NCBI GenBank assembly: GCA_025923935.1
Contig: JAICFA010000003.1
Span: 1 to 39,271, forward strand
Length of the DNA: 39,271 bases
Origin: Candidatus Krumholzibacteriia bacterium
GTDB taxonomy: Bacteria; Krumholzibacteriota; Krumholzibacteriia; WVZY01; JAKEHA01
Reading direction: 5' to 3'
Part shown: piece after piece, positions 1 to 39,271 of the stretch
Position numbering within the stretch: position 1 is the stretch's first letter
Layout of the letters: every line of letters begins with the position of its first letter
Position numbers and translations under genes: made by a program
Notes under the pieces: generated by a model
Told to the model about the DNA's origin: nothing
Seen by the model: only the letters and a program-made list of their open reading frames with translations
The model's database searches: none

Positions 1-260
1 GCCGGCCGGCCCGCGCGACCCCCCGTGGACCGCGTCTCTCGCCGCCGAATCCAGCCTTTGCGCTCCATACGTAGCAGATGTTGGCGTGCGCCTTCGTCGG
101 AAATGTGGCTATGGACGGCGAGCTCGGCGATGGTGGCCCCGCCGCGCTCGCGCATGTACAACAGCATGCCTCGGCAGGTATCGGACAGGGCCTCAATTGG
201 ACTACTCAAACAGCCTCCCGGCGACCAGACGCCCTCGGGGATCGGGTCGCATTTCTGCAC
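1..260 (-). CDS. Winged helix-turn-helix transcriptional regulator (ArsR/COG2345-like), N-terminal part only; runs off the left window edge
   Basis: Minus-strand reading from GTG at 260 (or TTG at 209): VQKCDPIPEGVWSPGGCLSSPIEALSDTCRGMLLYMRERGGATIAELAVHSHISDEGARQHLLRMERKGWIRRRETRSTGGRAGRPA..., a wHTH pattern ending in the 'GRPA' wing motif. Not in the supplied ORF track because it is open-ended. Confidence 0.6.
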   Translation of the reverse strand, partial: MQKCDPIPEGVWSPGGCLSSPIEALSDTCRGMLLYMRERGGATIAELAVHSHISDEGARQHLLRMERKGWIRRRETRSTGGRAGRP

Positions 261-384
261 AGGGGTCGGGTACGGCCAAAAGCGTATGCCTTTCACCCAG
301 TAAAATCTAGGTCAATATTAGCGCCAAGCTAAATCGAGGCGCCGTTTTCCGGGAGGGGAAAGCGGTTGTATACTCCGTGCGAGC

Positions 385-2031
385 ATGCGCATTGCCCTGG
401 TCCAAACCAACCCCGTCGTCGGCGACATCGAAGGCAACCTCGGGCGCGTCCAGCGCGCCCTCGATCGCGCGCGCGCCTCGCACGCCGATCTGGCGGTCTT
501 TCACGAGCTGGTTCTCAGCGGATATCCGCCGCAGGACCTGCTCGAGCGCCGCGATTTCATCGGCGAGTGCGAGACGGCGCTCGCCCGGCTCGTCGAGTTT
601 TCGTCCCGGCTCGGCGGCATGGGTATCGTGGTCGGCGTTCCGCTCCCGGCGCGCGCCGCTGCCGGCAAGACGGTCGCGAATAGCGCCGTGCTCATCGCTG
701 GCGGCCGCATGCTCCATCGCCACGACAAGCTCTTGCTTCCCACCTACGACGTGTTCGACGAGGCGCGCCATTTCGCCCCGGGCGAAAGCGCACAGCCCGT
801 TTCGTTCGGCGGCGAGAGGTTGGGCATCTCGGTGTGCGAGGACGCCTGGAACGATCCCGACTTGTGCCGGCCGGCGCTCTACCGCGTCGATCCCATCGCC
901 ATGCTCGCAAAAAAGGGCGCGTCTCTCATGATCAACATTTCTGCGTCGCCGTTTTCCGCCGGAAAAGAAGCTTTCCGCGCCGAGCTGGTGAAGAGCCACG
1001 CGCGCCGGCACCGCGTGCCGTTCATCATGGTCAACCAGGTGGGCGGCAACGACGAGCTCGTGTTCGACGGCTGCAGTTTGTTTGCGGACGCGAACGGCGA
1101 GCTGCGCGCGACACTGCCCGCGTTCCAAGAAGCGATGGAGATGGTGGACACCGCGACGGGCGCAGCGGAGGTGGTGCGCGCCCCGCTGCCCGAGCTCGAG
1201 AGCATCCAGCATGCGCTGGTATTGGGGCTGCGCGACTATTTCGCCAAGTGCGGGTTCACTCGCGCGGTGGTGGGGCTTTCCGGTGGGATCGATTCGGCGT
1301 TGGTGTTGTGCCTCGCGGCCGAAGCACTCGGTGCGGACAACGTGCTCGCCGTCGCCATGCCGTCGCCGTTTTCGTCGCCGCACAGTTTGGAGGATGCACG
1401 CGCGCTCGCGCACAACCTGGGTGTGCGCATCGAGGTGGTTCCCATCGAGGAGGCCATGAGCGCCTACGATCGCACGCTGGCGGGATTGTTGGCGGGCCAG
1501 CCCCGCGACGTCACCGAAGAGAACATCCAGGCGCGCATTCGCGGCAACGTGTTGATGGCGATCTCGAACAAATTCGGCCACATGGTGTTGTCGACCGGCA
1601 ACAAGAGCGAGCTCGCGGTGGGCTACTGCACGTTGTACGGCGACATGAGCGGCGGCTTGGCGCTCATCTCCGACGTTCCCAAGACCGCCGTGTACGCGCT
1701 GGCGCGGCGCATCAACGCGGCGCGCGCGGTGATTCCCGAGCGCATCCTGACGCGCGCACCCTCCGCCGAATTACGGCCCGATCAGAAAGACACCGATACC
1801 CTGCCGGCGTACGACGTGCTGGATCCGATACTCGACGCCTACATCGAGGACCGCAAGTCCATCGACGAGATCGTGGCCCTCGGCTTCGAGCGCGCCACCG
1901 TGGAATGGGTGGTCGCGGCCGTGCACAAGAACGAGTACAAGCGCAAGCAAGCCGCACCCGGCATCAAGGTGACATCGAAGGCGTTCGGGGTGGGCCGGCG
2001 CTTCCCGGTCGCGGCGCGCATGCGCGTGTAG
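385..2031 (+). CDS. nadE: Glutamine-dependent NAD+ synthetase (nitrilase-like amidase + NAD synthase)
   Basis: N-terminal nitrilase fold with VCEDAWNDPD; C-terminal GLSGGIDSAL P-loop, GNKSELAVGYCTLYGDMSGGLALISDVPKT. Confidence 0.97.
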   Translation: MRIALVQTNPVVGDIEGNLGRVQRALDRARASHADLAVFHELVLSGYPPQDLLERRDFIGECETALARLVEFSSRLGGMGIVVGVPLPARAAAGKTVANSAVLIAGGRMLHRHDKLLLPTYDVFDEARHFAPGESAQPVSFGGERLGISVCEDAWNDPDLCRPALYRVDPIAMLAKKGASLMINISASPFSAGKEAFRAELVKSHARRHRVPFIMVNQVGGNDELVFDGCSLFADANGELRATLPAFQEAMEMVDTATGAAEVVRAPLPELESIQHALVLGLRDYFAKCGFTRAVVGLSGGIDSALVLCLAAEALGADNVLAVAMPSPFSSPHSLEDARALAHNLGVRIEVVPIEEAMSAYDRTLAGLLAGQPRDVTEENIQARIRGNVLMAISNKFGHMVLSTGNKSELAVGYCTLYGDMSGGLALISDVPKTAVYALARRINAARAVIPERILTRAPSAELRPDQKDTDTLPAYDVLDPILDAYIEDRKSIDEIVALGFERATVEWVVAAVHKNEYKRKQAAPGIKVTSKAFGVGRRFPVAARMRV

Positions 2032-2034
2032 CGC

Positions 2035-2316
2035 ATGAGCGACCACGCGGCATTTCGTGCGTTGGTGAGCGGCCGCGTGCAAGGCGTGTTTTTTCGCGAC
2101 TCGACGCGGCGGCGCGCACAAGAGCTGCGACTCGCGGGCTGGGTGCGTAACTTGCCCGACGGTCGGGTGGAGGCGTATGCGGTCGGAACGCGCGACGCGT
2201 GCGAGGTACTGCTCGAGTTCTTGCGTACCGGTCCACCGCGTGCCAGCGTGACCCACGTCGACGTGAAATGGGAGTCTCCTGCGGCGCCGCTAGTGGGCGA
2301 GTTCGAGATTCGCTAG
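2035..2316 (+). CDS. Acylphosphatase
   Basis: 93 aa, VSGRVQGVFFRDSTRRRAQELRLAGWVRNLPDGRVEAYAVG matches the acylphosphatase signature. Confidence 0.95.
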   Translation: MSDHAAFRALVSGRVQGVFFRDSTRRRAQELRLAGWVRNLPDGRVEAYAVGTRDACEVLLEFLRTGPPRASVTHVDVKWESPAAPLVGEFEIR

Positions 2317-2714
2317 CCTTGAAAGGGCGCGATGGCGGAGATGAGATACTCGGGGAAGCGGCGCGCCCGCTTGCTTTCATCCATGCACGCATGGCGCGTG
2401 AATCCGGTCGCGATGATGTCGTTTCCGCGCCGCGCCACATAATCGAACGTAACCACACGGCTGCGAATTTCGCGCACGGTGGTTTCGACGGCGAGCACGT
2501 CGGCGTAGTCGGCGCCCAGCAGGAAGCGCGCGCCGTATTCGATGACGGGGAGGAGCACACCGCTTGCTTCCAGCTCTTTGTAAGGATGTCCGGCCTCGCG
2601 CAACAGCCCGGTGCGGCCGATTTCAAACCATAAGAGGTAGCTGGAATGATGGGCGACACCCATGCGGTCGGTTTCGGCATAACGAACCGATATCGTTTCC
2701 ATGTGCGTGCGCAT
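2313..2714 (-). CDS. Hotdog-fold acyl-CoA thioesterase (YbgC/4-hydroxybenzoyl-CoA thioesterase-like)
   Basis: MRTHMETISVRYAETDRMGVAHHSSYLLWFEIGRTGLLREAG; the longer ORF to 3071 is upstream extension into non-homologous sequence. Confidence 0.9.
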   Translation of the reverse strand: MRTHMETISVRYAETDRMGVAHHSSYLLWFEIGRTGLLREAGHPYKELEASGVLLPVIEYGARFLLGADYADVLAVETTVREIRSRVVTFDYVARRGNDIIATGFTRHACMDESKRARRFPEYLISAIAPFQG

Positions 2715-2824
2715 TACCGGACCGTACCAGAAAGCCGGTTTACAGCGCCAGGCCGGGTTGCATATAGTAGAAGGCGCCGCATTTCGCCGAACCGATAACC
2801 ATCGTTTCACATCGAGGAGTTCCG

Positions 2825-4378
2825 ATGCCCACGCCATTCGTGAATGAGCCGCTGTCCAATTTCGGCGACCCCGCCGTGGCGGCGAAGATGCAGCACGCCA
2901 TCGACGAGGTGCGCGCCGAGCTCGGCCGCGATTACCCGCTGGTGATCGACGGCGAAAAGATAAAGACCAACGCCACCATCGCGTCACTCGACCCGTCCAA
3001 CCCGGGTGCGATCGTCGGCCGCGTCTCCGAAGGATCCCGCGAGCACGCCGAGCGCGCGATGAACGCCGCACTTGCGCGCTTCCAGACGTGGCAGCACGTC
3101 GCCCCTGAAGAGCGCGCGTCCTATTTGTTCAAAGCGGCGAAGACGATTCGCGACCGCAAGTTCTACTACGCGGCCATTCTGGTGTTCGAAGTGGGAAAGA
3201 GCTGGGCGGAAGCCGACGCCGACGTCGCCGAGACCATCGACTTTTTGGAATTCTACGGCCGCGAAGCGCTCCGTTACGCCTCCGAGCAGCCTGTCACCAA
3301 GATCGACGGCGAAGACAATGCGCTGGTGTACATCCCGCTGGGTGTGGGCGCGGTGATTCCGCCCTGGAATTTCCCGATGGCCATCATGGCGGGTATGACG
3401 ACCGCCGCCATTGTGACCGGCAACACGGTGGTGCTGAAACCGTCGAGCGATTCGCCGGTGATCGCGGCCAAATTCGTCGATCTGTTGCACGAAGTCGGTC
3501 TGCCGGGCGGTGTGGTGAATTTCGTCCCCGGTGGTGGCGGCGAAGTGGGTGGCTATCTGGTCTCGCATCCGAAAACTCGTTTCATCGCGTTCACCGGATC
3601 GAAAGAAGTCGGACTGCACATCAATCAGGAAGCTGCCACACCGCGCAAGGGACAGATCTGGATCAAGCGCGCGGTATTGGAAATGGGTGGCAAGGACTCC
3701 ATCGTCGTCGACGACGACGTCGATCTGGACGAAGCGGTCAAGGGCGTGGTCGCCTCCGCCTTCGGGTTCCAAGGGCAGAAGTGCTCGGCGTGCTCGCGTG
3801 CCATCGTGCACGATAAAGTCTACGACGCGTTCGTGTCGCGCTTGGTGCCGCTGGTGAACGCCATCAAGCAAGGCCCGCCCGCGGAATCGAAGGACAATTA
3901 CATGGGTCCGGTGGTGAACGAGAAAGCTGCCAACGACATTCTGGGTTACATCGAGACCGGAAAGGCGGAGGGCAAGCTCCTCGCCGGCGGCATGCGCGCG
4001 GCGGGCGAGGGTTATTTCATCCAGCCCACCGTCTTCGGCGACATTCCGCCCGACGCCACGATCTCGCAGGAGGAAATCTTCGGGCCGGTGCTGGCGCTCA
4101 TCCGTGCGAAGGACTTCGACGACGCGCTGAAAATCGCGAATAACACCGAGTTCGGATTGACGGGCGCGGTGTATTCCAACAATCGCGACCATCTGGAGCG
4201 CGCGCGCCGCGAGTTCCACGTCGGCAATTTGTACTTCAATCGCAAGTGCACCGGTGCCATGGTCGGTGTCCATCCCTTCGGGGGCTTCAACATGTCGGGC
4301 ACCGACAGCAAGGCGGGCGGACGGGACTACTTGTTGTTGTTCATGCAGGCCAAGGCGATGTCGGAAAAGATACGGTGA
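2825..4378 (+). CDS. L-glutamate gamma-semialdehyde dehydrogenase / aldehyde dehydrogenase (RocA/PruA-type)
   Basis: 517 aa, IPPWNFPMAIMAGMTTAAIVTGNTVVLKPSSDSPV, LEMGGKDSIVVDDD, FGFQGQKCSACSRAIVH, EEIFGPVLALIRA; no PutA domain. Confidence 0.92.
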   Translation: MPTPFVNEPLSNFGDPAVAAKMQHAIDEVRAELGRDYPLVIDGEKIKTNATIASLDPSNPGAIVGRVSEGSREHAERAMNAALARFQTWQHVAPEERASYLFKAAKTIRDRKFYYAAILVFEVGKSWAEADADVAETIDFLEFYGREALRYASEQPVTKIDGEDNALVYIPLGVGAVIPPWNFPMAIMAGMTTAAIVTGNTVVLKPSSDSPVIAAKFVDLLHEVGLPGGVVNFVPGGGGEVGGYLVSHPKTRFIAFTGSKEVGLHINQEAATPRKGQIWIKRAVLEMGGKDSIVVDDDVDLDEAVKGVVASAFGFQGQKCSACSRAIVHDKVYDAFVSRLVPLVNAIKQGPPAESKDNYMGPVVNEKAANDILGYIETGKAEGKLLAGGMRAAGEGYFIQPTVFGDIPPDATISQEEIFGPVLALIRAKDFDDALKIANNTEFGLTGAVYSNNRDHLERARREFHVGNLYFNRKCTGAMVGVHPFGGFNMSGTDSKAGGRDYLLLFMQAKAMSEKIR

Positions 4379-5667
4379 CGAATGCCGTGACGCGCGGCAC
4401 GGCGTGGGCCGTGATGCTAGTGGTGGCCGCGGTGGCGCGGCTGGTCTTCGCCGGTGCCGTGGTGGGACTCGACGCACCGCTCAAGGGCGACGAAGCCGAC
4501 TATCACGCCATCGCGGTGAATGTGCTGCACGGGGACGGATTCGCGTCCGGTGATGGATTCGCCACCGCGCGCCGGCCTCCCGCATACCCCATATTTCTGG
4601 CGAGTGTGTACGCCGTCGCGGGAGAGAGTCCACGCGCGGGGCGGGTGGTGCAAGCACTCCTCGGTGTCGCGGTAGTGGCGCTAACCGGACTGGTGGCGCG
4701 GCGCTTCTTCGGTTCGACGGTCGCATTCTTGGCTGCCGCACTCGCGGCTCTCAATCCGTTTCTGATTTTCATTTCCGGCTACCTGCTCACCGAAAATCTC
4801 TATCTCTTGTGCTTGCTCGGCGCGCTTCTCGTCGCGCACGCCCCGCGGGGGTGGACGTCGTCGCGCACGCGCGCTGTGCTGGCCGGGATTCTGCTCGGTG
4901 TCGCGACCCTCGCGCGTCCCACTGGACTTCCCATGTTCGAGTGGATGGTGGCGATGGTGCTCTTGCTCGCGGAGTCTTCGTGGCGAATGCGCATCGCGCG
5001 CGCGGCATTGGCCGTGGCGGCATTCGCGCTCGTCTTGATGCCTTGGTACGCGCGCAATGCCTCGGTAGTTGGTGGCTGGGTGCTCACTACCCACGGCGGC
5101 ATCACCTTCCTGCAAGGCAACAACGAGCGGGTGGCGCAGGAGCCCGGTTGGCGCGGCGGCGCGGCTCCGTTGGACGTTCTCCCTCGTATCGACGAGCTCT
5201 CGAAGATGGACGAGCTCGCGCGCGACCGGCTTGCGTGGGAACTGGGCCGCACCTATTTGCGCACGCACCCAGGTGACGTGCCCAGGCTGGTGCTGTGGAA
5301 GATGGTGCGTTACTGGCGGCTCAAGAGTGACATGGGCCTGAGTGGAATTCGTAGCGGCTGGTGGTTCAACAAGGACTCGGCGCTGGGACGCTTCGCCGCC
5401 AATGTCGACGTGGGATTCGTGTACGCGGTGGTCGTGCTGCCGCTTTTCGTGTTAGGACTGGTGATCACGCGGCGGCGATGGCGCGAGCTTTCGTTATTGT
5501 ACGGCGTCCTCATCGTCCACACCGCGGTAGCAGCGGTTTTCTACGGCTCGCTGCGCTCGCGCATTCCCATCGAGCCCGTCATGTGCATGTTCGCCGCGTC
5601 GGCCGCCTTCGTGCTCGCGCGGCGCTTCACGAGGCCGCTGCGCGCCAGCCCGACGACGAACATGTAA
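4375..5667 (+). CDS. Polytopic GT-C-type glycosyltransferase (ArnT/PMT family, GT39/83-like)
   Basis: GTG start overlapping upstream stop; KGDEADYHAIAVNVLHGDGFASG...RRPPAYPIFLASVYAVAGESPRAGRVVQALLG plus many hydrophobic helices. Confidence 0.82.
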   Translation: MTNAVTRGTAWAVMLVVAAVARLVFAGAVVGLDAPLKGDEADYHAIAVNVLHGDGFASGDGFATARRPPAYPIFLASVYAVAGESPRAGRVVQALLGVAVVALTGLVARRFFGSTVAFLAAALAALNPFLIFISGYLLTENLYLLCLLGALLVAHAPRGWTSSRTRAVLAGILLGVATLARPTGLPMFEWMVAMVLLLAESSWRMRIARAALAVAAFALVLMPWYARNASVVGGWVLTTHGGITFLQGNNERVAQEPGWRGGAAPLDVLPRIDELSKMDELARDRLAWELGRTYLRTHPGDVPRLVLWKMVRYWRLKSDMGLSGIRSGWWFNKDSALGRFAANVDVGFVYAVVVLPLFVLGLVITRRRWRELSLLYGVLIVHTAVAAVFYGSLRSRIPIEPVMCMFAASAAFVLARRFTRPLRASPTTNM

Positions 5668-6840
5668 GCGAGAAATACTTCGCTGTCGTCGATATTGTTT
5701 TCGGTGAGTGAGCCCGCCAGCACTGCCGCCGTCACCGCCAGCGCCCCCGCGGCATAGTGCCGCTCGAGCGATCCTTTCGCCGCCCGCCGTACCCGTCCGA
5801 TGAGCATAGCCACCAATGCCGCGAAATACGCCACCAGCGGAACGAAGCCCAGCAGTCCGCGCGTCGCCAACACGTGCAGGAACACGTTGTGCGAGTCGAC
5901 GGTGGTGCGCGCCGCGCGGCCCTGCAAGCGCAGTGCTGCTTCCGTCGAATAGTCGCCCATGCCCACGCCGAGGAGCGGGTGGTCGAGGAACATGTGCCAC
6001 GACATGTCCCACAACACTAGCCGCGTGCCGACGTTGCGGTCCGGCTCCGACGTCGCCATGGTGGTGACCGCAATGGTGCGCCCTTGGTCGCGCGCGTAGA
6101 ACAGCGTGAACGCAACTAGGATCGCGACGCCGAGGATCCCGGCCGCCGCCACGGTACGGCTGCGGAGCGTGACCGCGAGCACCGCGACGCCGGCGAACAG
6201 TGCCAGCCACGCGCCCCGCGTCATGGTGAACAACAATGCCGCAAACTCGGCGACGAGGATGACGACCAACAAGCGCCGTCCGCGTCCGATGCGCGACGTG
6301 GCTGCCATGGCCGCGTGCAACACGATCATTTGATAGAGCACGCCCGCGAAGGTGGTGGTGTACAGCGTTCCGCCCACGCGGTGCTCGGCGGCGATGCGTA
6401 TCGGGCCAAGCTCGATGCCGCCCGCGCGCTGCAAGAAGGCAAGACCGCACGCCAAGGCACTCGACGCGGCCAGCGTCCAAAAGGCGGCGTCGCGCACACG
6501 CACACGGGCAATGTGTCCGCCCACCAAAAAACACACCGCCAGCTGCCAGTACGATTTCCAATCCTTGAAGGCGCGCGCCGTGTCGTCCGACATGAGCACC
6601 GACGGGAGCGCGGAGAGCACGAGCACGAGGGATGCGAGCAAGAATCGGTCGCGCGTGGCGGTGTCGGACGCGTCGTTGCGTGGACTCCCGGCGAACTTCC
6701 ACAGCATCCACGCCAGCAATGCCAGGCCCAGCGACGCATTCACGCCGGCGATACCGAAGGGAATGAAAAAGGCGAGGCAAACGAAGGCGATCTGAAACAG
6801 ACGGTCGGAGAGGGCGGCCAGGCGCGGTGACACGCGCATG
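5541..6840 (-). CDS. O-antigen ligase/polymerase family membrane protein (WaaL/Wzy-like)
   Basis: MRVSPRLAALSDRLFQIAFVCLAFFIPFGIAG..., MTRGAWLALFAGVAVLAV, MFLDHPLLGVGMGDYSTEA...DSHNVFLHVLATRGLLGFVPLVAYF. Confidence 0.88.
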
Positions 6841-6841
6841 T

Positions 6842-7753
6842 CTAGATGCGAACGGCGAGCGAGACGCGGTGCGTATTGCCCAGCGCTTCGTCGTCGTCGA
6901 TGCTGGCGCCGTAGTGCAGCGAAAGCCGGTCGACTTTCACGCTCACGCCGAAGGAAGGAATGGTGCGCGGCTCGGTAGAGGATAGCCACGAGACGCCGCC
7001 GCGCAGTGCGACGTGCGAGAAGAAGTACTCGGTCTCGGCGCCCACCGACATGCGCGCCCAGTTGCCGTAGCTGCGCACGACGTCCGCCGCCAACGCCAAC
7101 GGTCCACTTTTCCGGGCGACACCGATAATGTACTCCGGCTCCTTCTTGTAGTCGTGGCCGTCGTCGAAGTTGTAACGCGAGAAGAGATCACGTCCCACTA
7201 GCGCCACCCGCCATTTTTGCGAGAGGGAAAGGGTGCCGCCAAAGTCGACGGAGGTCCCCCAGGCGTCGAAACCATCGACACCGCTGGACGACATGAACGC
7301 CGAGATCCCCAATCCGAACGATACCAACGGCTCGGGGGTGAACGCGTACGCGATCCGCAAATAATTTTCGCTGTAGGTCTCGTCGCCGGCGACGTCGGCG
7401 CTGAAGTTGGTCAGCATCGCACCCGCCGCGTGGGTGGCCGCACCGGTTTCCTGTCGCGATCGTGTCAGCGGCATCGCGTACACCAGCTGCGACTGTCCCG
7501 CCGAGACCCCTTCCATGAGCTGCAAGTACGACGCGCCCACCACGCGTCCCGCATGCGCAATTCCCGCCGGGTTCCAGTCGACCGCGCTTTCATCGTCCGC
7601 GACGGCGATGAAGGCACCGCCCATGCCCCACGCGCGCGCACCATACGCGGGCAGTTTGAAAGCGCCTCCCTGCGACGACTCCGCCGCGGCGCGGCCCGCC
7701 AGAGCAATCGCGAACGCGAGAACGACAGCGATGATGCGGATGCGCGGCGTCAT
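6842..7753 (-). CDS. PorV/PorQ-family (UPF0164-like) outer-membrane beta-barrel protein
   Basis: Signal peptide then GGAFKLPAYGARAWGMGGAFIAVADDESAVDWNPAGIAHAGRVVGASYLQLMEGV; repeated barrel-like strands; aromatic/basic C-terminal strand. Confidence 0.85.
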   Translation of the reverse strand: MTPRIRIIAVVLAFAIALAGRAAAESSQGGAFKLPAYGARAWGMGGAFIAVADDESAVDWNPAGIAHAGRVVGASYLQLMEGVSAGQSQLVYAMPLTRSRQETGAATHAAGAMLTNFSADVAGDETYSENYLRIAYAFTPEPLVSFGLGISAFMSSSGVDGFDAWGTSVDFGGTLSLSQKWRVALVGRDLFSRYNFDDGHDYKKEPEYIIGVARKSGPLALAADVVRSYGNWARMSVGAETEYFFSHVALRGGVSWLSSTEPRTIPSFGVSVKVDRLSLHYGASIDDDEALGNTHRVSLAVRI

Positions 7754-9402
7754 TGCGCGTTCGGGTCGTAAAGGAACACTTCGCGGAAGATGTCGCGCGA
7801 GCCGTCGCCATATTCGACCGCGGCCACGGCGATAAGCGGCCCTTTTTTCACGTCGATGCCGCTGCCGTTCACCCCGTCCCAAGGAAACGCATAGTATTGC
7901 CGGGCCGAGTTGTCCTCGAGAATCTTCACAATTTGACCCGTCATGTCGAAAACGCGCAGCGTGCAGCGGCTGGCGGTGCGGGTGGCATTGACGTCGAAAG
8001 CGTCGCCCGGGCGGAATGGTGCCCGCGTAAACAACCCCGCGCCGGTGTCGAAGTTGATCGTCAAGGTGTTGGAGCGCGGGCTCACGTTCATCGCGCCGTC
8101 GCGCAGCGTGGCGTAGATCTCGTTGCGGCCGGGCAACAACTCGAGGTCGAGCGCGAAGTCGTCGGCGATCACCGTCGACACCGAATCCACCAAGGCACCG
8201 TTGCGGTACACGCGTACGAAGGAGCCGTTGTCGCCCCCGTCGCTCGCGTGTCCGGAGAGCGGATACCGGCTGGTGTTCCAGGTGCTCGGCGCCGGGTCCA
8301 GGGTGGGTGGTGGCGGCGAGGTGAGGTCGAAGGTGAAGTTGAACACGTACGTCGCGGGCCGGCCGAAGCTATCGGTCGCGCGAAACTCAACCGAGTGCAG
8401 GCCCTGCGTCGTGAACGAATCCGCCAGCGGGATCGCAAAGCGCAGCTCATCGTCGATAACCGTCGCCCCCGTTACAAGCTGGTAGGGGCGATTCGTCGCA
8501 TAGCGAACCGCGAGCGAATCCACGCCGTTACGGTCGAAGGCAAACCCGTGCAAACTGTCGGGAACCACGGCGACCGAAACATTCTCTGCAAGACTGGTGA
8601 TTGTCACGCTAGGCGGGCGCGTGTCGACGTCGAAATGATACCTCGTGGTGTCGACGAGGCCAGCCACGTCCGCCAGCGTCAGCTTCACCGCGAATTCTCC
8701 GTCTGCGGGTGGAGTGGTTTCGGCGGTCGCGTTCCAGGTCAGCACATAATTACCGTTCTGACCTGCGAATGGTGGTGAGGTGATGAGCGAAACCGGTGTC
8801 ACCCGCGCGCCGCCCGGTGCAAAAAATTCGCTGCGCAGTTCGTCGGGAACACGCCCTGTGACCACCGGCGATGCATTGGCCACGGTGAACGAAACATTGA
8901 CCGATTGGGCCGCGCTGGGTGCACCGGGTGCATAGGGATTGGGGAGCACGCTCAGGATGTGAATCGAGGGAGCGGTGACGTCGACAAAGATGGGGAGCGA
9001 CGACACCGAATCGGGGTTTGCGCCGGTGCTCGCGTACAGCGTCACGAGGTACATGCCCTCGGGCACCAACGAATCATTGTCGCGCCGGCCGTCCCAAAAA
9101 TACTCCTGCTCCGCCGTCCCCTCCGGGCCCAGCGCTTTCAATGTCCGCACCGGTGTGATCGAGTCGGCCGCATACACGATGAGCGATGCCTCCGCCGCGG
9201 CCGAAAGCCGGTAGCGGATGCGGGATTCGTCCTGGGTACCGTCGCCGTTGGGCGAGATCGCGTTCTGCGCATCGAAGCGCGTCACGATGGTCTGCGCGCG
9301 CGCGATCGGTGCCAACAGCGCGGCCAAGAGAACACCGGCGATGATCGGGATGGGGAATCGAATCAAGCGACTACCTTGAAACTCGGGGGGTGTGCACAAC
9401 AA
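7750..9402 (-). CDS. Exported FlgD/Ig-domain protein (gliding-motility/T9SS-cargo-like)
   Basis: Hydrophobic N-terminal signal; ISPNGDGTQDESRIRYRLSAAAEASLIVYAADS...YFWDGRRDNDSLVPEGMYLVTLYAS; C-terminal CTLRVFDMTGQIVKILED...FPWDGVNGSGIDVKKGPLIAVAAVEYGDG. Confidence 0.82.
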   Translation of the reverse strand: MLCTPPEFQGSRLIRFPIPIIAGVLLAALLAPIARAQTIVTRFDAQNAISPNGDGTQDESRIRYRLSAAAEASLIVYAADSITPVRTLKALGPEGTAEQEYFWDGRRDNDSLVPEGMYLVTLYASTGANPDSVSSLPIFVDVTAPSIHILSVLPNPYAPGAPSAAQSVNVSFTVANASPVVTGRVPDELRSEFFAPGGARVTPVSLITSPPFAGQNGNYVLTWNATAETTPPADGEFAVKLTLADVAGLVDTTRYHFDVDTRPPSVTITSLAENVSVAVVPDSLHGFAFDRNGVDSLAVRYATNRPYQLVTGATVIDDELRFAIPLADSFTTQGLHSVEFRATDSFGRPATYVFNFTFDLTSPPPPTLDPAPSTWNTSRYPLSGHASDGGDNGSFVRVYRNGALVDSVSTVIADDFALDLELLPGRNEIYATLRDGAMNVSPRSNTLTINFDTGAGLFTRAPFRPGDAFDVNATRTASRCTLRVFDMTGQIVKILEDNSARQYYAFPWDGVNGSGIDVKKGPLIAVAAVEYGDGSRDIFREVFLYDPNAQ

Positions 9403-9428
9403 GAAGTATCACGGCAAGCGCGCCGCGG

Positions 9429-10160
9429 TCAACGGATTTGGGCCGCCAGTGCGGGCAATACCGACATCGCGCCACCCGGGACGAACACGTCCGCCAACTC
9501 TGACAGCGGCGTGGGCTCGGGGTTGATTTCGACGACGTGCGCCCCCGCCGCCTTTGCTTCGGCCGCGAAGCCCGCAGCGGGGTAGACGAGCCCGGACGTT
9601 CCCACGACCAAGAGCACGTCGCAGTGGGCGAGTGCATGGTAGGCGGCGTCGAGATGCGCGGGTTGCAGCATCTCGCCGAACCACACCACGTCGGGGCGAA
9701 GCAGCGAGCCGCAGGCACAATGCGGCGGTGTTTCGCCGCTTGCGAACGGCTCGCGCGCAGGATGGTCGCGGTCGAAGCACTTGTAGCGAAAAATATTCCC
9801 GTGCAGCTCGATCACGTGCTTCGATCCCGCCGCCGCGTGCAGGCCGTCGATGTTCTGCGTGAGCACGACGAAGGTGTGCGCGCGTGCCTCCCACTGCGCG
9901 AGTGCTACGTGCCCCGCGTGCGGCTGGGCCTGCGCGATCATCGCACGCCGGTCGGCGTACCAGCGCCACACCAACGCGGGATCGCGACGAAATCCGTCGC
10001 GCGTGGCCAGCGCTTGCGGATCGTAGTTCGCCCACAGGGCATTGGGCGCGTCGCGAAACGTCGGAATCCCACTTTCCTTCGACATGCCCGCGCCCGTTGT
10101 CACCACGATGCGCTGCGCGCCGCGTAGCATCTCGACCGCCTGTGCGAGCTCGTTGGTCAC
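9429..10160 (-). CDS. Sir2-family NAD-dependent protein deacylase (class III-like)
   Basis: GTG start; TTGAGMSKESGIPTFRD, LTQNIDGLHAAAGSKHVIELHGN, LRPDVVWFGEMLQ, VVGTSGLVYPAA. Confidence 0.95.
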   Translation of the reverse strand: MTNELAQAVEMLRGAQRIVVTTGAGMSKESGIPTFRDAPNALWANYDPQALATRDGFRRDPALVWRWYADRRAMIAQAQPHAGHVALAQWEARAHTFVVLTQNIDGLHAAAGSKHVIELHGNIFRYKCFDRDHPAREPFASGETPPHCACGSLLRPDVVWFGEMLQPAHLDAAYHALAHCDVLLVVGTSGLVYPAAGFAAEAKAAGAHVVEINPEPTPLSELADVFVPGGAMSVLPALAAQIR

Positions 10161-11113
10161 GGGTGCGCCCGGCTCGGCTTGCGCGCCGGCGGCCACCACG
10201 TGGCGACTGCGATGCCCGCCAAGATGAGCGCGGCGCCCACACCGAGCCGCGGTGAGACAGTTTCGCCCAACAGCCATACGCCGAACAACACCGCGATCAC
10301 GGGAATAATGAAGGTTTGGTACGAGATCACGGTGACGTCGAGGTGTTTGATCGCGTAGAAAAAGAGCGAAAACGCACCCACCGATCCGGCCAGCGCGAGA
10401 TAGATGATCGAGAGCCACGTCGTGCGGTTGAACTCGAGGGGATTGGCGTTCTCGGAAATCAGCGCACCCACCCCCGCCGCCACCGCCCCGGTCGCGAACG
10501 GAATCAACAGCGATACCACCGGGTGATAGCCGCGGTTCCATTTCTTGGTGGCCACCGAGCCAATCGACGCGGCGCACACACTCCCCAGCACGCACGCGAC
10601 ACCGGCCGCGTGCTCGCTGCCGCCGGACGCAGCCCCGGCGCGCCAGCTGTCCGCGAAGATAACGGCGACACCGCCAATGCCGATCGCGATCCCCAACAGC
10701 TTGCGCGGTGTCAGCGGATCGTTGAGAGCGACGCGCGCGATCAGTGCGACGATGAGCGGCATAGTGGCGTACAGCACGGCCGCTTGCCCCGAGGGAATGC
10801 GCTGCTCGCCGAAGTAAACCAGCGAATACGGCAGCACGATGTGAAACATGCCGAGTGCCACACCCAACTTCACGAAATGGCCCTCGCGCGGGATGGGGAC
10901 GCGCAGCGCGCGCACAATGAGCCACACCGCGGTCGTGGCGATCGCCATGCGGACGGCGATGCTCGTCAACGGCGGCGCTCCCCGAAGGCCGATCTTGATC
11001 CCCATCCAGGTGGAGCCCCAAATAAGGCACATCGCGGCATACGCCAGCACGAGCCGGGTGGTGTGATTGCTCACAAGGATGCCGCCGCCGGTCGGGTCAT
11101 GGCCGGTCACCAT
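10157..11113 (-). CDS. EamA/DMT-superfamily transporter
   Basis: 318 aa, ten-helix pattern, LIWGSTWMGIKIGL, FGEQRIPSGQAAVLYATMPLIVALIA. Confidence 0.93.
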   Translation of the reverse strand: MVTGHDPTGGGILVSNHTTRLVLAYAAMCLIWGSTWMGIKIGLRGAPPLTSIAVRMAIATTAVWLIVRALRVPIPREGHFVKLGVALGMFHIVLPYSLVYFGEQRIPSGQAAVLYATMPLIVALIARVALNDPLTPRKLLGIAIGIGGVAVIFADSWRAGAASGGSEHAAGVACVLGSVCAASIGSVATKKWNRGYHPVVSLLIPFATGAVAAGVGALISENANPLEFNRTTWLSIIYLALAGSVGAFSLFFYAIKHLDVTVISYQTFIIPVIAVLFGVWLLGETVSPRLGVGAALILAGIAVATWWPPARKPSRAHP

Positions 11114-11191
11114 AGCGCATGCCGAGACTTCGCGAAAGCAAGTCCTAACGCGGTGAAACCGGATGAGTTACACATGGCGAGCAGGCCGAGA

Positions 11192-11221
11192 TTGACACCC
11201 CGGGGAACGCGGGGGTAGCAT
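11192..11221 (+). promoter_or_regulatory. Putative sigma70-type promoter for the downstream GT-C gene
   Basis: TTGACA (11192-11197), 18-nt spacer, TAGCAT (11216-11221), about 65 nt before the start codon. Confidence 0.45.
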
Positions 11222-11285
11222 GAGACTCGATAAATCACCGTATTTCCCTGAGAGGTAATACCTAGTAACAACTGGTAACGTCCCC

Positions 11286-12992
11286 TTGAGAAAAATTAGC
11301 CCCGGCCTTTTCGTCGTCTTGGCGGCGGCGGCGGCAGTGCATCTGGCGATTGCCTTACAGGATTTCGGCACGCTCGCGCGCAACGGCTTCCTCTACGACG
11401 ATAGCTTTTATGCCTTCCAGATTGCGCGCAACATCGCGCACGGTGAAGGTGCCACGTTCGACGGCATCCACGCCACCAACGGCTTTCAGCCGCTCTACGT
11501 TGGTGTGCTGGTGCCGCTGTACTGGATTGCCGGGGACAGTCCTACCCTTCCGATTCATCTCGCGCTGATTTTCTCGGCGCTCATCACCGTCGCCACCGCG
11601 TTCATTCTTTATCGGCTGGTGGCGCGCCGCGCCAGCGAGGCGGCCGCGTTGATCGTCGCCGGCGCGTGGGCGTTCTCTCCCATCGTCATTCGACAAGCCG
11701 CCAACGGGCTCGAGACCGCACTGTCGCTGTTTTCGTGCGCGCTTGCCGTCGACTTCTATCTCCACCGCGTGCGCTCGGCGAGCGCGCCGTCGCGCCGCAC
11801 GTTTCTTGCGCTGGGGGCACTGCTTGGCTTCGCCATGCTGGCGCGCGTCGACCTGGGATTCTTGGCACTCGCCCTGGGCCTGGATTATTTGTTGGTGGCC
11901 CGCGGACGCATGCGCGGCGAAGGCGCGGCACTGCCGTGGCGCAGTAATGTCGCCACCGCGCTGGCGGCTGGGATCATCGTGTGTCTGCCGTGGGCCATTT
12001 ACGGCATCGCGTCGGTGGGCTCGCCCCTCTCCGAGAGCGGGCGCGCGACGCGCACGCTGGCCATCGCCTATGCGCCCTTCTTCGATTTGGGATCGTCCAC
12101 GGACCGCGAGCCCAGCGCCGGCTTCATGGCCCAGCACTTCGAGCGCTCGCTCAAGACACTCAAGGTGATTCCCGCCGTGCACCCCGTGTTCCGCGGCGTG
12201 CGCAAGATGTCGGAAGGCATGCACGGCGGCGAGACCGCGGCGAATATCATCGGCGTGATTCTGCTGGGGTCTTCCGCGGCGTGGTGGTGGCGCCGCCGCC
12301 GCAACCGGCCGGAGATGCGCGAGCTCGACTTCTTGCTCCTGTTCTGCGTGATGATGATCGTGGCGTATTCCACGTACGTGTTCGGCGTGTTCTTTTTCCT
12401 GCGCTATTACTATCCGCTGTATTTCGTCGGCATGGTGTTCGCCGGCTTGGCGGTCGACGACATCATCGCGTGGGCGCGCCGCCATTCGCTCGGCGTGCGC
12501 CGCGTCGCCCTCGCGGCCAGCGGGGTGTATGCCTCTGCGTTGTTGTTCATGAGCTACACCAGTGCCTTCCGCACCGTGCCGGTGTACGGCTTCTACGATG
12601 CGGCGCGCTGGGTCGCGACGCACACCGAGGCGTCGGAGACCATCGGCGTGTTCCAGGGCGGTGCCATCGGATATCTCTCCGACCGCCGCGTCGTCAACCT
12701 GGACGGCAAGGTCAACGGGGAAGCGTACCAGGCCATGCGCGAGGGCCGGATGCGCGAATACGTCGACCGCGCCCACATCGACTTCGTGCTCGACAGCGAG
12801 CGCGTCCTCGACCTCTTCCTCGGACCGTGGAGCGACGAAGATCGCGCGCGCATCGCGCACGACACGGTCTTCGACGGCGCCCGCCACGGTGTAAGCGGCT
12901 GGATCGGCTTCCGGCTCTCGCCACCGCGCGGCTACGGCGCCGGTGCCGCGAGCTCGTCGGCGCAGCGCGTGCAGCCGGACCGCGCGCCGTAA
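11286..12992 (+). CDS. Polytopic GT-C-type glycosyltransferase / membrane mannosyltransferase-like protein
   Basis: TTG start; FLYDDSFYAFQIARNIAHGEGATFDGIHATNGFQPLYVGVLVPLYWIAG; multiple transmembrane helices. Confidence 0.78.
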   Translation: MRKISPGLFVVLAAAAAVHLAIALQDFGTLARNGFLYDDSFYAFQIARNIAHGEGATFDGIHATNGFQPLYVGVLVPLYWIAGDSPTLPIHLALIFSALITVATAFILYRLVARRASEAAALIVAGAWAFSPIVIRQAANGLETALSLFSCALAVDFYLHRVRSASAPSRRTFLALGALLGFAMLARVDLGFLALALGLDYLLVARGRMRGEGAALPWRSNVATALAAGIIVCLPWAIYGIASVGSPLSESGRATRTLAIAYAPFFDLGSSTDREPSAGFMAQHFERSLKTLKVIPAVHPVFRGVRKMSEGMHGGETAANIIGVILLGSSAAWWWRRRRNRPEMRELDFLLLFCVMMIVAYSTYVFGVFFFLRYYYPLYFVGMVFAGLAVDDIIAWARRHSLGVRRVALAASGVYASALLFMSYTSAFRTVPVYGFYDAARWVATHTEASETIGVFQGGAIGYLSDRRVVNLDGKVNGEAYQAMREGRMREYVDRAHIDFVLDSERVLDLFLGPWSDEDRARIAHDTVFDGARHGVSGWIGFRLSPPRGYGAGAASSSAQRVQPDRAP

Positions 12993-13094
12993 CCTCGGTT
13001 TCTGCGATCGTCCCTCTCCTGCTCGCTAACCTCGGCCCTGTAATCGTCCCTCTCCGCGCGGAGATAACCTCGGCCTCTGCGATCGTCCCTCTCC
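12990..13094. repeat. Three degenerate tandem copies of a ~37-bp unit with core taacctcggcctctgcgatcgtccctctcc
   Basis: Copies at 12990-13019, 13027-13055 and 13065-13094, read directly from the sequence; the first begins at the TAA stop of the upstream gene. Confidence 0.9.
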
Positions 13095-13177
13095 GCTCAT
13101 ACCGGCGCTCGATGAATCGCAAATTCGTGTTGTAGTCGAGCGCCGAAAATCGCGTCGAGGGATCGATCACAGAGGCC
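13072..13177. repeat. Inverted repeat enclosing a perfect 10-bp hairpin
   Basis: ggcctctgcgatcgtccctc (13072-13091) versus reverse complement of gagggatcgatcacagaggcc (13157-13177); inside it cggcgctcga (13103-13112) pairs perfectly with tcgagcgccg (13136-13145). Confidence 0.85.
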
Positions 13178-14136
13178 TAGTAGTTTTTGATGATGGGTTC
13201 CATCTCGTGCATGAGACGGACGCGGCCGCCGGGGCGTGACAGGACGGGGAGGGCGCGGGGCAGCACCTTGACGTCGAGGGGCCTGTCGCGACGGCCGAGG
13301 TATTCGCCGTCGATGTGAATGGGAAAGGGGTGCGAGGCGGTGACGCGAACGCGTGCGGCGGTATGAAGGCCGATACCGCGCTTGCCGGCGTGGCGACCGC
13401 GAATGGTGCTGGGCAAGAGCGACAGCATGCGCAGGCGCGGCATGCGATCGGCGGTGCACACGTCGAGGTGGCCGTCGTCGGCGACGGCGCGCGGGTTGAT
13501 GTAGAAACCGCCGCCGGCGCGCGGGCCGTTGCCGATCGACACGAGTAGAAATTCGCCGTCGATGCGACGGTTGCCATCGGGCGCGCCAACCGGCTCCGCA
13601 ACGAGATCCCCATCAAAGAGCTCCAACGAGAAGCGATTGGATTCGTACTGCGCGAGAGCTTTTCCCACCGCGAGCAGATACAGCGCGAGTCCGCGCACAC
13701 GCCGGATCGACAGACTGTGATAGGTAACGAGTGCTTCGAAGCCGATGCCGATGCTGTTGGCACAGTAGCGGTCGCCGCAGTCGAGGACGTCGAGACGAAA
13801 GCCCGCGCCGCGCGCCACCACCTCGGCGAGCTCTTCCGGCGTACGGGGACATTCCACCAAGGACGCGAAGTCGTTGCCCGAGCCGCTGGGGACGACCACC
13901 AACGGGACCGGGTGGGGCATGAGCCCGTTGACGACTTCGCTCACGGTCCCGTCGCCGCCCACCGCGCAAACCACGTCCGAATCGGCCGCCGCCTGCCGTG
14001 CTAGCTCGCTCGCGTGGCCCGGTCCTTGCGTCCAAAGGAATTGGGTATCGCCACGTACCGCACGGGCATAGCGCTCGACGGTGGTTCGCGTCCTACCGCG
14101 CCCGGCCATGGGGTTGGCTATGAAACTGACTCGCAT
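13177..14136 (-). CDS. Diacylglycerol/lipid kinase (YegS/DAGK-catalytic family)
   Basis: MRVSFIANPMAGRGRT, CAVGGDGTVSEVVNGLM, VVVPSGSGNDFA, IGNGPRAGGGFYINPRAVADDGHLDVC. Confidence 0.95.
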   Translation of the reverse strand: MRVSFIANPMAGRGRTRTTVERYARAVRGDTQFLWTQGPGHASELARQAAADSDVVCAVGGDGTVSEVVNGLMPHPVPLVVVPSGSGNDFASLVECPRTPEELAEVVARGAGFRLDVLDCGDRYCANSIGIGFEALVTYHSLSIRRVRGLALYLLAVGKALAQYESNRFSLELFDGDLVAEPVGAPDGNRRIDGEFLLVSIGNGPRAGGGFYINPRAVADDGHLDVCTADRMPRLRMLSLLPSTIRGRHAGKRGIGLHTAARVRVTASHPFPIHIDGEYLGRRDRPLDVKVLPRALPVLSRPGGRVRLMHEMEPIIKNY

Positions 14137-16048
14137 ATTTTGCACGCGACCCTGCGCATCGCCACAGGGACACCCGAGGCTATCCGAGCAGCTGCGCGCG
14201 CGAAAACGGAATTCTGCGGGGGGCGCGGCGGTCGCCGCATTGGTGCTCGGCGCCTCCGCCACGCTTTGGGCCTCCCCGACGGCCACCGCGCTGCGCGACG
14301 TCTGGCACGTCGGACCCATGCCGGCGGTACGTGCGCTGTGCCATACCGGCAACCTGCTGTGGGTGGGAACGGCGGCCGGGCTCTATCTCGTCGATATTCG
14401 TAACGGCACCGTCCTCGCCCACGAAGTGGCGGGGGAGAAGCTGCCGTCGACATCGGTTCGCGCCATCGCGGCCAAGGGTGACAGCGTGTTCGTTGGCACC
14501 GACGCGGGGCTGGCCATGTTTCGCCGTGGGAAGGACGGTACCATCGAGTCGCGCGTGTTCGTGCCGGCTGCACCCGGACCTCTCAAGAAAGTCCCGCTCG
14601 CGCGCATCGCGGGACTGGGCGTGGGTGCGAACGGTGACGTGCTCCTCGCGACGTCGGGGCGCGGCGCCGGCATCATTACGCGCGGGCGCGGCTACGCCAT
14701 CACGCGGCGCGATTCGCTGCTCGACGACAAGGTGTTCGCCGTTGCCGATCGCGCCGATGGGACGCGCTACTTCGCGACGTCGATGGGATTGTGCGCGCAA
14801 GTGCGCGACACCGTGTTCGTCTCCTTCCAAGCCGGCGCGGGTATTCCGCGCGGCGAAGTGCGGGCACTCGCGCCCGCCGATCGAAAAACGTTCTACTTGC
14901 TGGTCGCGAATCACGGCGTATTTCGCTTCGACGGCGCGCACGCGGCGGAAGTGAAGTCGCCGCCCGACGTGCGGCTGCGCGACGCCATCGCGATCTCGGC
15001 GGGCAGCGACGGCACCTTGTGGGCCGTGGGCGACGGCTGGATCTACGCGCGGCGTGGAAGTAAGTGGACGCGCGTAACGCCGCCGGAATCGGATCGCGCA
15101 GCGCGCTGGACGGTGGTGGTCGCCGATGGCGCCGGCGCGTTCGTGGGGTCGAGCGATGGCCGCGTGCTGGCGGTGAATCGCGGGGGTGCCTTGCGTGTGG
15201 TACTGCCCGTGGGATTGCCGGCGGCGCGCGTGGAGTCGATCGCTGCCGACGGAACGGGTACCGCCTGGTTCGTGTGCGATGGGCAGCTGGTACGCGCCGA
15301 CGCCGCGGCGCGCACGTTCACGACGGACGACGCACCGAGCGACGTACGCGCCATCGCGCTGTCGCCCGTGGGCGAGGTGTGGACCGCGGGCCGCTGGAGT
15401 GTTCGCCACCGCGCGGCCGATGGATGGGCCGACGCCCACCCCGATGTGGCGGAGCCGGACCCGTCATTCACCGCGCTGGTCGCGGATGGGCGCGGGGTGT
15501 GGGTGGGCACCGCATCGGGAGCGCTGTACCGCTACGACGGCGGACTGTGGCTGCGCATGGCGCGCGCCAGCGGTGCTCGCGTCGACGAAATACACGCCGC
15601 GGACGAAAGCGCGTGGTCGCTGCGCGACGGCCGACTCTATCGCAGCGAAGACGGGCGCTGGCGGCATTACGCCGGCATCGACAGTGCCGCCGCGGTGGTC
15701 GATGTTGCGCGCTCGCCGGGTGGGGTGTGGGTGGCGGCGACCGAGACCGACCTGTACGCCTTCGACGAAGCGAAGCGCGCCTGGAAGCCGGGACGCGACT
15801 GGAGTGCGTCCGGTCCGGGTGCCCTGCGCGGTCGCATGCGCGCGTTGTCGTTCGACGCCGAGGGGCGCTTCATCGTCGGTACCACCGAAGGCGTGGCGCT
15901 GTGGGGTGCCAAGAGTGTGCGCTGGCTCACAGCGGGCGATGGACTCGGCGGCGCCCATGTCGCCGACCTCGCCGTCGACGGCGACCGTTTGTGGATTGGC
16001 TTTGCCGAAGATGGTGTTTCGGTAATTTCGCTGCGTGAGTTATGGTGA
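14120..16048 (+). CDS. Exported two-component-regulator-type beta-propeller protein without a kinase domain
   Basis: Signal-like segment GGAAVAALVLGASATLWAS; repeated blades such as LLWVGTAAGLYLVDIRNG, SVFVGTDAGLAMFRRG, GVWVGTASGALYRYDGG, RFIVGTTEGVALWG, RLWIGFAEDGVSVI. Confidence 0.8.
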   Translation: MKLTRIFCTRPCASPQGHPRLSEQLRARKRNSAGGAAVAALVLGASATLWASPTATALRDVWHVGPMPAVRALCHTGNLLWVGTAAGLYLVDIRNGTVLAHEVAGEKLPSTSVRAIAAKGDSVFVGTDAGLAMFRRGKDGTIESRVFVPAAPGPLKKVPLARIAGLGVGANGDVLLATSGRGAGIITRGRGYAITRRDSLLDDKVFAVADRADGTRYFATSMGLCAQVRDTVFVSFQAGAGIPRGEVRALAPADRKTFYLLVANHGVFRFDGAHAAEVKSPPDVRLRDAIAISAGSDGTLWAVGDGWIYARRGSKWTRVTPPESDRAARWTVVVADGAGAFVGSSDGRVLAVNRGGALRVVLPVGLPAARVESIAADGTGTAWFVCDGQLVRADAAARTFTTDDAPSDVRAIALSPVGEVWTAGRWSVRHRAADGWADAHPDVAEPDPSFTALVADGRGVWVGTASGALYRYDGGLWLRMARASGARVDEIHAADESAWSLRDGRLYRSEDGRWRHYAGIDSAAAVVDVARSPGGVWVAATETDLYAFDEAKRAWKPGRDWSASGPGALRGRMRALSFDAEGRFIVGTTEGVALWGAKSVRWLTAGDGLGGAHVADLAVDGDRLWIGFAEDGVSVISLRELW

Positions 16049-16247
16049 GCCGTGAGCCACCCGGGGACGGGGTGTCCACGAAATGGCGTTGGTGGCCAAA
16101 AGACGGCTGTGGTACTATCAATTTCGCCCCCCAACCCAAGAGGTCAGCGAAGAGCCATTGATATCGACTCCATGAGGCGCGAACCCGTGAACCGCGGTGT
16201 CGCGGAGCTTGCATCCAAAGGATCCCGTCCGAGGGAGTTGACGATCA

Positions 16248-17474
16248 ATGTGGCAATTGCTGTTCTGGCTTAGCCTCGGCCTCCTCGTCTACGTCTACGC
16301 CGGTTATCCGCTGCTCCTGGCTTTGCTGGGACGGATGCGGCGCCGTGCCACGCCGGACGCCTCTGCATTGTCGCCCTCGGTGTGCCTCGTCATTTCCGCC
16401 CACAACGAAGAAGCGGTTCTCCGCGACAAGATCGAAAACAGTCTGGGGCTGCGCTACGACGGCCGCATGGCCATCGTGGTGGCGAGCGACGGCTCGACCG
16501 ACCGCACCGACGCCATTGCGTCCGCGTACCAGGACCACGGTGTCGAGCTGTTGCGCTGGCCGGTGCGCCGCGGCAAAAGCACGGTGCTGAACGATGTCGT
16601 GCGCGAGCGGAGCGAAGACATCATCGTCTTCACCGACGCCAACTCGTTGTTCGGCGCCGACGCGATCGCGTGTTTGATCGATCACTTTCGCGCGACGAGT
16701 GTGGGTTGTGTGGTGGGCGAGCTCAAGTACGTGCGCGACGAGAGCACGGTTGGCCAGGGCGAGAGCCTGTATTGGCGCTACGAGTCGCGGGTGAAGGTGC
16801 TCGAAAGCCGGTTGGAGAGCGTGCTGGTGGCGAACGGCTCCATCTTCGCGGCGCGCCACGAGCTGGTGCGCGAGATCTACCCCGACGTCGCCAACGACTT
16901 CCAGATTCCCTTCGACGTGGCCAACCAAGGCTACGGCGTGGTGTACGAGCCGCGCGCCATCGCGATCGAGTGCTCCGCCGAGCATTGGGAAGAAGAATTC
17001 GGGCGCAAGGTGCGCATCGTGCTGCGCGGCATTACCGGATTCTCGCGCTTGCGGCCGCGCATTCGCGGCGTGCGCCTGTGGCAGTTCGTGAGCCACAAGC
17101 TGCTGCGCTGGAGCGTGGGTGCGTTCCTGCTGGTATTGCTGGCGTCGAGCATGGCGTTGGCCAGTCGCAGCACCGGCTACGCGCTGTTTCTGGCCCTCCA
17201 GCTGTTGTGCTACGTGGCGGCCGCGGCCGGTTGGGCCGTGCGGCGCCGCCCGAGTGTTCCCCGCGCGTTGTACGTGCCGTTCTACTTCACCATGGTCAAC
17301 TGGGCGGCGTTGGCCGCCATGGTGCGCTTCGTGGCGGGGGGCCGCCAGGCGGTGTGGGAAAAAGCGGCCAGCACGCGCGCCACTCCGTCGCGCGGCTTCG
17401 AGACCGGGGGCGTCGGAGCGCTGCCGGCGGCCGCGGGTGAGCGCGGCGCGCGCGGACGCTTGATCGAGAAGTAA
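16248..17474 (+). CDS. Membrane-anchored family 2 glycosyltransferase
   Basis: CLVISAHNEEAVLRDKIENSLGL, IVVASDGSTDRTDAIASAY, VFTDANSLFGADAI, flanked by N- and C-terminal hydrophobic helices. Confidence 0.92.
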   Translation: MWQLLFWLSLGLLVYVYAGYPLLLALLGRMRRRATPDASALSPSVCLVISAHNEEAVLRDKIENSLGLRYDGRMAIVVASDGSTDRTDAIASAYQDHGVELLRWPVRRGKSTVLNDVVRERSEDIIVFTDANSLFGADAIACLIDHFRATSVGCVVGELKYVRDESTVGQGESLYWRYESRVKVLESRLESVLVANGSIFAARHELVREIYPDVANDFQIPFDVANQGYGVVYEPRAIAIECSAEHWEEEFGRKVRIVLRGITGFSRLRPRIRGVRLWQFVSHKLLRWSVGAFLLVLLASSMALASRSTGYALFLALQLLCYVAAAAGWAVRRRPSVPRALYVPFYFTMVNWAALAAMVRFVAGGRQAVWEKAASTRATPSRGFETGGVGALPAAAGERGARGRLIEK

Positions 17475-17486
17475 ACTTCAACCCTC

Positions 17487-18677
17487 ATGCTGTTTTTCTT
17501 TCAAACGCTGATTGCTTGGCGGAGGTTCATCATCGTGGGCGCGCTGGCGTCCGCGATCGTGTTGGGAGCCGTGAGCTTCGTGCTGCCGTCGTGGTATACG
17601 GCGCGCACATCCATCTTTCCTCCCGAGCCGACCATGGCGCTACCGATGTACGCCGAGGTCATGCAGCAGCTGTCCGCGCCGCTCCTCGGTCCCATCGCAA
17701 CCGGTGCTGCCCCCGAGACCATCTACATCGAGATGGTCAAGAGCCGCAGCGTAGGCGAGAAGGTCATCAACGAATTCGATCTCAAGAATCTCTACCGCTG
17801 CGATCACATCGAGGAGTGCCTCGATGAGCTGCACTCGCACATGGGATTCACGCTGCTCGAAAACGGAATCCTGATCGTAACCTTCGAGGACCGCGACCCC
17901 GAGCGTTCGGCTGCGATCGCCAACCGCATGATCGAGCTCATCGACGAGACGACGCGCGGCCTCAAGGTGACGCGCGCGGGTCGTACGCGTGCCTTCGTTG
18001 AAACGCAGGTCACGGAGCGCGAGAAGCTACTCGCCGAAGCCGAAACCGACCTCAAGGAATTCCAGGAGAAGTTCGACACCGTCGATCTCGACGAGCAACT
18101 GCGCTCGGCCATGGACATCGTGACGTCACTGTCCGCGCGTGCGATCGCGCTGGAGACCGAGATGCGCATCATGTCGCACTACACCTCCAAGAGCTCGGAG
18201 GAGTACCTACGTAAGCAGAACGAGTACAACGAGGTCGTCAGACAGATCGGGAAGCTGAAGTCCAACGGTGAGGGCGCCGCCGACCTGGATATGGTGCGGT
18301 CGTACATCCCCGCGCTCGCGGACGTTCCCGACGTGGCGCTCAAGTACATTCGCTTGAAGCGCGCGGTCGAAGTGCAGACCACCGTTTACACGATGCTGGT
18401 GAGCGAATACGAGAAGGCGCGCATTGAAGAGGCGCGCGACACGCCCGTGGTACAGGTGTTGGACCCGGCGGCCCCGCCGTCGATTCGCAGCCGGCCCAAA
18501 CGCAAGCTCTTCGTGCTGGTAGGATTCCTCGCGGGGATGGCCTGGAGCTCCTGCGTGGCGATGTTTTCGACCGCGTGGCGGGAGAACCGCGGGAAGTCCG
18601 CCGACGTTCGGCGCCTGCTGGAGCCGGTGACCGAAGACTTGAGTCGCGTGCGACGCCGTCGCGTCAAGACGCCGTGA
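17487..18677 (+). CDS. Wzz/GumC-type chain-length determinant protein (no kinase domain)
   Basis: N-terminal TM, PSWYTARTSIFPPEPTM, coiled coil, C-terminal VVQVLDPAAPPSIRSRPKRKLFVLVGFLAGM. Confidence 0.88.
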   Translation: MLFFFQTLIAWRRFIIVGALASAIVLGAVSFVLPSWYTARTSIFPPEPTMALPMYAEVMQQLSAPLLGPIATGAAPETIYIEMVKSRSVGEKVINEFDLKNLYRCDHIEECLDELHSHMGFTLLENGILIVTFEDRDPERSAAIANRMIELIDETTRGLKVTRAGRTRAFVETQVTEREKLLAEAETDLKEFQEKFDTVDLDEQLRSAMDIVTSLSARAIALETEMRIMSHYTSKSSEEYLRKQNEYNEVVRQIGKLKSNGEGAADLDMVRSYIPALADVPDVALKYIRLKRAVEVQTTVYTMLVSEYEKARIEEARDTPVVQVLDPAAPPSIRSRPKRKLFVLVGFLAGMAWSSCVAMFSTAWRENRGKSADVRRLLEPVTEDLSRVRRRRVKTP

Positions 18678-20029
18678 GCACCTCCGCCATGCGCGACCGC
18701 GCGACGCATTTCGGCGTCGCGCTCTTGCCCGTCCTCCTCTTCGTCGCGCTCCATTTTTTCGGCTACATAAAGTTTGCCCGCCTGGGAGCGATCGCGGTTG
18801 TGGCCCTGGTGGCTGGTGCGGTCGCATTCGTCCGGCCCCGGTGGGGGCTGTGGGGTCTTCTCTTCTATGTGTACTCCGGGGTTGGACTCTTCCTTCCGGT
18901 GAACCTCGCCGCTCCACTGCTCGGTATCGTGGTGGGATCGGTTCTGCTCGAATTGGTGCGGGGGAGTTCGCTTCGCCTGCCCGGCACGTTCTTCTGGGTG
19001 TCGGTCGGCTTGTTCATTCTGGCCGCTTTGAACTCCACGGTGCTTGCGCACGACATGGCTGCCTCGCTCCTCGAGCTGGGAGCGTTTCTCAAGGTGCTCA
19101 TCGTCATCCTGCTCACCGTCCATCTCGTTCGCACGCCGGAGCAACTTCGCACCACCGCCTACGTGGTCTTCGCGGGTGCGGTGTGCACGATCGTCCTGGG
19201 GATGCTCGCTGTCGCGACCGGCTTCGAAAGCGCGGGCGAGAACTTCATCTCCGGCGTGCGCGTGATGCGTTTCACCGGTGCCCATGTCGACCCCAACAAG
19301 GCGGCCGCGTACATGTGCACCGCGGTGCCCCTGGGATTCTTCGCGCTGCGGCACTGCCAGAACCGCATCGCCCGCGTCGTTTTCATTCTGGGGACGATCG
19401 CACTGGTCGTCGCCGTGTTCGCAACCTTCTCCCGCGGTGCGATCGTGTCGATGACGGCGGTGTTGGTGGGGATGGTCATCTACGAAGTGCGCAGCAGGCG
19501 CTCGTTCGCCGTCGCCGCACTAGTTCTCGCCGCCGGAGTTGCACTAGCCCCGCGCTACTACTTTGCCCGTCTCACGGGTCTGTCCTCGGCGTTCGAAAAC
19601 ACGACGCAAGACTGGTCGGTTTACACGCGCATGCTCGCGTTGCGAACGGCGTGGGAGATGTTCTTGGACCATCCGTTGACGGGTGTGGGGTTGGGCAACT
19701 TCCTTACCGGCTCCGCGTCGCAGCTGTTCGTGCGCATCGTCGTCCACAACACCTACGTCGAAATCCTAACGGCGACCGGGATCCTGGGGTTCTTCTGGTT
19801 TTTGGGAATCATCGGGTCGGGCGTTCGTGACGCCATCGCCGGCGCGCGGCAGCGCTGGGCGTCCCAGCCGGCCTGGATGCGCGCGCTGTCCTATTACACC
19901 GCACTCTCCGCGCTCTCCATCGGCCTGAGCGCCGCCTTCTTGAGCATGCCGTTTCGCTACCCGCTCTGGATTCCGGTCGCGATGGGGCTGGTCGTTGGCC
20001 GCCTGTTGAAGACCGAAAAGACCGCCTAA
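18674..20029 (+). CDS. O-antigen ligase/polymerase family membrane protein (second copy)
   Basis: GTG start overlapping upstream stop; HVDPNKAAAYMCTAVPLGF, ATFSRGAIVSMTAVLVGM, MFLDHPLTGVGLGNFLTGSA...VVHNTYVEILTATGILGFFWFLGI. Confidence 0.9.
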   Translation: MSTSAMRDRATHFGVALLPVLLFVALHFFGYIKFARLGAIAVVALVAGAVAFVRPRWGLWGLLFYVYSGVGLFLPVNLAAPLLGIVVGSVLLELVRGSSLRLPGTFFWVSVGLFILAALNSTVLAHDMAASLLELGAFLKVLIVILLTVHLVRTPEQLRTTAYVVFAGAVCTIVLGMLAVATGFESAGENFISGVRVMRFTGAHVDPNKAAAYMCTAVPLGFFALRHCQNRIARVVFILGTIALVVAVFATFSRGAIVSMTAVLVGMVIYEVRSRRSFAVAALVLAAGVALAPRYYFARLTGLSSAFENTTQDWSVYTRMLALRTAWEMFLDHPLTGVGLGNFLTGSASQLFVRIVVHNTYVEILTATGILGFFWFLGIIGSGVRDAIAGARQRWASQPAWMRALSYYTALSALSIGLSAAFLSMPFRYPLWIPVAMGLVVGRLLKTEKTA

Positions 20030-20164
20030 GCCCCCGGTCCGGCAACCCTTGGCGCCCGTTCCGCGGGAACCCGCCCGCCAATTCCTGCGTACAACAAGCC
20101 ACAACGACGCCGCTCGCCTGACGACGTCGAGAGATTGCGAACGCAGACTGGGAGGAAGGACGAT

Positions 20165-21130
20165 ATGAGGACCCACATAGCACGAGTGGGGCTGGCCGTG
20201 GTGGCGGTGGCGGCAGTGGTCGCCCTGAGCGCGGCCGATGCCCCCGCCAAGGATAAGAAAGCAGCCAAGACCCCCAAGGAAGTTACCGAGAAAAAGTCGG
20301 GTTACATCGGAGTTTACATGCAGGAGCTGACGGAAGACGTCCGCCAAGGCCTCGATATGGAGGTCAGCAAGGGTGTCTTGGTCAGCGGCGTCCAGGACGA
20401 CAGCCCGGCGGCTGAAGCCGGCGTGGAAGAGGGCGACGTCGTGATTTCGTTCGGCGGCAAGGACGTGGATTCGCCCGCCGAGCTGCGCGACGCGGTGAGT
20501 GCCTATCAGCCCGGGTCGCAGGCCAAGATGGAGGTCGTGCGCGACGGCAAGACCAAGGCGCTGACGCTCACCATCGGCGAGCGCAACGACAACGAGAACG
20601 AATCGTGGTACTTCAACACGCCCGACGTGCAAATCCACGGAATGGGCGACATGCACCGCGCGTTCAGCATGATCGGCGGACCGCGCCTGGGTATCGATGC
20701 GCACGAGCTCGAGAAGGACGACGACTTGTCGTCGTACTTCGGCGCCAAGGAAGGGGTGCTGGTGCTGGGCGTAGAGGACGAGTCGGTCGCGTCCGCCGCG
20801 GGTGTGAAAGCGGGCGATGTCATTACCAAGATCGGCGACGCCACGGTAACCGACGTCCGCGACCTGCGCGAAGCGGTGCGCGACTTCGACGAGGGCGATG
20901 ACTTCACCATCACGGTGGTGCGCAAGGGCAAGACGCAGTCGCTCAAGGCGACCATGGACGAGCAGGAATTCTCGTTCCACAGCGGCGGCGGGCCCGGCAA
21001 TTTCCAGTGGCACGGCCGCGCGCCGCGCGCACAGATGCGCGTCGACCGCGACCAGCTGCGCCAGGAGATCAACGACCTCAAGCGTGAGATTCGGGAGATG
21101 AAGGAGCAGCTCGAGCGCGAGGACAGCTAG
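20165..21130 (+). CDS. Secreted tandem-PDZ domain protein without a protease domain, with C-terminal coiled coil
   Basis: SD gggaggaagg; signal peptide; SGYIGVYMQELTEDVRQGLDMEVSKGVLVSGVQDDSPAAEAGVEEGDVVISFGGKDV and second unit PRLGIDAHELEKDDDLSSYFGAKEGVLVLGVEDESVASAAGVKAGDVITKIGDATV; no HtrA GNSGG motif. Confidence 0.88.
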   Translation: MRTHIARVGLAVVAVAAVVALSAADAPAKDKKAAKTPKEVTEKKSGYIGVYMQELTEDVRQGLDMEVSKGVLVSGVQDDSPAAEAGVEEGDVVISFGGKDVDSPAELRDAVSAYQPGSQAKMEVVRDGKTKALTLTIGERNDNENESWYFNTPDVQIHGMGDMHRAFSMIGGPRLGIDAHELEKDDDLSSYFGAKEGVLVLGVEDESVASAAGVKAGDVITKIGDATVTDVRDLREAVRDFDEGDDFTITVVRKGKTQSLKATMDEQEFSFHSGGGPGNFQWHGRAPRAQMRVDRDQLRQEINDLKREIREMKEQLEREDS

Positions 21131-21194
21131 CGTCCACGCCGGGCACGTGCGTACACGCGAAACCCAATAGAACGCATTCCCATTCTCCAAAAAG

Positions 21195-21230
21195 ACGGGC
21201 GCTGTCGCTTCGAGCGGCGGCGCCCGTTTT
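21195..21230. terminator. Bidirectional Rho-independent terminator
   Basis: acgggcgc (21195-21202) pairs with gcgcccgt (21220-21227); inner stem cgct-tcg-agcg; T-run on the plus side (gttttattt) and A-run before it (aaaaag) give U-tracts in both directions. Confidence 0.88.
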
Positions 21231-22302
21231 ATTTGTCTAGTAGGCTCTGGTAGAGCGAGCGCAGGACGGCAACCGGCTCGTCGGGGGAGAATCGCTCGCG
21301 GATCGCGCGCGGCCCTTCGTCGCGCGCGCGCGTGCGCAACGCCGAATCCGTAAGCGCGCGCACGATGCCTGCGGCAAGTGAATCGGGAGTTGCGTCGGGC
21401 ACCACGACACCCGTCGATCCATCGGCCACGATGGACGCGACATCGCCGACGGCGCAGGCCACCACCGGAACCCCGCAAGCGAGTGCTTCCAGCACGGCGT
21501 TGGGCAATCCCTCGAAGGTGGAGGGGAGCACGAGGCACGACATGCGCGCGATGTGCGCGGTGGCATCGTCGACAGCGCCGGTAAAGTCGACGGCGTCGCC
21601 GAGGTGGAGGTGCTCGCACAAGGCGCGCAGGTCGTGGTGCAGCGGTCCGTCACCCACGATCTGCAGGCGCGCGCCGGGAACAGCGGTGCGCACCAGAGGG
21701 AACGCGGAAACGGCCAAGTCGAAGCGCTTGATCGCAACCAGCCGCCCGACACACCCCACGATGGGAGGATTTGCCGGTGCGGCAACCTCGTGAGCTTCCG
21801 CGATGTTGCGCACCACGTGCACGCGCGCTCGCGCGACCCCCACACTGTCGATCAGATAGTCTCTGCCGGCCATCGAATTCACGACGACCGCCTCGCTGCG
21901 ACGGTGCATCCATCCCAACACCCGCGCGCGCACACCCGTCAATCGCAAGCGGTCGCTCTGCAGCGACAACACCGCCGGTTTGTGCAGTCGGCGCGCGGAC
22001 ACAAAGGCGTACACGTTCGACGCGTCCAGGAAGCCGTGGACGATGTCCACGCCGTCGGCGGCGAGCGCACGGGTGAGGGCGTGCAAGCGTGCCACGTCGA
22101 AACCAGAACGGCGCTGCAACACGGTCACCGGGATTCCGCGTCCCTTCAGCGCCGATCCGTGCGGGTTCTCGATCGAGGAAAGCACATAGACTCGCACGTC
22201 CACATGCGGACGCAGCGCGCTCGCGAGCATCACCAGCTGTTTCTGGGCGCCGCCGTGACCGAGATCATCGATGACGAAGGCGACAGACGGGGTTCGGACC
22301 AT
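21229..22302 (-). CDS. Family 4-type glycosyltransferase (GT-B)
   Basis: MVRTPSVAFVIDDLGHGGAQKQLVMLASAL, VGCVGRLVAIKRFDLAVSAFPLV, LPSTFEGLPNAVLEALACGVPVVACAVGDVASIV. Confidence 0.94.
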   Translation of the reverse strand: MVRTPSVAFVIDDLGHGGAQKQLVMLASALRPHVDVRVYVLSSIENPHGSALKGRGIPVTVLQRRSGFDVARLHALTRALAADGVDIVHGFLDASNVYAFVSARRLHKPAVLSLQSDRLRLTGVRARVLGWMHRRSEAVVVNSMAGRDYLIDSVGVARARVHVVRNIAEAHEVAAPANPPIVGCVGRLVAIKRFDLAVSAFPLVRTAVPGARLQIVGDGPLHHDLRALCEHLHLGDAVDFTGAVDDATAHIARMSCLVLPSTFEGLPNAVLEALACGVPVVACAVGDVASIVADGSTGVVVPDATPDSLAAGIVRALTDSALRTRARDEGPRAIRERFSPDEPVAVLRSLYQSLLDK

Positions 22303-22350
22303 GGGCGGGATTCTAGGGGAACGCGGCGAGAGTCGGCCACATCTCTTCTG

Positions 22351-22379
22351 TTGGGGCAAATTCGCCGGCGTGGTAGAGT
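22351..22379 (+). promoter_or_regulatory. Putative promoter upstream of the TuaH-like glycosyltransferase
   Basis: TTGGGG (22351-22356), 17-nt spacer, TAGAGT (22374-22379). Confidence 0.4.
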
Positions 22380-22401
22380 GCGCGCAACGCGCGTTGCGCG
22401 C
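22380..22401. repeat. 22-bp perfect palindrome gcgcgcaacgcgcgttgcgcgc
   Basis: Equal to its own reverse complement; directly after the predicted -10 box and 17 bp before the ATG at 22419. Confidence 0.93.
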
Positions 22402-22418
22402 CTTGCTCACGAACACGC

Positions 22419-23582
22419 ATGAACGTGGTTTGGTTTGCCGAGATTAAGTGGGATTACTTGCGCACGCGCAAGCAGCACCTCGTGCTGCGGCGGCCGCAGG
22501 GAGTCGAGGTCGTCTTTTTCGAGCCGTATGTGCGCGGGCGTGCGAACCGCCATGACTTGCGCTCCGTCGACGGCATCCATGCCGCCACCATTCCCCTGGT
22601 CAAATCGATTCCTGGGCGCGGACCGCTGCGCGCCCTCCTCGACGTGGGGAGTATTCGCAACGCGATCGATGCGCGCGCACTCGGGCGTGCGCGCCGGCTG
22701 CTGGCGCTTGCGAACGTCGATCCCAAGGCCAGCACCTTCGTCGTCTCCAACATCTACGCGCTGCACGTGGCGCAATCGCTGGCGCCGCGCCGACTGGTGT
22801 ACGACTGCAACGACGCGCACAGCGATTTTCCCGGTGCGCCGGCGTGGGCGCGCGCGTATCGCGACGGCCTGTTTCGCGCGGCCGATGCGGTGGTGGTGAG
22901 TGCGGAGCGCTTGCGCGCGGATGCGGTGGCGGCGCGCGCATCCGACGCTGGCGTGCACGTCGTCGGTAACGGCGTCGATTTTGCGGCGTTTCGCAGTGCC
23001 GCCGCCAAACCGGACCATCACGCCGCGGGCGATGCGGTCCGCATCGGCTACTTGGGTGCCATCGCGCCCTGGTTCGACTTCGCGCTCATCGCGGCACTCG
23101 CGCGCGCGCGGCCGCTGTGGTCGTTCGAGCTGGTGGGGCCGGTGATGGGTGGGGTGGACATGGACCTGGCCGCGTTGCTGACCCTCAAGAACGTTCGCCA
23201 CCGTCCGGCCGTGCCGCACGAGCGCGTGCCCGACGTTCTCCTCGATTTCACCGTGGGATTGATTCCGTTTCGCAAGAGCGAGCTCACCGCGGCCGTCAAT
23301 CCCAACAAGCTGTACGAGTATCTCGCCGTCGGTGTGCCCACCGTGGCCACCGCATTCTCGCCGGAAGTCGCGCGCTACGCGCGCTCAGAAAACGGAGCCC
23401 CGGCGGTGGTGGCGATCGCGGACGACGCCAACGCCATGGCCAAGGCGTGCGAGGTTTTTGTGGCCGCGCGGCGCGACCCGGGTGCGCGCGCGCAATTGGA
23501 AGGTGCCGCGGTGGCGGTGGCCGCCGCGCACGACTGGAGTACCATCGCGCGCGAGTTCTGGCGCGTCGTTCAAACCGACTAG
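22419..23582 (+). CDS. GT-B glycosyltransferase (TuaH-like)
   Basis: MNVVWFAEIKWDYLRTRKQHLVL, LVYDCNDAHSDFPG, VGNGVDFAAFR, IPFRKSELTAAVNPNKLYEYLAVGVPTVAT. Confidence 0.87.
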   Translation: MNVVWFAEIKWDYLRTRKQHLVLRRPQGVEVVFFEPYVRGRANRHDLRSVDGIHAATIPLVKSIPGRGPLRALLDVGSIRNAIDARALGRARRLLALANVDPKASTFVVSNIYALHVAQSLAPRRLVYDCNDAHSDFPGAPAWARAYRDGLFRAADAVVVSAERLRADAVAARASDAGVHVVGNGVDFAAFRSAAAKPDHHAAGDAVRIGYLGAIAPWFDFALIAALARARPLWSFELVGPVMGGVDMDLAALLTLKNVRHRPAVPHERVPDVLLDFTVGLIPFRKSELTAAVNPNKLYEYLAVGVPTVATAFSPEVARYARSENGAPAVVAIADDANAMAKACEVFVAARRDPGARAQLEGAAVAVAAAHDWSTIAREFWRVVQTD

Positions 23583-23592
23583 GAGGTCTGCC

Positions 23593-24267
23593 ATGAACGC
23601 TTTGAAGCGCTTGGTCTGGATATTCACCTCGCCCCAGCGCGTGTTCGACGACATTCGCGACGGACGGGTGAGCTGGGTACAGCCTTGGCTCGTCGGTTCG
23701 GTCTTCTACGCCATCATCACCTGGTTTGCCATGCCCATTCAGACCGCGGTCCTGCAAGCGAGCACCGAGATGACGAGCGAGCAGATCGACCAGCAGGTCG
23801 CGATGATCCAGAAGTTCGGCTTCGTCTGGGTGCTGCTCGCACCGGTGGGTATGTTCGTCATCACCTTCATTGTGGCCGGTATTTCGTATGTGACGGTGGC
23901 GATGGCGTCGCGCGCCGCCAGCTTCAAGAAATACCTCACCCTCTCCTTCTTCACCGGCATCGTGGGGATGATGGGGCAGCTCATCACCTGCATTATCGTG
24001 CGCATGCGCGGGCTGGATAACATCGAGGGGCCGGAAGACGCCCGCATCGGCCTGAGCCTGCGCGCGCTCGCACCCGACAGTGCCGTGGCCCGCGGCATCT
24101 TGGGGAGCTTCGAGTTCTTTGCGATATGGAGCTTGGTATTGGTAGTGATGGGTCTCCAGCGAATCTTCGGCATGACGCGCGGCCAGGCGATCGTCACGGC
24201 GGTGGTGTTGTGGATCCTGTACGCGATTGCGACGGTGGTGGGGGAGATGACCGGTGCGATGGGGTAG
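23593..24267 (+). CDS. YIP1-family membrane protein
   Basis: MNALKRLVWIFTSPQRVFDDIRDGRVSWVQPWLVGSVFYAIITWF plus several TM helices; SD aggaggt. Confidence 0.8.
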   Translation: MNALKRLVWIFTSPQRVFDDIRDGRVSWVQPWLVGSVFYAIITWFAMPIQTAVLQASTEMTSEQIDQQVAMIQKFGFVWVLLAPVGMFVITFIVAGISYVTVAMASRAASFKKYLTLSFFTGIVGMMGQLITCIIVRMRGLDNIEGPEDARIGLSLRALAPDSAVARGILGSFEFFAIWSLVLVVMGLQRIFGMTRGQAIVTAVVLWILYAIATVVGEMTGAMG

Positions 24268-24280
24268 GAGCTGTGGAGGT

Positions 24281-24310
24281 TTGACAGAGCGCATTCACGG
24301 GTGATAGAAT
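24281..24310 (+). promoter_or_regulatory. Near-consensus sigma70-type promoter upstream of the EF-G-like gene
   Basis: TTGACA (24281-24286), 18-nt spacer, TAGAAT (24305-24310); about 65-nt leader with SD aggaggagg. Confidence 0.65.
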
Positions 24311-24381
24311 GCCCAACCCAAAGCCTACATTAAGGTTGCAGCCGTTCTCTCGAGAGGAATCGGAATAGGAGGAGGCTCATC

Positions 24382-26457
24382 GTGAAGCAGTTTCCGGCGT
24401 CCCAGATTCGCAACGTCGCAGTGGTCGGACACCAGGCGTGCGGCAAGACCACGCTGTCCGAGTCCTTGCTGTACACCGCGGGCGCGATTCCGCGTCTGGG
24501 CCGCGTCGAAGACAAGAACACCACGATGGATTACGACTCCGAGGAGACCGCGCGGGGCATTTCCATCCATTCCGGCGTGGCGCAGTTGGAGCACGCCGGC
24601 ACCAAGATCAATATCGTCGACACGCCCGGCTACGAAGACTTTGTCGGCGACGTGCTGCTCGGGCTCGATGTGGTCGAAGGCGTGGTCGTAGCACTGCGCG
24701 CCGACGCCGGCGTGGAAGTCGGCACCGACCGGGCGTGGAACTTCATTCGCGATCGCGAGCTTCCCGCCATCTTCGTCGTCAGCCGCATGGACAAAGAGCA
24801 CGCCAATTTCGAAAACGCGCTTTCGCAGCTGCACGAGCACTTCGGCGGCGGTGTGCATGCGCTCCAGATACCCATCGGCAGCGGCGACAAGTTCCGCGGC
24901 GTGGTCGATCTGGTCGATATGAAGGCCTACGAGCTCGAGAAAGACGGCAAGGGAGCCGCCAAGCCCATCGACATTCCCGCCGACTTGAAAGACAAGGTCA
25001 ACGCGGCGCGGCGCGAGCTGATGGAAGCCGCCGCCGAATCCGACGAGTCGTTAATGGAGAAGTATTTGGAGACCGAGTCCCTCACCGAAGAGGAGTTTCG
25101 TACTGGCCTCGCGGCCGGTGTGAAAGGGGCGCAGGTTTTTCCCGTGTTGGTCGCCTCGCCCGCGCACAACATGGGTGCGTCGTTGATCCTCGACGCCATC
25201 GTGAAGTACATGCCGGGCGCCGACACCGGCAAGACCGTCACCACCGACGGCAAGGAGATCAAGATCGAGGCGGGAGGCGCCCCACTCGCGTACGTGTTCA
25301 AGAATATCTCCGATCCGCACGTCGGCGACATGCTGGTCGTGCGCGTGTACCACGGCACCCTGACCCCCGGCAGCGACGTGCACAACACCTCACGCAGCAC
25401 GGCCGAGCGGCTGGGCGGTCTGTTCGTGCTGGAGGGAAAGAACCGGCAGGATGCCGACAAGCTCCAGGCGGGCGACATCGGCGCACTCGTGAAGCTCAAA
25501 GTGACGAAGGTGCGCGACACGCTGGGTGCCAAGTCGAACGGCACCGTCATCAAACCCACCACACTTCCCAAGCCGTCCATCAACTCCGCCATCCTGCCGG
25601 TGGCCAAGGGTGACGACGAAAAGATGGGAACGGGCCTGCATCGCATCATGGACGAAGACCCGACCTTCGAGGTGACGCCCAGCGCGGAGACGCACCAGAC
25701 ATTGATCGCAGGCCAGGGCGAATTGCACCTGGAGATCATCGTCCATCGCCTGAAGGAGCGCTTCGGTGTGAGTGTGGCACTCGAGAAGCCGCGCATTCCG
25801 TATCGCGAGACCATTCGCCGCGCGGCCGAAGCACAGGGACGCCACAAGAAGCAGACCGGCGGCCGCGGACAATTCGGCGACGTGTGGCTCAAGATCGAGC
25901 CCCTTACGCGCGGCAAGCAGTTCGAGTTCGTGGACGGTGTGGTGGGTGGCGTCGTGCCGGGCAAATTCATTCCGGCGGTGGAAAAGGGCGTCGTAGCGAC
26001 GATGGAAATGGGTGTCATCGCCGGCTACCCGATGGTCGACGTCAAGGCGACCATCTTCGACGGCAGCTATCACACCGTCGATTCGTCCGAGCAAGCGTTC
26101 AAGACGGCCGGCTCACTCGCGTTCAAGGCCGCGGTCGAAAAGGCCAACCCCGTGCTGCTAGAGCCCATCGTCAATTTGCAAGTGAAAGTGCCCGACGAAT
26201 ACATGGGCGACGTCATGGGCGACCTGAGCGGCCGTCGCGGAAAAATCTCGGGTACGGAGAACCAGGGACGCTTCGCCGTGATCAATGCGCAAGTGCCCAT
26301 GGCCGAGCTCTACAAATACTCGACCCATCTGCGCTCCATGACGCAGGGACGGGGCTCGCACTCCCGCGAATTCTCTCACTATGAAGAAGTGCCGCGCGAA
26401 ATCGCGGAGAAGATCATCGCCGATCACAAGGCGCACGTGGCGGCGGAACACAAGTAG
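24382..26457 (+). CDS. Elongation factor G-like GTPase (FusA2/EF-G-2-type paralog)
   Basis: GTG start; GHQACGKTTLSESLLY, ARGISI, DTPGYEDFVGDV, VVSRMDKEHANF; full EF-G domain architecture with HKKQTGGRGQFGDVWLKIEP. Confidence 0.93.
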   Translation: MKQFPASQIRNVAVVGHQACGKTTLSESLLYTAGAIPRLGRVEDKNTTMDYDSEETARGISIHSGVAQLEHAGTKINIVDTPGYEDFVGDVLLGLDVVEGVVVALRADAGVEVGTDRAWNFIRDRELPAIFVVSRMDKEHANFENALSQLHEHFGGGVHALQIPIGSGDKFRGVVDLVDMKAYELEKDGKGAAKPIDIPADLKDKVNAARRELMEAAAESDESLMEKYLETESLTEEEFRTGLAAGVKGAQVFPVLVASPAHNMGASLILDAIVKYMPGADTGKTVTTDGKEIKIEAGGAPLAYVFKNISDPHVGDMLVVRVYHGTLTPGSDVHNTSRSTAERLGGLFVLEGKNRQDADKLQAGDIGALVKLKVTKVRDTLGAKSNGTVIKPTTLPKPSINSAILPVAKGDDEKMGTGLHRIMDEDPTFEVTPSAETHQTLIAGQGELHLEIIVHRLKERFGVSVALEKPRIPYRETIRRAAEAQGRHKKQTGGRGQFGDVWLKIEPLTRGKQFEFVDGVVGGVVPGKFIPAVEKGVVATMEMGVIAGYPMVDVKATIFDGSYHTVDSSEQAFKTAGSLAFKAAVEKANPVLLEPIVNLQVKVPDEYMGDVMGDLSGRRGKISGTENQGRFAVINAQVPMAELYKYSTHLRSMTQGRGSHSREFSHYEEVPREIAEKIIADHKAHVAAEHK

Positions 26458-26458
26458 G

Positions 26459-26561
26459 CGTCGCGGGTCCTGTCGCTCAGCAGCCCACTGCGCTCGGTCC
26501 ACCGCGACTACGCGCTAGTAGTCCCTCGCTTGTGGGCGCCCGCTGAGCGCCACCCGCGACG
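26459..26561. repeat. Nested imperfect palindrome of about 103 bp, putative structured RNA or palindromic element
   Basis: Helices: 26459-26468/26552-26561 (10 bp), 26474-26481/26542-26549 (8 bp), 26483-26488/26532-26537 (6 bp), 26507-26511/26518-26522 (5 bp). Confidence 0.85.
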
Positions 26562-26579
26562 GAAAATCAGGAGTCATGC

Positions 26580-27323
26580 ATGGCCGGCCATTCCAAGTGG
26601 AAACAAATAAAACACAAGAAGGCGAAGACCGACGCCCAACGGAGCAAGGTCTACACCAAGGTGATCCGCGAAATCACCATCGCGGCGCGCAGCGGCGGGA
26701 GCGATCCCGCGGCTAATCCGCGCCTGCGACTCGCCATCCAGACCGCCAAAGAAAACAACATGCCCAACGACACCATCGTGCGTGCCGCCAAGAAGGGCGC
26801 GGGCGAGTTGGAAGGGCAGGCGCTGGAGGAGTTCGCCTACGAAGGGTACGGGCCGGCCGGTGTCGCACTCATCATCGACGTCGTCACCGACAACCGCACC
26901 CGCACCGTGGGCGAAGTTCGCCACGCGCTCACCAAGCACAACGGTAACTTGGGCGAGACCGGCTCTGTGTCGTGGAATTTCCAGACGCGCGGCGTGATTA
27001 CCATCGACAAAAAGCACACCGACGAGGACACTCTCATGGCGGCGGCACTGGACGCGGGGGCCACCGACGTCAGCGACGAAGGCGACGTGTTCGAGGTCTA
27101 CACCGAACCGACCGATGTGTCCGCGGTGGCGGAAGCGTTGTCCAAGCTCAAGCTGCCCGCGGACTCGATCGAGATCTTGAAAGTGCCCAAGACCCTCGTC
27201 AAGCTGGCCGGTGACGACGCGCGCAAAGTGTTGACGTTGGTGGAAGCGCTGGAAGACCTCGACGACGTCCAGAAGGTCAGCGCAAACTTCGACATACCGG
27301 ACGAAGTCTTTCAGCAGGGCTAA
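26580..27323 (+). CDS. yebC: YebC/PmpR-family (TACO1) translation/regulatory protein
   Basis: MAGHSKWKQIKHKKAKTDAQRSKVYTKVIREITIAAR. Confidence 0.98.
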   Translation: MAGHSKWKQIKHKKAKTDAQRSKVYTKVIREITIAARSGGSDPAANPRLRLAIQTAKENNMPNDTIVRAAKKGAGELEGQALEEFAYEGYGPAGVALIIDVVTDNRTRTVGEVRHALTKHNGNLGETGSVSWNFQTRGVITIDKKHTDEDTLMAAALDAGATDVSDEGDVFEVYTEPTDVSAVAEALSKLKLPADSIEILKVPKTLVKLAGDDARKVLTLVEALEDLDDVQKVSANFDIPDEVFQQG

Positions 27324-27352
27324 GGGGCGCGCTCCGGGCGCGCCGGAGGGCG

Positions 27353-27841
27353 ATGTACCGGATTCTCGGCGTGGACCCAGGCAGCAACTGCACCGGCTAC
27401 GGACTCGTGTCCGGCAGCGGCGACCAGGTTGCCTACGTTTCTTCCGGCACCATCGCGCCGTCGCGCACGCAGTCGCGCTACGAGCGATTGAAAGAGATCT
27501 ACGATGGTGTGGCCCGTGTGATTCGCGAGCTCGAGCCCACCCACTTCGCCATCGAAGATGTTTTCTACAGCAAGAATCCGCGCAGTACACTCGTCCTGGG
27601 TGAAGCGCGCGGTGCCGCCATCTTGGCGGCGACCCTAGCCGGGATTCCGGTCTACGAATATTCAGCGCGCGAAGTAAAGCAGTCCGTCACCGGCAACGGG
27701 GCGGCGGACAAGTCGCAAGTGAGTTTCATGCTGACGAAGATTCTCAACCTGCAAACGACACCGGAGCGCGCGGACGAGTCCGACGCGCTCGCCATCGCCA
27801 TGTGCCACGCCTTCAAGCGCCGCGACTGGGACGGCAAATGA
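27353..27841 (+). CDS. ruvC: Holliday junction endonuclease RuvC
   Basis: MYRILGVDPGSNCTGYGLV, FAIEDVFYSKNPRSTLVLGEARGAAI, DESDALAIAMCHA. Confidence 0.98.
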   Translation: MYRILGVDPGSNCTGYGLVSGSGDQVAYVSSGTIAPSRTQSRYERLKEIYDGVARVIRELEPTHFAIEDVFYSKNPRSTLVLGEARGAAILAATLAGIPVYEYSAREVKQSVTGNGAADKSQVSFMLTKILNLQTTPERADESDALAIAMCHAFKRRDWDGK

Positions 27842-28434
27842 TCTCGCGCCTGCGCGGACGAGTGGTGAGCGCGCACCCGCGCTGTGTGGTGGAAGTGGGT
27901 GGTATCGGCCTCGAGGTGGCAATCCCGGAGAAAGACCGCGAGGCGTTGACGCCGACGGACGCGGAGATCGTGTTTCACACGCATTTGGTAGTTCGCGAGG
28001 ATCGTTTGAGCCTGTTTGGCTTCTTGCACCGAGACGATCGCGAGCTGTTTCTCAAATTGATCGATGTGTCGGGCGTAGGTCCCAAGATCGCGCTGGCGTT
28101 ATTGTCGCAGCACTCGGCCGCGCGCGTCGTCACCGCCATCAAAAAGGGCGACGCGGTGTTCTTGTCGAAGATTCCGGGGATCGGGAAGAAGACCGCCGAG
28201 CGCATCGGCCTGGAGCTGGCCGATAAGCTGGACGACTTCGCCAGCAGCGACGAGCCGATAACGCCGACGTCGAAGAGCGGGATTCGCGAGGAAGTGATCC
28301 TCGCGCTGACGTCGCTCGGAATGTCGCGGCCGTCTGCGGAAGCCGTGTTGGACCGGATGGATTGGAGCCCGGAGGGCGAGCGCTCCGTCGAAGACGTGGT
28401 GCGCGATGCGCTAAAGTATGCTAGCCGAGGATGA
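27838..28434 (+). CDS. ruvA: Holliday junction helicase subunit RuvA
   Basis: MISRLRGRVV, LFLKLIDVSGVGPKIALALLS, IPGIGKKTAERIGLEL; ATGA overlap with ruvC. Confidence 0.98.
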   Translation: MISRLRGRVVSAHPRCVVEVGGIGLEVAIPEKDREALTPTDAEIVFHTHLVVREDRLSLFGFLHRDDRELFLKLIDVSGVGPKIALALLSQHSAARVVTAIKKGDAVFLSKIPGIGKKTAERIGLELADKLDDFASSDEPITPTSKSGIREEVILALTSLGMSRPSAEAVLDRMDWSPEGERSVEDVVRDALKYASRG

Positions 28435-28435
28435 C

Positions 28436-29464
28436 ATGACCGACCGACTCACCAACCCCGCTATCTCTCCCGACGATGCCAAGAGCGACGCGCTCTTGCG
28501 CCCGCGCAAGCTGGAGGAGTTCGTGGGGCAGACGGAGCTCAAAGAAAACCTGCGCGTCTTCATCGACGCCGCCAAGCAGCGGCACGAGGCGCTCGACCAT
28601 GTGCTGCTCTACGGCCCGCCGGGTCTGGGGAAGACTACACTGGCGCACATCGTCGCCAACGAGCTGGAAGTGCCCATCAAGATCACGTCGGGGCCGGCAT
28701 TTCAAAATGCCGCCGAGCTGCTCGGTGTCCTGAGCCACATCGAGAAGAATCAGGTCGTCTTCATCGACGAGATCCATCGTTTGCCACGCATCTTGGAAGA
28801 GCACATGTACCAAGCGATGGATTCCTTGAAGTGCGAGCTCATCGTCGACAAGGGACCCAATGCGCGTCATTACACACTCAACATCGAGCCCTTCACCCTG
28901 ATCGGTGCTACCACGCGCGCCGGCATGATCACCGCACCGCTGCGCGATCGCTTCGGCGTAGTCATGCGGCTCGACTTCTACACGCCACAGGAGCTGTGTA
29001 CGATCATCAAGCGCTCGGCGGGAATCCTGGAGATCGAGGTCTCGGACGACGGTGCCGACGAGATTGCGCGCCGCGCGCGCGGCACACCGCGCATCGCCAA
29101 CCGCCTGCTCAAGCGCACGCGCGACTTTGCCCAAGTGCAGGGCAAGAAGTCGATCGACCGCGAAGCGGCGGACTTCGCGCTCAAGCGCTTGCGCGTGGAC
29201 GAGCGCGGCCTGGACGAGATGGACCGCCGCATTCTCACCTCGATCGTGCAGAAATTTGGCGGCGGGCCGGTTGGGATCCAGTCGCTCGCGGTCGCGGTCA
29301 GCGAAGAAACGGAAACGCTCGAGGATGTCTACGAGCCGTTCCTCATCCAACAGGGATTCTTGCAACGCACGCCGCGCGGGCGCATCGCCACACCGCTGGC
29401 CCTGACGCACCTCGGGCTCGCCGGATCAGCCGGCAAGCCCGAAGCGGAAGGTCGACTCTTCTAG
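28436..29464 (+). CDS. ruvB: Holliday junction ATP-dependent helicase RuvB
   Basis: LRPRKLEEFVGQTELKENLRVFI, LLYGPPGLGKTTLAHIVANE, FIDEIHRLPRILEE, IGATTRAGMITAPLRDRFG; ATG at 28418 is an alternative start. Confidence 0.98.
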   Translation: MTDRLTNPAISPDDAKSDALLRPRKLEEFVGQTELKENLRVFIDAAKQRHEALDHVLLYGPPGLGKTTLAHIVANELEVPIKITSGPAFQNAAELLGVLSHIEKNQVVFIDEIHRLPRILEEHMYQAMDSLKCELIVDKGPNARHYTLNIEPFTLIGATTRAGMITAPLRDRFGVVMRLDFYTPQELCTIIKRSAGILEIEVSDDGADEIARRARGTPRIANRLLKRTRDFAQVQGKKSIDREAADFALKRLRVDERGLDEMDRRILTSIVQKFGGGPVGIQSLAVAVSEETETLEDVYEPFLIQQGFLQRTPRGRIATPLALTHLGLAGSAGKPEAEGRLF

Positions 29465-29473
29465 TTTCTCCTC

Positions 29474-31096
29474 TTATTTCAGACGAATTACCTTCGTGCT
29501 CCCGCGGTGAATTGCGCCGCTAACACCGCGCGCCGCCAAGCGTGCGAAGTAGACGCCGCTTGGCGCCGCGCTGCCTCCCGTAGTGCGTCCGTCCCAGTGC
29601 ATCTCACGAGATCCTGCTCGCTTAGTCGACTCGGTAAGCGTGGCAACTCGACGCCCGGACGCGTCGAAGATGTCTACGTGAGCGTGCGCTGCTTCGGGGA
29701 GATCGAAGCCGAAGACCACGCTTGCGCCGGCTGGGTTCGGATAGGAGGTAAGGGTGACGTTCGGCAGCGAAGGAACTTTTCCATCGACCGGCGTCGGGCT
29801 CGCTCCAAACCTGGCTAGAACGAAATCGCCCTGATTCGACGTGAAATCGAATCCGCTGGCGAGCATGCGCTGCTGCGCGTCGAAAGCGATGTCGGTGACC
29901 CATGCGCTGCCGAATGTGAAGGTCAAGTCCGGCGACGCGACGCCGTTCGCCCCGAAGGCGGCGTCCGGGCTGCCGTCGGCGTTGAGGCGCACCAGCGCGG
30001 CCTCGCCCGTGCCCGCCCCTCCGCCGAGGAGAATTTTACCGTCGGGTGCAATGGCCAACGCATAGCAGACGTCGGGAGAGATCGATACCGGGATGCTCAC
30101 CGCGCCGCCTTCGCCGAAGTTCGGGTCGAGTTGGCCGTCGGCGAGAAAACGAAACACGCCGAAGTTCTTCAAGCTGGGTTGACTGGGCCGCGGCACGGTA
30201 CATCCGACGTAGAAGCTCCCGTCGTCGCGACGCACCAGCTTGAGATGGTGGTTGTCGATGGGGACTTCGGGGAAGAGCAGGTTGGCCCCGCCGATCGGAA
30301 CCACATCTCCGTCACCGTCGACCTGCATCACGATGAATTCCACGCGGCCGTTGCGGAACACGGTCGTTGCGATCATCGCGCCGAAATCGGGCGTGAAGTC
30401 GACCGCGGGGCGAGTGAACAAGATCGACAGGAGCGGCATTTCGAAGCGCAGGGTGCCGTTCATGCCGTACGAAGGATCCGGCGAACCGTCCGACAGCAAG
30501 CGGCGGAAGCCGAGGCCGTTGACGCCGCCGTTGATGTTGGCGTTGCAGCGGCCCGCCGCGAGGATCTTGCCGTCGGGGAGGACGGCCACAGCCGACATTT
30601 CTCCGCTCGAAACTGGATCCCAGCGGCCCACTCGGGCGCCGTCGAGAGCGAACAGGCTGTCGATGGACCCGTCCGCGTTGAAGCGATAGATGGAGGGAAC
30701 TTGATCGCTGGTTCCATTCGATACCATTTGCATGCCGGCGACCACGATCTTGCCGTCGCTCTGCAGCGCCACCGCATTCGCCTGATCGCGGAATTGCCAG
30801 CGCGTGCTGATCACGCCACCAGCGCCGAAGCTCGGGTCGGGGCTGCCGTCGGAAAGATGACGCGCCATGGCGATGAACCAACCAGCGGGTCCATCAGCGA
30901 CGCCGGCGGCCAGCAGCCTGCCGTCCGGCTGGATCATGAACGCGTTGGGCGCGTCGGCGTAGCCCGGCTGAGTACTGGAATGAGCCCGCCCGCCGATTCC
31001 AAAGGTGGCATCGAGCTCGGGCTCGATGGCCTGTGACGCGGTGGTCCCCGTCAGACTGGCAATGACTAGCAACGCGTGTATCGCCTGAAGTTTCAT
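29474..31096 (-). CDS. Exported delta-60-repeat (RCC1/kelch-like) protein with C-terminal FlgD/T9SS-like sorting domain
   Basis: Signal peptide MKLQAIHALLVIASLTGTTASQA; repeats of type SDGSPDPSFGAGGV...ALQSDGKIVVAG; C-terminus SYPNPAGASVVFGFDLPEAAHAHVDIFDASGRRVATL...MHWDGRTTGGSAAPSGVYFARL. Confidence 0.88.
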   Translation of the reverse strand: MKLQAIHALLVIASLTGTTASQAIEPELDATFGIGGRAHSSTQPGYADAPNAFMIQPDGRLLAAGVADGPAGWFIAMARHLSDGSPDPSFGAGGVISTRWQFRDQANAVALQSDGKIVVAGMQMVSNGTSDQVPSIYRFNADGSIDSLFALDGARVGRWDPVSSGEMSAVAVLPDGKILAAGRCNANINGGVNGLGFRRLLSDGSPDPSYGMNGTLRFEMPLLSILFTRPAVDFTPDFGAMIATTVFRNGRVEFIVMQVDGDGDVVPIGGANLLFPEVPIDNHHLKLVRRDDGSFYVGCTVPRPSQPSLKNFGVFRFLADGQLDPNFGEGGAVSIPVSISPDVCYALAIAPDGKILLGGGAGTGEAALVRLNADGSPDAAFGANGVASPDLTFTFGSAWVTDIAFDAQQRMLASGFDFTSNQGDFVLARFGASPTPVDGKVPSLPNVTLTSYPNPAGASVVFGFDLPEAAHAHVDIFDASGRRVATLTESTKRAGSREMHWDGRTTGGSAAPSGVYFARLAARGVSGAIHRGSTKVIRLK

Positions 31097-31208
31097 CGAT
31101 GTCCTCCCAGGTATCCGGCTGGCTTTCCGGCGGATGGTCTTCTGGTGAGACAACGATGGACGCGAAAAATCACGCGACTTCGTGTATCCTGGAGCGCACC
31201 CCCGAAAG

Positions 31209-32264
31209 TTGAAACACGCTTTGCTCGTCGACGATTTCTCGTACTACTTGCCCGAGTCCCTTATTGCGCAGGAGCCTGCGCCCGAACGTGCCGCCAGCCG
31301 CTTGCTGGTAGGCTCGCGCGTTGGCGATGACCCGCCCCATCATGCAGCGTTCCGCGATCTCCCCGAATGGCTGCGCGCCGGCGACGTGCTGGTGGTGAAT
31401 CGCACCCGTGTGGTGCCCGCGCGGCTGCGCGCGCGCCGCGACAAAGACGGCCTGGAATTCGAGGTGTTCTTCGTTCGTGCGCACGGCGAACGCGAGTTCG
31501 ATGCGTGGGCACGCCCGATGCGAAAGCTCAAGGTGGGCGACGTGCTGCACGTTGGGGAAGCGACCATTTGCTATCAGCATCGTGAGAACGAGCGCAACGC
31601 GCGCTTCGCCCTCGAGACGGGCGCCACTACCGTCGACGAACTCCTCGAGAAGACGGGACACGTTCCGCTGCCACCGTACATTCAGCGCGCCGATGCCCAC
31701 AGCGATCGCGACCGCTACCAAACCGTCTTCGCGCGCGAACGCGGCTCGGTGGCGGCGCCCACCGCGGGACTTCACTTCGATGACCCGTTGGTCGATGCCA
31801 TCAAGCAGTGCGGCGTCGATGTGCGCGAGCTCGTGCTGCACGTGGGTCCGGGAACGTTTCAGCCGCTGCCGCATTCAATCGTGGAGGATAACCGCCTAGC
31901 CAGCGAAGTGTTCGAGATCGATGCGGACACATTGCGTGCGGTTGCAGACGCGAAGGGAGACGGGCGGCGCGTGATTGCGGTGGGTACCACCACCACGCGC
32001 GTTCTCGAGACCGCCGCCCAGCGCGGGTGGTTGCAGACACCCTTCGAGGATCGTCGCGGAGAGACCGACCTGTTCATTTACCCGGGATTCGAGTTTCATG
32101 CCATCGACGGGCTCATCACCAACTTCCATCTGCCGCGCTCGTCGCTCTTCATGCTGGTGTGCGCATTCGTACGAACCGAGCGCGCGTTGGCTCTATATAA
32201 TGAGGCAGTGGCTCGGCAGTACCGCTTCTACAGCTATGGGGACGCCATGCTCATCGTCCCATAA
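31209..32264 (+). CDS. queA: S-adenosylmethionine:tRNA ribosyltransferase-isomerase QueA
   Basis: LLVDDFSYYLPESLIAQEPAPERAASRLLV, VVNRTRVVPARLRARR, VAAPTAGLHFDDPL, HVGPGTFQPL; start ambiguous (GTG 31182 or TTG 31209). Confidence 0.96.
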   Translation: MKHALLVDDFSYYLPESLIAQEPAPERAASRLLVGSRVGDDPPHHAAFRDLPEWLRAGDVLVVNRTRVVPARLRARRDKDGLEFEVFFVRAHGEREFDAWARPMRKLKVGDVLHVGEATICYQHRENERNARFALETGATTVDELLEKTGHVPLPPYIQRADAHSDRDRYQTVFARERGSVAAPTAGLHFDDPLVDAIKQCGVDVRELVLHVGPGTFQPLPHSIVEDNRLASEVFEIDADTLRAVADAKGDGRRVIAVGTTTTRVLETAAQRGWLQTPFEDRRGETDLFIYPGFEFHAIDGLITNFHLPRSSLFMLVCAFVRTERALALYNEAVARQYRFYSYGDAMLIVP

Positions 32265-32321
32265 GTATTCTCGACGCCCGGCGCGCATCCTGCTAACTTC
32301 CCCTCGACTTACCCGCGGGAG

Positions 32322-35105
32322 TTGGAAATGAAAAAGAAGCTTCTCATTATCGCAGGCGTGGTCGTGGCGGTCATCGTCATTGCCATCGTCATCGTCGGCG
32401 CGAATCTCGACAAGATCATCAACAGCCGCAAGGGCGATCTGCTCGCCCGCGCGAAAGCGACCACGGGCCGCGACATCACCATCGGCGAGGTGGGCGTGTC
32501 GTGGTGGCCGCCGGTGGGGGCGCGCGTGTCCGACGTCGTCATCTCCGATGACCCCGCGGTTTCCAACCAGCCCTTCGTGACCGCCAAAGACGTGCGCATC
32601 AATGTGAAGCTCCTTCCGCTCCTGCGTAAGCAGGTCGAAGTGGGGCGTTTCGTCCTGGTCGAGCCCAACATCACCGTGGTCAAGCTCGACGCCAAGCGTT
32701 TCAACTTCACCAGCATGATCGAACAAGCGTCGGGAGTATCGCCGGCCGGGCCGGCGGGTAGCACGCCGCCAACCTCCGCGCCCAAGGAGCAGGCCGCGTT
32801 CGCGCTCGGCTTCGCGGATATCAAAGACGGCACGGTGCATTACATCGATCGCACTACCGGTTTCGACCGCACCATCAAGGACATCGATTTCGAAGCGGAG
32901 AACGTGGGCTTCGACTCGGAGATGAAGGCAACACTCGCGGCCGCGGTCTTCGGCGACGAGCAAGATGTGAAGCTGGACGCCAAAGTGGGTCCGATCGGGA
33001 AACAAAACACGCCCGAGGCGATGGCGCAGGCGCCGTTATCGGCGTCGTTCGAGCTGGACGACGTGACCTTCGCCGAGTTGCAAGCGTTTGCGCCGCCCAA
33101 ACCGGGTGAACGCAAGAAGCCGGCGCAAGAAGGAACACTTTCTGCGAAGGCATCGCTCGAGGGGAAACTCGGAGAAGCGCGCCTGGAGGCACTCACGGCC
33201 GACATCGCCGCCTTCGGCGCCAAAGAATCCAACATCAAGCTGGAAGCGAGCGGCGGACCGTTCAACTTGCTGGGCGACTCGAGCCAGGTCTACGCCGGCG
33301 CGAACGTAAAAGGCCAACTGAGCGCCGGGCCGGTTCCGCTGGACAACGTGAAATTGGCGCCCAAGGATCCGTCCAAGCCCGCGCCCAAGTTGGGCGGCGA
33401 CGTAAACGGTCGCGTCACCTTCGACGGCAACATGGCCGGACTTCCGTTTCAAGGCGACGTGGACGCGACCAACGCGAGCTATGAAGTGCCCGCGCAGCTG
33501 GTGAAAAAAGCGGGGGTTCCCGCCAAAGCAAATTTCAAGGGAACATTCCGTCCGCAGGGTGCACCCAACGAGGGAATCGAGCTTTCCGACATCGATCTCG
33601 TCGTGCACACCATCAAGGCGAATGGATCCGGCAAGATCGTGCCCTTCAAGGGCCGCGAGTCGATGAGTATCGCCATCGATGCGGCGACGTCGCTGGCCCC
33701 GTTGCAGGAATTGCTGCCGGCGATGGCCGCCTCGCCGCCTACCGGCGACGCCAAGGTCAACGTGCGCATCTCGCGCTCCGGGCCGCCCCAAACCCCGCCC
33801 AACATCACGGGTAGCGCCACCGTGTCGAACTTCGGCGCCAAGGTGACCAACGTCCCCAAGCCGATCAGCGGCGGCAATGCCACCATCACCTTCAGCGGCA
33901 AAACCGCGAGCATTCCCAACGCGACCTTCGCCATCGGCAAAAGCAATTTCAAGGTGAACGCGGAAGTCACTTCGTTCGCGCCGATGGCTGCTGCGTACAC
34001 CGTGACCTCACCGGAGATCTATCGCGCCGATGTGCAAGCGCCGGCCGCCGGTGCCAAGCCGATGCCGCGCGAGGAAGTGTTTCGCAACGTCACCGTCAAG
34101 GGCACGAGCAGTCAGAAGGCACCCAAGGTGATGGAGAACAACATTACCATCACGTCGGGTAGCGGTATCGCCGCCAACATCGACTATAAGGATGCCGAAG
34201 CGGTCGTGCGCGCCACACCCGAGCAAGCCTTCATCGATCACTTCTCCGCCAACGCGATGGCGGGGAGCATCAGCGGCACCGGCGTATTCCGTCCCAAAGA
34301 ATCCAAGTTTGATGTGAAGGCGAAAGTCGACAAAGTCAATTTGACCGAATACTTCCGCTACAAGAGTCCCGCGCTGGCAGAAGCGGTGGCGGGACGAATC
34401 AGCGGCGACATCGATTTGGCCGGTCACGGCAAGACGTGGGAAGCGCTGCAAAAGACGCTAACCGGCCGTGGTGGCGCAGTGGTGTTGGAAGGCGCCTTGT
34501 TGAACACCAACCTGACCGAGCAGTTGTTCAACGGCTTCGCGGCCAGTCCCTTGGTGCCGCCGACTGTCATTGCCAACATCAAGAAGAAGAACCCGACCCT
34601 CTTCGGCACCAACAAGACCATGTTCGAGAATCTCGCCGGCAAGATCGCCATTCAAGGCGGCAAGATCAGCACGGCAGATTTGAAGCTGGCGTCCAACGAT
34701 TTTTCGCTGGTGGGCGACGGTTGGTTTTCGTTCGACAAGACGCTCGACTTGAACACCACGCTGACACTGTCGCAGAAGCTCACGAACGATCTCATCGCCG
34801 AAATTCCGGCCGCAAAGTTCTTGCTCAACTCCAATGGACGCTTCGAAGTTCCGCTGAAGCTCACCGGTGCGATCATGAAGCCCGCCGTCGGCGTGGATAG
34901 CAACGCCATTCAGGCGCGGTTGCAGCAAGGTCTGGTGCAGCAGGGCAAGCAAGACCTCAACAAGAAGGCGACCGAGACGGTGAAGGGGCTTTTGGAAGGA
35001 ATCGGTAAGAAGAAAGAACCGCCCAAAACGCCGCCCGCGGAGCAGCCCAAAACACCGCCCACGACGCCACCCACGACTCCGCCGGCCGACACCACCAAGG
35101 GCTAA
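32322..35105 (+). CDS. AsmA-family protein
   Basis: N-terminal TM, DKIINSRKGDLLARAKATTGRDITIGEVGVSWWPPVGARVSDVVI; C-terminal AsmA-type GxFxxxxxTxxL-rich region; Pro/Thr-rich tail. Confidence 0.88.
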   Translation: MEMKKKLLIIAGVVVAVIVIAIVIVGANLDKIINSRKGDLLARAKATTGRDITIGEVGVSWWPPVGARVSDVVISDDPAVSNQPFVTAKDVRINVKLLPLLRKQVEVGRFVLVEPNITVVKLDAKRFNFTSMIEQASGVSPAGPAGSTPPTSAPKEQAAFALGFADIKDGTVHYIDRTTGFDRTIKDIDFEAENVGFDSEMKATLAAAVFGDEQDVKLDAKVGPIGKQNTPEAMAQAPLSASFELDDVTFAELQAFAPPKPGERKKPAQEGTLSAKASLEGKLGEARLEALTADIAAFGAKESNIKLEASGGPFNLLGDSSQVYAGANVKGQLSAGPVPLDNVKLAPKDPSKPAPKLGGDVNGRVTFDGNMAGLPFQGDVDATNASYEVPAQLVKKAGVPAKANFKGTFRPQGAPNEGIELSDIDLVVHTIKANGSGKIVPFKGRESMSIAIDAATSLAPLQELLPAMAASPPTGDAKVNVRISRSGPPQTPPNITGSATVSNFGAKVTNVPKPISGGNATITFSGKTASIPNATFAIGKSNFKVNAEVTSFAPMAAAYTVTSPEIYRADVQAPAAGAKPMPREEVFRNVTVKGTSSQKAPKVMENNITITSGSGIAANIDYKDAEAVVRATPEQAFIDHFSANAMAGSISGTGVFRPKESKFDVKAKVDKVNLTEYFRYKSPALAEAVAGRISGDIDLAGHGKTWEALQKTLTGRGGAVVLEGALLNTNLTEQLFNGFAASPLVPPTVIANIKKKNPTLFGTNKTMFENLAGKIAIQGGKISTADLKLASNDFSLVGDGWFSFDKTLDLNTTLTLSQKLTNDLIAEIPAAKFLLNSNGRFEVPLKLTGAIMKPAVGVDSNAIQARLQQGLVQQGKQDLNKKATETVKGLLEGIGKKKEPPKTPPAEQPKTPPTTPPTTPPADTTKG

Positions 35106-35152
35106 GTCCGCCCGGGTAGCGGCTTTCGTCGCGCGCGTGGTACAGTAACGCC

Positions 35153-36313
35153 ATGCCGTTCGGTTTTTCAGTCGAGGCACACTCGCAGGGCGCGCGCGCG
35201 GGCATTCTCACCACCGATCACGGCCGCATCGAAACACCGGTGTTCATGCCGGTGGGGACCCAGGGTGCGGTCAAGGGTGTGACCGCACGCGACGTGTGGG
35301 ACACGGGGGCGCGCCTTATTCTGGGCAATGCCTATCATCTCTATCTTCGCCCCGGCGTCGACTTGATCGCGCGTGCGGGCGGACTGCACCAATTTGTCGG
35401 CTGGGACGGTGCGATGCTCACCGACAGCGGTGGCTACCAAGTGTTCAGTCTCGCGTCGCTGATGCGCGTGGGCGACGACGGGGTCACCTTTCGCTCGCAC
35501 ATCGACGGCTCATTGCACCAATTCACGCCCGAAGCCGTGATGGAATACCAAGCGCGCATCGGCGCCGACATTGTGATGAGCTTCGATTCCTTCGGCGGCA
35601 TTCCGTCCGCGCGCCGCGATGCGGAGCGCTCGGTTGATCTGACCACCAAGTGGGCCGCGCGCGGCTTGCGAGCCGTCGGCACGCGTTTCAATCGCTACGG
35701 GTACGAACAGGTGGTATTCGGCATCGTGCAGGGTGCAGAATACTCCGATCTGCGCACTCGCTCCGCGACCGAACTCGCCGCGATGGATTTCCCCGGCTAC
35801 GCCCTCGGCGGTTTGTCGGTGGGCGAGTCCAAAGACACCACGTGGGATCTGGCCGAGGCGACTACGGCTCTGCTACCCATTAATCGCCCGCGCTATTTGA
35901 TGGGCATGGGCACACCGCTGGACTTGATCGACGCGGTCGCACGCGGCGTCGACATGCTCGACTGTGTCTTGCCGACGCGCAACGCCCGCAACGGAACGGT
36001 GTTCTCGCGCGACGGCAAAGTGGTGCTGCGCAACGCCGCGTACGCGAACGACCTGGTACCGCTCGACGGCGAGTGCGGCTGCATCGCCTGCCAGCGCCAC
36101 ACGCGCGCCTACCTGCGGCATTTGTTCCTGTCCAACGAGATGCTGGGGCCGATGCTGGCCACGTCGCACAATTTGTTTTTCTACGCCGACGTCATGCGCG
36201 CCGCACGCGCCGCCATCGTCGCCGGCCAATTCGACGCATGGCGCAACGCCTTCGTCGAACGATTTACGCGCGGCGACCGCGAGTCGGCGGCGCGCGCCGG
36301 AGTCGAAACTTAA
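35153..36313 (+). CDS. tgt: tRNA-guanine transglycosylase (queuine tRNA-ribosyltransferase)
   Basis: TPVFMPVGTQGAVKGVT, GWDGAMLTDSGGYQVFSLA, zinc site CGCIACQRHTRAYLRHLF. Confidence 0.98.
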   Translation: MPFGFSVEAHSQGARAGILTTDHGRIETPVFMPVGTQGAVKGVTARDVWDTGARLILGNAYHLYLRPGVDLIARAGGLHQFVGWDGAMLTDSGGYQVFSLASLMRVGDDGVTFRSHIDGSLHQFTPEAVMEYQARIGADIVMSFDSFGGIPSARRDAERSVDLTTKWAARGLRAVGTRFNRYGYEQVVFGIVQGAEYSDLRTRSATELAAMDFPGYALGGLSVGESKDTTWDLAEATTALLPINRPRYLMGMGTPLDLIDAVARGVDMLDCVLPTRNARNGTVFSRDGKVVLRNAAYANDLVPLDGECGCIACQRHTRAYLRHLFLSNEMLGPMLATSHNLFFYADVMRAARAAIVAGQFDAWRNAFVERFTRGDRESAARAGVET

Positions 36314-36328
36314 CCAAGGAGGACCTCT

Positions 36329-36646
36329 TTGAATGCCACGCTGTTCGCGATGATGCCCGCCGACCCGAGCGGGGGCGGCCCGAGCCCGATCTCGATGCTC
36401 TTGCCCCTGGTCGGCATGCTGGCGATTTTCTATTTCCTGCTCATCCGGCCGCAGCAGAAGCGCCAGAAAGAGATGCAGAAGATGATCAGCGCGCTCAAGA
36501 AGGGCGACCGCGTGGTCACTGCCAGCGGTTTGTACGGCTCCATCGCCGGCTTGCGCGACGATGTCGTGGTGGTGGAGATCGCGGACGGTGTCAAAGTCGA
36601 GATGATGCGCAACGCCGTGACCGGTGTGGTGGCGCGCGAAAGTTAG
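36329..36646 (+). CDS. yajC: Preprotein translocase subunit YajC
   Basis: TTG start with SD aaggagg; LVGMLAIFYFLLIRPQQKRQKEMQKMISALKKGDRVVTASGLYGSI. Confidence 0.96.
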   Translation: MNATLFAMMPADPSGGGPSPISMLLPLVGMLAIFYFLLIRPQQKRQKEMQKMISALKKGDRVVTASGLYGSIAGLRDDVVVVEIADGVKVEMMRNAVTGVVARES

Positions 36647-36665
36647 CGAGCGGTTGACCGGGACG

Positions 36666-37184
36666 ATGAAGCTGCAGCTGCGATATTACGGCGATCCCAT
36701 CCTACGCAAGCGTGCTTCCGAGGTTCACGACTTCGACCCACAGCTGCGCGCGGAAGCGGAGGCGATGATCGACACCATGTACGAGGCCGCCGGTGTCGGG
36801 TTGGCGGGGCCGCAAGTGGGCCTCGAGAAGCGCTTACTCGTGGCGTTGCAAATGGAGGACCCCGACGACAACGAGGCCGAACCCATCGTCATGGTCAACC
36901 CCGAGATCCTGGAGCGGTCGCCGGAGAACTGGGTGTTCGAAGAAGGCTGCTTGAGCATTCCCGGCATTCGCGGCGACGTGACGCGGCCCGAGCGCGTCCG
37001 CGTGCGCTACCAAGACGTCGCGGGGAAGCCGCACGAAATCGAGGTCGACGCCATGTTCGCGCGCGTGATCCAGCACGAGATCGACCACCTCGATGGCAAA
37101 TTGTTCATCGATTACCTGTCCATGGGAGAGCGCACGCTGCTGAAACCCAAGCTCAAGAAGATCGCGGAGAAATACGCCTCGTGA
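36666..37184 (+). CDS. def: Peptide deformylase
   Basis: GVGLAGPQVG, EEGCLSIPG, QHEIDHLDGKLFIDYL. Confidence 0.98.
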   Translation: MKLQLRYYGDPILRKRASEVHDFDPQLRAEAEAMIDTMYEAAGVGLAGPQVGLEKRLLVALQMEDPDDNEAEPIVMVNPEILERSPENWVFEEGCLSIPGIRGDVTRPERVRVRYQDVAGKPHEIEVDAMFARVIQHEIDHLDGKLFIDYLSMGERTLLKPKLKKIAEKYAS

Positions 37185-38644
37185 ACGCGCCGAGTCGCGG
37201 AACGTTCGTTTTTCTTCTCACTCCCATCTTCGGCGCACTTCTGGTCTTATACGGCACTCACCACGGCCCGGGCCTGTCGCGCGATTCGCTCCGCTACGTG
37301 CGCGGCGCGGAGAACATCGCACACGGTCACGGCTATGCCGATGTCGGCGAATCGGGTGCGTTGGAATTCATCACGCACTGGCCGCCTCTCTATAGCATGG
37401 TGGTGGCGGTGCCGATCACCCTCGGGCTGTCGACCACGAACGCGGTTCGCGTCGTCAATGCATTCGCGTTCTTCGCCACCATTTGGTTGGTGGGCATATC
37501 GGTGCGAGATGTGGTGCGACGCGCGAGCTTGGCGCCCATCGCGGCCATGCTGGCGGTGGCATTGGCGCCGTCGGTCGTCCACAACCATCTCATGGCGTGG
37601 AGCGAGACCATCTTCATCCCCTTGATTCTCGCCGGACTCTTGAAGCTGTTGGACTACGCGGAGAGCGATCGGTTGACCGACCTCGCCGTCGCGGGCGTTT
37701 GCCTCGGTCTGAGTGCGCTCGCGCGCTACGCCGGAGTGGCGTTCATCGCCGGCGCGGCAGCAGCGTTGGTCATTTGGGAATGGCGCGCGCGACCGCTGCG
37801 AGCGCTGCAGGGAGTGTTGCTGTTCGGTGCGGTCGCCGGCCTGCCCACGGGGATTTGGTTCGCGCGCAACGTACTGGCCACGCGCCACACCCACGACCGT
37901 CCCTTTCAACCCCACGGCATAGACGTGGAGCAAATTCGCGCCGGCGTAGACGCCACGTCGCAATGGCTCTTGCCGAACTGGTTCAACCTGCGCGTGCGCA
38001 CGGTGTGGATGCTATTGGTGGTCGCATTGCTCGTGATCGCATGGCGCCGCGCCGCCCCGAAAGTTCCACCCGATCCCGTGCTGCGCAGCTTTCTCGTGCT
38101 CGTCGTCATGTGCGTCGCGTCGTACCTGGGTTTCATCCTGGTGACGATGTGGTTCTTCGACTTCGAAGTGAACTTCGACGTTCGCATGATGGCGCCGGTG
38201 TTCGTTTTGGTCGTACTCGCGGTCGCTGCCGCCGCCCCGGTGAGATTTGTGCATCGGTGGCGGGGCGAGATGCGACTTTTGGCGGCGGCGCTGGCGCTTT
38301 CCTTCGTGATGCTCGCGGGCTATGCGGTCGCCCACGCCTGGGCGGCGCACCGCGAGCCGGCGCAGTTCGCTAGCCCGCGCTGGACGGACGCCGCGGTCTG
38401 GGACACGGTGCGATCGCTGCCACCAGCGACGCCCATCTATTCGTCGCAGTTCGAGGTGAGCCAGTACTTCACCGGCCGCGGCGTGCGCGAGCTTCCCGCG
38501 CTCGGTACCTTGCCGGGTCCGGCGTACGTACTGCATTATCCACTGTTGGACGACGCCGCCGCATCGTTGGCGCGAACGGGGGAGCTTCGGGCCCGCGTGG
38601 TGAACGCGAGCGACGTGGTCGTGGTGTACGCGGTGGGACGATGA
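37181..38644 (+). CDS. Polytopic GT-C-type glycosyltransferase-like membrane protein
   Basis: GTG start in GTGA overlap with def; GPGLSRDSLRYVRGAENIAHGHGYADVGESGALEFITHWPPLYSMVVAVPITLG plus many TM helices. Confidence 0.8.
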   Translation: MNAPSRGTFVFLLTPIFGALLVLYGTHHGPGLSRDSLRYVRGAENIAHGHGYADVGESGALEFITHWPPLYSMVVAVPITLGLSTTNAVRVVNAFAFFATIWLVGISVRDVVRRASLAPIAAMLAVALAPSVVHNHLMAWSETIFIPLILAGLLKLLDYAESDRLTDLAVAGVCLGLSALARYAGVAFIAGAAAALVIWEWRARPLRALQGVLLFGAVAGLPTGIWFARNVLATRHTHDRPFQPHGIDVEQIRAGVDATSQWLLPNWFNLRVRTVWMLLVVALLVIAWRRAAPKVPPDPVLRSFLVLVVMCVASYLGFILVTMWFFDFEVNFDVRMMAPVFVLVVLAVAAAAPVRFVHRWRGEMRLLAAALALSFVMLAGYAVAHAWAAHREPAQFASPRWTDAAVWDTVRSLPPATPIYSSQFEVSQYFTGRGVRELPALGTLPGPAYVLHYPLLDDAAASLARTGELRARVVNASDVVVVYAVGR

Positions 38645-39271
38645 GCCGTCGCCGTACCTCCGTCGTGTTCATGGGGAGCCCGGACTTCGCCGTGCCGTCG
38701 TTGGACGCACTGGTCGAATCGAAACGCTTTGCCCCCCAACTCGTGGTGAGCCAGCCCGACCGCCCGCGCGGGCGGGGAAGAGAAGTGTCTCCCACACCGG
38801 TGCGGCAGCGCGCGCTTGACCTCGACATTCCTACCGTGCAGATGTCGAAGGAAACGTACGCGGAGGGAGTGAAAAGAATCGCCGAGCTCCAGCCGGACAT
38901 CATCGTCGTGGTAGCGTTCGGTTTGATTCTGCGCCGTGACCTTCTCGATTTGCCGAAGCACGGTTGCATCAACGTACACGCGTCGCTGCTCCCCAAGTAT
39001 CGCGGCGTGTCTCCCATTCAGGCGGCGATTCTCGCGGGCGATGCCGTGACCGGGTGCACCACCATGCACATCGATGAGGGCGTGGACACCGGCGACATCT
39101 TGTTGCAGGCCGAAACCCCGATCGCAGACTCCGACACCGCGGGATCGTTGTTCGACCGGCTCGCGGGCATCGGTGCCGAGTTGCTGGTTACCACCCTCGA
39201 CGGTCTGCTAGATGGAACCGTGAAGCCGCGGCCGCAAACCGCCGCTCTCGCCACGCACACCAAGAAGATCA
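38641..39271 (+). CDS. fmt: Methionyl-tRNA formyltransferase, truncated by window end
   Basis: MSRRRTSVVFMGSPDFAVPSLDALVES, INVHASLLPKYRGVSPIQAAILAGDAVTGCTTMHIDEGVDTGDIL; ATGA overlap with the upstream gene; open-ended so absent from the ORF track. Confidence 0.97.
   Translation, partial: MSRRRTSVVFMGSPDFAVPSLDALVESKRFAPQLVVSQPDRPRGRGREVSPTPVRQRALDLDIPTVQMSKETYAEGVKRIAELQPDIIVVVAFGLILRRDLLDLPKHGCINVHASLLPKYRGVSPIQAAILAGDAVTGCTTMHIDEGVDTGDILLQAETPIADSDTAGSLFDRLAGIGAELLVTTLDGLLDGTVKPRPQTAALATHTKKI

Follow-up and report, generated by a model that had tools for sequence, protein, structure and literature searches.

A hairpin between two convergent genes

The window, by which we mean the whole stretch of 39,271 nucleotides from a Candidatus Krumholzibacteriia bacterium that was analyzed here, contains a cluster of repeats in the spacer between two convergent genes. 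A sequence-only reading of this DNA had described three direct copies of a short sequence, a fourth copy in inverted orientation, a perfect 10-bp stem, and contacts with the stop codons of both genes, and we found each of these at the positions given below.

11286-12992, plus strand: upstream convergent neighbor, a GT-C gene according to the sequence-only reading; its stop codon is copied along with the arm
12990-13025: extra half-element copy 1, consisting of the TAA stop and the outer arm up to the internal loop (TAACCTCGGTTTCTGCGATCGTCCCTCTCC plus spacer)
13026-13064: extra half-element copy 2, diverged (63% against copy 1, ungapped)
13072-13177, minus strand: complete hairpin element; the minus strand (m) is the probable folded strand
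13072-13091: outer stem arm 1, GGCCTCTGCGATCGTCCCTC, based on fold and covariation
13092-13096, partner 13152-13156: TC/CGC on the plus strand, which is the GA mismatch module and 3-bp helix on the minus strand
13097-13102, partner AAAATC at 13146-13151: conserved internal loop side TCATAC, invariant alignment columns
13103-13145: inner stem of 10 bp (CGGCGCTCGA/TCGAGCGCCG) and apical loop
13157-13177: outer stem arm 2, GAGGGA-T-CGATCACAGAGGCC, with a one-base bulge at 13163
13177-14352, minus strand: downstream convergent neighbor, a lipid kinase gene according to the sequence-only reading; its stop adjoins the hairpin

The direct copies start at 12990, 13026/27, and 13065, giving start-to-start distances of 36 and 39, and Tandem Repeats Finder reports 12990-13096 in the window with a period of 39 and 2.8 copies. 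Their core, TCTGCGATCGTCCCTCTCC, occurs three times in the window with three or fewer mismatches, compared to 0.01 occurrences expected. The first copy starts with the TAA (12990-12992) of the plus-strand gene, while the inverted copy, CGATCACAGAGGCC at 13164-13177, forms the last arm and touches the minus-strand stop codon at 13177-13179. The inner stem is formed by 13103-13112 and 13136-13145. Elsewhere in the window, 35022-35073 holds a short tandem repeat (CCCAAAACACCGCCCACGAAGCAA) with a period of 24 and 2.2 copies.

The real unit at this locus is a 106-bp hairpin, 13072-13177, which is larger than the core described in the sequence-only reading. The hairpin's two arms are formed by the third direct copy and the inverted copy. 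The two upstream direct copies are half-element duplicates that repeat one arm with a few neighboring bases, among them the TAA. The whole hairpin folds far better than shuffled controls, both as RNA (z = -10.0 for the plus strand and -9.4 for the minus strand) and as plus-strand DNA (z = -7.9).

A family of hairpins within one bacterial order

A core search of the window's own genome (G000; 3.16 Mb, 418 contigs, 89% complete) revealed that 13 bases, ATCGTCCCTCTCC, open a unit of about 110 bp at many places. We aligned 17 full-length copies from G000 (alignment A1), and a model derived from this alignment found about 25 further G000 copies, belonging to a shorter (~99-bp) subfamily, as well as copies elsewhere in the order. 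A second, core-only model of the minus strand (R2) matches the window at 13085-13163 with a rough E-value of 9e-13. Copy numbers given here are model-search matches among the candidates scored: R2 matched 44 in G000, 35 in G001, 17 in G002, 14 in G003, and 4 in G004. Weak, hairpin-supported copies were found in another family of the class (five in G037 and one in G020). The copies analyzed below number 121 in seven genomes. Among the candidates scored, the other 73 genomes of the class gave no R2 match at E ≤ 0.001 (E-values being rough), and by the same search two related genomes and most other families of the class had no copies. The core is thus present elsewhere in the genome and in relatives, and the suggestion of a dispersed palindromic element was borne out, with about 45 copies in G000 and a family across the order.

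When 84,980 named genomes were scanned for the pattern, the only carriers were four MAGs, namely Ca. Latescibacterota CS4-C107, bin70, and bin977 and one from Krumholzibacteriia. The core pattern was absent from viral contigs, no family match was found in phages or plasmids, and blastn against 5,426 E. coli genomes gave no match. Rfam yielded no matches in the window, the best sub-threshold hit being a microRNA hairpin at 19.4 bits against a gathering score of 52.2, and we reject a known RNA family on the absence of a match above threshold.

Several further observations concern individual genomes. Two G004 loci, L290 (tuf-rpsJ) and L322 (rpmJ-rpsM), carry a second core type, GACGCGCGTATTTGAGCGG...CCGCTCAATAGATAGCG, within the same overall architecture. 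Because this second type escapes R2, the true copy number of G004 exceeds four. In G037, three elements lie in a row within 600 bp (L204, contig C64, 64.6-65.2 kb), and an integron integrase gene (L286) is located 62 kb from them on the same contig. The G000 bin holds two different copies of the infA-rpmJ-rpsM region (contig C13, 21.2-22.7 kb, and contig C20, 19.8-21.0 kb), possibly reflecting mixed strains or species. Finally, a subset of G001 copies (L085, L119, L126, L128, L129, and L237) share a further conserved flanking motif about 25-45 nt outside the core. On one side this is CCTTGATCCGTCAA; the other side has either the inverted motif or an AT-rich stretch, and these hairpins look as though they were set within a larger composite repeat.

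The outer stem conserves pairing rather than sequence

Across the copies, the unit is a hairpin of about 95-110 bp. Read inward on the m strand, which denotes the strand of the fold and is the minus strand at the window element, it has an outer stem that leads into a GA/GA mismatch and a 3-bp helix; beyond these, a conserved internal loop precedes the inner stem and its loop. The outer stem is about 20 bp long and is commonly interrupted by a one-base bulge 6 bp from the core, with about 14 bp on the far side; the bulge is enriched at stem position 7. GA is present on both sides of the core in 97 of the 121 copies, and the 3-bp helix is CGC/GCG in 56 copies and GGC/GCC in 34.

Applied to A1, RNAalifold gave 38 pairs, and compensatory double changes occurred at 18 of these. 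In this structure 96% of cells paired; its level of covariation was reached by 0 of 500 shuffles, for copies that have common ancestry. The R2 set behaved in the same manner, again with copies of common ancestry: 91.9% of cells were paired and 12 of 17 pairs were double-changed, a result matched by 0 of 500 shuffles. In four genome sets, sequence information falls to background just past the stem ends and mostly remains at or below 0.4 bits outside, and the hairpin itself is therefore the repeated unit. Within a species, a core of about 57 nt is conserved. When two copies within a genome match at 95% or more of the core, their outer stems average an ungapped identity of only 42-64% (G000, G001, G002, and G003), which shows that the stems are nearly free in sequence and are held in pairing. 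One locus, L045, is a mosaic of a long-family outer stem and a short-family core.

Extra arm copies are local duplications

A near-exact copy (at least 14 of 16 bases) of an element's own arm was found within about 150 bp for 8 of 120 copies, compared to 0 of 600 controls, in counts of copies that share ancestry. Many of these partial arm copies reach 2-8 bases into the core, stop at the internal loop, and bring flanking bases with them. The extra arm copies are local duplications. An arm duplication that ends at the internal loop would be expected if the folded apex stalls replication. Besides the window, a second clear case of half-element copies is L036 (G000, contig C175), where tandem copies lie upstream of the element on the m strand and end at GACGCGA/GAAAGCGA. 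The sequence-only reading had also considered a small repeat-peptide open reading frame at the window locus. This idea did not hold up: tandem arm copies occur at few loci and are local duplications, and base pairing, not reading frame, is what is conserved between copies.

One strand of the hairpin tolerates wobble pairs

In a strand-neutral alignment, the stem wobbles read as G.U on m in 109 cases and as A.C on m in 28 (p = 2e-12, with copies of common ancestry). For stem pairs outside the search model, the counts were 55 G.U and 13 A.C. When states were collapsed by position and genome to allow for this ancestry, 36 G.U and 11 A.C remained (p = 3e-4). By itself, this asymmetry fits either DNA or RNA made from the m strand. 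The excess is equally strong at copies where m is antisense to both neighbors (38 G.U and 6 A.C), so read-through mRNA cannot explain the wobble bias. A G.T pair is tolerated in DNA too, which makes single-stranded DNA folding of m the simplest reading, and these patterns probably reflect folded single-stranded DNA and not read-through mRNA.

In G001, GC skew places m on the C-rich strand 18 times and on the other strand five times; on contig C12, a strand switch at dnaA agrees with seven of eight copies. The GC skew of G002 is too noisy for a replichore reading. The replication-strand bias, assessed mainly in G001, is modest and tentative. A mutational strand bias is disfavored as the cause of the G.U excess because deamination on the C-rich strand, where m mostly lies in G001, should push the bias the other way.

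Hairpins occupy shared positions in essential operons

Genes were called here from codon usage and without annotation, and are approximate; rplC, rplQ, and tuf were named by sequence and gene order, and other gene names are from Pfam. With these calls, 34 of the 121 copies lie between convergent genes, 43 between co-directional genes with m antisense and 29 with m sense, and four between divergent genes, the rest being unclear. The median distance to a stop codon in G000 is 6 nt. Some copies are found inside operons, at rpsJ-rplC, tuf-rpsJ, rpoA-rplQ, and lepA-lepB. A specific regulon can be rejected, as the neighbors are assorted housekeeping genes. The proposal that the repeats act as a transcription barrier for convergent genes does not hold in general: convergent genes flank just 34 of the 121 copies, 72 of 121 lie between co-directional genes, some of them inside translation operons, and no T-tract follows the stem.

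An all-against-all comparison of neighbors identified spacers that hold hairpins in different genera or species, which we refer to as shared seats: rpoA-rplQ (G000 and G003), the spacer beside aroA (G003 and G004), lepA-lepB (G002 and G004), and rpsJ-rplC (G000 and G002). A rough estimate puts the number of such coincidences expected by chance well below one. In G004, tuf-rpsJ, rpsJ-rplC, and rpmJ-rpsM likewise hold long hairpins, whose core is related or different, at the very sites of the element in G002. Empty seats were also found: rpsJ-rplC is a short, empty spacer in G003 and G005, and the tuf-rpsJ seat is empty in G000, where the spacer is short, as well as in G003 and G005.

At shared seats, the core is of the host species' own type and the orientation is sometimes opposite. 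The arms of orthologous G002/G004 elements rank 17, 38, 86, and 101 in similarity among 119 pairs and are no closer than unrelated pairs, and we therefore reject vertical descent of the stem sequence at these seats. Taken together, species-type cores, opposite orientations, and unrelated stems at the same seats imply that the hairpins are replaced, undergo gene conversion, or insert repeatedly at favored seats. Seats kept from one genus to another are unusual for a simple mobile element; they form the strongest objection to simple mobility and suggest a host function or strong hot spots.

The family resembles known repeats only in part

REP elements are dispersed, extragenic, and palindromic, lie mostly between co-directional or convergent genes, 3' of coding regions, and form species-specific families that are not obviously autonomous (PMC3733652). 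The hairpins resemble REP, REPIN, and BIME elements as dispersed, species-specific extragenic palindromes downstream of genes that are not obviously autonomous, present at 4-45 copies per carrier genome of the order (among scored candidates), with 4 of 121 between divergent genes. Unlike REPs and REPINs, the family has a unit of about 100 bp (96-110 bp, compared to 20-40 bp for a REP), no conserved GTAG/CGTC tag at the stem base, conserved internal loops, a free outer stem, and a strand-fixed wobble. A search for the Y1 transposase (RAYT, PF01797) found none in G000, G001, G002, or G004 and one marginal match in G003. We reject REP/RAYT membership on unit length, the missing tag, and the absence of RAYT from four of the carrier genomes.

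ERIC/IRU elements are imperfect palindromes of 100-150 bp that form long stem-loops in intercistronic spacers, in both orientations (PMC2229807). The hairpins share with these, and with Correia/NEMIS, RUP, and RPE elements, a long imperfect palindrome in intercistronic spacers. In contrast to ERIC and MITE-like repeats, their arms are conserved as pairing without a common sequence across genomes, and seats common to genera bear different cores. No TA target duplication, conserved terminal inverted repeat, or conserved flanking dinucleotide was seen in the family, and the blastn search of the 5,426 E. coli genomes showed no similarity to enterobacterial ERIC.

The attC site is a long hairpin recognized by structure, with a variable stem, extra-helical base(s), an internal spacer, and one preferred folded strand (PMC3053210). 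The hairpins are likewise long, with a variable stem, an extra-helical base, and an internal unpaired spacer, and their strand-fixed G.U excess may parallel the folding of one attC strand that is recognized by structure. They differ from attC sites in lacking RYYYAAC/GTTRRRY core sites at the stem ends, in not lying between cassettes, and in usually having one bulge, compared to the pair of extra-helical bases on one side of attC. Integron integrase (TIGR02249) above the cut-off was absent from G000, G001, and G002 and present only in G004 (L288), G020 (L287), and G037 (L286); these genes, above the NCBIfam cut-off, come from a little-sampled lineage. Membership in attC is rejected, given the missing core sites and the lack, in both high-copy genomes (G000 and G001), of an integrase above the cut-off.

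As with an intrinsic terminator, a G+C-rich hairpin lies just past a stop codon. Unlike a terminator, this is a structured hairpin of about 38 pairs with a conserved core that also occurs inside operons, and no T-tract follows the stem: the T fraction is 0.20-0.24 on the m 3' side (control 0.19-0.22) and 0.26-0.32 on the other side. We reject an intrinsic terminator on this ground. In lifestyle, the nearest counterparts are REP and ERIC, and in likely mode of recognition attC.

Discussion

What lies in the window belongs to a dispersed, strand-biased, covarying family of hairpins with precise ends, placed in spacers just after genes. Our main reading, to which we give a probability of roughly 0.5, is that the window hairpin is one copy of a set of non-autonomous, strand-specifically folded palindromic elements of about 95-110 bp that is dispersed in one bacterial order. 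The mobilizer and function of the family are matters that we infer from sequence. In this reading, the m strand would act as folded single-stranded DNA that replication or repair exposes; a putative trans-acting protein would recognize the folded strand mainly by its shape and would copy, replace, or convert elements at permissive seats. Such copying or conversion would explain the species-wide homogeneity, the exchange of core and stem modules, and the turnover at fixed positions. Against this reading, searches for Y1 transposase (none in G000, G001, G002, or G004) and integron integrase (above the cut-off only in G004, G020, and G037) found no mobilizing enzyme for the family, and we saw neither a target-site duplication nor a clean recent insertion facing an empty site in a close strain. 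A more specific version, which we put forward tentatively, is that a shape-recognized single-stranded DNA system operates without a RAYT or integron integrase, with fixed seats keeping a hairpin as its core is exchanged for the type now current in the species, flipped, or replaced. That these seats, including spacers of the S10 and alpha operons, would be kept over genus-level and larger distances is likewise possible but far from assured. Single-strand insertion-sequence models predict the lagging-template strand, and the G001 folded strand, lying on the C-rich strand opposite to it, speaks against our main reading.

Alternatively, the hairpins could be intercistronic mRNA elements, similar to ERIC and REP, that serve RNase III/RNase E processing, 3'-end protection, or attenuation for the preceding gene. 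Such RNA roles have been published for REPs and ERICs (PMC3733652, PMC2229807), and the tight spacing behind stop codons (the 6-nt median in G000), the copies within translation operons such as rpsJ-rplC and rpoA-rplQ, and the great stability of the hairpin as RNA would all fit. We nonetheless consider this somewhat unlikely, because the G.U-tolerant strand is antisense to both neighbors in 43 of 72 co-directional cases, with the 38 to 6 excess there, orientation differs between orthologous seats, and no T-tract is present.

It is unlikely, in our judgment, that the hairpins are instead polar or structural DNA maintenance sites (for replication pausing, or for binding of nucleoid or repair proteins) whose positions are selected and whose cores co-evolve with a binder. 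This could account for seats common to genera with species-specific cores, for the correlation of orientation with replication in G001, and for the avoidance of coding DNA and divergent promoters. It sits poorly with copy numbers that range from 4 to 45 across related genomes and with two relatives and most other families of the class having none (all among scored candidates), as well as with the tuf-rpsJ seat being empty in G000, G003, and G005.

We think it very improbable that the family spread through an RNA intermediate, in which an m-sense master transcript is reverse-transcribed and inserted and the G.U pairs record the master's RNA structure. A strand-fixed G.U bias regardless of local transcription and precise unit ends agree with this idea, but we noticed no poly(A) tail or 5' truncation series, and the half copies are local duplications that carry flanking sequence. 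Lastly, a chance quasi-palindrome with local tandem duplication and no family, as an artifact of a GC-rich spacer, has a negligible chance of being correct: it is true that two of the three direct copies are local duplications found at the window locus only, but 121 copies in seven genomes with strong covariation refute it.

Palindromic repeats of bacteria are generally defined by their sequence, and to our knowledge a mechanism of spread is known only for those linked to RAYTs. Here, the outer stem of a hairpin family conserves shape, not sequence. The shared positions and species-specific cores suggest that short hairpins are replaced or undergo gene conversion at fixed seats in essential operons, a behavior for which we know of no described counterpart. 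We found no description of the family in the openly accessible literature; it was previously uncatalogued and looks like a new structure-recognized mobile or maintenance site. Because the family bears evidence of the strand that folds, the question of whether it functions as DNA or RNA becomes testable.
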